A stretch of 64,000 nucleotides of DNA from Trichothermofontia sichuanensis B231 (GTDB lineage: Bacteria; Cyanobacteriota; Cyanobacteriia; B231). The stretch lies in assembly GCF_026240635.1 (NCBI RefSeq), contig NZ_CP110848.1, positions 560,501 to 624,500 of the forward strand, in the 5' to 3' direction. Made by a program: the position numbers and the translations under genes. A model generated the notes under the pieces. That model was not told the origin of the DNA and did no database searches. It saw only the letters and a program-made list of their open reading frames with translations. Position 1 is the first letter of the stretch. Every line of letters starts with the position of its first letter. Shown in pieces: positions 1 to 64,000 of the stretch.

Positions 1-329
1 CGACCAAACTTGCTCTGAATATTCTCTCCACGGGGGCAATGGTCAAACTGGGTAAAGTTTATGGTAACCGCATGATTGACGTGGCGGTCACGAACCAAAA
101 GCTGCACGATCGCGCCCTCCGGATCTTGTCAGACCTGACCGGCCTCGATCGCGAAGCTGCCCATCAACTCCTCGAACGCAGTGGCAAATCGGTAAAACTG
201 GCACTCCTGATGCATTGGACGGGCCTTGATGCGGCTGCGGCCACCACCCTGCTGACGGCCCACCACGGCCACCTGCGAGCAGCCCTCAACCACCCAGCCA
301 GTAGTACCTACACCGGCCCAACACTGTAA
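1..329 (+). CDS. murQ: MurQ, N-acetylmuramic acid 6-phosphate etherase (C-terminal part)
   Basis: This is the 3' end of a gene that begins before the window; the reading frame is open from base 3. MurQ cleaves the lactyl ether of MurNAc-6-phosphate in the cytoplasm to give GlcNAc-6-phosphate, a step of peptidoglycan recycling. The visible residues include the typical stretch NILSTGAMVKLGKVYGNRM followed by the DVAVTNQKL segment. The C-terminal tail has the two small helical repeats (residues around AAHQLLERSGKSVKLALLM) usual for the family. The stop at 327-329 gives a normal C-terminus. The identification rests on recognising this conserved region; the catalytic part lies outside the window. 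Confidence 0.9.
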   Translation, partial: TKLALNILSTGAMVKLGKVYGNRMIDVAVTNQKLHDRALRILSDLTGLDREAAHQLLERSGKSVKLALLMHWTGLDAAAATTLLTAHHGHLRAALNHPASSTYTGPTL

Positions 330-638
330 GGGTTCTTAAATTTGTACTTTAAATAACTGACAAAATGGGTTAATCTCCATCACGATAATAGATAGCGTAT
401 TTGCCAATACTTTTTACCTCTGAGGGTAAGACAAATCCCCTAAAATATTTAATGCTTTTTTAAGATATTTGGCCTGCATCCTGCACAAACCGATGATCCT
501 TGTGCATAGAAACGTTTAACTCCGTAGCAATGTGGTGTTGGCCTGGATAATCTCTTGATTTTTACTAGGAACGTTCACAAGATTTTCACCTTCTGCGGTG
601 AAAGTGAAGCTAGGGTATCCAGGGACTGAACGAGCATT
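330..638. other. Intergenic region with a small hairpin
   Basis: No gene is seen in these 309 bases between murQ and the next small gene. The region is AT-rich. A 7-bp inverted repeat (TTTCACC at 584-590 and GGTGAAA at 597-603, loop of 6) lies about 35 bases before the next start codon and could form a leader hairpin, but it has no T-run and its role is unknown. Confidence 0.4.
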
Positions 639-971
639 ATGGAAATGCTGCCACTGTTGCTGAACAAATTAAATCTGCGAACCTTCAAGTTTTGGCAGAA
701 TGGCAAACTGCATGACGGATTGTGCCATAATAACGAGCTATTCTTTGCCCTTCGGGTCTTTGATTCAGACCGTCGCGTTTGGGTGCAGGAGCAGGCGGCT
801 CAGCTCAGCCAACAGGGAATTCCGGTAATTGTCACCTATGAAGGAAACAGCTATACGATCTGGGTTCGCTTGCGATCGTCCGCCCAGGTGGAGGCATTTT
901 TAAACCTGCCGTCCGAGGTGGCTGATTCAACCGTGATCCTTTGGGATCAGGCATCGGCGTGTTCGGCTTGA
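639..971 (+). CDS. Conserved small cyanobacterial protein of unknown function
   Basis: This encodes a 110-residue soluble protein that I do not recognise as a named family. It has no signal peptide or membrane segment. The composition is that of a normal folded protein, with alternating hydrophobic strands (ELFFALRVF, VIVTYEGNSYTIWVRL) that suggest a small alpha/beta fold. The start ATG at 639 has no clear Shine-Dalgarno sequence, which is common in cyanobacteria. A dyad-rich stretch at 1008-1041 just after the stop (GAGTGATC paired with GATCACTC, with an inner TGATCAT palindrome) may act as a terminator. The gene stands alone, between murQ and a mobile element. Confidence 0.6.
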   Translation: MEMLPLLLNKLNLRTFKFWQNGKLHDGLCHNNELFFALRVFDSDRRVWVQEQAAQLSQQGIPVIVTYEGNSYTIWVRLRSSAQVEAFLNLPSEVADSTVILWDQASACSA

Positions 972-1051
972 TCGGGATCATCCCCTCGCTACGAGCGATA
1001 ACGTTTGGAGTGATCATTTAATGATCATTTCGGGATCACTCTAGGAAAATC

Positions 1052-1163
1052 GGCTCTTCTGAGTTTATGGTGGGGGCGCTACGCGCCCCCACCATAAACT
1101 CAGCATTTGCGATCGTTTATTTGTAGCTGCTGATACTGCTTACCCCAAAATCCCAGAAGAACC
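1052..1163 (+). mobile_element. 112-bp ISL3-type MITE, copy 1, with 8-bp target duplication
   Basis: The element starts GGCTCTTCTG and ends CAGAAGAACC, so its termini are imperfect inverted repeats of about 21 bp. It is flanked by a perfect 8-bp direct repeat, GGAAAATC, at 1044-1051 and 1164-1171. GG(C/T)TCTTC termini and 8-bp duplications are the hallmarks of the ISL3 transposase family, so this is probably a non-autonomous relative. Inside is a perfect 21-bp hairpin stem (1059-1079 and 1083-1103) with a TAC loop. A second copy in reverse orientation lies at 42435-42546. No transposase gene is present in the window. Confidence 0.85.
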
Positions 1164-1336
1164 GGAAAATCATTGAGAGAGTATGGAGAGCATTGAGGAC
1201 GATTCAGGAATTGGGAACGTTAGGGTGCTGAGTCCAGTCAGATACCAGCGGTGTTGTTTGCGCTAGGGCATAATGGGGTAATGCTCCCTAGCGTATTGCG
1301 GTTGTCCGTGCGGTCTCTACCTTTCCCCACTCGATT

Positions 1337-4243
1337 TTGATGACGCGACTGCCCAGTCAGGAGGATCTTGGTCAGGGGCGTGAGTGCGCCCTAGGAACAT
1401 TGGTGGCTATCCAGCAAGCGGTGTTTGCCCATCCCCGCATTGAAGATAGCTGGAGCGAGATCTTAGAAGCTTTGGGGCTGGCGATCGCGGCTCAGCGAGT
1501 GCTTTACTGGCAAGGCAAGTCGGTGCCGCTGCAAGGGGCCTCTCTTTATTGCCAAGCGCATTGGTTGCGATCGACCGTTACCCGTCCGGTTGATTCCGTG
1601 CCCGCTTCGGTACCCAGCTATTGGCAGGTGTCGCGATCGGCCTTGCGCCGTCTGCAACAAGGACAAACCCTGAACGGTCGTTTAGCGGATTTTTCTCAGA
1701 TCCGGTCAGCCAAGGGAGAGACCTGTCGTGATCTCTGGGTTTTGGTTAGCCCGATCGTGGTGCAGGGACAGTGCTGGGGGGTTTTACGCTGCGACCATCC
1801 GGCCCATAAATGGCGAGAGGCGAGTGTCTTCGCAGTGGTGCAGGCTGTGGCGGCTACGATCGCGCTGAAACTGAGTCAGCGTGACAGGGAAGGTGTGCCG
1901 CCTGCGGTTACTGCCCCGTCCTTACCTGTCACCCTCCAGTCACTTGAATGCCTATCCTCTTCCCCCCTGACCACCGCCATGAGTGATGTGGCCTGCTTTC
2001 AGGCGTTATGGGGGCAAACCGCAATGGGGTTGAGCCAGATTGATGCCAAGCATCGCTTCATCCGGGTGAATGAATGCTTTTGTGACATTGTGGGTTACTC
2101 AGAAGCGGAATTAATCGGACGTTCATTTGCTGATATTACCCATCCCGATGACCTCAATGCCAATCTGAATTTATCGACGCAATTATTCAAGGGAGAAATC
2201 CCGTCCTACACCCTGGAAAAACGGCTGATCCGGAAAGATGGTGAGGTGCGTTGGGTGCAGCTTAGCGTGGCGCTGCTTCGATCGCCGGCGGGGATTCCCC
2301 AGTGCGATATTGCGATTGCCAAGGATATTACTGATCGCAAGCAAACGGAAGCGCGTCTGCGATCGCAAACGCGCCGAGAGCAGGCCGTTAACCGGGTGAC
2401 CCAAACCATGCGGCGATCGTTGCTGTTGGATACCGTGTTCTCGGCGGCAATGCAGGAAATTAGCGAGTTGCTGGATGTCGATTTTGCGGATATTGCCCAA
2501 TACATCCCTGCCGAAAAACTCTGGCGTCAGGTGGCGTGCTATTCTTCCCATCCGGAGGCGTTTCCGTCCACCTTAGGGCATACCTTCCCCGATGAGGATA
2601 ATCCGGTGACGGCGCAACTGAAGCAACTTCAGATGGTCACCTTAACCGATAATAGCTATCTAGATCTTGTCCATCCAGTTTTGGGGAAAACCCTGATTGG
2701 TGCTCGTATTCTTGTCCCGATTCCTAATTACCAGAGTTCCGATCCGAATGCACCCAAGGCTTGGGGACGGTTACGCTTGGGTAAACATACTCAGCCTACC
2801 TGGAGCGAGGCTGAGATTGAAATTATTCAGATCTTGGTCGATCAATTGGCGATCGCGATTCAACAATCGGAACTCTATCGTCTGGTACATCGCTTTAATC
2901 AAGATCTGGAAAGGCAGGTGCAGGCCCGCACGGCAGAATTACAGCGGGTCCTGGATTTTGAAGCGCTCTTAAAGCGGATCACGGAGAAGGTGCGCGATAG
3001 CCTGGATGAGGGGCAAATTTTACAAACAGTCGTTCGGGAATTGGGCCAGGGATTGGGGGTCAAGTGTTGCGATACGGCCCTTTATGATGCCGACATGACC
3101 ACGGCCACGATCGTCTATGAATATACCCCGGTGATTCCTGCTGCTACCCAGACGGTGATTCAAATGGCGACCTACCGCGATCTGTATACGCAGATTGCCC
3201 GTGGGAACAGTTTTCAATTCTGTTGGTGGGGTCCCTGTAGCGTGCGACCGGCCAAGCAAGCGCAGGTGATCCTGGTGTGTCCGATTGTAGATGATCAGTC
3301 GGTTTTAGGCGATTTGTGGCTGGTGCGCGGTCCCCAGGAAAGCTTTGACCCCCTGGAGATTAGTCTTGTCGAGCAGGTGGCGGCCCAGTGTGCGATCGCC
3401 CTGCGCCAAGCCCGCCTCTATGCGGCATCCCAGGTGCAAGTCCAGGAATTAGAACGTTTAAATTACCTCAAGGATGACTTTTTAAGTACAGTCTCCCATG
3501 AGTTGCGATCGCCCATGTCGAATATTAAAATGGCGACCCAAATGCTGGAAATCTTGCTGAAACGGCAAGGGCTACTCCAACCCCCGCAACCGACGGCGAT
3601 CGCTGCTCCCGCCCCGGCCAGTGCTTCCCAACTCGATCGCTATTTCAAGATTCTTCAGGACGAGTGTGAACGGGAAATTAGCCTGATCAATGACCTCTTA
3701 GATCTTTCCCGGTTAGAAGCGGGGACGGAACCGCTGACCCTGACAACAATGGATATCCAACACTGGCTTCCCCATTTGGTTGAACCCTTCTACAGTCGAG
3801 CGGCCAGTCACCAGCAGCAGTTGCAAATGATCGTCCCAGACAGCCTGCCCCCCCTCACTACAGATTTTGCGTACCTAGGACGGCTGGTCCGAGAATTAAT
3901 GAATAATGCGTGCAAGTATACCCCTGCCCATGAGACGATCACCCTGGCAGCCCAGGCTACCCATCAGGCCATGATCATCAGGGTTAGTAACTCTGGGGTT
4001 GAGATTCCCCCGGTGGAATTAGGGCGCATGTTTGAAAAGTTTTACCGCATTCCCAGTAATAATCCCTGGAAACATGGCGGAACAGGGTTAGGGTTAGCCC
4101 TCGTGAAACGCATGGTGGATCATCTGGGCGCGACGATCGCCGTTACCCATCCCGATCGCGTCCTTCAATTCACGATTACGTTACCGCATCGGGAAAGTTT
4201 ACCGCATCGGGAGAATAGCGAAGGCTCTACCTGTTCAGCCTAG
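1337..4243 (+). CDS. Multi-sensor hybrid PAS/GAF histidine kinase
   Basis: This is a 968-residue cytoplasmic sensor kinase. The order seen is an N-terminal GAF-like region (about 15-180), a PAS domain with PAC motif (about 225-340, including FADITHPDDL), two further GAF domains (about 345-510 and 535-705), a HisKA domain with the phospho-accepting H721 in STVSHELRSP, and an HATPase domain (N box ELMNNACKY, F box FEKFYRI, G box GGTGLGLAL). No membrane segment is seen, so the signal is probably a cytoplasmic ligand or redox/light cue. No chromophore-binding Cys motif is obvious in the GAF domains. No response regulator is adjacent, so this is an orphan kinase. Methionines at 1337 and 1340 are both possible starts. 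Confidence 0.9.
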   Translation: MMTRLPSQEDLGQGRECALGTLVAIQQAVFAHPRIEDSWSEILEALGLAIAAQRVLYWQGKSVPLQGASLYCQAHWLRSTVTRPVDSVPASVPSYWQVSRSALRRLQQGQTLNGRLADFSQIRSAKGETCRDLWVLVSPIVVQGQCWGVLRCDHPAHKWREASVFAVVQAVAATIALKLSQRDREGVPPAVTAPSLPVTLQSLECLSSSPLTTAMSDVACFQALWGQTAMGLSQIDAKHRFIRVNECFCDIVGYSEAELIGRSFADITHPDDLNANLNLSTQLFKGEIPSYTLEKRLIRKDGEVRWVQLSVALLRSPAGIPQCDIAIAKDITDRKQTEARLRSQTRREQAVNRVTQTMRRSLLLDTVFSAAMQEISELLDVDFADIAQYIPAEKLWRQVACYSSHPEAFPSTLGHTFPDEDNPVTAQLKQLQMVTLTDNSYLDLVHPVLGKTLIGARILVPIPNYQSSDPNAPKAWGRLRLGKHTQPTWSEAEIEIIQILVDQLAIAIQQSELYRLVHRFNQDLERQVQARTAELQRVLDFEALLKRITEKVRDSLDEGQILQTVVRELGQGLGVKCCDTALYDADMTTATIVYEYTPVIPAATQTVIQMATYRDLYTQIARGNSFQFCWWGPCSVRPAKQAQVILVCPIVDDQSVLGDLWLVRGPQESFDPLEISLVEQVAAQCAIALRQARLYAASQVQVQELERLNYLKDDFLSTVSHELRSPMSNIKMATQMLEILLKRQGLLQPPQPTAIAAPAPASASQLDRYFKILQDECEREISLINDLLDLSRLEAGTEPLTLTTMDIQHWLPHLVEPFYSRAASHQQQLQMIVPDSLPPLTTDFAYLGRLVRELMNNACKYTPAHETITLAAQATHQAMIIRVSNSGVEIPPVELGRMFEKFYRIPSNNPWKHGGTGLGLALVKRMVDHLGATIAVTHPDRVLQFTITLPHRESLPHRENSEGSTCSA

Positions 4244-4274
4244 TTACACGGGGACGAGTGTGGGGAAATGCGCC

Positions 4275-4703
4275 CTATTTGCGCAGGACTAGGACGGGGC
4301 AATGGGCAAAGCGGACAACCCGTTCGGCGACGGATCCTAGCAGAAACCGACTCAAACCTGTGCGCCCCCGTGAGGGAATCACAATCAAGCTGATCGCCTG
4401 CTTCTGGGCATAGTCAATAATCTCAGCCGCTGCATCCCCGATCGCGACAGAAAACTGAACCTGTTGATAGGCAGGAGTGTTACACCGTTGGTAGAACGCG
4501 GTCTTAACATTATGGATGCGGGTTTGTAGGTCCAGGGTATTCCATACCATGCCCGGTTCCGTGACTTCTAGCTTTTGGAGCACATGGAGGACATGTAGGT
4601 GGGTGGGATCTTCGACAAAGGCTAGGCTTTCCGTGACCGCAGCAAAGGCTTCATCCGAAAAGTCTAGGGGCACCAGGACGCGATCGCGGTTGAACAGGCT
4701 CAT
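4275..4703 (-). CDS. Universal stress protein UspA family
   Basis: This encodes a single-domain Usp protein of 142 residues, the usual length. The N-terminus DRVLVPLDFSDEA and the C-terminal ATP-binding loop GRTGLSRFLLGSVAERVV are diagnostic. The first Gly of the G-2x-G-9x-G(S/T) motif is replaced by Pro (IPSRGRTG), a variation seen in some homologues, so ATP binding is likely but not certain. The ATG at 4703 is preferred; a GTG three codons upstream (4712) is the alternative. It is convergent with the histidine kinase, with only 31 bases between their stop codons, and has no operon partner. Its regulation cannot be read from the sequence. Confidence 0.88.
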   Translation of the reverse strand: MSLFNRDRVLVPLDFSDEAFAAVTESLAFVEDPTHLHVLHVLQKLEVTEPGMVWNTLDLQTRIHNVKTAFYQRCNTPAYQQVQFSVAIGDAAAEIIDYAQKQAISLIVIPSRGRTGLSRFLLGSVAERVVRFAHCPVLVLRK

Positions 4704-4798
4704 AACTCGCACCTACGGATTTTGCAAGGCGGACAGGTTGACTTTCACGTTCTACCCCGATCTTGCCACCTTCTAGGAGGATTCGTGCGACCGAGTTC

Positions 4799-5077
4799 TT
4801 AAGCTGCTGTTGGGAGAGAGGCTGGGCTTGTTTGTAAAGGCGGGGGCGTCCCTGGACCGGATTTCACTAGGGTCAAGGCGGTGTGCGGTGCGGCTTGATG
4901 CAGCCAGTCCCACAGTTACTCCAATTCCAGCAAATTGACCAGCCCGTACTGCCAGAGAACAACGGGCACTAAATCTAAGTCGGGTCCTACTTGCCGTAGG
5001 GCGAGCGCGATCGCAGCGGGGGAGAGGACTAACTCAGTTTGCAAACAGTTGAACAGGCGGGTGCGACAGATAGTCAT
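4799..5077 (-). pseudogene. DUF2949-like small protein with an internal stop
   Basis: Read leftwards from ATG 5077, the frame encodes 53 residues ending in VVLWQYGLVNLLELE, then TAA at 4916-4918, and then continues LWDWLHQ to a second stop at 4799. The core (SPAAIALALRQ, then LWQYGLV) matches my memory of DUF2949, a small cyanobacterial family in which this is followed by a segment like LDQIFDWLE. The stop therefore cuts the last conserved helix. Either the gene is a recent pseudogene or a shortened 53-residue form (4916-5077) is made. No function is known for the family. The family assignment is from recall and needs a profile search. Confidence 0.5.
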
Positions 5078-5204
5078 CCGTCTAAAACCTCAAATTCTGT
5101 GCTCTCCAGGATAGGCACGGGTTTGGAGACTGCCCTCACCGCACCGGCTCACCCGATCGGGCGATGCAACGAGGGCGATTAACCAGGGTGATTAACAGGG
5201 GCAA

Positions 5205-5609
5205 TTAATGGGGAGATCGCTCCAGATTGCGAGGGAAGAAATGTTGCCACACCACCGCTAGCCGGGAACAGTGCCAGTAATCAACATGGCGAACAATCAA
5301 ATTCTGATCGTTGAGGGTGAGTTCGCTCCAGCCAGGAATGGTAATGCGCGGTCGCCAGGGCAAAGGGGTTATCCAGGAAAGGGTCCAGCGGGTCGTAATC
5401 TGCTGGCCAGACTGTTGAATTTCGTGTAATTCCAAATGCGGTTCTTGAAACCACTGTTCAATAAAGCCAATCATCTGGCGATAGCGATCGATTCCTCGGA
5501 ATGAATTGAGGGGATCTTGAAAATAAACATCAGGGGCATAAATGTCATAGGTTTGATCACTAGGAAATCGAGCGTAATCAGCTTTCAGCACATCAATAAT
5601 ATCCATCAA
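5205..5609 (-). CDS. DUF2358 family protein (NTF2/SnoaL-like fold)
   Basis: This encodes a 134-residue soluble protein whose motifs (LKADYARFP, YAPDVYFQDPLN, FRGIDRYRQMI, HVDYWHCS) are those of the DUF2358 family found in cyanobacteria and plants. The fold is probably an NTF2-like cone; the activity is unknown. Two Met codons open the frame. It is divergent from the phylloquinone thioesterase gene with 66 bases between the two starts, so both promoters share a very short region and may be co-regulated. Confidence 0.75.
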   Translation of the reverse strand: MMDIIDVLKADYARFPSDQTYDIYAPDVYFQDPLNSFRGIDRYRQMIGFIEQWFQEPHLELHEIQQSGQQITTRWTLSWITPLPWRPRITIPGWSELTLNDQNLIVRHVDYWHCSRLAVVWQHFFPRNLERSPH

Positions 5610-5675
5610 TCATATCCATCTCATGAGAGCGATATAATCAGAGCGATCGTCGACTGGCATAAGCCACCGATTATT

Positions 5676-6083
5676 ATGGCATTTATTTACGATCGTATCG
5701 TTCGGTTCCAGGATACCGATGCCGCGGGAGTCGTCTTTTTCAGCAATCTCCTCACCATTTGTCATGAAGCCTATGAGGAGATGCTCCGTTGGCGGGGAAT
5801 TGACTTAAAGTTATTTTTCCAGCACCCCGACTTTGCGCTGCCGATCGTCCATGCAGAAGTGGATTTTTATCAGCCAGTCTTTTGTGGGGATAGGCTTCAG
5901 GTTTGCGTTTTGCCAGAGCGGTTAGGGACCGATAAGTTTAAACTGGTTTATCAGATCGATCGGGGTTCCAAGGAAGTGGCGGCGGTGGGACCGGTGGCCC
6001 AGGCGTTTACGGTGCATCTCTGCATTCATCCCCAAACGCGGCAACGACAGGCACTCCCGGTGTTATTGCAAGATTTTTTCTAG
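5676..6083 (+). CDS. 1,4-dihydroxy-2-naphthoyl-CoA thioesterase (hotdog fold)
   Basis: This 135-residue protein is a single hotdog-fold thioesterase of the 4-hydroxybenzoyl-CoA thioesterase type. In cyanobacteria the orthologue (Slr0204 type) hydrolyses DHNA-CoA in phylloquinone (vitamin K1) synthesis. The signature DTDAAGVVFFSNLLTICHEA, with the catalytic Asp at the start of helix 1, is at residues 12-31. The frame is open upstream of 5676, but MAFIYDRIVRFQDTD is the normal N-terminus of the family, so ATG 5676 was chosen. It converges with menE, the enzyme that makes the CoA thioester two steps earlier, which supports the assignment. Confidence 0.88.
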   Translation: MAFIYDRIVRFQDTDAAGVVFFSNLLTICHEAYEEMLRWRGIDLKLFFQHPDFALPIVHAEVDFYQPVFCGDRLQVCVLPERLGTDKFKLVYQIDRGSKEVAAVGPVAQAFTVHLCIHPQTRQRQALPVLLQDFF

Positions 6084-6149
6084 ACCGGGTTTAGACTGGC
6101 TGGTAGGAACACAAAGACTCTACGGCAGACAAACACCCAGACGAGAAGA

Positions 6150-7616
6150 CTAAGGTGAATGACTATCGAGGGGTTGGGCAGCTTGGGCTAGGTGTTGCAC
6201 GGCGCGATAGTTGATCTTGCCCTGGGGACTGCGGGGGAGATGATCCACGGCCAGCCAGCGTTTGGGATGTTTGAACGCACACAGGTAGGGAGCGATCGCC
6301 TGCTTGAGTTGGGTAGCGGTAACGCGATCGTGCCGGGGGACATACACCGCCGTAACCGCTTGCCCCCACACGGGGTCCGGCAAACCCACCACACAGACAT
6401 CTTGGACTAATTGGGTTTGATGCAGGGCCATTGCCACTTCGCTGGGGAAGACGTTCTCGCCCCCAGTGATAATTGTGTGGCTATTGCGGCCCACGATGTA
6501 CAGATAGCCGCGATCGTCAAGATAGCCGCGATCGTCGGTCAGAAACCAGTCTGAGGCGGGGAACAGTTGGGGGTAGTAACCCAGGGCAAGGCTGGGGGTT
6601 TTCAGGGCGATGGTCCCCACCTGTCCCGCTGCCAATCGTTCACCGCTATCGTCCAAGATGGCCAGTTGCACATGGGGTAGCACCGTCCCCGCACTCCGAT
6701 TGCCTGCCCCAAATTCCTGGGGATGCAGGGTGGCGACTTGGGCTGCCGTTTCGGTCATGCCATAGGTCAGGGCGATCGGGAGATGTTGGTGTTGGGCAAC
6801 TGCTAACAGGTCGGGCCAAGCAGGACCTCCTCCTAGGAAGATCGCCCGTAGCTGCGCTAACCAGGGACGCAGCGCGGGTGGAGCGGCGGTCAATAGGCGC
6901 TGGAGTTGGGTCGGAACGAGGGATAGGAACGCCGATCGCGGCTCCAGGGCTGGCAACTGACCCGCCTCCAAGCTCCGAAACGTTTGGATCGCCAGTGTTC
7001 CCCCAGAGACGAAGGATCGCACAAATGGCATCAAACCACTGACGTGATAGAGGGGCAAGACATCGATCGAGGCAAGTTCAGGGCTAGTAAAATGCTGCTG
7101 CAAGCCCGCGACTGCCGCGACCAACCCAGACCAGCGATGCATAGCAAAGCGAGTGTGCCCTGATGATCCACCGGTTGGGATCATGATCAACGGTTCGGCC
7201 AGGGGGAGGGGAGCGGGGGAAGTCGACGGTGTAGATGGCCAGATGAACCCGGCTTCAGAAGCCATGTCAGTGGCGATCGCGTCGGGTTGGACTTGGTCGA
7301 GTACCGCTTGCCACTCGCGATCGGTCCACTGGGGATTAGCGAGATAAACCTGGCTCTGGGTCAAACCAGCAGCAGCAAAGTGGCTTAAAAAGGTGAGGGG
7401 GTTCCGGTGCCGCAGGATGACCTTTACCGGGCGGGAAGCTGGGACACGCTGGCGGGCCTGCTGATGGAGATCCTGGGCAAGGTGTCGGGTTTGAGTGAAA
7501 AAGCGATCGCCTACGGGCTGACCGTTGACCCATAGCATCCATCCCTGCTGCTCCCGCGTCTCAAAATAGGTGGTAAAGTCAGGAATTAAGCCAGTGGCAA
7601 GGTGCAGTGGCAGCAT
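6150..7616 (-). CDS. menE: 2-succinylbenzoate-CoA ligase MenE
   Basis: This 488-residue acyl-adenylate-forming enzyme would activate o-succinylbenzoate with ATP and CoA in phylloquinone synthesis. The P-loop-like MIPTGGSSGHT (about residue 147), the YGMTETAAQ motif (about 284), the hinge region GRNSHTIITGGENVFP (about 384) and the C-terminal catalytic Lys in SPQGKINYRAV (about 466) are all present and in order. The MenE identity, rather than a generic ligase, rests on its length and on the DHNA-CoA thioesterase next door. Its ATG (7614-7616) overlaps the stop of the upstream rlpA gene by one base (TAATG), so the two are translationally coupled. The usual cyanobacterial neighbour menC is not here. 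Confidence 0.85.
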   Translation of the reverse strand: MLPLHLATGLIPDFTTYFETREQQGWMLWVNGQPVGDRFFTQTRHLAQDLHQQARQRVPASRPVKVILRHRNPLTFLSHFAAAGLTQSQVYLANPQWTDREWQAVLDQVQPDAIATDMASEAGFIWPSTPSTSPAPLPLAEPLIMIPTGGSSGHTRFAMHRWSGLVAAVAGLQQHFTSPELASIDVLPLYHVSGLMPFVRSFVSGGTLAIQTFRSLEAGQLPALEPRSAFLSLVPTQLQRLLTAAPPALRPWLAQLRAIFLGGGPAWPDLLAVAQHQHLPIALTYGMTETAAQVATLHPQEFGAGNRSAGTVLPHVQLAILDDSGERLAAGQVGTIALKTPSLALGYYPQLFPASDWFLTDDRGYLDDRGYLYIVGRNSHTIITGGENVFPSEVAMALHQTQLVQDVCVVGLPDPVWGQAVTAVYVPRHDRVTATQLKQAIAPYLCAFKHPKRWLAVDHLPRSPQGKINYRAVQHLAQAAQPLDSHSP

Positions 7617-8878
7617 TAGTTCTCAAGGCGACTTGAACTCGATTGGTTCAACACCTCGAGGCGGACTGGCGCCACTCCAGCATAAAAGATCCCCACCGCA
7701 CGGGCTGCCGCTGCGGATAAATCGATCACCCGGCCATAACTATAGGGACCCCGATCGTTAATACGGACAACCACCGATTGACCATTGTCCAGGTTGGTTA
7801 CCCGCACCAGGGTGCCAAAGGGTAAAGACCGGTGGGCAGCGGTGAGGGCATTCTGGTTAAAGATCTCGCCACTGGCACTGCGATTGCCGTGGAATCCTGG
7901 CCCATACCAGGAAGCTATCCCACTCAGTACCCCCAGTTGTTGCAATCCTCGCGAAATCCGGCTAGCAAATCCTGATCGCGATTGCTGTGGTTCACCAGCC
8001 ACTTCACGCAGCGGTGGGGCATTCCCTAACAGGCGACGCAGGCGGTTGGTTGCCTGGAGGGCATCCCGGCTGGCATCTTCAGTGGTATCCGGTAGGACGG
8101 TCGATTGCCCCATCGTCACCAGGGTCTCATTCCCGATTTGGATCACGTAGTGATCGCGTAGCCCCTCCACCGGAGAATCGTGGGGGAAGTCAGCAGTCGG
8201 GGCAGTGCTGGCCCACTTCACAGTGATTTGTGTCGCATCAAAGCCCTCGCGATCGATCTGGTTAAGCTTCGCTGCCACAGCAGACGCTCGCCAAACCGGA
8301 TCAGACTCGTTGGCAACCGGTTCTGGCTGAAGAACCTTAGTTGCCGATGAGATCTCATCTTCCTGGCGGCTGGCAACCTTCAGGGGGTCAGGGGCCACGG
8401 CAGCACTGTCTGGGGAAACCGTTGAGGCCGCAGCCAACGTGGGTAACTTGGGGGCACTGGGTGCAATGGGCCTGGTCGTTGTTTCAGCCGCCCCCAGGAA
8501 GGTCAAAACTGGAATATTGCGGATGTATAAGGTCGCTGCCGCACGTCCCTGGAAACTATGGGCGTGAACTTTGGCGATCGTTTCTTCCCGAATGATGCGG
8601 TCCGATTGGCGTTCACCAACCTTGATCACATCGGGGCTGGAAGCGGGGCTGTCAGGCCGAAGGGCAGCGAGAGGGCCAGCCACTCCAGGGAACAGAGGCG
8701 CTTCTGATTCAGGTGCAGGCCGGTTTGCCACTGGCGAATCCGTACCTGAAAGACTAGGCTTAGCCGGGGAGTCAGTCAGTTGTACCTCGACGGCACGGCT
8801 GACAGAAGCCACACCAACGGGACTGCACAAGGCAGTGACGAGGGCAACTGCTAAGCCACTCTTCAAGTTTTGATTCAT
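7616..8878 (-). CDS. rlpA: RlpA-like septal ring / double-psi beta-barrel protein
   Basis: This encodes about 420 residues. The first 25 form a signal peptide ([19 protein letters not shown]), so the protein is exported. A long variable, Pro/Ala/Ser-rich middle leads to a C-terminal double-psi beta-barrel at about residues 320-415, with the RlpA motifs [30 protein letters not shown] and INDRGPY. RlpA proteins bind denuded glycan strands, and some are lytic transglycosylases. The catalytic-type Asp in NDRGP is present. A frame-extending GTG or ATG up to 8911 exists, but ATG 8878 places the signal peptide correctly. It is co-transcribed with menE, which is functionally unrelated. Confidence 0.85.
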
Positions 8879-10102
8879 ACCAATCACGGTGAAGGACACT
8901 GGGGAACCCACACATGAGCAAACTTGTCCTAAAACTGGGCGCTAACCAGTTCCACAGACAACTCATACGGGTTCCAAGGAAGAGCATGACTAAACGTTTC
9001 GCCCAGGGCGACAGCAGCAATGCCTGCCAATAGCTCCGGTAGAAACTCATACTCGTTCCATCTTCGTTCTTGCTTCATAAACGGCAACAGATTACCACGA
9101 ACCTCCCGGGTTGGGGATCAGGGGATCAATGGACCCCATCCCGATCACTGGGCGATCGGGAATCTATCGCAAGACAGCAATTCTTATCCTGTCAGTGGTT
9201 GAGCAGACGCTAAGGCAAATTGTAAATAAATATTAAGATTTGATCCAGCTTGCCGAAAAATACCGGGATTTTTTGTGAGGATTAGGGTTTGTCGTGCTCC
9301 GGACGGTAGGGAAAAGCGTGGCCAATCGCCACAGAATTTGACAGCCATTATCTGTGAGTTATCCCCTGGTTAGTAACCACCCCGCCAGTCAATGCCCCCT
9401 GCTCTCGCCGTAAATACGCCTAGGTCTGGCCAAGCGACGGTCTATCATTGCTCCACTCCGTTTAGCCCCTGGTTGACTGACCAATCTGTTCCCCTTTCAC
9501 GAGGAGAGAGGAGAGAGAAAAGAGAACAGAGATAGTCACTCAGTTGCCCTTACTGCTCACTGCTCTATCCTCACTCCTAAATGCGTTCTCCCCCTAGGGG
9601 CGAAGGGACTTTAACCCTCGCTCGCTCTGGGAGAAGGGTGGGGATGAGAGCAGTCCGAGTTTTGTCAGTCAATCAGCGGTTCACCTTAACCCAGCGTTTA
9701 CCGCGACCCCTTATCTGAAGCCATTGCATTGATTAAGCTGACTTGAGCCTCACGCTTAAATGCTCTGCCGCTTTCAGTTGCCTGAATAACCATCTTTTCG
9801 ATCGCATTGGCCCAAGACCAAGGACAGAGAAGGCACTACCTGCCAGCCGTGACGACCGGGAAAATCCATCGGGAACGACGGGTTTTATCTCTAGGTATGT
9901 TGATTTTTTGGCCCTGTTAGAAGGGACTCATCCTGGCGGTACCAGACAAGCAACTATCTGTGATCAAAGTCACTCTTGGGTTGGGCCACAGAATGACTGT
10001 TTAGCAAAAGTTAAATGATTCATAAATAAATTTAGATATTTCAATGAACTTACTTACTATGGTGGCTAGTATGGAAATCAGCGTCACTGGTTAGTTTTTT
10101 CG
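8879..10102. other. Long intergenic region without a recognisable gene
   Basis: About 1.2 kb separates rlpA from the next rightward gene. I see no open frame with protein-like composition. At 9494-9520 there is a purine-rich GAGAGA tract. At 9590-9650 there is a degenerate copy of the G/C-rich hairpin module (CTCCCCCTAGGGGCGAAGG, then GGGAGAAGGGTGGGGATGAG) found elsewhere in the window. Promoters for both flanking transcripts must lie here, but none stands out. Confidence 0.5.
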
Positions 10103-10501
10103 ATGGATGTCTATACAGAGCAGTTAATGGCGTTAAGCGCCAAGATCGACACGTTGTATCAATTGGTTGATCAGATTCATGCCCAGATTACCGCTGCACT
10201 ACCAGTAGACAGCCCTGGCCAAGCAAGGGACTGGGTGGGGGAACCGTCTGCCCCCCACAACTCGCCGGTGTACCAATCCCTCCATGCTGGCCATACCCAT
10301 AGCTATACCCATGCCCTGGAATTAGAGCACCGGGATGTCCTGGTGGATAATGATTACGTGCAGATTGACAACCAGAGCGGCGATCCCAGCATCACTACGG
10401 AGGTACAGGTGCAGCGGCTCACAGCCCAACTAACAGCGGCCTATAACCGAATTGCTGCCCTAGAAGAACAACTGCTGGCTCGTCGCGTGCATTCCCATTA
10501 G
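10103..10501 (+). CDS. Conserved hypothetical protein with a C-terminal coiled coil
   Basis: This encodes 132 residues and no named family is recognised. The N-terminal segment (QLMALSAKIDTLYQLVDQIHAQI) and the C-terminal segment (VQRLTAQLTAAYNRIAALEEQ) both show heptad patterns and look like short coiled coils. The middle is polar and His-rich (HAGHTHSYTHALELEHRD), which could bind metal, though this is speculation. It lies 24 bases upstream of the SSB-like gene in the same direction, so it is probably its operon partner. No export signal is seen. Confidence 0.6.
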   Translation: MDVYTEQLMALSAKIDTLYQLVDQIHAQITAALPVDSPGQARDWVGEPSAPHNSPVYQSLHAGHTHSYTHALELEHRDVLVDNDYVQIDNQSGDPSITTEVQVQRLTAQLTAAYNRIAALEEQLLARRVHSH

Positions 10502-10525
10502 AGGTAAGTTCACTAGAGGCAAGCT

Positions 10526-11050
10526 ATGAACCACTGTGTCCTGATGGCAGAGATTATTCGGTCCCCGCAGTTGCGCTATACACCCGACACCCAAATTCCA
10601 GTCACGGAAATGCTGGTTCAATTTGCGGGCTTGCGAGCCGAAGATCCGCCAGCAACTTTAAAGGTGGTGGCTTGGCGCAATCTTGCCCAGGAGGTTCAGG
10701 AGCGATACCAGGAAGGCGACCAGGTGATCCTGGAGGGCCGCTTGGGGATGAATACAGTTCAGTTGGAAGGCTTTAAAGAGAAGCGGGCGGAGATGACCCT
10801 TCAGCGCATTCATCCCGTGAGTGTGGCCAATCCCCCCGCTGCTGCCGCGGTTCCCTCCACCCGACAGGAGGCTACCCTAGGTCCGGGGATGGGGAATGCC
10901 CCGGAACCCTATCCGGCGGCCCGTCCGCCGCGGCAGGCGCCGGCGGCGCAAGACTATACTGCGCCCTCTGTGATGGCTTCGCCCGCGTCCGGTATGCCCA
11001 GTTATGCCGGCCCCATTGATGAACCTAGCGATGATGATATTCCCTTTTAA
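10526..11050 (+). CDS. ssb: Single-stranded DNA-binding protein
   Basis: This 174-residue protein has an N-terminal OB fold (residues 1-100, including LKVVAWRNLAQEV and YQEGDQVILEGRL), a disordered Pro/Ala-rich linker and the acidic C-terminal tip DDDIPF that recruits repair and replication proteins. It would bind ssDNA during replication and repair. A GAGG sequence lies about 10 bases before the ATG. The OB fold is more divergent than in the housekeeping SSB of most bacteria, so this may be the second cyanobacterial SSB paralogue. The cluster runs on to plsY, 99 bases downstream. Confidence 0.85.
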   Translation: MNHCVLMAEIIRSPQLRYTPDTQIPVTEMLVQFAGLRAEDPPATLKVVAWRNLAQEVQERYQEGDQVILEGRLGMNTVQLEGFKEKRAEMTLQRIHPVSVANPPAAAAVPSTRQEATLGPGMGNAPEPYPAARPPRQAPAAQDYTAPSVMASPASGMPSYAGPIDEPSDDDIPF

Positions 11051-11139
11051 CCCCGACTGCCGTTCACGCCTGGCTGGATGACTTCAACCCGCGCGTAGAA
11101 ACCGAGTATGCTGGGAATGCTGCGCGTATCGTTGGCATC

Positions 11140-11145
11140 AGGAGG
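11140..11145 (+). promoter_or_regulatory. Shine-Dalgarno of plsY
   Basis: A perfect AGGAGG, 4 bases before ATG 11150, decides the start over the upstream in-frame ATG codons at 11108 and 11117, which have no such site. Confidence 0.8.
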
Positions 11146-11149
11146 TTCT

Positions 11150-11815
11150 ATGGGCGGTTGGATGGCTGCCGTTGGTTTATGGGGAATAGCCTATCTCTTG
11201 GGATCGGTGCCGACGGGCTATCTGGCCGGGTATCTGCTGCAAGGGATTGATATTCGGACCGAGGGATCGGGATCAACCGGGGCAACGAATGTGTTACGCA
11301 CGCTAGGCAAGGGACCGGCGATCGCCGTGCTGCTCATTGACGTTTTAAAGGGGGTCGCTGCAATTTTCCTCATTCCCGCCTTGAGCCAACCGGCGGTGCA
11401 AGACTTCCTCCTTAACCAGAATTGGGCGGCTGATCCAACCCAGGTACTGGCCCTGCCCTGGTTAGAAGTCGGGGCGGGGTTAGCGGCCTTACTGGGCCAC
11501 AGTCGATCGCTCTGGTTGGGCTTTACGGGGGGCAAATCAGTGGCGACGGGGCTGGGGGTGCTATTAGCCCTGGCATGGCCTGTGGGATTGGCAGCGCTAG
11601 GGGTATTTGGCCTCAGTTTGGCCATCACCCGGATCGTCTCCGTCAGTTCAATCCTGGCCGCGATCGCCGTGCCGTTGTTAATGGTTGGTACTCAGCAACC
11701 CCTAGCCTATCAATTGTTTAGTCTGGCCGCCGGACTTTACGTGATTTGGCGTCACCGCAGTAACATCGAACGCTTGTTGGCAGGGGTAGAGCCGCGCCTA
11801 GGTCAGAAATTATAG
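11150..11815 (+). CDS. plsY: Acyl-phosphate:glycerol-3-phosphate acyltransferase PlsY
   Basis: PlsY is an inner-membrane enzyme that transfers an acyl group from acyl-phosphate to glycerol-3-phosphate, the first step of phospholipid synthesis. The family motifs are clear: YLLGSVPTGYLAG, EGSGSTGATNVLRTLGKG, DVLKG and the glycine-rich GHSRSLWLGFTGGKSVATGLG. Five or more hydrophobic helices are visible. ATG 11150 is chosen because AGGAGG (11140-11145) lies 4 bases before it, although the frame is open from 11108. The product is 221 residues, the normal length. The TAG stop (11813-11815) is formed by the first bases of a dispersed repeat, so the 3' end may have been altered by that insertion. Confidence 0.92.
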   Translation: MGGWMAAVGLWGIAYLLGSVPTGYLAGYLLQGIDIRTEGSGSTGATNVLRTLGKGPAIAVLLIDVLKGVAAIFLIPALSQPAVQDFLLNQNWAADPTQVLALPWLEVGAGLAALLGHSRSLWLGFTGGKSVATGLGVLLALAWPVGLAALGVFGLSLAITRIVSVSSILAAIAVPLLMVGTQQPLAYQLFSLAAGLYVIWRHRSNIERLLAGVEPRLGQKL

Positions 11816-11934
11816 TCATTGCAATTTAGGCTGAGACAGCCCCCTCACCCCTAGCCCCTCCCCGCTCTGGGAGAGGGGAGTAAAAACTATATCGTTCTTA
11901 AAAAACTATATCGTTCTTATTTGGATTGACCATA
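11811..11934 (+). repeat. Dispersed hairpin repeat, copy a
   Basis: The element runs from TATAGTCATTGCAATTTAGG to TTTGGATTGACCATA. Its core is the palindromic module CCCTCACC...CCCCTCCCC...GGGAGAGGGG. The 19-base piece AAAACTATATCGTTCTTA is duplicated in this copy. The ends are weakly inverted (TATAGTCA and, reversed, TATGGTCA), as in a MITE with a TA target. Its first bases provide the plsY stop codon. Confidence 0.75.
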
Positions 11935-12039
11935 GATAGATCATCCCAGCGCCGTGAGGTCACCCCGCCATAAGCCACTGCGCCATCAACGGTGAGGAGT
12001 TGCCAACGCGAACCGGGATAACCACCCCCTGCCCATGCT

Positions 12040-15000
12040 CTACTGATCCACTCGCAACTTTTGGGCTTGGGGATGATACCGCAGGCGATCGCGAGCGGCT
12101 TGTAACCAATCTGACCAATTGCCGCCCCGCCAGAGGCTGATCGTGCGATCGGCGCTACTCATGGCAATCTTCTGGCCATCGGGGCTAAAGGCAACGGCTG
12201 ATACAAAATCGGTATGGGCCTGACAGGGAGAACCGATCGGGGCTTGGGCGGCCACATCCCAGAGGCAAAAACTCCCATTGGTGTAACCCACAAGCATCTG
12301 GCTGCCATCGGGACTGAAGGTGAGGGCGGAGATTGGGAGTTGCCCGTCCTGGGATAATGTGGCAATGGCCTGCCCCTGGGGGTCCCATAGCCGGAGCGTT
12401 CCATCCCAGCCACCAGAGGCGATCAGGTGACCATCGGGGCTAATGGCTACCCCCGTCACCGCCGCCGTATGCCCGTGGAAGGGGTGGCCGATGGGGTGGC
12501 CGTCCCGATCCCAGCGGCGGAGGGTGCCATCGGCACTGGCAGACAGGAAGTAGCTCCCATCGGGGCTAACTGCTAAGTCGGCCACATAGTGGGTATGACC
12601 TTGAAACGCAAACCGGGCTACGGGTTGCTGAGCCGCCACGGACCAACGGTAAATACGACCATCCGCACTCCCCGCCCATAACCACTGGTCATCCTGGCTA
12701 AAACACACACAGGCGATCGCAACGGCACTCTCTAGGCAATAATGATGCAGGCAATCGCCCGATCGGTTCCAGAGATAGACCTTGCCATCCCAGCTACTGG
12801 AAGCCACCAGGCGGCCATCATGACTGAAGGTAACGGCTGCGATAAAATCCGTATGGCCGAGCCACAGGGCAGGGGAGGTTGGATTCTGGAGGTCCCACAC
12901 GCGGAGGGTGCGATCCCACCCTCCTGATATCAGTTGAGTGCCATCGGGGCTAAAGGCGATCGCTTCCACCACATCCTCATGGCCTCGCAGGTGGGGACCC
13001 AGACGATTGCCCCAAATATCCCATACGCGGATCGTGCCATCGGCACTGGCGGATAGGGCTTGGTGACCGTCGGGGCTGAAGGCAACGGCTTCCACGTCAT
13101 CGGTGTGGCCGACCAGCGGTGGGCTGAGCAGATGCCCCCCGCGATCCCATAGGCGCAGGGTCATGTCCGCCCCCCCCGACAGGATCATCTGGCCATCGGG
13201 GCTAAAGGCAACGGCTTCCACACTATCACGATGACCCTGGAAAGGCAGGCCGAGCGCCTGTCCCTGCCGATCCCATAGCCGCAGGGTGCCGTCACTACTG
13301 GCGGAAACAATCACCTGACTATCGGGGCTAAAGGCTAACGCCGTAATCGCTGCCGTATGGGCAGTGATGGGTGGCACGCTCATCTGACCACTCAGGGTCC
13401 AGAGGCTCAGGGTTCCCTGGATCGTTCCCACTGCGATCGTGGTGCCATCGGGGCTACAGGCCACGGCCATCACCCCATCGGGAGCAATTTGCCAGAAGTC
13501 CTGGCGCAGGTTCCCGTACCGATCCCACAGGCGTAGACTACCATCCGCACTCGCCGAGAGAATGAACGCACCATCGGCGCTAAAGGTCACGGCGGTAATC
13601 AGGTCGGTGTGGCCTCGGAACGGTTCCGCGATCGCGTTACCGGCCAAGTCCCACAGGCGCAGCGTTCCATCCCAACTGCCCGAAACCATCAAGTCCCCCG
13701 TGGGGCTAACGGCGATTGCCGCGACCAAATCCTGATGGCCTGGTATCAGGGGGAGGAGTGCCCGACCCTGGCAATCCCAGCGACCCAAGATACCGTCCGC
13801 TCCCCCGGAAACCAGCCAGGTCCCCTCAGGACTAAGGGCAAAGGATGTGACACCGGCTGGGTGAGCCTGGAAACAATAGCGTTCACGGGTCACCTCCAGG
13901 ACTTGGCGAAGCAAGCCTTTGAAGGACAGCCAATCCCCAGGGGACAGCCAATGAGGGGCATGGTTAGCAGCAGCCAGGATCAGGAGTGCCCCTGCGACGG
14001 GGTGAGCTGCAAGGCGATCCTTGAGATCGGCGAGGGCAGGGAGTGACGGCACGGTAACTGGTCCAGGGACAGGGGCGGACGGCGAAACTGGGTCGAGCAC
14101 AGGCCAGCCCCGTGGTCGGAGGCCGGGATATTCAGGTAGCGTCTTCGCCGGAGAGTCGCCAATGTTCGGGGGCGGTGTGATGGCAGATTGGGTGGCGGGA
14201 ACCGGGGCTGGGAACGGTGCGACTTTCTGGAGCATCGGCTCGACGGTGAGGGGATGCGTGGTCAACCAATGGTTCAGTCGTTGCCACCGATCGCAGAGGA
14301 TTTCCTGACTCAACGCCACCCATACCCTGGGGCATCCCGTAGCCAGCTCGAACGATTGTCCTGGGGGAACCGAGGGGTGCACCGAGAGCAAACCAGCCTC
14401 CTTGAGGCGAGTGATCACCTGGCGAATTTGAGCCTGCTGGTGGGATAGGGAACCCAAGGCCAACAGGTCAGCCAAGGCACGGGGGCAACGGCATCGGTCA
14501 CCGGTCGGCCCGCGATCAACCAACGCTAGACAAAGACGTTGGGTCCAGACTTGCTCAGCAGGGGATAGGGTTGCATAGATCTGCTCGGCATAGGTGTTCA
14601 CCGCACCCGCTAAGCGGCCCATCTCGTTGTACCGCGAGTGCAAGAGTTGTCGCCGACACCGATCGCGGCGTTGCCACAATTGCAGCAGGGCAATTTGCAC
14701 CAGGGGTAAGGGCTGACTTTCGTGGTATCTGTCCGCCAGTAACCGGTCGAGTAAACCTGCTTCCAGACAATAGCCTTGCAGTTGGGCGGGTTTGGTAATG
14801 GCATCGATCCACTCATTGGGAGCGAGGGGAGGGAGCCAAACCGCTTGATGTTGCAGGACTTGAATCAGAGGGCTACTGCAAAACCACCCATCGAGATCCT
14901 CCGATCGCACCGTAACCACAACCGCAACCTGTCCTTGGGATGAAGCAGTGAGCTGGATCAATCCCTCCAGAAATCCCCTAAGCGGGTGTGAGCAAGCGCC

Positions 15001-15501
15001 TTTGGAGGACGACGGTGTTCCTAGGGGGTCGATCGCAATCAAGGTGCGGGGGGAGATAGGGGACGGGGTACCGATACCGATCGGTATTGGGTGGGGGGCC
15101 GCGATCGTCGACACCCACCTTTGTAAGGTTGGGAGGAGAGTCTCCAGGACATCCCCCGCCGTCCGCAGCGGGCCAAGAATTCGCCAACCCTGGTGGGCAA
15201 GTTCCGGGAGTAAGGCAACTTCAAGGAAGGACGATTTGCCACTGCCCACTGGGCCGATCAAGGGAAAAACATTGAATTGACGGAGATGTGTTAACAACAA
15301 CTGTAAGGTTGCTTGCCGCCCAAAGAGGAAATGGGGTGAGTCTTGAGTAAAAGTTGCAAGGCCGGGGTAAGGGCAGTGCCAGGGCGAGGACTGATCCCGG
15401 TGCAGGGGTGAAGGCTGGCGAGGCGCCTGGAGATCAAACGGAACCGATGACCATTCGTCTGGGTAAATTGGATGAAGGGGAGGGTAGATGGATAGAGACA
15501 T
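12040..15501 (-). CDS. nSTAND ATPase fused to fourteen WD40 repeats
   Basis: This encodes about 1153 residues. Near the N-terminus is the entry motif PYPGLATFTQDSPHFLFGR, followed by a Walker A GPVGSGKSSF (residues 83-92) and a Walker B-like TLIAIDPLG, the arrangement of the nSTAND1 class of signal-transducing P-loop NTPases. A helical region follows. From about residue 545 to 1125 there are fourteen WD40 repeats (GHxDxVxAVAFSPDG...RLWD), enough for two seven-blade propellers. Such proteins sense a ligand with the propellers and oligomerise through the ATPase. No effector domain (protease, TIR, nuclease) is recognised at the N-terminus. ATG 15501 is preferred over a TTG ten codons upstream. 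Confidence 0.85.
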   Translation of the reverse strand: MSLSIYPPLHPIYPDEWSSVPFDLQAPRQPSPLHRDQSSPWHCPYPGLATFTQDSPHFLFGRQATLQLLLTHLRQFNVFPLIGPVGSGKSSFLEVALLPELAHQGWRILGPLRTAGDVLETLLPTLQRWVSTIAAPHPIPIGIGTPSPISPRTLIAIDPLGTPSSSKGACSHPLRGFLEGLIQLTASSQGQVAVVVTVRSEDLDGWFCSSPLIQVLQHQAVWLPPLAPNEWIDAITKPAQLQGYCLEAGLLDRLLADRYHESQPLPLVQIALLQLWQRRDRCRRQLLHSRYNEMGRLAGAVNTYAEQIYATLSPAEQVWTQRLCLALVDRGPTGDRCRCPRALADLLALGSLSHQQAQIRQVITRLKEAGLLSVHPSVPPGQSFELATGCPRVWVALSQEILCDRWQRLNHWLTTHPLTVEPMLQKVAPFPAPVPATQSAITPPPNIGDSPAKTLPEYPGLRPRGWPVLDPVSPSAPVPGPVTVPSLPALADLKDRLAAHPVAGALLILAAANHAPHWLSPGDWLSFKGLLRQVLEVTRERYCFQAHPAGVTSFALSPEGTWLVSGGADGILGRWDCQGRALLPLIPGHQDLVAAIAVSPTGDLMVSGSWDGTLRLWDLAGNAIAEPFRGHTDLITAVTFSADGAFILSASADGSLRLWDRYGNLRQDFWQIAPDGVMAVACSPDGTTIAVGTIQGTLSLWTLSGQMSVPPITAHTAAITALAFSPDSQVIVSASSDGTLRLWDRQGQALGLPFQGHRDSVEAVAFSPDGQMILSGGADMTLRLWDRGGHLLSPPLVGHTDDVEAVAFSPDGHQALSASADGTIRVWDIWGNRLGPHLRGHEDVVEAIAFSPDGTQLISGGWDRTLRVWDLQNPTSPALWLGHTDFIAAVTFSHDGRLVASSSWDGKVYLWNRSGDCLHHYCLESAVAIACVCFSQDDQWLWAGSADGRIYRWSVAAQQPVARFAFQGHTHYVADLAVSPDGSYFLSASADGTLRRWDRDGHPIGHPFHGHTAAVTGVAISPDGHLIASGGWDGTLRLWDPQGQAIATLSQDGQLPISALTFSPDGSQMLVGYTNGSFCLWDVAAQAPIGSPCQAHTDFVSAVAFSPDGQKIAMSSADRTISLWRGGNWSDWLQAARDRLRYHPQAQKLRVDQ

Positions 15502-15653
15502 AATAGGGGCGATGCTGGAGGCTGGCAGCAACGGTGGCAGGGTAAGCCAGAAAATATCCCTGATATGTCAACAAGATGCCATTGCCGTTACCCAGTAACG
15601 GCAAGTTAACGTAAAGTTAACGTGAAAAGATCCCTCCCATTGGATAGTTTTTC

Positions 15654-16877
15654 GTGAATTCTCTGGATCCAATCCTTGAATCAGCGCTATCTGTAGGTGG
15701 CTTAACCGCCTATATTCAATCCTTGTTAGAAGACGACCCCCGCCTACATCAAGTCTGGGTAACGGGGGAAGTCTCCAGTGCCAACCCCCACCCCAGCGGC
15801 ATCTTTTTCACACTACAAGATCCGGCCACCCAGGCGAGCATCCAGGCGGTGGTCTGGCGCGCTCAGGTTGCTCGCCTAACCACCTCACCCGCCGTCGGGG
15901 TACAGGTGATTGTCCTGGGGCAGGTTCAGGTTTATCCCGCCCGTGGCCAGTATCGCCTAGTCGTCTGGCAACTTTTGCCAGCGGGGGAGGGGTTGTTAGC
16001 GCTACGCTACCGGCAACTGCGACAACGGCTGGCCGCTGAAGGCTTATTTGCCCTGGAACGCAAGCGGGCCTTACCGGCCCATCCCCAAACGATCGCCGTA
16101 GTTACCTCGCCTCAAGCCGCTGCCTGGGGGGACATTCAACGCACCCTCAAGCAGCGGTATCCTGGTCTGCGGGTCCTGCTATCGCCCGCGATCGTCCAAG
16201 GGGAACAGGCCCCCGCGACGATCGTGGCAGCGATCGAGCGGGTGATCCAAGACGGGCGGGCGGAGGTGCTGATTTTGGCGCGGGGGGGTGGGGCTAGCGA
16301 GGATCTGGCCTGCTTCAATGACGAACGCGTGATTCGGGCCGTGGCGCTGTGTCCCATTCCGGTCGTGGCGGGGATTGGCCACCAACGGGATGAGTCCCTC
16401 GCGGATCTGGCTGCCGACGTCTGTGCCCATACCCCAACGGCAGCAGCCGAGCAAGCGGTGCCGCGGTGGGCGGATCTCTGGGCAGCCCACCAGCGGCGGT
16501 GGCAAGCTCTGCAGCAAGCCCTACAGGCAGCCTACCTAGGTGAACAGGGGCATCTTCAGCAATTACGGGCGCGTCTCCAACGCCTTCAGCTCGATCGCAC
16601 CCTCCAGCAACACCAACAGACCACCACCTGGTTACGTCAGCGCCTCGTGCAGGCGACCCAGCAGACCTACCAGCAGGCGGATCAGCAGTGTCAACATCTG
16701 CAACAACGCCTGCAAACCCTGGACCCGCAAGCGGTGTTAGCACGGGGGTATGCAGTAGTCCGTCAGGAAACGGGGGAGATTGTTCGCACCACGCAATCGC
16801 TCACCCCCGCCCAAAGCGTGGTGATTCAACTGGCAACGGGGCAAGTGCGGGCAACCATCACCGAAATTCTGTCCTAG
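15654..16877 (+). CDS. xseA: Exodeoxyribonuclease VII large subunit
   Basis: This 407-residue protein is XseA, which with small XseB subunits degrades ssDNA from both ends. Its N-terminal OB-fold (about 10-110: YIQSLLEDDPRLHQVWVTGEVS) is followed by the catalytic domain with IAVVTSPQAAAWGDI, LARGGGASEDL, FNDE and GHQRDESLADLAAD, then by a Gln-rich coiled coil and the C-terminal VLARGYAVV motif. The start is GTG 15654; no ATG fits the conserved N-terminus. It is divergent from the nSTAND gene. The small subunit gene xseB, often next to xseA, is not found downstream, where only repeats occur. Confidence 0.92.
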   Translation: MNSLDPILESALSVGGLTAYIQSLLEDDPRLHQVWVTGEVSSANPHPSGIFFTLQDPATQASIQAVVWRAQVARLTTSPAVGVQVIVLGQVQVYPARGQYRLVVWQLLPAGEGLLALRYRQLRQRLAAEGLFALERKRALPAHPQTIAVVTSPQAAAWGDIQRTLKQRYPGLRVLLSPAIVQGEQAPATIVAAIERVIQDGRAEVLILARGGGASEDLACFNDERVIRAVALCPIPVVAGIGHQRDESLADLAADVCAHTPTAAAEQAVPRWADLWAAHQRRWQALQQALQAAYLGEQGHLQQLRARLQRLQLDRTLQQHQQTTTWLRQRLVQATQQTYQQADQQCQHLQQRLQTLDPQAVLARGYAVVRQETGEIVRTTQSLTPAQSVVIQLATGQVRATITEILS

Positions 16878-16972
16878 TTGGCTAAAGGACTTGCCAATCC
16901 GGCTCCCCTTCACCTCGTTTGAGTGGAGGGGTTGGGGGGTGCAGGCTGCCAGTCGGATCCAGAGCCAAACCT

Positions 16973-17111
16973 TATGGTCAATCCAAATAAGAACGATACA
17001 GTTTTTCAATGCCCTCTCCGGCTCTGGTAGAGAGGCTGGGGGTGAGGGAGCTGTCTCATCCTAAATTGTAATGACTATACAGTGTACTGGGTCAATTCGG
17101 TAAAGGCTGTC
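16973..17111 (-). repeat. Dispersed hairpin repeat, copy b, with a second repeat end
   Basis: Bases 16973-17079 are an inverted copy of the TATAGTCATTG element, running from TATGGTCAATCCAAATAAG to AATGACTATA with the C/T-rich hairpin core between. Bases 17080-17111 match the end of a second element type (GGTAAAGGCTGT) that is also seen at 39820-39855 and 60562-60785. The element fills the space after xseA, where xseB might have been. Confidence 0.7.
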
Positions 17112-17193
17112 AGAGATCATTCAACTCCCCCTACCCCAACTGGTACGGATACCGCTTAGCATGGAGAGGGAAGCGATCGACCGAATCAAATCC

Positions 17194-17257
17194 GCAGTAT
17201 AGATAACTTAAACTATGCCCAGTTAGCAGTATAGATAACTTAAACTGTGCACAGTTA
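17194..17257 (+). promoter_or_regulatory. Two 32-bp direct repeats with palindromic cores, probable operator
   Basis: The 32-bp unit starting GCAGTATAGATAACTTAAAC occurs twice in tandem (17194-17225, 17226-17257), directly before the ribbon-helix-helix gene. The second unit contains the perfect palindrome AACTGTGCACAGTT and the first a degenerate form, AACTATGCCCAGTT. Paired dyads just upstream of an RHH gene are the usual form of an autorepressor operator. That the repeats serve this role is inference. Confidence 0.55.
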
Positions 17258-17276
17258 GCAGGAGACGACTTCACTT

Positions 17277-17507
17277 ATGACTGAAGACACAGACATTGAT
17301 CCGCGCCATGCCGCCAAGCGCGTTGAAGTTTCGGTCTATTTAGACTCGGAATTAGTCGATCAGGTGAAGCACTTAACCAATGATCCCAGCCGGGTCATCG
17401 AGTTAGCAGTGCGTCAATGGCTGCGGGGAGAAACCCGTCGGGACGATGAACTGACCCGCACCTTAGCCCCGACACCGGTTCCCCCCAGGGGAGAGTGGAA
17501 CGATTAA
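17277..17507 (+). CDS. Ribbon-helix-helix DNA-binding protein
   Basis: This encodes 76 residues. The segment KRVEVSVYLDSELVDQVKHLTNDPSRVIELAVRQWL has the strand-helix-helix pattern of RHH regulators, with alternating residues in the strand (V-V-V-L) and a conserved hydrophobic core. Such proteins dimerise and insert a two-stranded ribbon into the major groove. RHH proteins of this size are often antitoxins, but no toxin-sized gene follows within the 75 bases before the histidine kinase. GGAGA lies about 14 bases before the ATG, and two operator-like repeats lie just upstream. It may be a solitary transcription factor. Confidence 0.7.
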   Translation: MTEDTDIDPRHAAKRVEVSVYLDSELVDQVKHLTNDPSRVIELAVRQWLRGETRRDDELTRTLAPTPVPPRGEWND

Positions 17508-17582
17508 AAAGTGGAACGATTAAAATTGAAGGCAAACGATGTCCGCCGCCACGGTACCTAAAAATTAAGCAGGGGTTCCAGG

Positions 17583-19091
17583 ATGATCGAGTGGCACAAT
17601 CCGGTGGATACCCAAGTTAATCAGAAACAGTTGACCCAAATCACCAGCAATATTCGCCGGACCCTGGAACGGGAAACCATTTGGCGAAAGACCGTTGAGG
17701 GAATTGGGAGTGTTCTGGCTGTTGATCGGTGCTTGTTTTGTGCCTATCCCTCCTCGAATGCGGATCCGACCTTGCTGATTCCCATGCAGGTTGAGGTAAT
17801 GGCTGAGTACCGTCAGGCTAATCTACCGAGTCTGATGGGGGCGAATCTATCTTGGCTAGACTATCCCTGCCTGCCTCAGGCGATTACCACGTTAAAGCCA
17901 GTGGTGGTCGAGCAAGGGGTGCTGCCAGCAGGCGTACCGGTCTCCCTGTTGGTCATGGCGACCTACCATCAAACCCAGCCCAACGGCCTGATTCTGTTGG
18001 TGCGGCTGTTACCGATCGCCCAGTATGAGTCGGAAGGGAAGGCGCGATTGTCCGAGGGAGACAGTCTTCGATCGCCTTCAACCCTCTCCCCCTGCCAAGG
18101 GCGACTTTGGGAGCAGTATGAGATTGAATTTGTTCAGGAATTAGCGGAGCAGGTAGGAACTGCGATCGCCCATGCGACCCTCTTTGCCGAAAGTCAGGCC
18201 CTTGCCTCGGAACTACAGCGGGTGAATGCGGACCTGATACGTCAGCATCAAGCCCTAGAAGAAGCCCGACTACAAGCCGAGGAAGCACGGATTCAGGCGG
18301 AAACCCTCTCCCGGCTCAAAAGTGAATTTCTAGCTAATACGTCCCACGAACTACGCACGCCTCTAAATGGCATGATTGGCTTTCTGAAGCTGGTTCTGGA
18401 TGGCATGGCAGATGATCCAGAAGAACAGGAACAATTTATACGGGAAGCCTATAATTCTGCTCTACATTTGCTGAATGTGATTAATGATATTCTTGATATT
18501 GCTAAAATTGAAGCGGGCAAAATGCAGCTAGAGCTTGGCCCGGTGAAGTTAGAAGAATTATTTAGGGATGTCGATAATAAAACCCGTTTGCAAGCGGAAC
18601 AGAAGCATCTCTATTTTGAGATTTCACTGCCGGCCACACGGGACGAAATTATTCTACGAGGTAATTATCAACGATTGTTTCAAGTCATGCTCAACCTGGT
18701 GGGGAATGCCATTAAATTCACCCATGAGGGCGGGGTTAAGATCGATGCTGAAATTGTGAAAAAAAAGATCATGGTTCACGGCCAGGAGTTACCCGGCTAT
18801 GTCAAGGTGCGGGTGGCGGATACAGGCATTGGGGTTTCGCTGGATCAGCAGGATAAGCTGTTCCAAACATTTAGCCAGGTTGATAGTTCCCGCACACGCC
18901 AGTACGGAGGGACTGGTTTGGGACTGGCGATTTCGCAAAAGTTGGTAGAGGCGATGGGCGGGGTGGTGAACTTCTACAGTATGGGTGAGGGATTGGGATC
19001 AACCGTGACGTTTACGGTGCCTCTCTACCAGGAACCGGTCATTGCCTTGGGAGAAACCATGAAGGCAGTCGATGGTTCTGCGAAGTCTTGA
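17583..19091 (+). CDS. GAF-domain histidine kinase
   Basis: This is a 502-residue cytoplasmic sensor kinase. Residues 10-195 form a GAF domain (RTLERETIWRKTVEGIGSVLAVDRCLF), followed by a coiled-coil signalling helix (about 205-245, rich in EEARLQAEEA). The HisKA domain has phospho-accepting H255 in NTSHELRTPL, and the HATPase domain has LNLVGNAIKFT, VADTGIGV, LFQTFSQVD and GGTGLGLAIS. The DTGIG and FQTFSQVD style is that of hybrid-type kinases, but no receiver domain follows. No cognate regulator is adjacent. It lies 75 bases downstream of the RHH gene and may be co-transcribed with it. Confidence 0.9.
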   Translation: MIEWHNPVDTQVNQKQLTQITSNIRRTLERETIWRKTVEGIGSVLAVDRCLFCAYPSSNADPTLLIPMQVEVMAEYRQANLPSLMGANLSWLDYPCLPQAITTLKPVVVEQGVLPAGVPVSLLVMATYHQTQPNGLILLVRLLPIAQYESEGKARLSEGDSLRSPSTLSPCQGRLWEQYEIEFVQELAEQVGTAIAHATLFAESQALASELQRVNADLIRQHQALEEARLQAEEARIQAETLSRLKSEFLANTSHELRTPLNGMIGFLKLVLDGMADDPEEQEQFIREAYNSALHLLNVINDILDIAKIEAGKMQLELGPVKLEELFRDVDNKTRLQAEQKHLYFEISLPATRDEIILRGNYQRLFQVMLNLVGNAIKFTHEGGVKIDAEIVKKKIMVHGQELPGYVKVRVADTGIGVSLDQQDKLFQTFSQVDSSRTRQYGGTGLGLAISQKLVEAMGGVVNFYSMGEGLGSTVTFTVPLYQEPVIALGETMKAVDGSAKS

Positions 19092-19914
19092 AGGCAAGCG
19101 ATCGGGCAGAATTGGAACAGTCTGCATTTTTCCGGATCAGGGGCAGGCTGTAATGTTTACTGCAAGCAGGGGGAACCTTAAGACTATAGTCATTGTAATT
19201 TAGGCTGAAACAGCCCCCTCACCCCCAGCCCCTCTCCCGTTCTGGGAGAGAGGTGTCAAAAATTGTATCGTTCTTATTTGGATTGACCATAGGACCGAAG
19301 TCAGAAGTGATAGCACCGGGATACCCATACCGTTACCATCAGACAACGAGGGCAATCGGTAGCACTCGCCCCAAGACAGACAGGGCAAGGGTTACTACCC
19401 ATCGCGCTCGAAATTACGTGACGGAAGAATATAAGTTACGCATAATTACGGAGCGTTATTACCCTATTCTGTGTTATCTGTATAATTCTGCGGATTAAAT
19501 AAGGCGTGTTTCAACAACCCGCAAGTATTGACTCAGTGTCAGATGCGAAGTTGGAGGCGTTCTAAGCAATTAGGGATGCTGGAGTGCCTGTAAAACTGAG
19601 GCTCAGGCGGGATTGATGCTTACGAGGATTAACGGACTATCCAGAACCCATTGGTTGGCAAAGGGGAGCAGTTAGGCCAGAAGCCAGCCGTCCTTTCCCG
19701 ATCGGCAGGTGATATGATTTGACAAAACTTCATAAAGTCTCCTTGTTTTTCCCTTTACATTGCGCAATGCTATAGATTAATATCTCTCAACATGATTGAG
19801 ATGTGGGTTTAAGAAGGCGGTATTAAAGCTCGTGCACAGTTGATCGGAACCCAACGAGTGATAAAGTCCGACTCTGTAAAGTCCTCTAGCGTTAGCAGGT
19901 TATTAACCAGCACT
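19092..19914. other. Intergenic region carrying repeat copy c
   Basis: This 820-base stretch has no convincing gene apart from repeat copy c. The central part (19292-19500) contains an open frame of about 80 codons with unusual composition, judged non-coding. A short palindrome, TTGCGCAA, sits at about 19758 in an AT-rich zone that may contain the promoter of the next small gene. Confidence 0.4.
19185..19291 (+). repeat. Dispersed hairpin repeat, copy c
   Basis: This copy runs from TATAGTCATTGTAATTTAGG to GGATTGACCATA and has the same core as copies a and b (CCCTCACCCCCAGCCCCTCT and GGGAGAGAGG). It is near full length at 107 bp and is the cleanest copy for defining the consensus. Confidence 0.75.
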
Positions 19915-20106
19915 ATGAGCAAGCGAACAGATGCGAGATTAGGATCAACCCTGGCAGTGGTGGGGATTGTGCTGCTACTGGTTGGGGGCGTGGGGATGTC
20001 AACGGGTCGGCTGGCGTTGAAAAGTCTGCGACCGGGATATGTTGGTGTTGCGTTGATGATGGAAATTGTCGGCTTGGGGCTGCGCGAGAAAGCCCAGGAT
20101 ACCTGA
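19915..20106 (+). CDS. Possible small membrane protein
   Basis: This frame encodes 63 residues with one strong hydrophobic segment (STLAVVGIVLLLVGGVGMSTG) followed by a short amphipathic tail. I do not recognise the family. ATG 19915 is chosen over an upstream in-frame ATG at 19840 because the extension is low-complexity. It could be a real small inner- or thylakoid-membrane protein, or a chance frame. Nothing nearby hints at its role. Confidence 0.35.
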   Translation: MSKRTDARLGSTLAVVGIVLLLVGGVGMSTGRLALKSLRPGYVGVALMMEIVGLGLREKAQDT

Positions 20107-20280
20107 GAAGCGAGCTGTTCCGGGGGGTAATCATGCAGAGACTACCTTTCTGGTCCCTAAAAACTGTACGCTTCTAAATGCAGTGTCTGAAGGCAGTCGT
20201 CATGGATTCTGCTGGGGAGGCGTCATGCGATCGCAGAGGGTCTCCGACGGAAGGGATGCGCAACTTACTTGCAACTTTGC

Positions 20281-21144
20281 ATGAATACCATCTGGGAACT
20301 GGACTTCTATTCACGTCCGATCGTGGATGAGAATAATAAAAAACGCTGGGAAATGCTGGTGTGCGAGAGTCCGCTTACACCCAACCGTTCCCTGGATAGC
20401 CTGTTTCGCTATAGTCAATTTTGCGATAGTAGCCAAGTCAACTCGATCTGGCTGAAGGCGGCCCTGGAGGCAGCGATCGCCAAAGCTGAGCAGCCCCCGG
20501 ACAAGATTCGCTTCTTTCGGCGGCAGATGACGAACATGATCAGCCGTGCCTGTGGGGAGTTGAATATTCCCGCGATCGCCAGTCGGCGGACGTTTGCTCT
20601 CTGGGCTTGGTTGAAACAGCGCGAAGCGGATTTTTATCTCCAACAACCGGGCTACCAACCGGGGCAGTCTCCTTCTGTCCAAATGCAACCAGGGGCTGCC
20701 CAACGCCTACCCGATGCGCTGCGAGGGGAACAGTGGCGCTTTGTTTCGCTGGAGGCGGCTGCCTTCGCTGATATGGCTGACTGGGCGATCGATTTTGGCG
20801 AAGTATTTCCCCTGGCCTTGGTAGATCTGGCCCCCAATACCCCCATTCCGGGCCTGATTATCTACTCCACACGGGCACTGCCCCTGGCCGCTTGGCTATC
20901 TGGCCTTGAGGTTGCGAGTCTCCAAGTGGAGGGAACGCCACCCACGGGTTTAGTGTTGCAAACTGGCGCCAGCGATCAATGGCTGCTGGTCTCTCTGCGT
21001 GATCCCACTGTTCAACAGGAGGCGCAAGCCTTTGAAATCAGCAAAAAAAATGCCCAAAATGTGCATTTCCTCGCTGTGCAGTCGGGGCCTGAGTCAGAAG
21101 CTTTTGCTGGATTTTGGCTGCTTCAGAGCCTCGATTTGCCGTAA
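20281..21144 (+). CDS. Tab2/Atab2 family RNA-binding protein
   Basis: This encodes 287 residues. The N-terminal signature IWELDFYSRPIVDENNKKRWEM and the segment KIRFFRRQMTNMISRACGEL identify the Tab2/Atab2 family shared by cyanobacteria and plastids. In Chlamydomonas and Arabidopsis these proteins bind the psaB leader and are needed for translation of photosystem I (and in plants photosystem II) subunits; the cyanobacterial role is less clear. The C-terminal part ends in HFLAVQSGPESEAFAGFWLLQ, also family-typical. ATG 20281 is preferred to a TTG four codons upstream. It is followed by the PmbA/TldE gene after 69 bases. Confidence 0.88.
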   Translation: MNTIWELDFYSRPIVDENNKKRWEMLVCESPLTPNRSLDSLFRYSQFCDSSQVNSIWLKAALEAAIAKAEQPPDKIRFFRRQMTNMISRACGELNIPAIASRRTFALWAWLKQREADFYLQQPGYQPGQSPSVQMQPGAAQRLPDALRGEQWRFVSLEAAAFADMADWAIDFGEVFPLALVDLAPNTPIPGLIIYSTRALPLAAWLSGLEVASLQVEGTPPTGLVLQTGASDQWLLVSLRDPTVQQEAQAFEISKKNAQNVHFLAVQSGPESEAFAGFWLLQSLDLP

Positions 21145-21213
21145 ATTAACCTCAGAACGTGTTGCCCGATTGTGGGTGTTGCGTTCCTCAGGAGCAAGGA
21201 TTTCCCCCCATCC

Positions 21214-22548
21214 ATGAATGCCAAACCCGATTCCCTGGCGGAGCAGTTAATTGAGTTAGCCATCAAGTCTGGTGCTGAGGCCGCCGAAGTGTTTCAAAGC
21301 CGGTCTTTCTCGCGTCCTCTGTTCTTTGAGGCCAATCGTCTCAAACAGATTGAGGTCATGGAAAGTGAGGGAACTGCCCTCCGCATCTGGCGTAATGGTC
21401 AACCGGGTCTGGCCGTGGCCTATGGTCCTGTCGCCCCCCAAGTGCTGGTTGATCGTGCGATCGCCCTCAGTGCCTTGAACGAACCTGAAACAATTGACCT
21501 CACTCCCGGCAGTGTGACCCAGTATCCCGATCTGGGCGAGGCGGTGGATGTGCAACGTTTGATGACTTGGGGCGAAACTGCGATCGCTCTGGTGCGCGAG
21601 TCCTACTCGGAGGCAATTTGCAATGCGGAGTGGGAATGTGAATCGGAAACCACTCGCTTGTTGAACTCACAGGGGCTGGATTGTAGCTATACCGATATTA
21701 CCCTCAGTGGCTATCTGTCAGCAGACTGGGTACGGGGAGACGATTTGTTGAATGTCTCTGACGGCCAAACCCAGCGGGGGAGCCTCGATCCCGTGACCCT
21801 CGCTCACCAAATTGTGCAACGTCTAGACTGGGCGCGGGAAACGGCGATCGCGCCGAGCAAACGCCTACCCGTGTTATTTACGGCTAAGGCTGCTGATATG
21901 CTCTGGGGCACGGTGCAGGCGGCCCTGAATGGGAAACAGGTGGTGGAGCGGGCGTCCCCTTGGAGCGATCGCCTGGGGCTGCCAGTGGTTTCTGATAGCA
22001 TTACGCTGATGCAATCACCCACGGAAGGCCCCTTTAGTTGTCCGTTTGATGATGAGGGCGTTCCCACGCGACCAATTACCTTTATTCGGGATGGCATTTT
22101 GCAACTCTTTTATACCGATCACCGCATGGGTCGTGCGTTGGGGAGTGGGACCACGGGCAATGGGTTTCGACCGGGTTTAGGGAGTTATCCCACGCCGGGG
22201 ATATTTAATTTATTGGTGAAGCCGGGGGGGGCGATCGCTGACCAGCCAGGGCAATCGCTCCCCGAATTGATTGCCAGTATGGACGACGGTATTATTGTGG
22301 ACCAAATTTTGGGGGGTGGGGCAGGGATTTCGGGCGAGTTTTCGATCAATGTGGATTTGGGGTACCGGGTGCGCCGCGGGGAAATTCTGGGTCGAATTAA
22401 GGATACGATGGTGTCGGGCAATGTGTATACGGCGTTGAAGCAGGTGATCAAGCTGGGCGGGGATGCGGAATGGAATGGGGCCTGCTATACGCCTTCGTTG
22501 ATTGTGGGGGGGTTATCGGTGACGGGCCGTCACACGGAGGATGATTAG
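21214..22548 (+). CDS. PmbA/TldE-like metallopeptidase-family subunit
   Basis: This 444-residue protein belongs to the TldD/PmbA family. It has no HExxxH metal-binding motif, so it is the TldE/PmbA-type partner rather than the catalytic TldD-type subunit. TldD and TldE together form a protease that processes modified peptides and antitoxins. Family features include the N-terminal SGAEAAEVFQSRS, the middle MLWGTVQAALNGKQV and the glycine-rich C-terminus GISGEFSINVDLGYRVRRGE. ATG 21214 matches the family N-terminus, although the frame is open upstream. No tldD gene is present in the window. Confidence 0.82.
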   Translation: MNAKPDSLAEQLIELAIKSGAEAAEVFQSRSFSRPLFFEANRLKQIEVMESEGTALRIWRNGQPGLAVAYGPVAPQVLVDRAIALSALNEPETIDLTPGSVTQYPDLGEAVDVQRLMTWGETAIALVRESYSEAICNAEWECESETTRLLNSQGLDCSYTDITLSGYLSADWVRGDDLLNVSDGQTQRGSLDPVTLAHQIVQRLDWARETAIAPSKRLPVLFTAKAADMLWGTVQAALNGKQVVERASPWSDRLGLPVVSDSITLMQSPTEGPFSCPFDDEGVPTRPITFIRDGILQLFYTDHRMGRALGSGTTGNGFRPGLGSYPTPGIFNLLVKPGGAIADQPGQSLPELIASMDDGIIVDQILGGGAGISGEFSINVDLGYRVRRGEILGRIKDTMVSGNVYTALKQVIKLGGDAEWNGACYTPSLIVGGLSVTGRHTEDD

Positions 22549-22562
22549 GGAACAGGGCGATT

Positions 22563-22733
22563 ACGGGTATTGCCGATTATTGGGTTGTGAACCTACGGGC
22601 GGCAGAACTGATGGTGTATCGCCAGTCCTGTGATGGCGATTATCAACTCATTCAGCATTTAACCACGGGGAGAATTTCACCCCTGGCGTTTCCAGATGTT
22701 GAGATTAATCTGGCACACGTCTTCGCTTGCTAA
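22563..22733 (+). pseudogene. Uma2-family endonuclease remnant (C-terminal piece)
   Basis: Fifteen bases after the pmbA-like stop, an open frame reads TGIADYWVVNLRAAELMVYR and ends at TAA 22731-22733. This is the C-terminal strand-turn of the Uma2 (DUF820) PD-(D/E)XK family, in which GIPEYWIVNL and TTGxxSPLAFPxVxI are typical; both are visible. The N-terminal two thirds, with the catalytic residues, is missing and there is no start codon, so this is a truncated relic. A full Uma2 gene lies at 46804-47565. Confidence 0.75.
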
Positions 22734-23118
22734 CAGGTGTGGCTTTCTCAGGATTCGCCTGTCTGCTGGTTAGAAAGGTCAACTAAAACACAATTGATCG
22801 GTTCCCGTGATCTAGAGTGGATAGTAGCGATCGGCGATCACGACGTGAGGCGGCGGCTGAATCGCATCCCGTGGGTCGTCAACGGGGGCCTGCCCCTGGT
22901 CAATTCCCTGGTCCAGGTTAGGGGAAATGGGCCATCATAGGGGAACAGTGTGTTTGACGGTTCTGTTTTTTAACCTGATACTGACTGATCCGTGTCTGGC
23001 ATTCCCGATAATGATTTTCCCTGGCCTCAGGCATTGAGGTTTAGAGAACGCCATGCACGGCAACGAGTGTTTTTCCATCTAGCCTGTAAGGAGATCTATT
23101 CCCCGCCGTGGGGATCGT
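22734..23118. other. Intergenic region after the Uma2 relic
   Basis: No gene is supported here. A 67-codon open frame exists (22737-22940), but its composition is not protein-like. A GATCGGCGATCACGACG stretch has short dyads only. AAGGAG occurs at 23088-23093, about 25 bases before the next ATG, too far to be its ribosome-binding site. Confidence 0.4.
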
Positions 23119-24165
23119 ATGTTTGAGCTACTGACAGTAGTTGCGATCGTGTTGCTGGGTTCAGCCCTGTGTTCCGGGATTGAGACCGCCCTGCTCTCGG
23201 TGCCCCTGATTAAGGTGCAGCAACTCGCCCAGTCTCGCAAACTCGCGGCAATCGCCCTGCTGGCGATCCGTGAAAAAACTAACCGTCCAATCGCCACGAT
23301 CGTGGTGCTGAATAATATCTTCAATATTGTGGGTAGCATTCTGGTGGGTCATCTCGCCACTGCCCGCCTAGGGGATGCCGCGTTGGGGGTTTTCTCTGGA
23401 GTTTTAACGTTTTTAATCATTGTTTTTGGCGAAATTCTGCCCAAGACGATCGGAGAACGCTATGCCGAACCGATCGCGCTCCTGGCTGCCTTACCCCTGA
23501 GGGGGCTAACGGTCCTGATGCTGCCGCTGGTGTTGGTGATCGAATGGGTGACGGTTCCCTTCACGCGGGGGAAACAACGCTTTACAACTAACGAGGCGGA
23601 AATTCAATTGCTCGCGAAAATTGGTCGCCAGGAGGGCATCCTCGAAGAAAGGGAAGCTGAAATCATCCAGCGGGTGTTTCACCTGAATGACATGATTGCT
23701 GCGGATCTGATGTCTCCCCGCGTCACAATTACCCATATTCGCGGTGACTTCACCTTAGGAGAGGCGAAGCGGTTTGTACTTGCCTCGCAGCACTCGCGCA
23801 TGATTGTGATTGGTGACTCTCTCGATGATGTGCTGGGGGTTGCCCTCAAGAGTGAACTGATGGCTGGTCTGGTGGAAGGGCAGGTAAATCGCAAAATTGC
23901 GACGCTAGCGCGTCCAGTGCGCTTTGTCCCAGAAACAGTGCGGGTGGATAAGCTCCTGCAGGAATTCCTCAGTTCCCATGAGCATATTGCGGTGGTGCTG
24001 GATGAGTATGGTGTGGTTGCGGGGGTAATCACCCTAGAAGATGTCCTGGAAGTGTTGACGGGTGAGATCGTGGATGAAACCGATCGCATCATCGATCTCC
24101 AGGAGGCGGCCCGCCGTCACCACCAATACTTCCTCAATCGGCTTGAACCTGGTGTTGCCCGCTAA
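23119..24165 (+). CDS. CNNM/hemolysin-like membrane protein with two CBS domains
   Basis: This encodes 348 residues. Residues 1-145 form a CNNM (DUF21) transmembrane domain with 3-4 helices and the typical SALCSGIETALLSV and FGEILPKTIGERYAE motifs. A CBS pair follows (about 195-320; LMSPRVTI and VVLDEYGVVAGVITLEDVLE), which usually senses adenine nucleotides. These proteins are implicated in Mg or other divalent-cation transport. The C-terminal CorC_HlyC domain found in many relatives is absent, so the protein is the short form. A 7-bp G/C hairpin (24205-24222) lies after the stop. Confidence 0.85.
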   Translation: MFELLTVVAIVLLGSALCSGIETALLSVPLIKVQQLAQSRKLAAIALLAIREKTNRPIATIVVLNNIFNIVGSILVGHLATARLGDAALGVFSGVLTFLIIVFGEILPKTIGERYAEPIALLAALPLRGLTVLMLPLVLVIEWVTVPFTRGKQRFTTNEAEIQLLAKIGRQEGILEEREAEIIQRVFHLNDMIAADLMSPRVTITHIRGDFTLGEAKRFVLASQHSRMIVIGDSLDDVLGVALKSELMAGLVEGQVNRKIATLARPVRFVPETVRVDKLLQEFLSSHEHIAVVLDEYGVVAGVITLEDVLEVLTGEIVDETDRIIDLQEAARRHHQYFLNRLEPGVAR

Positions 24166-24299
24166 CTCCCAAGACTAGGGAATGTATCCGGTTTCTCTTT
24201 GCCCACCCCCCGTTTGCGGGGGGCCAGGGGAGCAGAACAAAGGGGTCGGCGGATCAGGGCTGCCTGTTACCAAACTGGGATGCTCCCAGCCACTTCAAC

Positions 24300-27200
24300 C
24301 TATACCGTGTTGTTGGCGGTCGTCTGTCCAGAGGGCTGCACGTACAGGAAACGCGCCATGATCTGATCCGGTTCTAGGTTGCCCTCAACGATCCCGATCA
24401 GTTCACCCCCATCGACAAAAATACCCAAACCAGGCGGACTGCCCTCAGGTGCAGGTCCCACACTGTAGTTCCGACCGGCCTGGAGACGGATAAAGTCTTC
24501 ACCCGGATTGAAGTCGGTGATCAGGGCATAGTCAGTGGCCCCCCTACCCCGATAGAAGACCCGCAGGCGATCGCCTAGGTCAAAGACATCGCGACCACCG
24601 CCACCGGTGAGGGTATCAATTTCGCCGACGCCCGCAGGCTCGGTGTTGGGGAAAATTTCAACCCCGATCAAGATATCATCCCCGTTGTCGCCATTGAGGG
24701 AGTCGTTGCCACGACCGCCAATCAGTTGGTCACGCCCCTTACCGCCATAGAGAATGTCATCCCCGTTGTCACCGTATACGGTGTCATTGTCGCGGTTGCC
24801 ATTGAGGAGGTCATTGCCTTCTCCCCCGCGCAGGGTGTCATCATCCTTGCCGCCGTAGAGGCTATCGTCCCCTTCGTTACCTTCTAGATAGTCGAAGCCC
24901 CGATTACCAAACTGCAAGTCGTTCCCGCGCCCGCCGTAGATGTCGTCATCGCAGTCAAGGCCATGCAGGGAGTCGTCGCCGTCCCAACCGAAGATCGTGT
25001 CGTTGTCAGCGGTGGCAAAAATCCGGTTGGGTAGCTCGGTCCCACGCAGAAACTCGCCTTCCTGACAACACTCAATACAATCTGGATTGGTGGTGTTACC
25101 GGGGATGTCTCCCTGGTTGTCGTCTGGGGGTGGCACGATCGGGGGTAGCTCTGGGGTTTCACCGTCGATCGGTGGCGCGATCGGGGGGATGCCACCTCCA
25201 CCCCCACTAGGCGGCACACGACTGCCTACCTCAACGGTGGTGGGATCAGTTCTACCCGGTTGTCTGGGATTGTCCGTAAAGATTGGCGGGAAGTTACCCC
25301 CCGTTATCGTTCCCTGGTTTTCGATCGTTGTTCCAGGTTCAGTACTAGTAGCGATCGTCACTTGGAAACGCAACTGGGTGGATGCCCCTGGTGCAAGGGT
25401 GCCCCCTAGCGTAGCATTAGCCCCCGTTCCCAATCGGAACGTTAGGCTACCGGTAAATTCAGCCTGATCATCACCACTCAGATCAGTTTTTGCCCCTGCA
25501 TTCGCGCCACTGATAATGGCCAAACTAGCCGGGACATAAACTGTATTCGTTGGCAAAGCATCCGTGAAAATTACGCCGGTCGCCGGTGCGGGCGCGGTTG
25601 CTGCATTGGCAACAGTAATGACATATTGCAGGACATCTCCTGGATCAGCCAAGCCATTGCCATTCAGGTCTTGGGCTAGAAATGCCTCCTTCAGAGCAGT
25701 TAGCCGAGGTCCACCACTAATCGTCGTCTCCTGCGGACTGGTGTTGTTGCCCGGAGTCGGATCACTCGTCCCTGAGGTGATGCTGGCAGTGTTGGTTAAG
25801 ATGGTGCCGTCGCTCAGGCTGGGGTTGAGGCTACCAATGACGGTGTAGGTAATCGCCTGACCCGCAGCCAGCGTGATGCCGGTATCGGCGATATTGCCAC
25901 TCCCACTCGTCTCAAAACCACTGCCATTACCAACGGCGGTCCAGGTGACGCCCGTCAAACCGGCGGGGAAGGTATCACTGACGGTAGCATCGGTCACCGT
26001 CCCGGCCCCCACATTGCTGGCCACAATCGTGTAGGTCAATAACCCACCGGCACTGGCCGGGTCAGGACTATCGGTCTTGATGATACTCAGGTCGGCGCTG
26101 GTGCTAATCGTCGTCTCCTGCGGACTGGTGTTGTTGCCCGGAGTCGGATCACTCGTCCCTGAGGTGATGCTGGCAGTGTTGGTTAAGATGGTGCCGTCGC
26201 TCAGGCTGGGGTTGAGGCTACCAATGACGGTGTAGGTAATCGCCTGACCCGCAGCCAGCGTGATGCCGGTATCGGCGATATTGCCACTCCCACTCGTCTC
26301 AAAACCACTGCCATTACCAACGGCGGTCCAGGTGACGCCCGTCAAACCGGCGGGGAAGGTATCACTGACGGTAGCATCGGTCACCGTCCCGGCCCCCACA
26401 TTGCTGGCCACAATCGTGTAGGTCAATAACCCACCGGCACTAGCCGGGTCAGGACTATCGGTCTTGATGATACTCAGGTCGGCGCTGGTGCTGATGGTCG
26501 TCTCCTGCGGACTGGTGTTGTTGCCCGGAGTCGGATCACTCGTCCCTGAGGTGATGCTGGCAGTGTTGGTTAAGATGGTGCCGTCGCTCAGGCTGGGGTT
26601 GAGGCTACCAATGACGGTGTAGGTAATCGCCTGACCCGCAGCCAGCGTGATGCCGGTATCGGCGATATTGCCACTCCCACTCGTCTCAAAACCACTGCCA
26701 TTACCAACGGCGGTCCAGGTGACGCCCGTCAAACCGGCGGGGAAGGTATCACTGACGGTAGCATCGGTCACCGTCCCGGCCCCCACATTGCTGGCCACAA
26801 TCGTGTAGGTCAATAACCCACCGGCACTGGCCGGGTCAGGACTATCGGTCTTGATGATACTCAGGTCGGCGCTGGTGCTAATCGTCGTCTCCTGCGGACT
26901 GGTGTTGTTGCCCGGAGTCGGATCACTCGTCCCTGAGGTGATGCTGGCAGTGTTGGTTAAGATGGTGCCGTCGCTCAGGCTGGGGTTGAGGCTACCAATG
27001 ACGGTGTAGGTAATCGCCTGACCCGCAGCCAGCGTGATGCCGGTATCGGCGATATTGCCACTCCCACTCGTCTCAAAACCACTGCCATTACCAACGGCGG
27101 TCCAGGTGACGCCCGTCAAACCGGCGGGGAAGGTATCACTGACGGTAGCATCGGTCACCGTCCCGGCCCCCACATTGCTGGCCACAATCGTGTAGGTCAA

Positions 27201-30200
27201 TAACCCACCGGCACTAGCCGGGTCAGGACTATCGGTCTTGATGATACTCAGGTCGGCGCTGGTGCTGATGGTCGTCTCCTGCGGACTGGTGTTGTTGCCC
27301 GGAGTCGGATCACTCGTCCCTGAGGTGATGCTGGCAGTGTTGGTTAAGATGGTGCCGTCGCTCAGGCTGGGGTTGAGGCTACCAATGACGGTGTAGGTAA
27401 TCGCCTGACCCGCAGCCAGCGTGATGCCGGTATCGGCGATATTGCCACTCCCACTCGTCTCAAAACCACTGCCATTACCAACGGCGGTCCAGGTGACGCC
27501 CGTCAAACCGGCGGGGAAGGTATCACTGACGGTAGCATCGGTCACCGTCCCGGCCCCCACATTGCTGGCCACAATCGTGTAGGTCAATAACCCACCGGCA
27601 CTGGCCGGGTCAGGACTATCGGTCTTGATGATACTCAGGTCGGCGCTGGTGCTAATCGTCGTCTCCTGCGGACTGGTGTTGTTGCCCGGAGTCGGATCAC
27701 TCGTCCCTGAGGTGATGCTGGCAGTGTTGGTTAAGATGGTGCCGTCGCTCAGGCTGGGGTTGAGGCTACCAATGACGGTGTAGGTAATCGCCTGACCCGC
27801 AGCCAGCGTGATGCCGGTATCGGCGATATTGCCACTCCCACTCGTCTCAAAACCACTGCCATTACCAACGGCGGTCCAGGTGACGCCCGTCAAACCGGCG
27901 GGGAAGGTATCACTGACGGTAGCATCGGTCACCGTCCCGGCCCCCACATTGCTGGCCACAATCGTGTAGGTCAATAACCCACCGGCACTGGCCGGGTCAG
28001 GACTATCGGTCTTGATGATACTCAGGTCGGCGCTGGTGCTGATGGTCGTCTCCTGCGGACTGGTGTTGTTGCCCGGAGTCGGATCACTCGTCCCTGAGGT
28101 GATGCTGGCAGTGTTGGTTAAGATGGTGCCGTCGCTCAGGCTGGGGTTGAGGCTACCAATGACGGTGTAGGTAATCGCCTGACCCGCAGCCAGCGTGATG
28201 CCGGTATCGGCGATATTGCCACTCCCACTCGTCTCAAAACCACTGCCATTACCAACGGCGGTCCAGGTGACGCCCGTCAAACCGGCGGGGAAGGTATCAC
28301 TGACGGTAGCATCGGTCACCGTCCCGGCCCCCACATTGCTGGCCACAATCGTGTAGGTCAATAACCCACCGGCACTAGCCGGGTCAGGGGCATCCGTCTT
28401 GATGACGCTCAGGTCGGCGCTGGTGCTGATGGTCGTCTCCTGCGGACTGGTGTTGTTGCCCGGAGTCGGATCACTCGTCCCTGAGGTGATGCTGGCAGTG
28501 TTGGTTAAGATGGTGCCGTCGCTCAGGCTGGGGTTGAGGCTACCAATGACGGTGTAGGTAATCGCCTGACCCGCAGCCAGCGTGATGCCGGTATCGGCGA
28601 TATTGCCACTCCCACTCGTCTCAAAACCACTGCCATTACCAACGGCGGTCCAGGTGACGCCCGTCAAACCGGCGGGGAAGGTATCACTGACGGTAGCATC
28701 GGTCACCGTCCCGGCCCCCACATTGCTGGCCACAATCGTGTAGGTCAATAACCCACCGGCACTAGCCGGGTCAGGACTATCGGTCTTGATGATACTCAGG
28801 TCGGCGCTGGTGCTGATGGTCGTCTCCTGCGGACTGGTGTTGTTGCCCGGAGTCGGATCACTCGTCCCTGAGGTGATGCTGGCAGTGTTGGTTAAGATGG
28901 TGCCGTCGCTCAGGCTGGGGTTGAGGCTACCAATGACGGTGTAGGTAATCGCCTGACCCGCAGCCAGCGTGATGCCGGTATCGGCGATATTGCCACTCCC
29001 ACTCGTCTCAAAACCACTGCCATTACCAACGGCGGTCCAGGTGACGCCCGTCAAACCGGCGGGGAAGGTATCACTGACGGTAGCATCGGTCACCGTCCCG
29101 GCCCCCACATTGCTGGCCACAATCGTGTAGGTCAATAACCCACCGGCACTAGCCGGGTCAGGGGCATCCGTCTTGATGACGCTCAGGTCGGCTGCCAGGT
29201 TGACGCTCGTTGGCTGGGTAGTGGTGTTGTTGCTTGGATTGGGATCACTCGTCCCTGAGGTGATGGTAGCGACATTAGTTAGAGTGCTGCCAGGGGTAAC
29301 TGTGGATGAAACACTACCAATGACGGTGTAGGTGATGGTCCCTCCAACGGGCATTTGGATGCCGGTGTCGTTGATGTTGCCCGTACCACTCGGTTCAAAG
29401 CCATCACTGGTTGTGCTGGTGGCAGTCCAACTGATACTTGTCAGCCCTGGGGGGAAGGTATCGCTGACGGTACCGTTGATAATTGAATTCGGCCCAGCAT
29501 TACTGACAACAATTGTGTAAGTTAACAATCCCCCTGGCGCAACCGGATCAGGATTATCAGTCTTGGTAATTCTTAAGTCAGCACTGGTTGGGAGCGTAAT
29601 TCCCCTAGCAAAAATGGCCCCACTGGCAACCAAATCTAAACCACCAGCCGCCTCTGTAGTATCTGTTGGGAAGAAGGTGGTGTTGACATTGACCAGGTTA
29701 TTGGGATCACCCGATGCCAAGACACGAGTGACCGTATCGCGCCCAAAGAGTGAGTAGCCGTAAAATATCTGACTAGGCGCAATATCGGGGAAGTCACTGA
29801 ACGGGAAAAAGATCGATCGGATAGTTTGACCGGTAACGCGGGCGGAGATACGGGCGTCTGGATCAGTACTGGGATCTTGGCGAAGTACGTCCGTTGTGAT
29901 GCCAATACCCGAATTCCCCCAGTAGCCAACCGTCACCTCAATGGGAGTACCGTAGGAGATTGGATTACCAGCACCATCTACGGCTAGGATTGGCGCAATG
30001 CCAAATGGGTCATTACCGCCGCGCTCGAGGACCAGGAACCCGATGTTGCTTAAATCAGCAGCAAGGCCGGGGGCCGTGATGCCAGAGGGGCTTAGGAAAT
30101 CTACCCGTTCGATATTGTTGTTATTACCCTGTCCATTACCCTGATTCGTGAAAATGTTATCGGTTCCCCGATTGATATTGATGCCCAGGAGCGCCTGCTC

Positions 30201-31046
30201 CATTGCCAATGCGTAGCTGGGCCGTAGGTTGAAGGTGTCGCCTACTTGGCTTTGTTCCTCATACCAAATAATCTGGCGGTTAATGTCAGTGGCAACCGAA
30301 TTAGTCACCCGTCGAAACTGAATTTGATCGACGATGCCAATGACGTTGAAGGTGTTTCCGCCATCGATGAAGCCAGAGATTTGCAGATTGTTGCCTGTCC
30401 CAACCGGAGCGTTAAATGTGTAGGTTGTGGCCGGTGGGAACGTCCCAGAAGCACCAGGACTGGAGAAGCTGGTTTGATTGTCCGGAAGATCCAGGTAGGA
30501 GGTAATGAGGCTGGTGATGGGTATCGGTAAAAGGTTGTTGTAGATGTCGAGAAAATGACGATCGAACGCCAGTGAACTTTCAATTTCCCCTTTCGTAACT
30601 TCTAGATCCCAATCCCCCCCCAGACGGGAGGCACCCGTCAGGTTATCAGAAGCGGCAATATCAGCACCCGTCAGGTGTGCCAGTTGTTCAACAAAACGAA
30701 CGCCAATCTCCCCGGCAGCCACATTACAACCAAGGAAAAGAATATCAGCGTGGTCGCTCAGGGAGAGGCCCCATTGCTGCAATTGTTCGGCATAGGTTGT
30801 CAACGTTTGGGCATTGAGGATGGTGTTGCCTAGCTGGACCAGCCCAGCGGCCCCGTGGGAAATGATTTGCAGGCTGTCAATACCGGTTCGGCCTTGCAGG
30901 GCTGCCGTGATTTGCGCCACCCCATCCTGTTTCGGATTAAGGATGACAACTTCTGTACCCGGTTTTAGACCCGCAATGAGGCTGGCGTAATCGTAGATCG
31001 AGGCATCGATAATAACCAGGGAGGTAGAAGGCGCTAAGGAAGTCAC
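24300..31046 (-). CDS. Giant DUF4347 - DUF11 repeat - RTX surface protein
   Basis: This encodes 2248 residues from a GTG start. Residues 1-175 form a DUF4347 domain with IISHGAAGL (H64) and LFLGCNVA (C107). A unique region follows to about 480, then one divergent DUF11 repeat, nine near-identical 129-residue DUF11 repeats (about 616-1777), one more DUF11-like domain, a Pro/Gly linker and RTX Ca-binding nonapeptides (GGxGNDxLxG, about 2005-2140). There is no N-terminal signal peptide; with C-terminal RTX repeats this suggests type I secretion. The likely role is a surface adhesin or S-layer-like protein. Export genes are not in the window. It is flanked by unrelated genes. Confidence 0.9.
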   Translation of the reverse strand: MTSLAPSTSLVIIDASIYDYASLIAGLKPGTEVVILNPKQDGVAQITAALQGRTGIDSLQIISHGAAGLVQLGNTILNAQTLTTYAEQLQQWGLSLSDHADILFLGCNVAAGEIGVRFVEQLAHLTGADIAASDNLTGASRLGGDWDLEVTKGEIESSLAFDRHFLDIYNNLLPIPITSLITSYLDLPDNQTSFSSPGASGTFPPATTYTFNAPVGTGNNLQISGFIDGGNTFNVIGIVDQIQFRRVTNSVATDINRQIIWYEEQSQVGDTFNLRPSYALAMEQALLGININRGTDNIFTNQGNGQGNNNNIERVDFLSPSGITAPGLAADLSNIGFLVLERGGNDPFGIAPILAVDGAGNPISYGTPIEVTVGYWGNSGIGITTDVLRQDPSTDPDARISARVTGQTIRSIFFPFSDFPDIAPSQIFYGYSLFGRDTVTRVLASGDPNNLVNVNTTFFPTDTTEAAGGLDLVASGAIFARGITLPTSADLRITKTDNPDPVAPGGLLTYTIVVSNAGPNSIINGTVSDTFPPGLTSISWTATSTTSDGFEPSGTGNINDTGIQMPVGGTITYTVIGSVSSTVTPGSTLTNVATITSGTSDPNPSNNTTTQPTSVNLAADLSVIKTDAPDPASAGGLLTYTIVASNVGAGTVTDATVSDTFPAGLTGVTWTAVGNGSGFETSGSGNIADTGITLAAGQAITYTVIGSLNPSLSDGTILTNTASITSGTSDPTPGNNTSPQETTISTSADLSIIKTDSPDPASAGGLLTYTIVASNVGAGTVTDATVSDTFPAGLTGVTWTAVGNGSGFETSGSGNIADTGITLAAGQAITYTVIGSLNPSLSDGTILTNTASITSGTSDPTPGNNTSPQETTISTSADLSVIKTDAPDPASAGGLLTYTIVASNVGAGTVTDATVSDTFPAGLTGVTWTAVGNGSGFETSGSGNIADTGITLAAGQAITYTVIGSLNPSLSDGTILTNTASITSGTSDPTPGNNTSPQETTISTSADLSIIKTDSPDPASAGGLLTYTIVASNVGAGTVTDATVSDTFPAGLTGVTWTAVGNGSGFETSGSGNIADTGITLAAGQAITYTVIGSLNPSLSDGTILTNTASITSGTSDPTPGNNTSPQETTISTSADLSIIKTDSPDPASAGGLLTYTIVASNVGAGTVTDATVSDTFPAGLTGVTWTAVGNGSGFETSGSGNIADTGITLAAGQAITYTVIGSLNPSLSDGTILTNTASITSGTSDPTPGNNTSPQETTISTSADLSIIKTDSPDPASAGGLLTYTIVASNVGAGTVTDATVSDTFPAGLTGVTWTAVGNGSGFETSGSGNIADTGITLAAGQAITYTVIGSLNPSLSDGTILTNTASITSGTSDPTPGNNTSPQETTISTSADLSIIKTDSPDPASAGGLLTYTIVASNVGAGTVTDATVSDTFPAGLTGVTWTAVGNGSGFETSGSGNIADTGITLAAGQAITYTVIGSLNPSLSDGTILTNTASITSGTSDPTPGNNTSPQETTISTSADLSIIKTDSPDPASAGGLLTYTIVASNVGAGTVTDATVSDTFPAGLTGVTWTAVGNGSGFETSGSGNIADTGITLAAGQAITYTVIGSLNPSLSDGTILTNTASITSGTSDPTPGNNTSPQETTISTSADLSIIKTDSPDPASAGGLLTYTIVASNVGAGTVTDATVSDTFPAGLTGVTWTAVGNGSGFETSGSGNIADTGITLAAGQAITYTVIGSLNPSLSDGTILTNTASITSGTSDPTPGNNTSPQETTISGGPRLTALKEAFLAQDLNGNGLADPGDVLQYVITVANAATAPAPATGVIFTDALPTNTVYVPASLAIISGANAGAKTDLSGDDQAEFTGSLTFRLGTGANATLGGTLAPGASTQLRFQVTIATSTEPGTTIENQGTITGGNFPPIFTDNPRQPGRTDPTTVEVGSRVPPSGGGGGIPPIAPPIDGETPELPPIVPPPDDNQGDIPGNTTNPDCIECCQEGEFLRGTELPNRIFATADNDTIFGWDGDDSLHGLDCDDDIYGGRGNDLQFGNRGFDYLEGNEGDDSLYGGKDDDTLRGGEGNDLLNGNRDNDTVYGDNGDDILYGGKGRDQLIGGRGNDSLNGDNGDDILIGVEIFPNTEPAGVGEIDTLTGGGGRDVFDLGDRLRVFYRGRGATDYALITDFNPGEDFIRLQAGRNYSVGPAPEGSPPGLGIFVDGGELIGIVEGNLEPDQIMARFLYVQPSGQTTANNTV
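25714..29199 (-). repeat. Nine tandem 387-bp repeats encoding DUF11 domains
   Basis: Nine units of 387 bp (129 codons) follow without gaps and are almost identical in DNA. The landmark GTCAGGACTATCGG recurs at 26061, 26448 and so on at exactly 387. Differences are confined to a few linked positions at the unit joints (ACTATC or GCATCC, AATCGTC or GATGGTC, CTGG or CTAG). Several joints alternate with period two, pointing to duplication of two-unit blocks. Read-length limits make the copy number in this assembly uncertain. Confidence 0.9.
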
Positions 31047-31650
31047 GATCGCTAAACCCTTACATTAGGACTTTACAACTACAGAGAAAATCCAGCGCAA
31101 GATACCGATCAAATCCGCATGGATTCGATACATGTGTGACGATGCCGGAAAAAGGTATTTTTAGTGGGGAAGGTTATCAACCAATGGTGAGTAACCAGGG
31201 CGTAAAGCTTCCTACGGTTCCCACCGAAGTCATCCTGCTAAGGACAGAGATGCTGGCAAACTCCATGATTATACGGAGTTACGCGATCGAAAGTAAAGCT
31301 TTTTGGATAATTTAAATCCCCAAGTAAGCTGTGCTCGTTTTGACTAGTTGCCCACTCCTCCCACTGAACTGAGCTTATTTCCGTGAAAAAGTGGTGAACG
31401 CTGGCGCAACAAATGTAAATTTTGATTTCAAATGCGATCTGAGTCTACAACAATGGTTAGATCTACACAATAGCTCTCAATAACCCTACGTTTAGGGGCA
31501 AACTATAAATTGGTTGCGGTTGCCAGGGTTGATCTAGGGCAGTTAGACATCCTTGGCATTTCGATATTTCCACGTATCTCCAGTCTTTTGCTGAGTATTT
31601 TTTCTTGTGTCGCTTTTCTTCTGTGGCTGTGGCTATCCCGAAAAGTGGAT
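31047..31650. other. Divergent intergenic region between the giant gene and the DUF2141 gene
   Basis: This region of about 600 bases holds the promoters of two divergent genes. It is AT-rich near 31380-31510. The frame ahead of 31651 is open and hydrophobic (LLLSIFSCVAFLLWLW), but it lacks an ATG and is treated as untranslated. No riboswitch or RNA gene is recognised. Confidence 0.4.
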
Positions 31651-32112
31651 ATGAGTCGTTGCCTGGTGTTGTCTATGCCCCTGGTTTGGGGTGGGTTAGT
31701 GCCAATGGCGATGGCTCAAAACTTTACGGGTAGCCTCCAGGTGGAAATCGTTGGCCTGCGCGATCGCACGGGGGATGTGTGTATCAACTTGTTCGATCGC
31801 GCTGATGGCTTCCCCCACGATCGCGAGAAAGCCAGGGTACGGCAATGTTTACCGCTGGCTGAGCAGTCCGAGGATGCCCCGATCGTGGTGACCTTTGCCG
31901 ACCTGCCGGTGGGCAGCTACGCCGTTAGCCTGTTCCACGATCGTAATCAGGATGGGGTCTTGAATCGGGGAGAATTGGGTATCCCCAGCGAAGGCTTTGG
32001 CTTTTCCAATAATGCCCCCGTCCGCACAGGTCCTCCCAAATTCGGAAACGCGATGGTCATCGTGGCTGGTGCAACCCCCATTACTGTACAAGTTCGCTAC
32101 TCCTTGCAGTAG
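31651..32112 (+). CDS. DUF2141 family exported protein
   Basis: This encodes 153 residues. The N-terminus MSRCLVLSMPLVWGGLVPMA is a signal peptide with a likely cleavage after AMA. The mature part is a DUF2141 beta-sandwich, with GSLQVEIVGLRDRTGDVCINLFD, DLPVGSYAVSLFHDRNQDGVLN (an EF-hand-like Asp-rich loop) and a Gly-rich end. The function of the family is unknown; it is periplasmic or outer-membrane associated. ATG 31651 was chosen because it places the signal peptide at the N-terminus. It lies 87 bases upstream of the YyaL-like gene. Confidence 0.8.
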   Translation: MSRCLVLSMPLVWGGLVPMAMAQNFTGSLQVEIVGLRDRTGDVCINLFDRADGFPHDREKARVRQCLPLAEQSEDAPIVVTFADLPVGSYAVSLFHDRNQDGVLNRGELGIPSEGFGFSNNAPVRTGPPKFGNAMVIVAGATPITVQVRYSLQ

Positions 32113-32199
32113 GCTATCCCCCATACCAACGCATAGCCAGGAAAGCGGTAGACTGCTAAGAACCGTAATTTTACCGGCTAGCCATTCCGAAGTGGACCT

Positions 32200-34278
32200 A
32201 TGACCAATCGCCTTGCCCAGTCCGCCAGCCTTTATCTCCGTAAACACGCTGAAAACCCGATCGACTGGTGGCCCTGGTGTGAGGAAGCCCTGGCCAAAGC
32301 CCAGCAAGAGCATAAACCGATTTTTCTGTCGATCGGCTATTCAAGCTGCCACTGGTGCACGGTCATGGAAGGGGAAGCGTTCTCTGACCCGGACATTGCC
32401 GCCTACATGAATGCCCATTTTGTGCCGATCAAGGTCGATCGTGAAGAACGTCCCGACCTGGATAGCATCTATATGCAAACGCTGCAAATGATGACGGGGC
32501 AAGGGGGCTGGCCACTGAATGTCTTCTTATCCCCCGACGATCGGGTACCCTTCTATGCGGGAACCTACTTCCCCCTAGAACCTCGCTATGGGCGACCGGG
32601 CTTTTTGCAAGTCTTGCAGGCCGTGCGCCGCTACTTTGATACGGAAACCACGGAACTGACCTCAATCAAAGCCCAAATCGTCACCCACCTTCAGCAAGCC
32701 AACCAACTTCCCACGGACATAACCCTGACCCCCCAGCAGCTTCAGGAGGGCTTAGCCACCAGCGTTAGCATCGTCGGAGCGGGTAGTTTTGGCAACAGTT
32801 TTCCCATGATCCCCTATGCCGAAACTGCCCTGCGGGCTACCCGGTTTAAGCTAGACCTCAAGCATGACCCCCAATCTGTCTGTCGGGAGCGGGGACTGGC
32901 GCTGGCGCTGGGGGGGATTTTTGATCACGTTGGCGGAGGCTTCCATCGGTATACGGTGGACCCAACCTGGACCGTCCCCCACTTTGAAAAAATGCTCTAC
33001 GACAACGGCCAAATCGTCGAGTATCTGGCCAACCTCTGGAGTGCCGGGATACAAGAACCGGCTTTTGAACGGGCGATCGCCCTCACCGCCCGCTGGCTAC
33101 AACGGGAAATGACCGCCCCCGCAGGCTATTTCTATGCCGCCCAGGATGCCGATAGCTTCGTCACTCCCAGCGATGCCGAACCTGAAGAAGGGGCTTTTTA
33201 CGTCTGGTCCTATGCTGACCTGGAGGGTTTGCTGACGCCTGCTGAACTGGCGGCGCTGGGTGAGCAATTTACCGTCACCCAGACCGGCAACTTTGAGGGC
33301 AAAAATGTTCTGCAATGCCGCTATCCCGGTATCCTCACCCCCGAAACGGAGCAAGCCCTGGCCAAACTCTTTGTAGCCCGTTATGGTAGTCCCGCGGCTG
33401 ACTTGACCACCTTTCCTCCCGCCCAGGATAACTCCACTGCCAAAACCCACTCTTGGCCGGGACGCATCCCGCCTGTGACCGATACTAAGATGATTGTGGC
33501 CTGGAACGGGCTGATGATTTCGGGCCTAGCGCGGGCCTATGCCGTTTTTCAGCAGCCGATCTACTGGCAACTGGCGGTGCGGGCGGCCCAGTTTATTTGC
33601 GATCGCCAGCGGATTGGCGGGCGTTTGCATCGCCTCAACTATGGCGGTCAAGCCGCCGTCTTGGCCCAGTCAGAGGATTATGCTTGCTTGATCAAGGCCT
33701 TGCTCGATCTCCACCAGGTAACTTGCGGCGATACGACTGAAACGCTCACCCCTGACCTTGACTGGTTAGATCTGGCTGTGGACCTTCAGCAGGAGTTTGA
33801 TGAATTTCTCTGGAGTGTGGAACTGGGCGGCTACTACAACGCGGCCAGCGATGCCAGCGCCGATCTGTTGGTTCGGGAGCGCGGTTATGCCGATAATGCC
33901 ACCCCGGCAGCCAATGGGATCGCGATCGCTAACCTGATCCGATTGGCTCTACTCACTGAAGATCTGCAATACCTGGAGCGGGCTGAACAGGGACTCCAAG
34001 CCTTTGCCAGCGCGATCGCGAACCAGGCTCGCAGTTGTCCCAGCTTGATCAGCGCCCTGGATTGGTATTACCACTACACCCTGATCCGTGCCACGCCCGA
34101 TCGTCTCGCTGCTCTGGATCACCAATATCTACCCACGGCGGTATTAAAACGGGAACCGCACTTGCCGGTAGATGCGATCGCCTTGGTCTGTCAAGGCTTA
34201 AGCTGCAAAGAACCGGCCCAAACCGAAGCCCAATTACAGGCCCAAATTACCCAAAGCCAGACGCGATCGCTTCGCTAG
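32200..34278 (+). CDS. YyaL/SPATA20-like thioredoxin-domain protein
   Basis: This 692-residue protein starts with a thioredoxin-like (DUF255) domain: [11 protein letters not shown], then the redox motif SSCHWCTVM (Cys-His-Trp-Cys, about residues 48-53) and [10 protein letters not shown]. It continues with the alpha/alpha-barrel region typical of the YyaL family ([37 protein letters not shown]). The family is widespread from bacteria to mammals and its reaction is not established. No signal peptide is seen, so the protein is cytoplasmic. The end of the gene is followed by a cluster of short repeats. Confidence 0.85.
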
Positions 34279-34680
34279 AGCCGCCGCCTGTGCTGCTGGA
34301 ACACCCCGTCTTCGCCCTAAAGCTCGACCAACGAACCGCTGGGACCGCTAAAATAGCAATAATTTGTGCCCTAGCCATCCTTAAGTGGATACCGATGGCC
34401 CTCACCCCCGGCCCCTCTCCCACAAGGGGCGAGGGGAGTTAGGTGGCCCTCACCCCCGGCCCCTCTCCCACAAGGGGCGAGGGGAGTTAGGTGGCCCTCA
34501 CCCCCGGCCCCTCTCCCACAAGGGGCGAGGGGAGCTAGATTTGGTCTCCCTTCTCCTGCCCTAGGAGAAGGGGTTAGAGGATGAGGGCCTCCCGTTGAAC
34601 GATACCTACCTGCTTAAGGGCGCTGCTAGGGTATGGGTGATCTCCCCCGTCTGTCAATCCTATCCATTTGCATGAGATCG
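34279..34680. repeat. Three tandem 48-bp G/C-rich repeats and flanks
   Basis: From 34397 to about 34540 a 48-bp unit (GGCCCTCACCCCCGGCCCCT and the complementary AAGGGGCGAGGGGAG) is repeated three times, each able to form a hairpin. A degenerate fourth unit follows at 34541-34590. The units share the C/T-rich and G/A-rich arms of the dispersed repeats elsewhere but lack their TATAGTCATTG ends. No gene is seen. They probably end the upstream transcript. Confidence 0.75.
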
Positions 34681-35511
34681 ATGAAAAACCTCTTGAGTAA
34701 CCTGCTGGTTCCGCCTCCGTCGCCCCCTCGGCTTAGCGCTCAACGCCAACGGGTTGAAATTAAATCCGCCCGCGAGATTGAGATTATGCGGCAGGCCGGT
34801 CGGATTGCAGCTACGGTACTCAAGGAAATTGCCGATCGCGTCGAACCGGGAATGACGACGGCGGATCTGGATGCCTATGCTGAACAGCGGTTGCGAGAAC
34901 TCGGCGCAACTCCCAGTTTTAAGGGTTATCACGGCTTTCCGGCCTCCCTCTGTACCTCGATCAATAACGAAGTTGTTCATGGCATCCCCAGCCATCGTAA
35001 GCAGATCCGGGCTGGGGATTTACTTAAGGTTGACACGGGAGCCTATTTCCAGGGCTTTCATGGCGACTCCTGCATCACGATCGCGGTTGGTACTGTCACT
35101 CCGGCTGCTGCCAAGCTCATGCAGGCCGCCGAAACTGCTCTCTACAAGGGTATCGAACAGGTCAAGGCGGGGAATTACTTGCTTGATATTGCGGGGGCGA
35201 TCGAAGATTATGCCAAATCCCAAGGCTTTAAAGTGGTCGAAGACTATACGGGGCATGGCGTTGGCCGCAACTTGCACGAAGAACCTGCTGTGTTCAACTT
35301 CCGTACCCATGACCTGCCTAATGTCAAACTCCGAGCCGGGATGACCCTGGCGATCGAACCTATCCTCAACGCTGGTTCCAAATACACCCGCACCCTCGCC
35401 GATCGCTGGACGGTGGTGACCGTCGATCGCTCTCTGTCGGCGCAATTTGAGCATACGGTCCTAGTCACCGAAACTGGCTATGAAATTTTGACCGATCGCA
35501 GTCAGGTGTAG
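34681..35511 (+). CDS. map: Methionine aminopeptidase, type I
   Basis: This 276-residue enzyme removes the N-terminal Met from nascent proteins in the cytoplasm. The five metal ligands of the pita-bread fold are visible: the two Asp in [18 protein letters not shown], His in [12 protein letters not shown], Glu in LAIEPIL and Glu in [13 protein letters not shown] 34681 is preferred because the extension from 34633 is not family-like; the N-terminal Pro-rich tail to residue 20 is typical of cyanobacterial copies. Cyanobacteria often carry several map genes, so this may be one of two or three. No operon partner is visible. Confidence 0.93.
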
Positions 35512-35961
35512 GTACCCAGCCCCATGCAAAAGATACCCATTCGTAGGGGCAGGTTTTGCCAAGGAATCTGACACAAGACGCAGATCTAGATAAACCTGCC
35601 CCTTAGGGTTTGGGGCGATCGCCGATTGGTTGGCGATCGCAGATTTGGGTTAGGTTGATAATTCTTGATCTGGGCGGGTCTATCCAGATTGTGGATAGGC
35701 GGGAAAGGTTTGGGGACAACCCGCCCCTAAGTGTGGGGTGGGTTCAAAAGAATCAATATCAACATCAATATCAACGGGTCTCCATTCCACGTAGGTCAGG
35801 GATAGCTAACTATTCGGTGCCTTTTGCTTTACCCAGCAATACTAATTTCTATATCCGACCTGTAGAGTAAGAGCAGGATTGGACCACTATCCTTGGGGTA
35901 TCCTTGGTGGCTGGCCGCAGTCCGGTATCGTCAGGCTGCAACTTCAGAAGTTTAGTGTCCT
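35512..35961. other. Intergenic region, no gene seen
   Basis: This 450-base stretch contains two short direct repeats of an AGGGGCAGGTTT-like sequence and GCGATCGC sites. The sequence AATCAATATCAACATCAATATCAAC (35750-35774) is a low-complexity tract of ATCAAT units. No protein-like frame or RNA gene is recognised. Confidence 0.4.
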
Positions 35962-36906
35962 ATGCTCAGTCGCGTTGCTGACTCAATTTATTGGATGAAT
36001 CGCTATGTCGAACGGGCCGAGAATATCGCCCGTTTTGTTGATGTCAATCTGCATCTGCTGCTTGAATCCCCAACCGGGATGGCCCAGCAATGGCAACCTC
36101 TGGTCCTGACAACGGGAGATCTGGAGTTCTTTGAGGAGCACTACGGTGAGGCCAATGCCGACAATGTGATCCAATTTCTCACCTTTGATGAGGACTACCC
36201 CAACTCGATCGTCTCTTGCCTGCGATCTGCTCGCGAAAATGCACGATCGGTGCGAGAAGTCATTTCTTCAGAAATGTGGGAGCAACTAAACCAGTTTTAC
36301 CTCATGGTGCGCGAAGCCGCACCTGGACAACCCCTCTCGGCCCTCCATGACTTTTTTACCGAAGTCAAGCTCTCCAGCCATCTGTTCGCTGGGGTGATGG
36401 ATGCTACCTTAAGTCACAACGAAGGGTGGCACTTTGGGCAGATTGGTCGCTTGCTGGAGCGGGCTGATAAAACCGCCCGGATTTTGGATGTTAAATACTT
36501 CATCCTGCTGCCATCTGTGCAGGACGTGGGGACGATGATGGATGAGGTGCAGTGGATTGCCTTGCTAAAGTCGGCCAGTGCGTTTGAAATGTACCGCAAA
36601 CGACGCAAGCATCGCATCACCCCGATCGGGGTCGTGGAATTTCTCGTTTTAGATCGCGAATTTCCCCGGGCCATGCGCTTCTGCTTACTCCAAGCTGAGC
36701 GATCGCTTCACCAAATTACCGGCACTCCTGCTGGCACCTGGAGCAACCCCGCCGAGCGGGCACTGGGACGCCTGCGATCGGAATTAGACTACATCACCGC
36801 CGAAGAAATCATCCAAACAGGGCTGCATGAATTCCTGGACAGCCTGCAACTGCAAATGAATGAGGTGGGTCAACAGATTTTTGAAACCTTCTTTGCTCTG
36901 ACCTAG
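35962..36906 (+). CDS. Alpha-E domain protein (DUF403)
   Basis: This encodes a 314-residue all-helical protein. The opening MLSRVADSIYWMNRYVERAENIARFVDV is diagnostic for the alpha-E superfamily, and GWHFGQIGRLLERADKTARILDVKY and HRITPIGVVEFL are further family motifs. Alpha-E proteins usually sit beside a circularly permuted ATP-grasp protein and a transglutaminase-like protein in a peptide-synthesis system of unknown product. None of these partners is adjacent, so the system is dispersed. It is cytoplasmic. Confidence 0.88.
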   Translation: MLSRVADSIYWMNRYVERAENIARFVDVNLHLLLESPTGMAQQWQPLVLTTGDLEFFEEHYGEANADNVIQFLTFDEDYPNSIVSCLRSARENARSVREVISSEMWEQLNQFYLMVREAAPGQPLSALHDFFTEVKLSSHLFAGVMDATLSHNEGWHFGQIGRLLERADKTARILDVKYFILLPSVQDVGTMMDEVQWIALLKSASAFEMYRKRRKHRITPIGVVEFLVLDREFPRAMRFCLLQAERSLHQITGTPAGTWSNPAERALGRLRSELDYITAEEIIQTGLHEFLDSLQLQMNEVGQQIFETFFALT

Positions 36907-36947
36907 GCGAAAAGCTGCCATCGGGTCCCTGCCCAAGGCGATCGCGT

Positions 36948-36991
36948 AGCGTCTCCACGGGAGAATCGTGCAGCGTCTCCACGGGAGAATC
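36948..36991 (+). repeat. Duplicated 20-bp sequence
   Basis: The 20-base string AGCGTCTCCACGGGAGAATC occurs at 36948-36967 and again at 36972-36991, between the alpha-E gene and the DUF2079 gene. Each contains the short dyad CTCC...GGAG and could form a hairpin. It looks like the TCTGCGGAGACGCTACGCGATCG-type module common in cyanobacteria. Confidence 0.5.
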
Positions 36992-37003
36992 ACACCCGGT
37001 ACA

Positions 37004-38752
37004 ATGCAGAGCAGATCGCTCAGGACAGTTCCCAGCCTGGCTGATCTGCTGCCCTTTACCCCTGATCCCGTCGTGCGCAACCTGAAGCTGAGAGCCGTTC
37101 CTGTTCTGTCCCCTGTCGGACGACTTGCCTTGATATTCCTGGGATTGGCCCTAGTGGTATCGCTTCATCGCTACTTTAGCTTTTACACCAGTAACGATCA
37201 GGGGATTTTCAATCAGGTTTTTTGGAATAATCTCCACGGCCATTTTTTCCAGAGTTCCCTCTCGTCGCAACTGTCTACAAATGTCATCCATGCTGGCGAA
37301 GTTCCCACGGTCTATTACCATCGCCTGGGGCAACACTTCACCCCAGCCCTCCTCCTCTGGCTACCCTTCTATGCCCTGTGGCCCTCACCAGCCCTGTTAC
37401 TGACGCTGCAAGTGATTTTGGCCACCTTAGCTGGATTAGTCTTGTATGTCTTGGCTCGTCAACGCCTATCCCCCCAGCTATCGGGTTGGATAGTGGCGAG
37501 TTATTACGGGGCGAATGCGGTGATCGGCCCGGCGGTGGGCAATTTTTATGATGCCTGTCAGTTGCTCCTCTTTGTCTTTGGCTTGTTACTGGGCCTGGAA
37601 AAACGCTGGGACTGGTTATTTTGGCTCGGAGCCGCCCTAACGTTAGCAGTGCGGGAGGATGCGGGGGTCGTACTGGTGGGGATTGGGGCCTATCTGGTCC
37701 TGAGCAAGCGGGACCCCGTGCGGGGCGGGTTGTTAGCTGGACTGAGTTTAGGGTACATCCTGGTGATCACAGGTGTTGTCATGCCGGTCTTTTCAGCGGA
37801 TATTTCCCGTCGCTTTATGATTGAGCGGTTTGGCCAATACGTGACGACGGAGGATGCATCAACGCTTGCGATCGTGGCGGCGATCGCGCGGCAACCCTGG
37901 CAACTGCTGGTGGAGTTGGTCACGCCTGTAAGGGGGACTGTGCAGTATTTGCTGGGGCATTGGTTACCACTGGCTTTTGTCCCCGCGATCGCGCCAGCCA
38001 GTTGGATAATGACGGGTCTCCCATTGCTACAAATCTTTCTGCAACAGGGCACCGAAGCACTTTCAATTAACGTGCGCTATGCCACGCCCGTAATTCCAGG
38101 TCTATTTTATGGGGCGATCCTGTGGTGGTCCCAACGGTTAGCACGATCGGCGACAATAGTGACACCAGGAGAAATAGTTCCAACCGTCAGCTTGCCATCC
38201 CGTCGTTTTCGTCGCTTTTGGATGGGGTGTATTGTCCTTTCCCTCCTGTTCACCCTCTTGGCGAACCCCCACCGATCGCTATATTTTCTCATCCCAGACT
38301 CGATGCAGCCCTGGGTTTATGTGTCCCTGCCTCGGCAATGGCACCATGTGGGTCAAATCCGCCAGGTTTTAGCGCAAATTCCGCCAACTGCCAGTGTGTC
38401 GGCTTCCCGGTTTTTAGTACCCCAGTTGTCGGGACGACGGGCTGTCCTCCAGTTACCCCATTTACAGGTGCGCGACGATCACTTTCAGGTGGTCAATGTA
38501 GACTACGCGATCGCGGATTTCTGGAACTTAGCCTATCAACTAGAGTTCTCCGGCGCACGGGCCAAATTAGCCGAAACGCTAACGGTGTTTGAGCAGGCCC
38601 AGCAACAAGGGTATGCATTGGTAGCCTATGCCGATGGTGTCGTGTTATTGCAAGCCGGTGGGGTCGCTGACCCACCGGCGATCGCCACCTGGGAAACTTT
38701 GCGCCAAGATTTGCGATCGCGCTTGGCAGCTTGGGGTAAGAAGGAAAGCTAG
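37004..38752 (+). CDS. DUF2079 multi-pass membrane protein
   Basis: This encodes about 582 residues with roughly 10 hydrophobic helices. The first long helix is followed by FSFYTSNDQGIFNQVFWN and YHRLGQHFTPALLLWLPFY, which match DUF2079, a family related in architecture to GT-C glycosyltransferases; the Asp in SNDQGIF is placed like the catalytic Asp of that fold. The substrate is unknown. The C-terminal 150 residues are soluble and probably periplasmic. ATG 37004 is preferred; a GTG at 36968 is an alternative. No other cell-wall genes are adjacent. Confidence 0.78.
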   Translation: MQSRSLRTVPSLADLLPFTPDPVVRNLKLRAVPVLSPVGRLALIFLGLALVVSLHRYFSFYTSNDQGIFNQVFWNNLHGHFFQSSLSSQLSTNVIHAGEVPTVYYHRLGQHFTPALLLWLPFYALWPSPALLLTLQVILATLAGLVLYVLARQRLSPQLSGWIVASYYGANAVIGPAVGNFYDACQLLLFVFGLLLGLEKRWDWLFWLGAALTLAVREDAGVVLVGIGAYLVLSKRDPVRGGLLAGLSLGYILVITGVVMPVFSADISRRFMIERFGQYVTTEDASTLAIVAAIARQPWQLLVELVTPVRGTVQYLLGHWLPLAFVPAIAPASWIMTGLPLLQIFLQQGTEALSINVRYATPVIPGLFYGAILWWSQRLARSATIVTPGEIVPTVSLPSRRFRRFWMGCIVLSLLFTLLANPHRSLYFLIPDSMQPWVYVSLPRQWHHVGQIRQVLAQIPPTASVSASRFLVPQLSGRRAVLQLPHLQVRDDHFQVVNVDYAIADFWNLAYQLEFSGARAKLAETLTVFEQAQQQGYALVAYADGVVLLQAGGVADPPAIATWETLRQDLRSRLAAWGKKES

Positions 38753-38796
38753 GAGAGAGAAGCGAGGAGATATCGTTATTTCAGATTAGAAAGAGA

Positions 38797-38873
38797 TGTC
38801 TAAGCCCCTCTCCCGCTCTGGGAGAGGGGTTGGGGATGAGGGGGCTGTTTCAGCCTGAATTGCAGTGACTATA
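38797..38873 (-). repeat. Dispersed hairpin repeat, copy d (partial)
   Basis: This is an inverted copy with the hairpin arms CCCCTCTCCC/GGGAGAGGGG and the end CAGCCTGAATTGCAGTGACT. The other end is lost; only a degenerate GATATCGTTATTTCAGATTAG remains upstream at 38769-38789. Confidence 0.65.
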
Positions 38874-38921
38874 CAATCGGGGGAGGCAATCGTGCCTTGA
38901 ATCTCGCTGAGGCGAAACCTG

Positions 38922-39095
38922 ATGAGTGATGCAGTGACGTGGGACCCAGAGGCAGAAGCCCGTCTAAAGGAAATTCCGTTTTTTGTGCGTCCAATAGCCC
39001 GTAAGAAGCTCGAGAAGTTTGCCCAGGAGGAGTTTGGGGCCACGGCAGTGACGGTGGCGATCTGCGAGCAGGCCAAACAGAAGTTTGGTGAGTAG
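38922..39095 (+). CDS. Stand-alone PCP_red domain mini-protein
   Basis: This short frame encodes 57 residues. The sequence WDPEAEARLKEIPFFVRPIA, followed by RKKLEKFAQEEFGATAVTV, matches the PCP_red domain (PF08369), the small C-terminal domain of ChlB, a subunit of light-independent protochlorophyllide reductase. Stand-alone copies of this domain are common in cyanobacteria; their role is unknown. The start ATG 38922 is the only plausible one. The gene lies 96 bases upstream of a tRNA-Ala gene in the same direction. It is too short for most gene finders. Confidence 0.75.
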   Translation: MSDAVTWDPEAEARLKEIPFFVRPIARKKLEKFAQEEFGATAVTVAICEQAKQKFGE

Positions 39096-39144
39096 GACTG
39101 GGGGATCTGCGATCGAGTCGACCGCAGAAATTTACCGATCCCCC

Positions 39145-39174
39145 TTGACGAAGGGACTCCCGACAGGGCACTAT
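39145..39174 (+). promoter_or_regulatory. Possible sigma-70-type promoter of tRNA-Ala
   Basis: TTGACG (39145-39150) and CACTAT (39169-39174), separated by 18 bases, lie 18 bases before the first base of the tRNA gene. The -35 element is good and the -10 element is weak, so the call is tentative. Confidence 0.35.
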
Positions 39175-39191
39175 GGAGTACGCAGCAATAC

Positions 39192-39264
39192 GGGGCTATA
39201 GCTCAGTTGGTAGAGCACCTCAATGGCATTGAGGGGGCCAGCGGTTCAAGTCCGCTTAGCTCCA
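39192..39264 (+). tRNA. tRNA-Ala (anticodon GGC)
   Basis: These 73 bases fold as a complete cloverleaf. The acceptor GGGGCTA pairs with TAGCTCC, the D arm is GCTC/GAGC, the anticodon stem is CCTCA/TGAGG with loop ATGGCAT, and the T arm is AGCGG/CCGCT with loop TTCAAGT. The anticodon GGC reads GCC and GCU codons for alanine. The discriminator base is A, and the 3' CCA is not encoded (the next bases are TTA). Confidence 0.95.
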
Positions 39265-39284
39265 TTAGGTTTTAGGTGGGATGA

Positions 39285-39638
39285 ATGATGGATCAAGAGC
39301 GTAATGAATTAGAACAAGCTCTCCAACCCCTCCTAGAGCGAATGATCCGACCATTACATGAAGATCTTGGGTCGCTTAAAGACGATGTGGGACGGCTCAA
39401 AGACGATGTGGGACGGCTCAAAGACGATGTGGGACGGCTCAAAGACGATGTGGGACGCGTTGAACGACAGCTTCACGACATCAATTACAAGTTTGATACT
39501 TATCAGAAAGCCTCAGATCAGGTGGTGCGCTTAGCAACAACGATCGTGATTGCAGCCGCTTCAGTAGTTGTCCTGTCCCCAGTTTTGCAAGCGGTGGCCG
39601 ATGCGGTGGCCGCATTTACGATCGGAGTCAGTGGCTAG
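39285..39638 (+). CDS. Coiled-coil protein with LKDDVGR heptads and a C-terminal membrane anchor
   Basis: This encodes 117 residues. The middle consists of four exact or near-exact LKDDVGR heptads (about residues 31-58), which would form a continuous parallel coiled coil. It is followed by a linker and one hydrophobic helix (LATTIVIAAASVVVLSPVLQAV, about 82-103) near the C-terminus, so the protein is probably a tail-anchored coiled-coil oligomer. I do not recognise a named family. The start (ATG ATG) is 20 bases after the tRNA. Small proteins of this build are frequent in cyanobacteria and vary in heptad number. Confidence 0.65.
   Translation: MMDQERNELEQALQPLLERMIRPLHEDLGSLKDDVGRLKDDVGRLKDDVGRLKDDVGRVERQLHDINYKFDTYQKASDQVVRLATTIVIAAASVVVLSPVLQAVADAVAAFTIGVSG
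39375..39458 (+). repeat. Four tandem 21-bp repeats
   Basis: The unit CTCAAAGACGATGTGGGACG plus G is repeated four times in frame inside the coiled-coil gene. The DNA copies are almost identical (only the first, starting CTT, and the last, ending CGC, differ), so the expansion is recent. Each unit adds one heptad. Confidence 0.85.
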
Positions 39639-39663
39639 GGTGGGTGTGCCCTTAACAATCTTG

Positions 39664-39703
39664 TATTATTTTTTGTATTATTCTATTATTTTTTGTATTA
39701 TTC
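39664..39703 (+). repeat. Two tandem 20-bp AT-rich repeats
   Basis: TATTATTTTTTGTATTATTC is present twice in direct contact, just after the coiled-coil gene. No gene follows directly; the dispersed hairpin repeat starts at 39719. Confidence 0.7.
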
Positions 39704-39718
39704 ACGATTTTGTATATT

Positions 39719-39855
39719 TATAGTCATTGCAATTTAGACTGAAACAGCACCCTCACCCCCCACCCTTCTCCCAGAGCGGGAGAGAGATTTAGGGTGAGGG
39801 CTGCCCCTAACTTACCCAGGTAAAACTGTACTTTATGATTGAGGTAAAGGCTGTA
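39719..39855 (+). repeat. Dispersed hairpin repeat, copy e (composite)
   Basis: It begins with the family end TATAGTCATTGCAATTTAG and a C-rich arm. After GGGAGAGAGATTTAGGG it switches to the end of the second element type, GGTAAAACTGTACTTTATGA, and GAGGTAAAGGCTGT. It looks like a recombinant of two related elements. Confidence 0.65.
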
Positions 39856-39889
39856 TCTAATCAGGATCTCATCCAACAGCCATCACACA

Positions 39890-40138
39890 CTAACGAAAAT
39901 CCGTCTCGGTTTGGGTCTCCGTCATCTCAAAATTAGAGGGATCATAGAGGAAGCGGCTGATTTCCTGCTCCAGACGGTGGATTAGGTAAGGCTCGATCGC
40001 ATTACTATGGCGCAACGCCGCAATATAGCCATCAATGTAGAGTCGCAAATCATCGAAGCGGTAGCCCCGTTGCCACAGTTCCACAAGGGCATCGCTCAGG
40101 CGTTGGTAGAACCGGATGGTTTGGGTGTCCTGTAGCAT
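39890..40138 (-). CDS. Small conserved cyanobacterial protein, probably DUF6761
   Basis: This encodes 82 residues from ATG 40138. The sequence TIRFYQRLSDALVELWQRGY, with DDLRLYIDGYIAALRHSN and HRLEQEISRFLYDPSNFE, is a compact helical protein that I recall as DUF6761, a family confined to cyanobacteria. Its role is unknown. The start lies 5 bases after the stop of the gcvPB gene, so the two are in one transcript. A frame extension to 40162 would overlap gcvPB. Confidence 0.65.
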   Translation of the reverse strand: MLQDTQTIRFYQRLSDALVELWQRGYRFDDLRLYIDGYIAALRHSNAIEPYLIHRLEQEISRFLYDPSNFEMTETQTETDFR

Positions 40139-40143
40139 GGCAA

Positions 40144-41598
40144 TTATTCCTCCTCTTGCCAAGTAAATTGGGGCGATCGCGCAGCCTTGGCTTCATCAAC
40201 CCGCCCAACCGGGAGGTTATGGGGGGCATGGTTAACAAAGTCCGGGTCCTGCTGGATCTCATGATCAATCTGGATCAGTGCTTGGGCAAACTGACGCAGC
40301 GTTTCCAGGGTTTCGGTTTCCGTGGGTTCAATCATCAGCGCTTCCGGCACGATCGCCGGCCAGTAGACTGTAGGCGAATGGAAACCATAATCCAGTAAAC
40401 GCTTAGCAATCCCGTAGGCGGAACTGCCTGCTTTCTTTTGCCGCTGGGCTGAAACCACAAACTCGTGCATACAGGGAACCTGCCCGTGGGAAGGGGGATA
40501 ATGCTCCTGAATTAAGTGGCGCAGGTAATTGGCATTAAGGATAGCGTCTTCGCTCGATTGCCGCAGGCCATCGATCCCCAACGTCATGATGTACGTATAG
40601 GCCCGCACCATCACGCCAAAGTTGCCGTAGAAACCCTTAATCCGACCAATCGACTCATTCACCTCAAAATCCAACCCATAGCCCGTTTCCGTCTTAACCA
40701 CCCGCGGTTTGGGCAGATACGGCGCGAGTTTGGCGTTGGCAACTACAGGGCCACAGCCGGGGCCACCCCCACCGTGGGGCGTTGAGAAGGTTTTATGCAG
40801 ATTAAGATGTACCACGTCAAACCCCATATCACCGGGACGGGCCAGCCCCGCGATCGCATTCAAATTTGCCCCGTCATAATACAAAAGACCCCCAACCGCA
40901 TGAACTTGTTGCGCGATCGCCCGAATATTTGTTTCAAACAAACCCACCGTATTGGGATTGGTCAGCATCAACGCGGCTACTTGATCATTCAACAGTTCCG
41001 CCAAGTGTTCCAGATCCACCAACCCCTGAGCATTGGAACGCACCTCCTGCACCTGATACCCAGCCATTGTGGCCGTAGCCGGGTTAGTACCGTGGGCCGA
41101 ATCAGGGACCAAGACAATCCGACGTTGCTCCGCTTGGCCCTGAGCAGCATGGTAGGCCCGCACCATCAGAATCCCTGTCAGCTCACCGTGGGCACCGGCT
41201 GCTGGTTGCAGACTGGTTTCAGCCAGCCCTGTAATATCGGCGAGGGCAACCCCTAAGTCATACATTAACTGGAGGGCACCCTGGACCGTCGCTTCCGGCT
41301 GGTAGGGGTGGAGGTTGGCAAACCCAGGGAGACTGGCCGCCCAATCATTCACCTTGGGGTTATACTTCATCGTGCAAGACCCCAGGGGATAGAAATTGGT
41401 GTCGATGGAAAAATTCCCTTGGGAAAGGCGTGTGTAATGTTTCACCACTTCCCGTTCGCTCACCCGTGGCAACGCTGGGGGTTCCAGGCTGATCAGATGA
41501 GCCGGGAGATAGTCAGTTAGCAAGACGGGATCTGCCGGGGGAAAATACTGGGCAGTGTAGTCGGGGGTACTTTTGCGGTAGATCGAGGCTTCCGGCAT
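40144..41598 (-). CDS. gcvPB: Glycine dehydrogenase (decarboxylating) subunit 2, GcvPB
   Basis: This encodes 484 residues, the length of the GcvPB half of the two-subunit glycine cleavage P-protein. It keeps the PLP-binding Lys in [16 protein letters not shown] (about residue 269) and the motifs [26 protein letters not shown] and [10 protein letters not shown]. With a GcvPA subunit it would decarboxylate glycine and pass the aminomethyl group to the H-protein in photorespiratory glycine metabolism. Most cyanobacteria have one long fused GcvP, so the split form is unusual; no gcvPA is in the window. ATG 41598 is preferred over a TTG at 41634. It is followed after 5 bases by the DUF6761-like gene. 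Confidence 0.88.
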
Positions 41599-42434
41599 AA
41601 TCAGTAAATTCGCCTGTTTGGGAACTCCCAACAAGTTTTATTTATTGTAACCATACTTACCCGAAGGAGCGGGAGGGAATGGTGACAGTTGACCAGATGC
41701 CCTGACATCTATGACTGAACATCTATGGTAAGCATTCCCAGTTTTTGGGAGATTCTTTAACCCAGCGTTTCCCACATCCTCTGGCTCCCTTGCCTCCAGT
41801 GGCATGTTGGTTGACGAACCGGCAAGTCTTATCGGCAAAACCTGTGCGGAAGCTCCACAAGATGCCATAATCCGTAAACAGCGAGTGGGGCGAGGACAGT
41901 CAGATCAGCCTCCTGATTGACTGCCAAAACTCGAACCGCCCTCACCCCAACTGCCCCCCTAGAGCAGGCGAGGTGCCCATCGAGCCAGGTTTTGCAGTTA
42001 AAATTCCTTCGTCCCTTGTGGGCGAAGGAATTTGGGGATGAGGGGAAAAGAGTGGTCAGGTAACCAAGTGTAAAACCTCATATTTTAAAAATATCTACTC
42101 CCCTATTTGATACCTCCTAGTTTTGATAACCTTACTAACAATCTGAGTATGCTACCAAATAAAATTGTTATTTTGATCGTTTTAGTCTCTAGGGGTTGAC
42201 TATTCAAGTACTTCGATATATTATTACGAAATGCATTACAATCGTAGTTGTAGTGTGAAACTTCTATTGTTATATTGCATATTTTTTATATTTGTATATT
42301 TTGATATAAATCTCAAATAATTTTTGAATATGAAATTTTCCTTTAATAAAATTTTCCTTTATAACAAACTTTATAATAAATGCGAATATGAATATGATAG
42401 AGTAGAAAAATCAAATAGTAAAGTTAATAAAATT
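41599..42434. other. Intergenic region with gcvPB leader and AT-rich tract
   Basis: The extended -10 candidate TGGTTACAAT (reverse strand, 41644-41653) lies about 45 bases before the gcvPB ATG. A hairpin-type C/G-rich fragment lies at 42000-42050. From about 42080 to 42430 the DNA is very AT-rich, unlike the rest of the window, and has no open frame. It leads into the MITE copy and the AT-rich gene pair. Confidence 0.4.
41644..41653 (-). promoter_or_regulatory. Possible extended -10 promoter element of gcvPB
   Basis: The reverse strand reads TGGTTACAAT, an extended -10 with five of six bases of TATAAT, about 45 bases before the chosen start. No good -35 box is seen. Confidence 0.3.
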
Positions 42435-42546
42435 GGTTCTTCTGGGATTTTGGGGTAAGCAGTATCAGCAGCTACAAATAAACGATCGCAAATGCTGAGT
42501 TTATGGTGGGGGCGCTACGCGCCCCCACCATAAACTCAGAAGAGCC
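42435..42546 (-). mobile_element. 112-bp ISL3-type MITE, copy 2
   Basis: This is the reverse complement of copy 1 (1052-1163), base for base apart from the 3-base loop of the central hairpin. The stem is 42495-42515 and 42519-42539. Both copies have TAC in the loop on the plus strand although the rest of the element is inverted, so the loop is flipped. The flanks (ATAAAATT and AGAGATTG) do not form a target duplication. It sits 23 bases before the start codon of an AT-rich gene. Confidence 0.85.
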
Positions 42547-42569
42547 AGAGATTGATGTAAGGTAAAGCT

Positions 42570-43529
42570 ATGGTTGACAACCCAAAGAATGTTGTTCTTG
42601 GATTTGCAACTAATCTCGATCCAGACAGATTAGAGGTATTTTCTAAAACCCTTCGCAACGTCTACTCTCCTCAGGTATGCGATTTAGTAATCTATACAAA
42701 CAATGTAGACGATCGACTACATCAGATGTCTAATGAGTATGCGATCAGGTTTCTATATACACCCAACACCTACTCTGGCAGCGTAAATAAACTATCAAAA
42801 CTTTTAAATAGAGCCATACTTTATCCTACAAAATGGCTAGCACGTTTGACCCAAAACTTACCTTCATTAAGAATTATATTTTATGAAATGTACTTTCAGC
42901 TCTTGAAGCTTTGGCATCATCCTCACTTTGTTCGATGGTTGAGTTACGCAGAATTCATGAAAGTAAATCCACAATATGAGAAAATTTTTATTTCAGATGT
43001 CAAAGATGTCGCTTTCCAGGCACCTTTTTTTGAGGAATTAGATTCTTCCGATCTATGTTTTTTTAAACAAGATGTTCAATATGGCGGTGATGATTTTTGG
43101 GATACAAAATGGTATCGCTCCAGCTATGGTGCTAGAGCCTTAAATAAGGTAATAGGCGAGCCTGTTTTTTGCATAGGCACAGTCATGGGAAGCACTAAGG
43201 GAATCCAAGCTTTCCTTGAAATTATGTGTGCAGAAATCTTAAAAGCTCCTTTTAGAGGTGTTGAGCAAGCCACATTCAATCATCTCTTTTATACTGAGGC
43301 ATTTAAGAACATTGCATTTCAAATCTATGAAAACGCTGTTGGACCTGTGCTAACATTAACTGCCGGATCTTGGAGTCGTTTTAAGGTTTGCTCTGATGGT
43401 CTATTTACGATCGATGGAAAACTCATTCCTGTTATACACATGTATGATCGGCATCAAGAAGCATTTGAGTTCTTCTCTAGAGTCTTAGGGCGCGAGATGA
43501 AAGAAACGGGCCTTGTAGGTTTTAAGTAA
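42570..43529 (+). CDS. Glycosyltransferase-like protein (uncertain)
   Basis: This encodes 319 residues. I do not recognise a named family with certainty. The segment FISDVKDVAFQAPFFEEL resembles the D-(S/x)-R/K-D-V-x-F-Q motif seen in some nucleotide-sugar-dependent glycosyltransferases, with the Asp pair placed as a DxD-like metal site. The N-terminal VVLGFATNLDPDRLEVFSKTL and LVIYTN strands fit a Rossmann-type start. No signal peptide is seen. The gene is much more AT-rich than its neighbours and is paired with a methyltransferase gene 74 bases downstream. Together they may modify a cell-surface polysaccharide. Confidence 0.5.
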   Translation: MVDNPKNVVLGFATNLDPDRLEVFSKTLRNVYSPQVCDLVIYTNNVDDRLHQMSNEYAIRFLYTPNTYSGSVNKLSKLLNRAILYPTKWLARLTQNLPSLRIIFYEMYFQLLKLWHHPHFVRWLSYAEFMKVNPQYEKIFISDVKDVAFQAPFFEELDSSDLCFFKQDVQYGGDDFWDTKWYRSSYGARALNKVIGEPVFCIGTVMGSTKGIQAFLEIMCAEILKAPFRGVEQATFNHLFYTEAFKNIAFQIYENAVGPVLTLTAGSWSRFKVCSDGLFTIDGKLIPVIHMYDRHQEAFEFFSRVLGREMKETGLVGFK

Positions 43530-43603
43530 ACTAACGAGGTTATAATTACGAATAAAGAATTAACATTTTTATGACTTACAGTACTTAGCCGGAGTGATAA
43601 CTG

Positions 43604-44215
43604 ATGAACATAGAGAAACTATTTGTCGGTAATCAGGAGAAGATCAAAGCCCTTTTAAGTGCCATTGGCTTTGATTATCGGCACTGGGACAGATCGGTGC
43701 TTTATACGAATTGCTTTGCCTTAATTCGAGAGTTAGAGCCAAGCACACTTGATGTTCTCGAAATTGCTCCTAGTCAAGTTTGGCAAGAGTTAGGATTCAA
43801 ATCCTATACCGAGGTTAATTATCCAGCCTTTGATATCTGTAAAGATAGATTAGATCGCGCATTTGATCTGATTATTGCCGATCAAGTTTTTGAACATCTA
43901 CTTTTCCCATATAAAGCTGCTCAGAATGTTTATAGTATGTTGAGGCCAGGCGGACATTTCCTGATCGCTACACCATTTTTAATTGGTTATCATCCCTGTC
44001 CTTACGATTGTACACGTTGGACAGAAACGGGCATAAAATACTTCCTAGCTGAGAGTGGCTTCCCTTTGGAAAATATCAAAACGGGATCTTGGGGAAATCG
44101 GGCTTGTGTCAAGGCTTATTTGAACAAAGGCATTAAAGCCACTCGTCGAGGTTATCGTTCTATAAAGAATGATCCTGAGTTTCCAGTATCTGTTTGGGCG
44201 TTGGCAAAGAAATAA
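43604..44215 (+). CDS. SAM-dependent methyltransferase, class I
   Basis: This encodes 203 residues. The Rossmann core shows a degenerate motif I (LDVLEIAPS), motif II-like FDLIIADQVFEHL and motif IV RPGGHFLIATPF, typical of Methyltransf_11/Methyltransf_23-type enzymes that often methylate sugars or lipids. The SAM-binding glycine loop is unusual: Ala-Pro-Ser replaces the common Gly-x-Gly, and an acidic residue (E) is retained. The C-terminus RTWTETGIK-like DCTRWTETGIKYFLAESGF is common in glycan-associated members. It is AT-rich like the preceding gene. The pair seems to be an acquired cassette. Confidence 0.75.
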   Translation: MNIEKLFVGNQEKIKALLSAIGFDYRHWDRSVLYTNCFALIRELEPSTLDVLEIAPSQVWQELGFKSYTEVNYPAFDICKDRLDRAFDLIIADQVFEHLLFPYKAAQNVYSMLRPGGHFLIATPFLIGYHPCPYDCTRWTETGIKYFLAESGFPLENIKTGSWGNRACVKAYLNKGIKATRRGYRSIKNDPEFPVSVWALAKK

Positions 44216-44357
44216 TCACTCCTTCATCACTCGTTTTTAGGGTTGCTAATCTTGGTGCCTGTAGGAAATCACCGGTTAGGAGGATGACAATCACCCGATC
44301 TGGGGTAGTAGAACTGCACCGATGATGATGAGAATAGAGCAGTGGGGAGTCTCGATT

Positions 44358-44395
44358 AAACTCGGTTAAACAACATAAACTTGGTTAAACAACAT
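44358..44395 (+). repeat. Two tandem 19-bp repeats before the YbjN gene
   Basis: AAACTYGGTTAAACAACAT occurs at 44358-44376 and 44377-44395, about 35 bases before the ATG of the next gene. The repeated TTAAAC motif suggests regulator binding sites, but the sequence does not match the Pho box consensus. Confidence 0.5.
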
Positions 44396-44430
44396 TGACT
44401 GGCGGTTACTCCCGGTTTTCTACCTTCCTG

Positions 44431-44943
44431 ATGCCCATGTCTCTAATCTTTGCCAATCATGCTCAAGAGATTACCTATCACAAGGTTGCTGACTATTTGA
44501 GGCGATCGACCCTCTTCAAGGCGACTTTGCAAGCCGATCCTGATTGCCCCCAATTTAACCTGCTGTATGGTTCGACCATGGTTGAGGTCGAAGTCTTACC
44601 CTGGGAAGTCCATCCCTGGGAAGAACGGGACTTGGCGATCGTCCGGGCTTCTAGTTGTGTCACGATCGGCAGTAGCATTGACTGTGACCTTATGCACTAC
44701 CTCCTAGCCGAAAACCGCCGGATGCGTTTTGGAGCCTTCCACCTTGACGAAGCCAACCAGGTCGTTTTTGCCCATACGGTCCTAGGGGGCGAGAACATGG
44801 ATTTGCTGGAGTTGCAGACTTGTATCCTCTCAGTGGTGACGATCGCCGATACCTACGACGATCTAATTGTCGAAAAATTTGGGGGCAAACGCTTTAAGGA
44901 GTCGTTGACGACAGGGATTGCGGGCGAACGGATTGCAGGATAA
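44431..44943 (+). CDS. YbjN domain protein
   Basis: This encodes 170 residues. The pattern VADYLRRSTLFKATLQADPD, FNLLYGSTMVEVEVLPW and MRFGAFHLDEANQVVFAHTVLG matches the YbjN/T3SS-chaperone-like fold that is widespread in cyanobacteria. The family is thought to bind peptides or act as a chaperone; no clear role is known here. ATG 44431 is preferred because the frame before it starts from a TTG (44395). Its 3' end overlaps the convergent gene by 50 bases. Confidence 0.75.
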   Translation: MPMSLIFANHAQEITYHKVADYLRRSTLFKATLQADPDCPQFNLLYGSTMVEVEVLPWEVHPWEERDLAIVRASSCVTIGSSIDCDLMHYLLAENRRMRFGAFHLDEANQVVFAHTVLGGENMDLLELQTCILSVVTIADTYDDLIVEKFGGKRFKESLTTGIAGERIAG

Positions 44944-45814
44944 CCAGTGTATCCCCGACTACTGGACTGCGGGCAAGCAACGCGCCCGTGCGATCGCGCA
45001 ATTCCAAACGCACAAAGTCGAGGGCACGGGCCTGGGTTAATAACTCCCGGCCCAACTGCTCCTGCCGATTGGGGGCCAGACTGTACCACTCATCCCCGAT
45101 CGTCACGACTAAACGCCCTTGAGGAAAGTTGGCCTGTACGGCTTGGACGAGTCCATCGGCATACTGAACCGAAATTTCAGCAATATCACTTTGGATAGCG
45201 GCAATTAAACTTTGCTCAGGCGTGAGTTCAGCCGGTGGTGGAGGTGGCAGTTCGGGGGGAGGCACTGGCTTCGGTTCAGAAGATAGGGTTGGTTGGGGTT
45301 GGGGTTCAGCCGGTGCGATGGCTGGAGGCTCAGTGGGGGGAGCCACCACAACCGTCGTTGGTGGTGATTCACAGGGTGGACATTCGGCGACAGTTAGGGG
45401 CGTCGGAACTGTCGCCACGCTGGGCTTACCGGAAATTACACTGGACACCAACCAGACCCCTAAGACCATCAATGCCAGCGTCATCCCCGTAAGGACAGAG
45501 TCCGAGAGGGTTTGCTGGACACCCGCCGGTAAGCGCCGCCGGATTTGCAACAAGATCTGTCGCCATAGGATTTGGACGGGAATCGCGATCGCTTGTAGCC
45601 AACCGCTTACCTGCGATCGTGGTGAGGACTGGGTTTCCAGCGCCGCAATCATTTCATTCAAAAGCGCGATCGTTCCCCGTAACTGGCGGATTAGCCAGCG
45701 ATTGGCTGCAGAGGTGGAACCCACTAGGGGGCTTGGGCAGTCCCCCGATGACGACTCAGTCACAGGGGAGTCAGATAGTGGGTCCTGGGACGGATCTTCA
45801 TCAGAAAACGACAT
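44894..45814 (-). CDS. Conserved cyanobacterial membrane protein with proline-rich linker
   Basis: This encodes 306 residues. The N-terminal third is polar with an amphipathic region. One transmembrane helix (LTGMTLALMVLGVWLVSSVI, about residues 110-129) is followed by a Pro/Glu-rich spacer and a soluble domain (about 205-300) with YADGLVQAVQANFPQGRLVV, NRQEQLGRELL and LARSPVVGDTLVI. The topology is probably one-pass, with the C-terminal domain outside the cytoplasm. The family is seen in many cyanobacteria; its role is unknown. ATG 45814 is preferred over one 13 codons upstream. The 3' end overlaps the YbjN gene by 50 bases in convergent orientation. Confidence 0.7.
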   Translation of the reverse strand: MSFSDEDPSQDPLSDSPVTESSSGDCPSPLVGSTSAANRWLIRQLRGTIALLNEMIAALETQSSPRSQVSGWLQAIAIPVQILWRQILLQIRRRLPAGVQQTLSDSVLTGMTLALMVLGVWLVSSVISGKPSVATVPTPLTVAECPPCESPPTTVVVAPPTEPPAIAPAEPQPQPTLSSEPKPVPPPELPPPPPAELTPEQSLIAAIQSDIAEISVQYADGLVQAVQANFPQGRLVVTIGDEWYSLAPNRQEQLGRELLTQARALDFVRLELRDRTGALLARSPVVGDTLVILQSVRPQSLSSTTP

Positions 45815-46026
45815 CGTAGCCTCTCTGAATGCACAAGCAACCGGCGAAGCCAATCCCCTTAGCCCAGCGATCGCTTCAAGCTAGGGCGCAACGTCCAGCC
45901 CCAATGTATCATTTTGGTGTTCCCACATTGTATGCCTGTAGCGTTTGCACAAATTTGCGCAAATTTGCCCAAAATAGATGGCCAAGAGCAGAGACCGTGC
46001 GGTTTAAGTCAGTTAACCTACGTCCA

Positions 46027-46623
46027 CTAACGTCTTTCTTCTAATAACTGGCTACGTTTCCAGAAATAGCCCGACAGCCAATTGGTGGAAATATGGGCCA
46101 GTACGGGGACTAGCAGGTTGCCAGTCACGATCGCGCTAAACCCAAACACTAAACCGATTACCGTTGCCCAGACTGCATAAGGCCATTGTTGCCGCCCACT
46201 CAGGTGTAAGACACCAAAGCAGAGGCTAGAAAGTAACACCGCGATCGGGCTTAGTCCTAACGCCGACAGCATCACTCCCCGGAACAGCAGTTCCTCGCTC
46301 AACCCTGGCAATAATCCCAACCAGACTAAATCCGGCAACGTCAGCGGCTTTAGCACCAAAGCTAGATAATAATCGGCACTCTGGCGGTAGGCCCCCCAAA
46401 CTTGGTACACCAGGGAACTTGCCAGCGTGACCGCTAGGCCCAAGCCCAAGCCAATGAGAATTGCAACTCCATCCCAGGCTACTGCTAACAAGTCAACTCG
46501 GCCAAATTGCAACCATAACTTGGCAATGACCAACAGGATGACTGCCGTACTCCCCATCGCCACCAGAATTTGGATACGGGTGAGGGGTTCGAGTTCCGGT
46601 AGATTCGAGTGCTGCTTGGCCAC
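46027..46623 (-). CDS. CPBP family intramembrane glutamic protease
   Basis: This encodes 198 residues with about five transmembrane helices. The catalytic motifs of the CPBP (CAAX protease/bacteriocin-processing) family are visible: LSEELLFRG with the paired Glu and Arg, FGVLHLSG with His, and VLAHISTN with His and Asn. The protein would cleave a membrane-embedded substrate that cannot be predicted. The start codon is GTG (46623); the first ATG (46557) would remove part of the first helix. No bacteriocin or prenylation genes are near. Confidence 0.82.
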   Translation of the reverse strand: MAKQHSNLPELEPLTRIQILVAMGSTAVILLVIAKLWLQFGRVDLLAVAWDGVAILIGLGLGLAVTLASSLVYQVWGAYRQSADYYLALVLKPLTLPDLVWLGLLPGLSEELLFRGVMLSALGLSPIAVLLSSLCFGVLHLSGRQQWPYAVWATVIGLVFGFSAIVTGNLLVPVLAHISTNWLSGYFWKRSQLLEERR

Positions 46624-46803
46624 GGGCGATCGCGTAATCCGATAAAGGACAGTGTTTATCTAGTGGTTTATCTAGTGTACCGCTAGGTGCCGTGGCACTA
46701 GGGGACGATCGCCTCACACCATCCACGTCAGTAGATGCCCCCCACGATAAACACAATAGTTCAGTTGAGCGCTAGCAGCCTTGCATCAAGGGGCCGAAGG
46801 GGG

Positions 46804-47565
46804 CTAGAGCTTATCTGGATCTTCACCCAGTGCCCGCAAACGCTCGGCTAGACGTTCAGCCCGTCGGTGTTCGGCTTCGGCTTGTTGTCGGGCCGCTTCC
46901 GCTTGTTGTTGGGCCGCTTCTTCGGGTAGGAGAATCAAATGGCCGTCACGATCGTAGAACCGGAGCCAAGTTGCCGTTTCGCGATCAACCGTACCTTCCC
47001 ATTGGCCTAACCAGAAACCGAGGGTCTCACACCAGAGCCAGCCTCGTTCATTCGGGGTGAGGGGTTGGTAGTCCCACTGACCATTTAGCTGCCAGCCCTG
47101 TAAAGAGGTAGGGTCAAAGGGATCAAAAACAAAGTAATGGCGAGTTTTGAAGGTATGAGCATACAGGTCTTTTTTAACGCCCAGATCGATCGCTGCTGTT
47201 GAGGGGGACATCAGTTCCACAATCACATCCGGATAGCGGCCCTCCTCATCCCAAACCACCCAGCCCTGACGCGATCGTGTACCATCCACCCCCAGCACCA
47301 CAAAAAAATCCGGTCCCCGAAAGTCCCGGTTACGGGCTTGGGTGCGACTGTAGTAGATAAACATATTGCCGCCTGTGAAATAGTCATCGCGATCGTGCCA
47401 CGCCTGCTGCAGCGATCGGATCAGGACATTCATGGCAATCCGGTGGCGATTACTTTCCAAGGGTTCTCCGTCATCAAAAATTAAGTCATCGGGTGGAGGT
47501 TCCGGTTCCCAACCCGGTAGGCGGGCTGTCGAAGTGGTTGATTCCGTAGCAAGTTCGGCTGACAT
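46804..47565 (-). CDS. Uma2 family PD-(D/E)XK endonuclease-like protein
   Basis: This 253-residue protein is a complete Uma2 (DUF820) member. The nuclease core has RGPDFFVVLGVDG, YPDVIVELMSPST (with the E of the PD-(D/E)XK site) and VKKDLYAHTFKTRHYFVFDP. A charged coiled-coil tail (AAQQQAEAARQQAEAEHRRA) follows, as in many cyanobacterial copies. The family occurs in dozens of copies per genome; its biological role is uncertain. It is divergent from the Rpn gene, another PD-(D/E)XK protein. Confidence 0.88.
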   Translation of the reverse strand: MSAELATESTTSTARLPGWEPEPPPDDLIFDDGEPLESNRHRIAMNVLIRSLQQAWHDRDDYFTGGNMFIYYSRTQARNRDFRGPDFFVVLGVDGTRSRQGWVVWDEEGRYPDVIVELMSPSTAAIDLGVKKDLYAHTFKTRHYFVFDPFDPTSLQGWQLNGQWDYQPLTPNERGWLWCETLGFWLGQWEGTVDRETATWLRFYDRDGHLILLPEEAAQQQAEAARQQAEAEHRRAERLAERLRALGEDPDKL

Positions 47566-47756
47566 GTGGCCCAGTTCCCTCCCAGTAACCAGTAAGCAGT
47601 AGTATATTAGTACATTAGTACAGATTTGATAGAATGGCTGTCAACAGCAAAAGGTCAGCGCGCCGTGATCTCACTCTGCCCACAGCTCGATCCCTATAAA
47701 CCTACCTCCTGGATCGGATGCATCTTCCCCACCGCGCAGATGTTGGGTACCTAACC

Positions 47757-48686
47757 ATGCCCTTCGACAATCTTGGCAAACTTCTGGCGGAAAAGTATCC
47801 CGATCGCTTTGCCGCCTGGATACTGGGAGAAGCCCCTGGAACAGTGAGGGTCCTGAAGACGGAGTTGAGTATTGAGCCGATCCGGGCGGACTCACTCGTG
47901 TTCCTGCAAACCCGCGATTCGCCAGGGAAGACCCTACGCGAACGCATTCTCCATCTGGAATTCCAAACCCGCCTGCCCTCCGATCCCCCCATCGAATTCC
48001 GGATGTTGGACTATTGGGTACGCTTGTATCGTCAGTATCAAGTGCCGATTATCCAGGTGGTGATCGTCTTACTCCCCCCAGCAGCAAATACTGTAATTCA
48101 GGACTGCTTTCCGGTGGGAGAAACCCAGCATCGGTTTCGGGTCGTTCGTCTTTGGGAGCAGGACCCAATGGTGTTATTGCATGATCCTGCCTTGTTACCC
48201 TTGGCTCCCTTGGCAGCAACAACAGAGCCGCAAGCCCTGCTGCGACAAGTGGCAGCCCAAATTGCTCAGCTAGAATCAGAGCAGCAGCGGCAGGAGTTAT
48301 CGACGTATACACAGATTTTTGCCGGGTTGAAGTTTAAGCAACCATTGATTCGTCAGATTTTTCGGGAGGGCATTATGCGGGAATCAGTGATTTATCAAGA
48401 GATTTTGCAGGAGGGCGTCCAAGAGGGGCTTCAGCAGGGGCTTCAGCAGGGGCTTCAGCAGGGGCTTCAGCAGGGGCTTCAGCAGGGGCTTCAGCAGGGG
48501 CGCCAAGCGGAAGCCGCAGCCTTGATTGTACGGCTACTCAACCGGCGGTTTGGGGGACTGGCACCTGATTGCGAGGGGATCATTCGGGGGTTGACGGTGG
48601 AACAGTTGGAGGAGTTGGCAGAAGCGTTGCTAGATTTTGAGGAGGTGACCGATCTAGAGCGTTGGTTAGGGCGATCGCACGGTTAA
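47757..48686 (+). CDS. Rpn family / DUF4351 nuclease-like protein
   Basis: This encodes 309 residues. The N-terminal PD-(D/E)XK domain is of the Rpn (recombination-promoting nuclease, transposase_31-like) type, with RILHLEFQTR and FRMLDYWVRLYRQY. A C-terminal DUF4351 segment (ALIVRLLNRRFG, LTVEQLEELAEALLDF) follows a Gln-rich GLQQ tract. The proteins are thought to cut DNA and stimulate recombination. ATG 47757 is chosen for the typical MPFDNLGKLLAEKYPD start. The 12-bp tandem repeats that encode GLQQ will vary in number between strains. Confidence 0.85.
   Translation: MPFDNLGKLLAEKYPDRFAAWILGEAPGTVRVLKTELSIEPIRADSLVFLQTRDSPGKTLRERILHLEFQTRLPSDPPIEFRMLDYWVRLYRQYQVPIIQVVIVLLPPAANTVIQDCFPVGETQHRFRVVRLWEQDPMVLLHDPALLPLAPLAATTEPQALLRQVAAQIAQLESEQQRQELSTYTQIFAGLKFKQPLIRQIFREGIMRESVIYQEILQEGVQEGLQQGLQQGLQQGLQQGLQQGLQQGRQAEAAALIVRLLNRRFGGLAPDCEGIIRGLTVEQLEELAEALLDFEEVTDLERWLGRSHG
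48424..48501 (+). repeat. Tandem 12-bp repeats encoding GLQQ
   Basis: The unit GGGCTTCAGCAG is repeated about six times without change inside the Rpn gene, between the nuclease domain and DUF4351. The DNA identity shows a recent slippage-type expansion. Confidence 0.85.
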
Positions 48687-48743
48687 ACCCAAACCACCTT
48701 GATAGATTATCCCGGCCCCGAGCGGGCAGATCGCAAGGGAAGA

Positions 48744-49847
48744 TTAGGGTAATGGAGCACTGACGGGTTCGATTGGATCCAGATAGGGACGTAGGGCTAA
48801 GGGATTAATGCCTGCCCGATCGCAGGCCAACACGCCGATCGCTTCGAGATAAGAATTGACTGCGATCGCCGGGATGCCCAGGGCAGCGGCGGTCACCTGC
48901 ATTGTTGTTTGGTTTTCTGCCACGGTAATGATGCGCGTCCCGCGATCGCTCAGGCTCATGAGCGCGCGACTGCCACAGGCATTGCCGGGCACGATCGCAG
49001 CATGAATCTGATCGGCCCAAATTTCGCCCGCTAAACCCACCCGGTTGGGGGTTCTCTGGGACGGCGTCACAAACTGGGGTGCCCGACTCAGACCGGCCAG
49101 CACACAGGGTAAAAACGTATAGCCCAACTCCTCTGCTGCTGCTCGGGGGGCTAAATTTGGTTCCAGCGGTAAGGGCCGCAACGCCGGTGCATGGGCACAG
49201 GGAAGTCGGAACTGACGGACCACCAAATGACTAATCACCGCCTCCGCCCCACCGAGCGGATCAACCCCCTGACCATGACGATAGTTTTGCAGGGCCGCAC
49301 TTCCCTCGTCATCTGGGAAACGGGCCACCACTGCGATCGCCGTTGCACCCGCCTGATGGATCAGCGTATCCGCTGCCCGTAGCAAACTATCTGGATTGGC
49401 GATCGTTCCCCACGTCGCCCCAGAGGTTGCCGTGCACAACGTTACACCCAGAGGTGCATCCGTTACAATATAATCAGTTAAGTCCAAACCCAAGGTAGCC
49501 CTAGCTGCATCCGCTGCCTGGAGGTGGCGTAATCGCAGATCCGATTCGATCGCTGCATCTAAGAGCAAGCCAATCCGGTTACCCGGAACCAGTCGCAATC
49601 CCCAGTAACCCGCTGCCACCTGATCAAGGCCATAGCCTTCTACATAAAGCACATTGGGTAGCGGCCAATACAGGTGTGCCCCATTTAAGACATTGGGATG
49701 GGTAATTAGGCAATCCACCGTTGCCGCGATCGCCCGCGCCACCGGTAACGCATCCCCAGCATACCCGCCGATCGTCGCCCCAATGCCAGTGGGGACCAGC
49801 AGGAGAACCGTATAGGGCGTACAAACAGACTGTGGATTCAAGCCCAA
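48744..49847 (-). CDS. DUF3326 family protein
   Basis: This encodes 367 residues. The segments VLLLVPTGIGATIGGYAGDA, TDYIVTDAPLGVTL and IITVAENQTTMQV match DUF3326, a family conserved in cyanobacteria, algae and plants with unknown function. The Gly-rich start suggests a nucleotide- or cofactor-binding Rossmann-like site (inference). No ATG fits; the frame opens with TTG 49847, inside the previous gene by 10 bases, so translation is coupled. It is the last gene of the ferredoxin operon. Confidence 0.75.
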   Translation of the reverse strand: MGLNPQSVCTPYTVLLLVPTGIGATIGGYAGDALPVARAIAATVDCLITHPNVLNGAHLYWPLPNVLYVEGYGLDQVAAGYWGLRLVPGNRIGLLLDAAIESDLRLRHLQAADAARATLGLDLTDYIVTDAPLGVTLCTATSGATWGTIANPDSLLRAADTLIHQAGATAIAVVARFPDDEGSAALQNYRHGQGVDPLGGAEAVISHLVVRQFRLPCAHAPALRPLPLEPNLAPRAAAEELGYTFLPCVLAGLSRAPQFVTPSQRTPNRVGLAGEIWADQIHAAIVPGNACGSRALMSLSDRGTRIITVAENQTTMQVTAAALGIPAIAVNSYLEAIGVLACDRAGINPLALRPYLDPIEPVSAPLP

Positions 49848-50050
49848 ACCGGTGGGGAGGCCACCCCAGCCCTCACCTCGCCCTGGGTCACGATCGCCTC
49901 GACTAGGGCCGTTTGACGATCAACATCTACAGCAGTGACTGCCCAGCGCAGGGGAGTTCCCTGTTGGACTAAAGTTGCCTCAATTGCCTGCTGCATCGCG
50001 GCGGGGGAATCTTGCAGCGGGACTTCTGCTGTCACCAGATGAGTAACCAT
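49838..50050 (-). CDS. Small conserved protein between ferredoxin and DUF3326
   Basis: This encodes 70 residues from ATG 50050. The sequence MVTHLVTAEVPLQDSPAAMQ, with LRWAVTAVDVDRQTALVEAI, looks like a small alpha/beta protein. I do not recognise a named family, though similar small proteins of unknown function occur in cyanobacteria. It lies between the ferredoxin (16 bases upstream) and DUF3326 (10-base overlap), so it belongs to the same transcript and probably the same process. A longer frame exists but overlaps the ferredoxin gene on the same strand. Confidence 0.6.
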   Translation of the reverse strand: MVTHLVTAEVPLQDSPAAMQQAIEATLVQQGTPLRWAVTAVDVDRQTALVEAIVTQGEVRAGVASPPVWA

Positions 50051-50066
50051 AAGCACTGTACCTGCT

Positions 50067-50393
50067 TCACGACTTCTGAAATTGCCCAAACTGGAGTTGA
50101 TAAACCGTGTCTTCTTTCTCAGTTTCAATCTTAAGATCGGAACGGGGATAGGAAACACACAGCAAGGCATAGCCTTGTTGTTGCAACGCCGGATTGATGC
50201 CCATCCCATCACTCTGGTCCACCGTGCCCTCCAGAAGCAAGGCTGCACAAGTGGTACACACCCCTGCGTTACAGGAACTGGGTAAGGCAAGGCCAGCCGC
50301 TTCGGCGGCCTGGAGAATCGTCTGATCAGCAGCAACTTCGAGGGTATAGCTCTGCCCTTGGTGATGGATTTGGGCTGTATACGTTTGGGTCAT
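50067..50393 (-). CDS. Plant-type [2Fe-2S] ferredoxin
   Basis: This encodes 108 residues with the plant-type cluster motif SCNAGVCTTC and a fourth Cys in LLCVSYP, so a [2Fe-2S] cluster is expected. It differs from photosynthetic PetF by an extended C-terminus (EDTVYQLQFGQFQKS) and a less acidic surface, so it is a specialised electron carrier. It begins a three-gene leftward operon with a 70-residue protein and DUF3326. The partner enzyme is unknown; the operon arrangement suggests that DUF3326 may be a redox-linked enzyme. Confidence 0.85.
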   Translation of the reverse strand: MTQTYTAQIHHQGQSYTLEVAADQTILQAAEAAGLALPSSCNAGVCTTCAALLLEGTVDQSDGMGINPALQQQGYALLCVSYPRSDLKIETEKEDTVYQLQFGQFQKS

Positions 50394-50692
50394 AACAATA
50401 GGATGAAACCGTAATCACTTACCCCCCACCTCAGCCTTCGAGATGAGCGACGGTAACCTCAGTCTCCATTTTCTCACAAGGGCTTGGCGGCGGCACGATC
50501 GGTAAGATTTATTTCCATACCCGAAGATTTTCGCTTAGGTCGTCTTTGCCAGGAAAGTGCTATGCTGGGATTGATCCGGACCTACGCGATCGTAACGCCC
50601 AAACCTTGTCAGGACTGGAAAGTAGCAGCAATACGGGATGCTTACGATAGGCGTAGACTCCGGGTCTTCCCATTGCAGGAGTCCTCGGAATC

Positions 50693-51061
50693 ATGGCTGG
50701 GGTTGGTGACCTGGTACAAAAAGCCTTCTACCTGGGAGTCGGATTGGTTTCTTACGCCGGTGAAAAAGCGGGCAGTACCGTAGCAGAGTTACGCGCTCAG
50801 GTACAAAAGCTGGCCGATGAGCTGGTGGCACGCGGCGAGATGACAACCGAAGAAGCGCGTAAAATGGTAGAAGATTTGATGCAACAGGCCCAGCAACACA
50901 AGGCTGCTGCGCCAACTGAAACGACGCCTAAAGAGCCGCGCCGGATTGAAATTACCGATGACGATGAGGACGCAGCGATCGATAATCTAGAAGAAATTGT
51001 CGCCCTCAAACAACAGGTCAGTTTGTTACAAGAGCAATTGCGAAAATTGCAGCAAGATTGA
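50693..51061 (+). CDS. Phasin-family-like protein
   Basis: This encodes 122 residues. MAGVGDLVQKAFYLGVGLVS, with a short amphipathic helix and then YAGEKAGSTVAELRAQVQKL, followed by an acidic tail with a C-terminal coiled coil (LKQQVSLLQEQLRKLQQD), is the build of the small phasin-like proteins of cyanobacteria. In other bacteria phasins cover polyhydroxyalkanoate granules; here the role may be different. It is followed after 44 bases by a response regulator gene, so the two may be co-transcribed. Confidence 0.65.
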   Translation: MAGVGDLVQKAFYLGVGLVSYAGEKAGSTVAELRAQVQKLADELVARGEMTTEEARKMVEDLMQQAQQHKAAAPTETTPKEPRRIEITDDDEDAAIDNLEEIVALKQQVSLLQEQLRKLQQD

Positions 51062-51105
51062 CGGACTCACTCTGGCAGGAAGGGACTTCAACACGAGGGG
51101 AATGG

Positions 51106-51813
51106 ATGGACATTCTGATTGTTGAAGATGAGACCGCGATCGCTGATCTGATTCAGCTTTATCTAGAGAAAGAAGGGTTTACCTGCCATGTTTGCCATCG
51201 AGGGGATGTGGCGTTGGATTATGTGCAAACCCATCAGCCCGATTTAATTATTCTTGATCTCATGCTGCCAGGATTGGATGGCCTGGAAGTGTGTGCCCGC
51301 ATTCGCCAACGTCCAGGGGCTAAGGATCCCTATATCCTGATGCTGACGGCCAAAGGAGAGGAAATCGATCGCATTGTGGGGCTGTCCACGGGAGCTGATG
51401 ATTACCTGGTCAAACCCTTCAGTCCTAGGGAATTAGTGGCCCGTGTTCGTGCGCTACTGCGACGTTCCCTGCGCCAAACGGGCAGCCAGCAGTTACAACG
51501 CACCAAACACTTCACGCTGGACCTAGAACAACGGATCGCTCAACGCCATCTTACGCCAGAACGCCCTGAAACTCTGGATCTGACCGCCTTGGAATTTGAA
51601 CTACTGGCAACGTTTATGAGTTATCCCGGTCGGGCTTGGAGTCGGACACAATTGATCGATAAACTGTGGGGCGGTGATTTCTACGGGGATGAACGGGTTG
51701 TGGATACCCATATTGCGCGTTTAAGAAAGAAAATTGAACCTGATCCTGCCAATCCCAGCTTTGTCAAAACAGTCATTGGGGTTGGCTATAAATTTGAGGA
51801 TGTGGCTGTTTAA
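51106..51813 (+). CDS. OmpR/PhoB family response regulator
   Basis: This encodes 235 residues. The receiver domain has the acid pair E7-D8 (VEDE), the phospho-accepting D51 in LIILDLMLPG, and the conserved Lys in DDYLVKPFSP. The C-terminal winged helix (about 140-232) ends VGYKFEDVAV and has RVVDTHIARLRKKIEPD. It would bind direct repeats in promoters after phosphorylation. No sensor kinase is adjacent; the orphan histidine kinases at 1.3 and 17.6 kb are possible partners only by guess. ATG 51106 is preferred over the upstream TTG. Confidence 0.88.
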   Translation: MDILIVEDETAIADLIQLYLEKEGFTCHVCHRGDVALDYVQTHQPDLIILDLMLPGLDGLEVCARIRQRPGAKDPYILMLTAKGEEIDRIVGLSTGADDYLVKPFSPRELVARVRALLRRSLRQTGSQQLQRTKHFTLDLEQRIAQRHLTPERPETLDLTALEFELLATFMSYPGRAWSRTQLIDKLWGGDFYGDERVVDTHIARLRKKIEPDPANPSFVKTVIGVGYKFEDVAV

Positions 51814-51838
51814 TCCCCATCACTAATCTACACACAAT

Positions 51839-51877
51839 TATAGTCATTGCAATTTAGGCTGAAACAGCACCCTCACC
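51839..51877 (+). repeat. Dispersed hairpin repeat, copy f (end only)
   Basis: TATAGTCATTGCAATTTAGG and CTGAAACAGCACCCTCACC are present, but the element stops at 51877 where comF sequence begins. The comF stop codon (51873-51875, reverse strand) lies within this repeat. The element, or a partial copy, replaced the last codons of comF. Confidence 0.7.
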
Positions 51878-52625
51878 TTCTTTCCCCTTGGGGCAGGGCC
51901 AACGCTACAATACCCACGACCGTGATGCCTGCTTGGCGGAGCGTAAGCGTGGCTGCCCGGGCCGTTGCACCGGTTGTGTAGATATCGTCAAGTAAGAGAA
52001 CTAAACGACCTACTTTTCCCCGCAAGTCTGGTCCAATGGCAAAAGCATCAGCCACATTTTGGCTACGGGCCCCGGGAGATAGGCCAAATTGAGCTTCTGT
52101 AGCCCGTACCCGTTGTAAGCCTTGGGGGCAGCAAGTTAAGCCTGTGTACGTACAGAACCTACGAGCCAGTAACTCGGCTTGATTAAATCCCCGTTGCTTG
52201 AGCTTGCTGGCGTGGAGGGGAATGGGAACTACTAGCAGGCGCGATCGCGTCGGATCTCTGCCAGGAAACCACCACCTGCTGCCCTTGGCATTCCGCCTGC
52301 GGGTGAGTGCGATTGGGGACAATGCCGCCGGTGCGTTTTCCTGCCAAGCTTGGGCTAACCAGTAACCTAAGGGCCGAGCCAGTTCCGGATGCCGGTCATA
52401 TTTGAAGACAGCGATCGCCCGTTTCAATTGGCCAGCATAGGCTCCCCATCCAAAGACCGGTAAGTCCCCTTGCCAGCGATCGCCCGGATTCGCCAACCGA
52501 CACGCCTGTAGCTGCCGTTCACAGTCTAGACAGAGATCCCCGGCGGTCGATCGCTGACACAGAGGACAGGTCGATTCCAGAACCCAGTCGAGCAATGGTT
52601 GAAGGAGGGCAGTCCATCTGACCAT
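51873..52625 (-). CDS. comF: ComF family phosphoribosyltransferase-like protein
   Basis: This encodes 250 residues. An N-terminal Cys-rich region (CPLCQ...CLDC) is followed by FGWGAYAGQLKRAIAVFKYD and a phosphoribosyltransferase fold with the PRPP loop LLLDDIYTTGAT. ComF is needed for DNA uptake in naturally competent bacteria and works with PriA in DNA transfer. ATG 52625 is preferred; a GTG at 52655 is the alternative. The final codons run into a dispersed repeat that supplies the stop (51873-51875), so a slightly altered C-terminus is likely. No other competence gene is in the window. Confidence 0.85.
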   Translation of the reverse strand: MVRWTALLQPLLDWVLESTCPLCQRSTAGDLCLDCERQLQACRLANPGDRWQGDLPVFGWGAYAGQLKRAIAVFKYDRHPELARPLGYWLAQAWQENAPAALSPIALTRRRNAKGSRWWFPGRDPTRSRLLVVPIPLHASKLKQRGFNQAELLARRFCTYTGLTCCPQGLQRVRATEAQFGLSPGARSQNVADAFAIGPDLRGKVGRLVLLLDDIYTTGATARAATLTLRQAGITVVGIVALALPQGERR

Positions 52626-52690
52626 GACCTTGCCTGCCGGAGTTTCGCTCCTCACATGATCAATCGCTTATGTAATCAACCCCCTATCAA

Positions 52691-52755
52691 TGATCGACTG
52701 TGATCGACTGTGATCAACTGTATATTGATCTGGATATTGATCTGACAACATATTT
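52691..52755. repeat. Tandem 10-bp repeats between comF and pstB
   Basis: TGATCGACTG occurs twice and TGATCAACTG once in direct succession (52691-52720), followed by two TATTGATCTG-like units (52724-52745). The 10-bp period would place the motif on one face of the helix. The repeats lie upstream of comF on the reverse strand and may bind a regulator, or they may be a simple slippage product. Confidence 0.5.
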
Positions 52756-52793
52756 GATCGCAAATGATAGCTTAAAAAAGTGGTTCCAGACCT

Positions 52794-53618
52794 TTAGCCA
52801 AACCGACCGCTGACGTATTCCTGAGTTTTCTCGTTGGCAGGATTTTGGAAGATTTTCTCCGTGCGATCGTATTCGACTAGATAGCCGATCTTACCCCCCC
52901 GTTCAGTTGCTTCAGCATTGTAGAAGGCAGTGTAATCCGACACCCGCGAAGCTTGTTGCATATTGTGGGTGACGATAATGATCGTGTACTGCTCCTTCAA
53001 TTCCTGCAACAGCTCCTCGATCCGCAGGGTGGAAATGGGGTCAAGGGCAGAGCAGGGTTCGTCCATTAGGATCACTTCCGGTTGGATCGCGATCGCCCGC
53101 GCAATACACAACCGTTGTTGTTGTCCTCCCGATAAAGCCAGACCACTCTTCTTGAGCATATCCTTGACCTCATCCCAGAGGGCCGCAGCCCGTAAGGACT
53201 GCTCCACCAGATCATCCATATTGCCGCGATAGCCATTGATCCGTGCCCCAAAAGCGATATTTTCGTAGATCGACTTGGGAAAGGGGTTGGGTTTTTGGAA
53301 CACCATCCCGATGCGACGGCGGAGTTCAACTGGGTCCACATTGGGGGCGTAGATATCCTGCCCGTGGAAGGTAATTCGCCCCTTGACCCTGGCGCTTTCC
53401 ACCAGATCATTCATGCGATTAAAGCAGCGCAGGATGGTACTTTTCCCGCAGCCAGAGGGACCAATAAAAGCAATGACCTTGTTTTTGGGGATATCCAGGT
53501 ACACATCGCGGACCGCCAGGTTGGATCCGTAGTAGACCGAAACATTTTCAACCCGGAGAGCGGGTTCCGGCATCTGATGAGCATTACCTGAGTTAGGCTG
53601 GGAAGAATCTTGCAGCAT
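52794..53618 (-). CDS. pstB: Phosphate ABC transporter ATP-binding protein PstB
   Basis: This 274-residue ATPase drives high-affinity phosphate import. Walker [10 protein letters not shown], the signature [14 protein letters not shown] and Walker [14 protein letters not shown] are all present. The N-terminal [18 protein letters not shown] and the C-terminal [19 protein letters not shown] are typical PstB. It is the last gene of the leftward pstS-pstC-pstA-pstB operon. ATG 53618 is used; the first about 20 residues are variable in the family. Confidence 0.95.
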
Positions 53619-53701
53619 AGGTTTTAGCAGTTATGAGCTGGATAACAGCACAAGGCACGCTTCTTGGAGGAAGGCCCTGTGCAAACGGTGACTGGAAACA
53701 G

Positions 53702-54730
53702 TTACTGAATCTTTTGCTGGAATTTATTGCGCAGGAAGATGGCAGTCGCATTCATGGCCAGGAGCACAACCATCAGCACGATAATCCCAGCCGCCGCATT
53801 GATGTGAAAGGCCGTTTGGGGACGGCTGACCCAGTTATAGATTTGAATGGGCAGAACGGTAAACGGACTCTGGAGACTGTCGGGCAAGAAGGAAATAAAG
53901 GTCAGCGCCCCGATCGTAATCAGCGGGGCCGTTTCCCCGATCGCCCGTGACAACCCTAGAATGGTTCCGGTTAAAATCCCTGGCATGGCCACCGGTAGCA
54001 CATGGCTCCAGATTACCTGCCAACGCGTGGCCCCCAAGGCAAACCCCGCCTGCCGCAAGCTATCCGGCACGGCCCGTAGAGCTTCCCGTGTGGCCACAAT
54101 GATCACGGGCAGAATCAGCAGCGATAGGGTAAGTGCCCCCGTCAGCAGACTTCTGCCCCCCGTGACCGGGGCCATAAGGCGCACAAAAGCCGCCAACCCC
54201 AACAGACCATAGATAATGGAGGGAACCCCGGCCAGGTTACTGATATTGATTTCGATCGCCCGTGTCCACCAATTGTCTGTGGCAAACTCCTCCAGGAAAA
54301 TCCCGGCTCCAACACCCACGGGGAAGGCAATAGCAGCAATCAAAACCATCACATAGACAGTTCCCACCAGAGCCGATAGCAGACCAGCTTCATCCGCCCG
54401 CCGGGAGGGAAAATCCATAATAAAGGGCCACTTCAGACAGGCGGCTCCAGTAAATTCGTCGGGATGGGTGACCAGGAACGGTGGCGTTAACCGTAAACAG
54501 GGGGCATTTTTGACATCAGTGCCAATAAAGGGCCGACTGAAACGAGGCAGACCATCGATCAGCACATCGATCAGCAAGGCCGCCAGGACCACGATCGAGA
54601 TAGCAACGGCTAACCAGGTCAAGGAGACAAAAATCTTGTCGAACAGGTAGCGGCGGCTGATGTTGGGATCAAAGTTATTCGCCGGTTCAGCACTCTCTTC
54701 CTGGACCGACGGGGCAACAGGGCGGGTCAT
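53702..54730 (-). CDS. pstA: Phosphate ABC transporter permease PstA
   Basis: This 342-residue inner-membrane permease has six or more helices and the conserved EAA loop region ([20 protein letters not shown]). It is the second permease subunit of the Pst complex. ATG 54730 overlaps the TGA stop of pstC by two bases (ATGA), which fixes the start and shows coupled translation; an in-frame start at 54763 would lie inside pstC. Confidence 0.95.
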
Positions 54731-55671
54731 TCGTACTTCTCCCGGAAACGACGGACAAACCAATAGCTAAAAATGTTGAGGCCCAGGGTGATGAGGAAAA
54801 GGGTCATCCCCACCGCAAAGATGGTCTTATAGGCCAGGGAGCCAGCGGGGGTATCCCCCAAACTCACCTGGACAATGTAGGCGGTCATTGTCATCACCGG
54901 CACAAACGGATTCAGACCCAAACGGGGGTTTTGCCCCGCCGCCAGGGTCACAATCATCGTTTCCCCGATCGCCCGTGAAATCGCCAGAATTAAGGATGCC
55001 ACAATGCCCGATAGGGCCGCTGGTAGGACGACCGAGACGATCGTTTCCCGCTTCGTGGCACCCAAGGCATAGGAGCCATCCCGTAAACTTTGGGGCACAG
55101 CATAGATCGCATCCTCACTCAGGGAGGCCACCAGCGGCGTAATCGAAACCCCCAAGACTAAACCGGCGCTGAGGGCATTAAACCCCTGAAGACCAGGAAT
55201 GAATTGCTGGAGGATGGGTGTCACAAACAACAGGGCGAAGTAACCAAAGACCACCGTTGGTACCCCCGCCAGAATCTCCAAAATCGGCTTGAGGAAAGCC
55301 CGCACTTTAGTCGGGGCATATTCACTCAGGTAGACGGCAGACAACAGCCCCAGGGGAAGGGCTACAACAATGGCGATCACCGACGTCATCACGGTGGCAC
55401 TGATTAGGACGAAAATCCCGAACTGGGCACTGGCAAATAGGGGCGTCCACTTGGTATCGGTGAGGAATCGCCAGAGGGGAACTTCCTGGAAAAACGAGAT
55501 CGTTTCAAAGATCAGGGACAGGACAATCCCGCTCGTCGTGGCCACGGATACGAAGGCAAACAGGGCAAAGACGGACTTAACCGCCAGTTCAATCCGCCGA
55601 TTCAGTTGGCGATTGGGTCGCCACAGATCCGTCAGAGGGAGTGACGGTGAAGGAGAGGTCTCTGAAGTCAT
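54727..55671 (-). CDS. pstC: Phosphate ABC transporter permease PstC
   Basis: This 314-residue permease has about six transmembrane helices, the motif [20 protein letters not shown] and the region [20 protein letters not shown]. It pairs with PstA. The gene is 283 bases downstream of pstS, in a gap that contains a perfect 11-bp hairpin. It is coupled to pstA by an ATGA overlap. Confidence 0.95.
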
Positions 55672-55814
55672 TACATCAGAAATGTCTATCGACTATATAG
55701 TTTAAAATCAATAAGTACTCAATGTGGCAAGTTGCCCCCATCTAGTACGGGGTGAGCGGGATTGGGGCAGCATCATTCTCGATAACAACACCAGGTCAAT
55801 GAGCCGTTATGCCA

Positions 55815-55866
55815 TTAGGGAAGGGTAGGCGATGGAGATTGAGTGTCCGATCGTGCCCTTCCCTAA
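55815..55866 (-). terminator. Hairpin between pstS and pstC (attenuator or RNA stabiliser)
   Basis: TTAGGGAAGGG (55815-55825) and CCCTTCCCTAA (55856-55866) form a perfect 11-bp stem with a 30-base loop. It lies between the pstS stop and the pstC start on the transcribed strand. No T-run follows. Such hairpins often allow more PstS than permease to be made, by partial termination or by protecting the pstS mRNA end; that role here is inference. Confidence 0.5.
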
Positions 55867-55954
55867 TCCGGCTAACTTTAGTAAGGGTTGACCGGATAGG
55901 CAAAACCCATGATGCCGAGCCAGTAACACCCAGTACAAAGTGTGGTGACTCACT

Positions 55955-57022
55955 TTACATCTTATCAGCCAGCTTCTTGCCTACGGCTGAACCGCCTTCA
56001 AAGATGGTACCAAGTGTTACATTGGCAATCCGCGCTTGAGCCTTGGGAACTAAGTCCTGGGGGAGAGGGACATAGCCCACTTCTGAGATCAGTTTCTGAT
56101 TGGCTGGATCAATCTGGAAGTCAGCAAATGCCCGCACCGCCGGATTGTCCAGCGAAGTCTTCTTCACGTAGAAAAATTCCGGACGGGAAAGCGGGACATA
56201 GGTCCCATCAGCGATCGTCGTTGCACTGGGGGCCACACAGCCGTTACCCCCATCGATTGCCACCAGATTCAGCCGTCCAGCATTTTCCTCATAGTAGGCA
56301 AAGCCGAAGAACCCTAGACCGCCTTCGTCCGCTTCTACCCCTTGTACAATCACGTTATCGTCTTCACTGGCGGTAAAGTCGCCGCGACTTTCATCTTTGC
56401 CAACGGTTGCTTCCATGAAGTAATCATAGGTGCCAGAATCAGTCCCTGGTCCGTACAAGCCCAAGCGCTTGTCAGGGAAGCCGTCGCGGATTTGGTTCCA
56501 ATTAGTAATCTTGCCTTCAGCAGCCGGTTCCCACATCTTCTTGAGTTCATCCACCGTCAGACAGGTGGCAAAGTCGTTGGCTTTGTTGACCACAACCGAT
56601 AGACCGTCAAAGGCAATGGGAACTTCAACATACTCAATGCCATTCTTCTGGCACAGTTCCATTTCTTCCTTCTTGATCGGGCGCGATGCATTGGAAATGT
56701 CGGTCTCACCTGCGCAGAATTTCTTGAAGCCGCCGCCCGTGCCCGACACGCCAACGGTAATCCGCACGCCGGGATTCACTTTCATAAATTCTTCCGCCAT
56801 TGCTTCCGAGATTGGGAAGACGGTACTGGAACCGTCCACGAGAACGGTGCCACTCAGGGTTGAGCCGCCCCCCCCAGTTGCCGCCGTTTGGGTAGCGCCA
56901 TCCCCCCCCGCCGCTGGGGAACTGGTGGTGGTGGTACCCCCACCGCAGGCTGCAACCCCCAGGTAAAGGACACCCAGGACCGCCAGCAGTTTCAGACTTG
57001 CAGGACGCATCTGCACACGCAT
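55955..57022 (-). CDS. pstS: Periplasmic phosphate-binding lipoprotein PstS
   Basis: This 355-residue protein has a lipoprotein signal with the lipobox LGVAAC (Cys at residue 26) and a Gly/Thr/Ser-rich linker. The phosphate-binding domain shows [18 protein letters not shown] and [20 protein letters not shown], which form the phosphate-coordinating loops. PstS captures phosphate in the periplasm for PstCAB. It is the first gene of the operon and has a Pho box upstream. This copy resembles the SphX/PstS type of cyanobacteria in its SSTVFPI and TGGGFKKFC motifs. Confidence 0.95.
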
Positions 57023-57070
57023 AAGCTGTTTTAATTACTTCGATAGGGTCCTCAGCAGGATACCGTCTCT

Positions 57071-57089
57071 GCGTAAAGACCAGGTTAAG
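57071..57089 (-). promoter_or_regulatory. Pho box upstream of pstS
   Basis: On the reverse strand CTTAACCT and CTTTACGC, spaced by three bases, lie about 50 bases before the pstS start. The first matches the cyanobacterial SphR/PhoB half-site consensus PyTTAAPyPy(T/A) exactly, and the second partially. Phosphate starvation control is therefore expected. Confidence 0.6.
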
Positions 57090-57305
57090 AGGTTCAAAAA
57101 AAGTTTTAATAGCCACAACCCCACAGTAGGATAGCCGGGCAATCCTATGGGATCCGCGTAGTTAGAGTTAGAGCCAGTTTTAGTGTTGCGCTATAGTCTC
57201 GATAGTGTATGCGATCGGCCTCAAAGATGAGTGTGTCGCACAATACCATTTGGCCACTGTTTAGCTGAAGGCTGGGGTTAATGTAGCTGCGTGGCTCAAT
57301 GACGA

Positions 57306-58844
57306 TCAATATGCTGCGCACTGTTGGACAAAGCGCTGGGCTAGATGGGGGTATTGGCCCCAGTGAAGATGGAGATAAGTCGCCAGGAGGCGATCGCCGT
57401 ACCACCCTTCTCGCTGCGGCTTGGCGTCGGGATTAAGGGACTGGGTTTGCCAGAGGGGATAGGCGATGGGCAGCGGCTGTGCCCCAGTGTTCGCAGCTCT
57501 TGCTCCCATGCTCTCTTCCTGGATGATCGCCGATCGATGAAATTCATGGCCCCAAACAGTTTCACCCGTAGCGATGAGGGTTGTCGGGTGTAAGGCCGTG
57601 GCCTGTCGATAGCCCAACACCAGGCGATCGCCCATTGCGACTGTACAGGGCAACACCCCGACCATTTCCCAGGCCCGCTGTTCAAAATCAATTAACCGTT
57701 CTGCCAGATACATCAGCCCGCCACATTCAGCATAAGTGGGCATCCCCGCCCTGATCGCCGCCTGCACCGCCCGTCGCACCGCCTGATTGTGTTCTAACGC
57801 CGGGGCAAACATTTCCGGAAACCCGCCCCCAAAGTAAAGCCCCTGGATATTGGCTGGTAGGGTTGCGTCTTGCAGCGGACTCCAAAAGCAGAGGTCTGCC
57901 CCCAGTTGTCGCAAGAGATCCAGGTTGTCGGCGTAATAGAAACTGAAAGCCCGATCGTAGGCCACCGCGATCGCCACCAAACGAACCCCTGGATAAAAAA
58001 ACGATCCATCCGCCAGGGTAGGGGCGGGTTGCACCATCAGCGATGGGGTATCGACACCAGGGTTGTCAAACCCGCCCTCCGAACCATCCGTATTGACCTT
58101 GAACAGCGGCAATAGGACATCCCAATCAAAACACTGTTCCGCCAGATCAGCGAGGCGATCGAAAAACCTGGGCAGATCATCCAATTCTGCCGTTGGCACC
58201 AACCCCAGGTGGCGATCGGGGATCGTCAACTCTGCCTGACGGTGGATTACGCCTAAAACGGGGGGGGCATTCCCTTGTCTGGCTTGCAAGTAATCGAGGG
58301 CTTGGGTGAGAAGTTGCCGATGCCGATCGCTGCCCACCCGATTCAACACCACCCCTGCAATTTGCACATCAGGGTCAAACTGTTGATAACCGTCGACGAT
58401 CGCCGCGATCGATCCCGAAAGGTGACGACAATCCAGAACCAAGAGGACAGGTAGATTCAGCAACTGGGCAATGTGGGCCGTACTGGCATAGGCAGCAGCC
58501 ATTGCGGAGGACTTTGACTTTTGACTTTTGACTTTTGACTTTTGACACCTACCGGGAATCTCAACCCCATCAAACAACCCCATCACCCCTTCAATCAGCG
58601 CATAGTCCGCCGTTTGCGTGTGGGTGTGAAAACAAGTCTGAACATAGCGGGGGGAAGTGAGAATCGGATCGAGATTGCGACAAGGGCGGCCCGTGACAGC
58701 TTGATGGAACATCGGGTCAATGTAGTCCGGACCGACCTTGAAGGACTGCACCTGTAATCCCCGCCGCCGCAGGGCCGCCAACAGAGCCAGGGTAACCGTG
58801 GTTTTGCCAACGCCGCTGCGTTCTCCGGCAATCACTAAGGACAT
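57306..58844 (-). CDS. Cobyrinate a,c-diamide synthase (CobB/CbiA type)
   Basis: This 512-residue enzyme amidates two acetate side chains of cobyrinate in cobalamin synthesis, using glutamine and ATP. The N-terminal dethiobiotin-synthetase-like domain has the P-loop GERSGVGKTTV and KVGPDYIDP. The C-terminal class-I glutamine amidotransferase domain has LYFGGGFPEMFA and the nucleophile Cys in TYAECGGLMYL. A Lys/Ser-rich insert (QKSKVKSQKSKSS, about residues 100-112) is encoded by 7-bp tandem repeats and interrupts the family alignment after the GLFDG motif. No other cobalamin genes are adjacent and no B12 riboswitch was recognised. Confidence 0.9.
   Translation of the reverse strand: MSLVIAGERSGVGKTTVTLALLAALRRRGLQVQSFKVGPDYIDPMFHQAVTGRPCRNLDPILTSPRYVQTCFHTHTQTADYALIEGVMGLFDGVEIPGRCQKSKVKSQKSKSSAMAAAYASTAHIAQLLNLPVLLVLDCRHLSGSIAAIVDGYQQFDPDVQIAGVVLNRVGSDRHRQLLTQALDYLQARQGNAPPVLGVIHRQAELTIPDRHLGLVPTAELDDLPRFFDRLADLAEQCFDWDVLLPLFKVNTDGSEGGFDNPGVDTPSLMVQPAPTLADGSFFYPGVRLVAIAVAYDRAFSFYYADNLDLLRQLGADLCFWSPLQDATLPANIQGLYFGGGFPEMFAPALEHNQAVRRAVQAAIRAGMPTYAECGGLMYLAERLIDFEQRAWEMVGVLPCTVAMGDRLVLGYRQATALHPTTLIATGETVWGHEFHRSAIIQEESMGARAANTGAQPLPIAYPLWQTQSLNPDAKPQREGWYGDRLLATYLHLHWGQYPHLAQRFVQQCAAY
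58511..58545 (-). repeat. Five tandem heptamers inside the cobyrinate synthase gene
   Basis: ACTTTGA followed by four CTTTTGA units forms a 35-bp heptanucleotide array of the STRR type known from filamentous cyanobacteria, where it is normally intergenic. Here it sits in the coding region, keeps the frame and adds a basic loop to the protein. Confidence 0.8.
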
Positions 58845-58975
58845 GAGGGCCAGTTGTTGTTAAAGTTTGCGTTCAAGGGCTGCTTTGCTGTCGGCTTGTC
58901 TGGTTTATTCTGCTTGTACAGTATGCGCTGATATTGGCGCAATGCTTCTGCGGAGACGCTACGCGATCGTTGGCT

Positions 58976-60544
58976 ATGACCTTTCTCTCCCTAATCTACG
59001 GTGTGTTTCTCCTGAGTGTGCTGGGGATTTACTGGTCTGCCCAGACCCAGACGCAACGCCTGTGGGCCTTAGTGGTCACCAGTTTGCTTTTCTATGCGGC
59101 CTTGCCCACCCCAGGAGGACCCAGCCCAGTCTATAGCCTGCTGTTGCCCATTTTCTCCATTTTCCTACTGATGACCAGTGCCGTGGTTAATTTCTGGCTA
59201 GGCCGATCGCTTAGCCAACGATCGGCCCTTGCCCTCCACGGCGATCCCAACCTATCGGAAGCCGAGTGGCAGTTTGCCCAGGAGGAATGGAACTATCGCC
59301 GCACCTGGATTCTGGCCTCTGGCATTGTCTTTAACGTTGTCCTGCTCCTGAGCTTCAAATATACACCCTTTTTCCTGCGTACGATCGGCACCCTCATGGG
59401 GTCCAGTGTGGTGCTGACAACGGCGGATGCGATCGCGGCCACGGTTATTCCCCCCTTGGGTCTAAGTTTCTTTTGCTTCGAGTGCATTGCCTATTTAATT
59501 GATATTTATCGCGGTGCCCCGGCAGCTCCCCAATTTTTGAAATTTGCCGCCTATAAATTTTTCTTCCCCAAGCTGATTTCCGGTCCCATCACCCGTTATC
59601 ACCACCTGGCCATCCAGTTTAAGTCTGTGACGATGCCCACGCCCGATCGCGTTGCCGAAGGCTTGTGGTTGATCGCCTGTGGGGCGCTGAAAAAGGGACT
59701 CGTGGCCGATAATTTGGGACGGTATGTGGATTTAGTGTTTAATCCCGATACCGGTAATTTATTGCGGGCAGGGAGTGGCGATCTGGGGTTAGCGACGGCT
59801 GCTTATGGGTTGCAACTGTATCTTGACTTCAGCGGCTATGTGGATGTGGCCCTAGGGAGCGCCCTTTTACTAGGGTTAAATCTACCGCAGAACTTTGATT
59901 TCCCCTACTGCACCACCAGCATTGCCGACTTCTGGCGACGCTGGCATATTACCTTAGGTGACTGGCTGCGAAACTATCTCTACTTTCCCCTGGGTGGCTC
60001 ACGTCAGGGCCTCTGGCGCACCTGCCTTAACCTGATGATGGTGATGTTAGTGGCTGGGATCTGGCACGGAGCAAATTGGGGGTTTATTGTCTGGGGGGCG
60101 CTCCACGGGTTGGCTCTGGTTGTGCATCGCCTCACCGATAGTCAAAGTCGCCGCCGCGCCTGGTTAAGTACCTGGTGGCTGAGCTTACCCGGCATGGCGA
60201 TCGCCTGGTTTGTTACCCAGCTCGTTGTTTTCCTGACCTGGATTTTCTTCCGCCTGCCGAACCTGAAGGACTCCCTGTGGGTCGTCAGCCACCTGTGGGG
60301 ACAAACCGCTGATGCCCAGTTTGTCCAAAAAATCTATGTTGAAACCCTGCATCTAGGTCGCCCAACCATTGCCCTGCTTTTGCTAGCCATTATGGTGATT
60401 ATGGGGCTGCTTTACCAAAGTCGTCAAATTCTGAAACTGCAATTGAATTGGCCGATTAAGCTCTTTCTCGTCCCCCTCTGCCTCTATGCCGTCTGGCAAC
60501 TCGGCCCGGAAGGCACCCTCCCCTATATTTACTTTGATTTCTAA
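58976..60544 (+). CDS. MBOAT family O-acyltransferase (AlgI-like)
   Basis: This 522-residue membrane protein has about ten helices. GLSFFCFECIAYLIDIYRG, PKLISGPITRYHH, LYLDFSGYVDVALGSALLLG and the catalytic His in VAGIWHGANWGFIVWG are typical of the MBOAT family. AlgI relatives acetylate polysaccharides together with a periplasmic DltD/AlgJ-type esterase; no such partner is adjacent. ATG 58976 is preferred over 58934 because MTFLSLIYGVFLLSVLG starts the first helix. Its starting region is divergent from the cobyrinate synthase gene. Confidence 0.88.
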   Translation: MTFLSLIYGVFLLSVLGIYWSAQTQTQRLWALVVTSLLFYAALPTPGGPSPVYSLLLPIFSIFLLMTSAVVNFWLGRSLSQRSALALHGDPNLSEAEWQFAQEEWNYRRTWILASGIVFNVVLLLSFKYTPFFLRTIGTLMGSSVVLTTADAIAATVIPPLGLSFFCFECIAYLIDIYRGAPAAPQFLKFAAYKFFFPKLISGPITRYHHLAIQFKSVTMPTPDRVAEGLWLIACGALKKGLVADNLGRYVDLVFNPDTGNLLRAGSGDLGLATAAYGLQLYLDFSGYVDVALGSALLLGLNLPQNFDFPYCTTSIADFWRRWHITLGDWLRNYLYFPLGGSRQGLWRTCLNLMMVMLVAGIWHGANWGFIVWGALHGLALVVHRLTDSQSRRRAWLSTWWLSLPGMAIAWFVTQLVVFLTWIFFRLPNLKDSLWVVSHLWGQTADAQFVQKIYVETLHLGRPTIALLLLAIMVIMGLLYQSRQILKLQLNWPIKLFLVPLCLYAVWQLGPEGTLPYIYFDF

Positions 60545-60922
60545 ATTTTTGATCTCTAAATTACAGCCTTTACCTCAATCATAAAGTACAGTTTTACCGG
60601 GGTAGGATGGGGGCAGCCCGCTAGTGCAGCCCTCACCCTAAATCCTTCTCCCAGAGCCGGAGAGGGATTTAGGGTGAGGGTTAGCTTCTCCCCACTTGGG
60701 AGAAGGGGGGTGGGGGATGAGGACTGCCGGTTGGATCGAGATCCAAGCCTTAACTTTGTACTGAGTAAATTAGGTAAAGGCTGTAAAATGTCTAGTCGTT
60801 ATATAATTCAGGCTGAAACAGCGTCCTCACCCCCAGCCCCTCTCCCAGGGCGGGAGAGGGGAGTGAAAAACTGTATTGTTCTTATTTGGATTGACCATAA
60901 AGTTTGAATTTTTGCATTGGCC
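60545..60922. repeat. Two dispersed hairpin elements (copies g and h)
   Basis: Bases 60562-60785 form a composite element with ends TACAGCCTTTACC and GGTAAAGGCTGTA, an inverted pair. Bases 60792-60899 are a full copy of the other type, from CTAGTCGTTATATAATTCAG to GGATTGACCATA. No gene is present. Together they fill the space between two convergent genes. Confidence 0.7.
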
Positions 60923-63493
60923 CTACCCCAGATTATCAAGTTGATGACGAGCTGCATCCAGCGCCATCCGCTGCTCAGCCTCGACGATCGCCCGATAAGT
61001 AGCCCTCACAGCTTCAACCTCTACCGAAATCGAATCAATCCCCCAACGCACCAATTGTTCAACCATTCCCAGATCCCGACTCGGTGCTTGGCCACAGATT
61101 GAGCAAGGAATCCCTAGCTGATGGCTTTGCTCAATCAGTTGCGCGATCGCTCGCAATACCGCTGGATGGCGATCGTCGAGATAAGTACTCAACTGGGGAT
61201 GATCGCGATCAATGCCTAACAACAATTGCGTTAAATCATTAGTTCCAATCGACACCCCCTGCACCCCCGCCGCCACATAGTCCGGTAACAACAGGAGTAC
61301 TGACGGTACCTCAGCCATCAGCCAGAGTTGCAGGGCATCCCGATCGAGATCCGATTGCTCAACCCGCTCCCGACAGAACTGGAATTCCTCTACTGTGCGC
61401 ACAAAGGGTAGCAACAGATGCAAGTTCCGGTAACCCGCCTGTTGCACTGCGGCGAGGGCTGCTAATTCCACCTCAAACAGAGTTGGGTTGAACCAATAGG
61501 CTGCTGCTCCCCGTAGCCCCAACATCGGATTTGCCTCCGGTGGCTGGCTGGGGGCACCCTGAAGGGCCGCAAACTCGTGGCTGCGCAAATCCAGCGATCG
61601 GTACATCACGGGCTGGGGGTAAACCGCTTGGGCAAAAATGGCAATGGTATGGCTGAGCCGCTCAATTAAGTCCCTTTGCCGCCCCTGTTGTAGCCAGCAC
61701 TGGGGATGTTGTTGCTCCAATGCCTCGATCATCATCAGTTCCGAGCGCAGCAACCCCACCCCCGCGATCGGCAACCCAGACAGTTGGGATAAACTGCTGG
61801 GTTGACTCAGGTTTACCATTAGACGGGTTGTCAACACCTGCTCCTGCGGCCCCCCCCCGGCCAGATCCATACTGGCCCCAAAGGCGGCAGAAGCCAACTC
61901 ATCCTGATGGTCCGCAAGGGCCAGTTCGGATTTCCCCAACGCCTCGCCCGAGGCATTTGGCAACGCTGCATAGGCCAGCAGTTGGGGGTAATAACGGGTG
62001 GGAATACGGTAAACCCAACCCCCTTGGCCATCGAGCCATAGCCAATCCCCCGTTTGGATTTGCTGGGTCGCAGCGGGTGCCCCCACGATCGCTGGAATTC
62101 CCAACTCACGGGCCACGATCGCCCCGTGGGAATTCATCCCCCCCTGCTCCGCAATCACCCCCCGACAGTGACGCAAGTACCCAATCCAACTGGGTAAGAC
62201 CGCTGTAGTGATGAGAATATGATCAGCAGGTAGTTGGGTCGGATCGTCCGGCAGTTGGGCAGCCACATAGGCTGGAGCTACCACCTGGCCCATTGCTGCC
62301 CCCACGCCTCGCAACAGCGGCGGGACATCCCGGCAAGCTATTGCCGCCAAGCGGGTTAAGGGCGTGCTTGCCACCGTCAAAGAGACCGCCTCCTGAACTG
62401 CTGCCCGAGTTGATGCTGCGGTTACCTCCTGAGCGGGGGGCAAGGTAGCTGAGGTTGGGTCGATCACCACATCGGTTAGGTAAAGTTGGGGCGCAGTATC
62501 CGCCCGCTGGTACAAATGCCATTCCACCTGAAATCCATCGAGTGCCTGTGTCGCCGCCCATCCCGTGGGAGAAAGTGAGGTGCGCAGTGTCTGAACCAGC
62601 CGTCTGAGAGTTAGCCAATCCGCCGGCGTCAGGACCGATCGCTGCCGTACTGCCTCACTGAGCAAGTAAGCTTGTATCCCTGGTCGGGCCAACTGGGGCA
62701 CGCAATCCCCCTGCCAAGCCCTTGCAGCCGCCGGAAGGGCAAGGACGGATTGCACCTGATAGGCCAATTCCTGATACCCAGCCTGGATCTGAATCGGTGG
62801 GTCCGCCGTCAGGGGAAGGCTATAGCTTTCCGGATCGGCCATTCCCCACTGTTGGGCCAGTCTCAATCCCCAACTGGCTTCCACCAGCGTCTGCGCCGTC
62901 TGGAACTGTATCGTACCCGCCGCGATCGCTGGCCAGAGCGGTTGAATTAAGACGGCCAAGTGCAGGCGAGGTAACTCCAGACCCAGCTGTTGCCAACAAA
63001 AGAGACTACTGGCTGCAAACAGGGAAGCCCAAACCTGCTTCAGCGCTGTGGCCATAGCAGTAGGTTCCGCTGGACACACCTGTACCCCTAGCAGGGGAGC
63101 CACAGCCGCCGGGGCCACGGTCGCTGAGACGCTCAGGGAGGGCCGCAGGATTAAGGTTTCCGCCTGGAGCGGCGGGATCGCCGCCGTTAGCATCGTCAGC
63201 CAATCCCCAGGCAGGGAATTATTGAGCAGACTCCATTGCAGTTGTTGTGCGATCGCGGCTAATTGCTCCGCATTTGCCATATCCACCCGTAGACGGGAAT
63301 CGGGGAGGTTAGCCAGGATCGGCTCGGACCAGGGGATCGTTTCCAAAAAAGCCGACAACCAAGGAGCGGGAACGATGACCGTAGGGACCACTGCATAGCC
63401 CTGCTGTCGTAAGCGACCTAGTTGCAAGGCCCGTTCTCCCACCCAATGCAGCGGGAGCGCGTCAATCTCGTCTAGCCCATACAGCTGACTCAC
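60923..63493 (-). CDS. PEP synthase / PEP-utilising enzyme-like protein
   Basis: This encodes 856 residues from a GTG start. The central swivel domain has GGMNSHGAIVARELGIPAIVG with the phospho-accepting His (about residue 456). The C-terminal TIM barrel has GLLRSELMMIE, NPMLGLRGAA, GVSIGTNDLTQL and the catalytic Cys in CSICGQAPS (about 799). The N-terminal ATP-binding domain is strongly divergent and has lost the usual PPDK_N signatures; it is mostly Ala/Leu/Gln-rich. The protein may have a regulatory or altered role rather than normal PEP synthesis. It is divergent from cyanophycinase. Confidence 0.75.
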   Translation of the reverse strand: MSQLYGLDEIDALPLHWVGERALQLGRLRQQGYAVVPTVIVPAPWLSAFLETIPWSEPILANLPDSRLRVDMANAEQLAAIAQQLQWSLLNNSLPGDWLTMLTAAIPPLQAETLILRPSLSVSATVAPAAVAPLLGVQVCPAEPTAMATALKQVWASLFAASSLFCWQQLGLELPRLHLAVLIQPLWPAIAAGTIQFQTAQTLVEASWGLRLAQQWGMADPESYSLPLTADPPIQIQAGYQELAYQVQSVLALPAAARAWQGDCVPQLARPGIQAYLLSEAVRQRSVLTPADWLTLRRLVQTLRTSLSPTGWAATQALDGFQVEWHLYQRADTAPQLYLTDVVIDPTSATLPPAQEVTAASTRAAVQEAVSLTVASTPLTRLAAIACRDVPPLLRGVGAAMGQVVAPAYVAAQLPDDPTQLPADHILITTAVLPSWIGYLRHCRGVIAEQGGMNSHGAIVARELGIPAIVGAPAATQQIQTGDWLWLDGQGGWVYRIPTRYYPQLLAYAALPNASGEALGKSELALADHQDELASAAFGASMDLAGGGPQEQVLTTRLMVNLSQPSSLSQLSGLPIAGVGLLRSELMMIEALEQQHPQCWLQQGRQRDLIERLSHTIAIFAQAVYPQPVMYRSLDLRSHEFAALQGAPSQPPEANPMLGLRGAAAYWFNPTLFEVELAALAAVQQAGYRNLHLLLPFVRTVEEFQFCRERVEQSDLDRDALQLWLMAEVPSVLLLLPDYVAAGVQGVSIGTNDLTQLLLGIDRDHPQLSTYLDDRHPAVLRAIAQLIEQSHQLGIPCSICGQAPSRDLGMVEQLVRWGIDSISVEVEAVRATYRAIVEAEQRMALDAARHQLDNLG

Positions 63494-63856
63494 ACGTAGG
63501 CAACATTTCCGAATAAAACGTCCAGGAGAGTCCCTGGGCGCGATTTGCCATCAGCTTATCATGATTACTTTTGTCGAGGGTTTAGCAGTTTGAGCGACTC
63601 TCCCTTGAGAATAGGGCGAATGGAGAGCTGACTAGGATGCGAACCCCTACCGTTGCCGCCCCGCCAGTCGAACATTTCCCCAATGGTACCCCCGCGAATC
63701 CCTGAGATAACCCTGGAAGAAAAAACCATCGGAACGGTATGTTTAAATAATCCAAACAACTCATCCAAACAACCCATCAAATCGCCCCTGACTGAGTACC
63801 TGACTGACCAGCGGGGACGGTTTCCCCAGCCAGTACACACCCTCCCGATGTGAAAG
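63494..63856. other. Divergent intergenic region before cphB
   Basis: No gene is seen in these 363 bases. Open frames of up to 91 codons on the reverse strand have no recognisable content. Promoters for the PEP-synthase-like gene and cphB must lie here; none stands out. Confidence 0.4.
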
Positions 63857-64000
63857 ATGCCTCATTCAACTCAACCTGCTATCATTGTGATTGGTGGCGC
63901 CGAGGACAAAGTCCACGGGCGAGAAATTTTGCATAAGTTTTTAGAGCGATCAGGTGGTCCGGAAGCACGGATTGCCATTATTCCCTCGGCTTCACGGGAG
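63857..64000 (+). CDS. cphB: Cyanophycinase CphB (N-terminal part)
   Basis: The frame begins MPHSTQPAIIVIGGAEDKVH and continues past the end of the window (48 codons seen). The segment IGGAEDKVHGREILHKFLERSGG and IAIIPSASRE are characteristic of cyanophycinase, a serine-type exopeptidase that releases beta-Asp-Arg dipeptides from cyanophycin, the cyanobacterial nitrogen reserve. The catalytic Ser is beyond the window. In many genomes cphA (cyanophycin synthetase) follows. Confidence 0.92.
   Translation, partial: MPHSTQPAIIVIGGAEDKVHGREILHKFLERSGGPEARIAIIPSASRE

What the first reader, a model, noticed from the sequence alone, without database searches (positions are those of the whole stretch)
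42435..42546. The hairpin loop of the MITE is flipped between the two copies
Copies 1 and 2 are exact reverse complements over 112 bp except for the 3-nt loop. Both read TAC on the plus strand, so relative to the element one has TAC and the other GTA. A simple point mutation path would need two changes at once. Inversion of the palindrome core (cruciform resolution or template switching across the arms) explains it in one step.
Basis: partly seen in the sequence, partly recalled or inferred. Interest (0 to 1): 0.65.

Follow-up and report, generated by a model that had tools for sequence, protein, structure and literature searches.

The report
Flipped hairpin loop in cyanobacterial MITE
A small mobile DNA element scattered through this cyanobacterial genome carries a hairpin whose three-base tip occurs in both orientations in otherwise identical copies, which shows that the tip flips over in place, a known kind of copying error seen here in over a hundred copies at once.

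Summary
The window holds two copies of a 112-bp MITE (1052-1163 and, inverted, 42435-42546), identical except for the 3-nt loop of a 21-bp-arm palindrome: TAC in one, GTA in the other. Three bases differ, not two.

Genome-wide I oriented 113 copies: 70 TAC, 41 GTA, 2 ATA, no stepwise intermediates. Among 45 copies identical outside the loop, 27 are TAC and 18 GTA; in a second subtype of 29 identical copies, 23 and 6. Both states also occur in a third subfamily and in copies with intact 8-bp target duplications. No dependence on strand or replichore was found.

It is not specific to this MITE. An unrelated hairpin repeat in the same genome shows loop AGAGC (42) and its exact reverse complement GCTCT (14) among 100 listed copies. 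A related MITE family in another cyanobacterium has TCA/TGA and TCC/GGA.

Best explanation: in-place inversion of the palindrome centre by polymerase template switching between the arms, as published for yeast spacers, rRNA hairpin loops and chloroplast palindromes. Cruciform resolution is not favoured. How many flips occurred, and whether before or after insertion, stays open because no close relative was available. New instance of a known mutational kind.

The parts
1052..1163 (+). MITE copy 1 (type A, 112 bp), ends GGCTCTTCTGAG and CCCAGAAGAACC; element-frame loop TAC
1044..1051 (.). left 8-bp target-site duplication GGAAAATC of copy 1
   Evidence: sequence
1164..1171 (.). right 8-bp target-site duplication GGAAAATC of copy 1
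   Evidence: sequence
1059..1103 (.). palindrome of copy 1: 21-bp perfect arms (1059-1079, 1083-1103)
   Evidence: single-strand DNA fold -28.5 kcal/mol, z -7.3
1080..1082 (+). loop TAC of copy 1
42435..42546 (-). MITE copy 2 (type A, 112 bp), inverted; element-frame loop GTA; no exact target-site duplication
42495..42539 (.). palindrome of copy 2: 21-bp perfect arms
42516..42518 (-). loop of copy 2 (TAC on +, GTA in element frame)
19239..19243 (+). loop GTTCT of an unrelated hairpin repeat (CCCTCACCCCCAGCCCCTCTCCC-loop-GGGAGAG), in the inverted class relative to AGAAC/AGAGC
39773..39777 (+). loop AGAGC (common orientation) of another copy of the same unrelated repeat
38815..38819 (-). loop AGAGC (common orientation in the repeat's own frame) of a third copy of the unrelated repeat

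Best explanation
The element is a non-autonomous 112-bp MITE of ISL3 type. Its left end carries a 45-bp palindrome (21-bp arms, 3-nt loop). During DNA synthesis through the palindrome the growing strand switches to the complementary arm, copies the loop in the reverse sense and switches back, leaving arms unchanged and the loop inverted. Shown: both loop states in copies identical elsewhere, in several subfamilies, in copies with intact target duplications, with no stepwise intermediates, and in unrelated hairpin repeats. Inferred: that the agent is polymerase template switching (most likely to the other strand of the fork) rather than short-arm recombination, and that the flip has happened repeatedly rather than once per subfamily.
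For: 113 oriented copies: TAC 70, GTA 41, ATA 2. 45 copies identical outside the loop: 27 TAC, 18 GTA; 29 identical type-B copies: 23 TAC, 6 GTA. TSD-bearing copies alone: A 27/14, B 24/9. The F3 subfamily has both states. Private substitutions are about 0.0015-0.0018 per site per copy, so three independent loop changes in one copy are expected about 1e-6 times in the set. An unrelated hairpin family in the same genome gives a two-peaked distance of loops from AGAGC (0:42, 1:22, 2:6, 3:2, 4:11, 5:17), with 14 exact inversions GCTCT and 7 more within one base. A related MITE in G007: TCA 6, TGA 4, GGA 1, TAA 1 oriented copies, plus TCC. GCTCT against AGAGC also in G005 and G006. Published spacer inversions between perfect arms (PMC8604942), loop inversions in rRNA hairpins (PMC8794818), recurrent chloroplast palindrome inversions (PMC2903610).
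Against: No pair of orthologous or duplicated insertions with opposite loops was found, so no flip is caught at one fixed site. No association with strand or with any replichore division, which neither supports nor excludes a replication error. Recombination between copies seems to occur (all 4 B-left/A-right chimeras lack TSDs) and could spread a loop state without new flips.
Confidence: 0.75

Rival explanations
1. Two (or a few) source elements: the loop inverted once or a few times in the past, and both forms then transposed, so the present mixture is mostly inheritance and not recurrent flipping. This is compatible with template switching as the cause of the rare inversions; it differs on how often and when.
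For: No shared variant outside the loop separates the two states within type A or B, so the data cannot exclude one flip per subfamily. TAC is in excess in type B (26 to 9, binomial p 0.006 against equal frequencies), so flipping is not at equilibrium there.
Against: Both states occur in A, B, F3 and chimeric haplotypes, so several flips or loop exchange are needed in any case. An unrelated repeat shows the same.
Confidence: 0.35
2. Recombination or gene conversion between copies aligned in the inverted register through the 21-bp arms swaps the loop orientation.
For: Chimeric copies without target duplications suggest that copies recombine (Fisher p 0.0014). Several dozen identical copies lie in each orientation.
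Against: Exchange through the palindrome in inverted register with crossover should create double-left and double-right elements; only two double-left cases were seen and no double-right was seen among the copies examined. 21 bp is short for RecA-dependent recombination (general knowledge). The unrelated repeat flips with roughly 10-bp arms.
Confidence: 0.13
3. Ordinary point mutations in a fast-changing loop.
For: Two copies carry ATA, so loop substitutions occur. In G007 TCA to TGA needs only one change.
Against: TAC to GTA needs three changes and no intermediate is seen in 113 copies. AGAGC to GCTCT needs five and the distance distribution has two peaks.
Confidence: 0.02
4. Assembly or sequencing artefact at the hairpin.
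For: GC-rich palindromes in many identical copies are hard to polish; no reads were available.
Against: Single-contig genome, sharp two-state pattern at more than a hundred sites, same pattern in another repeat and in other separately assembled genomes.
Confidence: 0.04

Closest known systems
Inverted-repeat spacer inversion by template switching in Saccharomyces cerevisiae (Abraham and Hazkani-Covo 2021, PMC8604942)
   Same: Perfect short arms kept, 2-5 nt spacer replaced by its reverse complement, described as reversible and recurrent; 3-nt examples such as ttc/gaa.
   Different: There inferred on a strain tree in coding genes; here seen across many paralogous copies of a bacterial mobile element, without strain comparison.
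Loop inversion in rRNA hairpins through template switching (PMC8794818)
   Same: Loop replaced by its reverse complement with stem intact.
   Different: There 69 candidate cases over rRNA trees, mostly near-self-complementary 4-nt loops; here one element with about 40% and 25% of copies in the minority state in its two main subtypes.
Small hairpin-associated inversions in chloroplast DNA, e.g. trnH-psbA (PMC2903610; Kelchner and Wendel 1996 cited therein)
   Same: Loop of a palindrome occurs in two orientations, highly homoplastic, even within species.
   Different: Single orthologous locus with a 25-27 bp loop; here a 3-nt loop in a dispersed MITE of a cyanobacterium.
MITEs of the ISL3 insertion-sequence family
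   Same: 8-bp target duplications (the ISL3 value is from general knowledge), GGCTCTTC-type ends shared with the genome's only ISL3 transposase remnant.
   Different: One end carries an internal perfect palindrome; no intact ISL3 transposase was found in this genome.

Membership tests
MITE (non-autonomous miniature inverted-repeat element) | short, no room for a transposase gene, many near-identical copies | tested here: met
   112 bp in 98 of 106 bounded copies, 45 and 29 identical copies outside the loop; 106 full-type copies
MITE (non-autonomous miniature inverted-repeat element) | terminal inverted repeats | tested here: met
   left and right ends match at 15 of the first 20 bases
MITE (non-autonomous miniature inverted-repeat element) | target-site duplication | tested here: met
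   exact 8-bp duplication in 80 and 7-bp in 3 of 106 bounded copies
ISL3-type element | ends matching those of an ISL3 insertion sequence | tested here: met
   MITE right end aligns to the end beside the ISL3 transposase in L008, score 57 against shuffle mean 20.5, sd 4.2; Pfam Zn_ribbon_ISL3, HTH_Tnp_ISL3, DDE_Tnp_ISL3
ISL3-type element | mobilised by an ISL3 transposase | not testable with these tools
   only one transposase remnant is present and it is broken
Inverted-repeat spacer inversion | spacer replaced by its exact reverse complement while arms are unchanged | tested here: met
Inverted-repeat spacer inversion | inversion seen at one orthologous site between strains | tested here: inconclusive
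   only class-level relatives are held; flank comparison of paralogous copies found no informative pair in the output shown, which was cut
Inverted-repeat spacer inversion | caused by polymerase template switching | not testable with these tools
   needs a mutation assay

The most novel reading that the evidence does not exclude
The loop flips back and forth after insertion at each site, at a rate hundreds of times the per-site substitution rate (about 550-fold for type A and 200-fold for type B if copies form a star and TAC is ancestral), so the MITE hairpins are a genome-wide set of reversible binary marks that record replication template switching.
Probability: 0.35. Interest if true: 0.55.

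Novelty: new member of a known kind. Interest (0 to 1): 0.38.

Why it matters
Inversions in hairpin loops are usually documented one locus at a time. Here one genome offers more than a hundred copies of the same hairpin with a readable orientation, plus a second family with hundreds of copies, so the rate and sequence rules of loop inversion in a bacterium could be measured from ordinary sequencing of one strain. It also warns that such loops should not be read as point-mutation differences when dating or clustering MITE copies.

Tried and rejected
Replichore or fork-direction dependence of the + strand loop: none (permutation p about 0.92). Clustering of loop state along the chromosome: none for A, weak for B (p 0.02, one of several tests, not relied on). 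Shared insertion sites with opposite loops: in the all-against-all flank comparison the only pair abutting the element in register was 3315365/3726756, a homologous repeat hit by two different element types (output cut in the middle, so not exhaustive). Close relatives: none held in genus or family; one other class member (G007) has the related palindrome in numbers. Viral and GTDB contig scans for exact matches: none. Reciprocal flank partners for TSD-less copies: only one 7-of-8 match, not convincing. Apparent loop flips in G003 and G073 were set aside because some sites match the pattern on both strands. A first typing of copies failed through an off-by-one error and was replaced; a first regular expression for the unrelated repeat was wrong and replaced.

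Full report
Observation. The two window segments 1052-1163 (+) and 42435-42546 (-) are copies of one 112-bp element and are identical when aligned in the element's frame, except for the three bases in the loop of a 45-bp palindrome. The loop reads TAC in copy 1 and GTA in copy 2. The perfect arm is 21 bp in 68 and 20 bp in 38 of 113 copies examined, and the element folds as single-stranded DNA at -28.5 kcal/mol, far below shuffles.

The element. The window lies at 560501-624500 of a single-contig 4.44-Mb genome. The core palindrome occurs 147 times there, against 3 for the reversed control, and 106 copies with the full asymmetric right part were counted. I fetched and oriented 113 copies; about 34 of the 147 cores, mostly short or degenerate forms, were not examined. 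Ends are GGCTCTTCTG.. and ..CAGAAGAACC or ..GAGCC. 80 of 106 bounded copies have an exact 8-bp target duplication and 3 more have 7 bp; copy 1 has GGAAAATC on both sides, copy 2 has none. The MITE's right end resembles the terminal sequence beside an ISL3-family transposase remnant (L008), so I call it an ISL3-type MITE.

Loop orientation. In the element frame: TAC 70, GTA 41, ATA 2. Ignoring the loop, 45 copies of type A are identical and split 27 TAC / 18 GTA; 29 type-B copies are identical and split 23 / 6. Types A and B differ at 7 positions. A third, more diverged subfamily (F3) also has both, as do A/B chimeric haplotypes. Restricting to copies with intact target duplications leaves A 27/14 and B 24/9. 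Element strand does not matter (A: + 15 TAC/10 GTA, - 18/12), and no placement of a replication origin gives an association.

Inversion or substitution. Private substitutions in these copies run at about 0.0015-0.0018 per site per copy. Three changes in one loop would be expected about 1e-6 times in the whole set, yet 41 copies show exactly the reverse complement and none shows an intermediate. Inversion of the palindrome centre is the economical reading. How far into the perfectly matched arms the inverted segment extends cannot be seen.

Generality. An unrelated hairpin repeat in the same genome (CCCTCACCCCCARCCCCTCTCCC-5 nt-GGGAGAG, 476 oriented matches) has loops AGAGC (42 of the 100 listed) and GCTCT (14), its exact reverse complement. 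Distance from AGAGC has two peaks, at 0-1 and 4-5, and 5 of 11 distinct distant loops lie within one base of the inversion against 0.46 in shuffles. Individual GCTCT copies read with both flanks are correctly oriented. A related MITE family in G007, a different family of the same class, has element-frame loops TCA 6, TGA 4, GGA 1, TAA 1 among 12 oriented copies, plus TCC in L107; TCC/GGA needs three substitutions, TCA/TGA only one. G005 and G006 also hold both AGAGC and GCTCT. So the process belongs to hairpins in general and not to this MITE's transposition.

Mechanism. Published work describes this outcome: spacer inversion between perfect inverted repeats through intermolecular template switching in yeast (PMC8604942), loop inversions in rRNA hairpins (PMC8794818), recurrent inversions at chloroplast palindromes (PMC2903610). 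I infer the same here. Cruciform resolution would give hairpin-ended breaks, so I do not favour it. Recombination between copies seems to happen: all four B-left/A-right chimeras lack target duplications. It may move loop states around, but it is not needed for copies with intact duplications, and the unrelated repeat flips too.

What stays open. Without close relatives or reads, I cannot tell many recent flips from a few old flips that were then amplified. A conservative minimum is one flip in A/B, one in F3, one in the unrelated repeat and one in G007. If copies are a star and TAC is ancestral, flips per copy would be 0.84 (A) and 0.36 (B), hundreds of times the substitution rate per site; this is conditional, not shown.

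Noticed in passing
L008:729-1640 (G000:C1:3638791-3639702): The genome's only ISL3 transposase match (1 hit) is a remnant: reading frame broken, DDE domain truncated, and interrupted by a MITE copy with its own 8-bp duplication TGACTTAT. The MITE family therefore seems to have no intact ISL3 partner in this genome.
   Followed up: partly
L008:680-728: A left-half MITE hairpin abuts the left terminus of that ISL3 remnant directly, possibly a trace of how the hairpin end arose.
   Followed up: no
G000:C1:780389, 1858134, 1867083, 2096504: All four B-left/A-right chimeric MITE copies lack target duplications (Fisher p 0.0014), suggesting ectopic recombination between copies.
   Followed up: partly
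G000:C1:2424461-2424513 and 3949110-3949162: Two double-left, fully palindromic short forms of the element; one carries loop TAT, the reverse complement of the ATA loop seen in two full-length copies.
   Followed up: no
window 25717-29112: Nine 387-bp tandem repeats, 99-100% identical over the 300 nt compared.
   Followed up: no
window 34396-34539: Three 48-bp tandem copies carrying another hairpin with loop ACAAG.
   Followed up: no
window 12167-13740: Array of 126-bp spaced diverged repeats, pattern of a repeat-protein gene.
   Followed up: no
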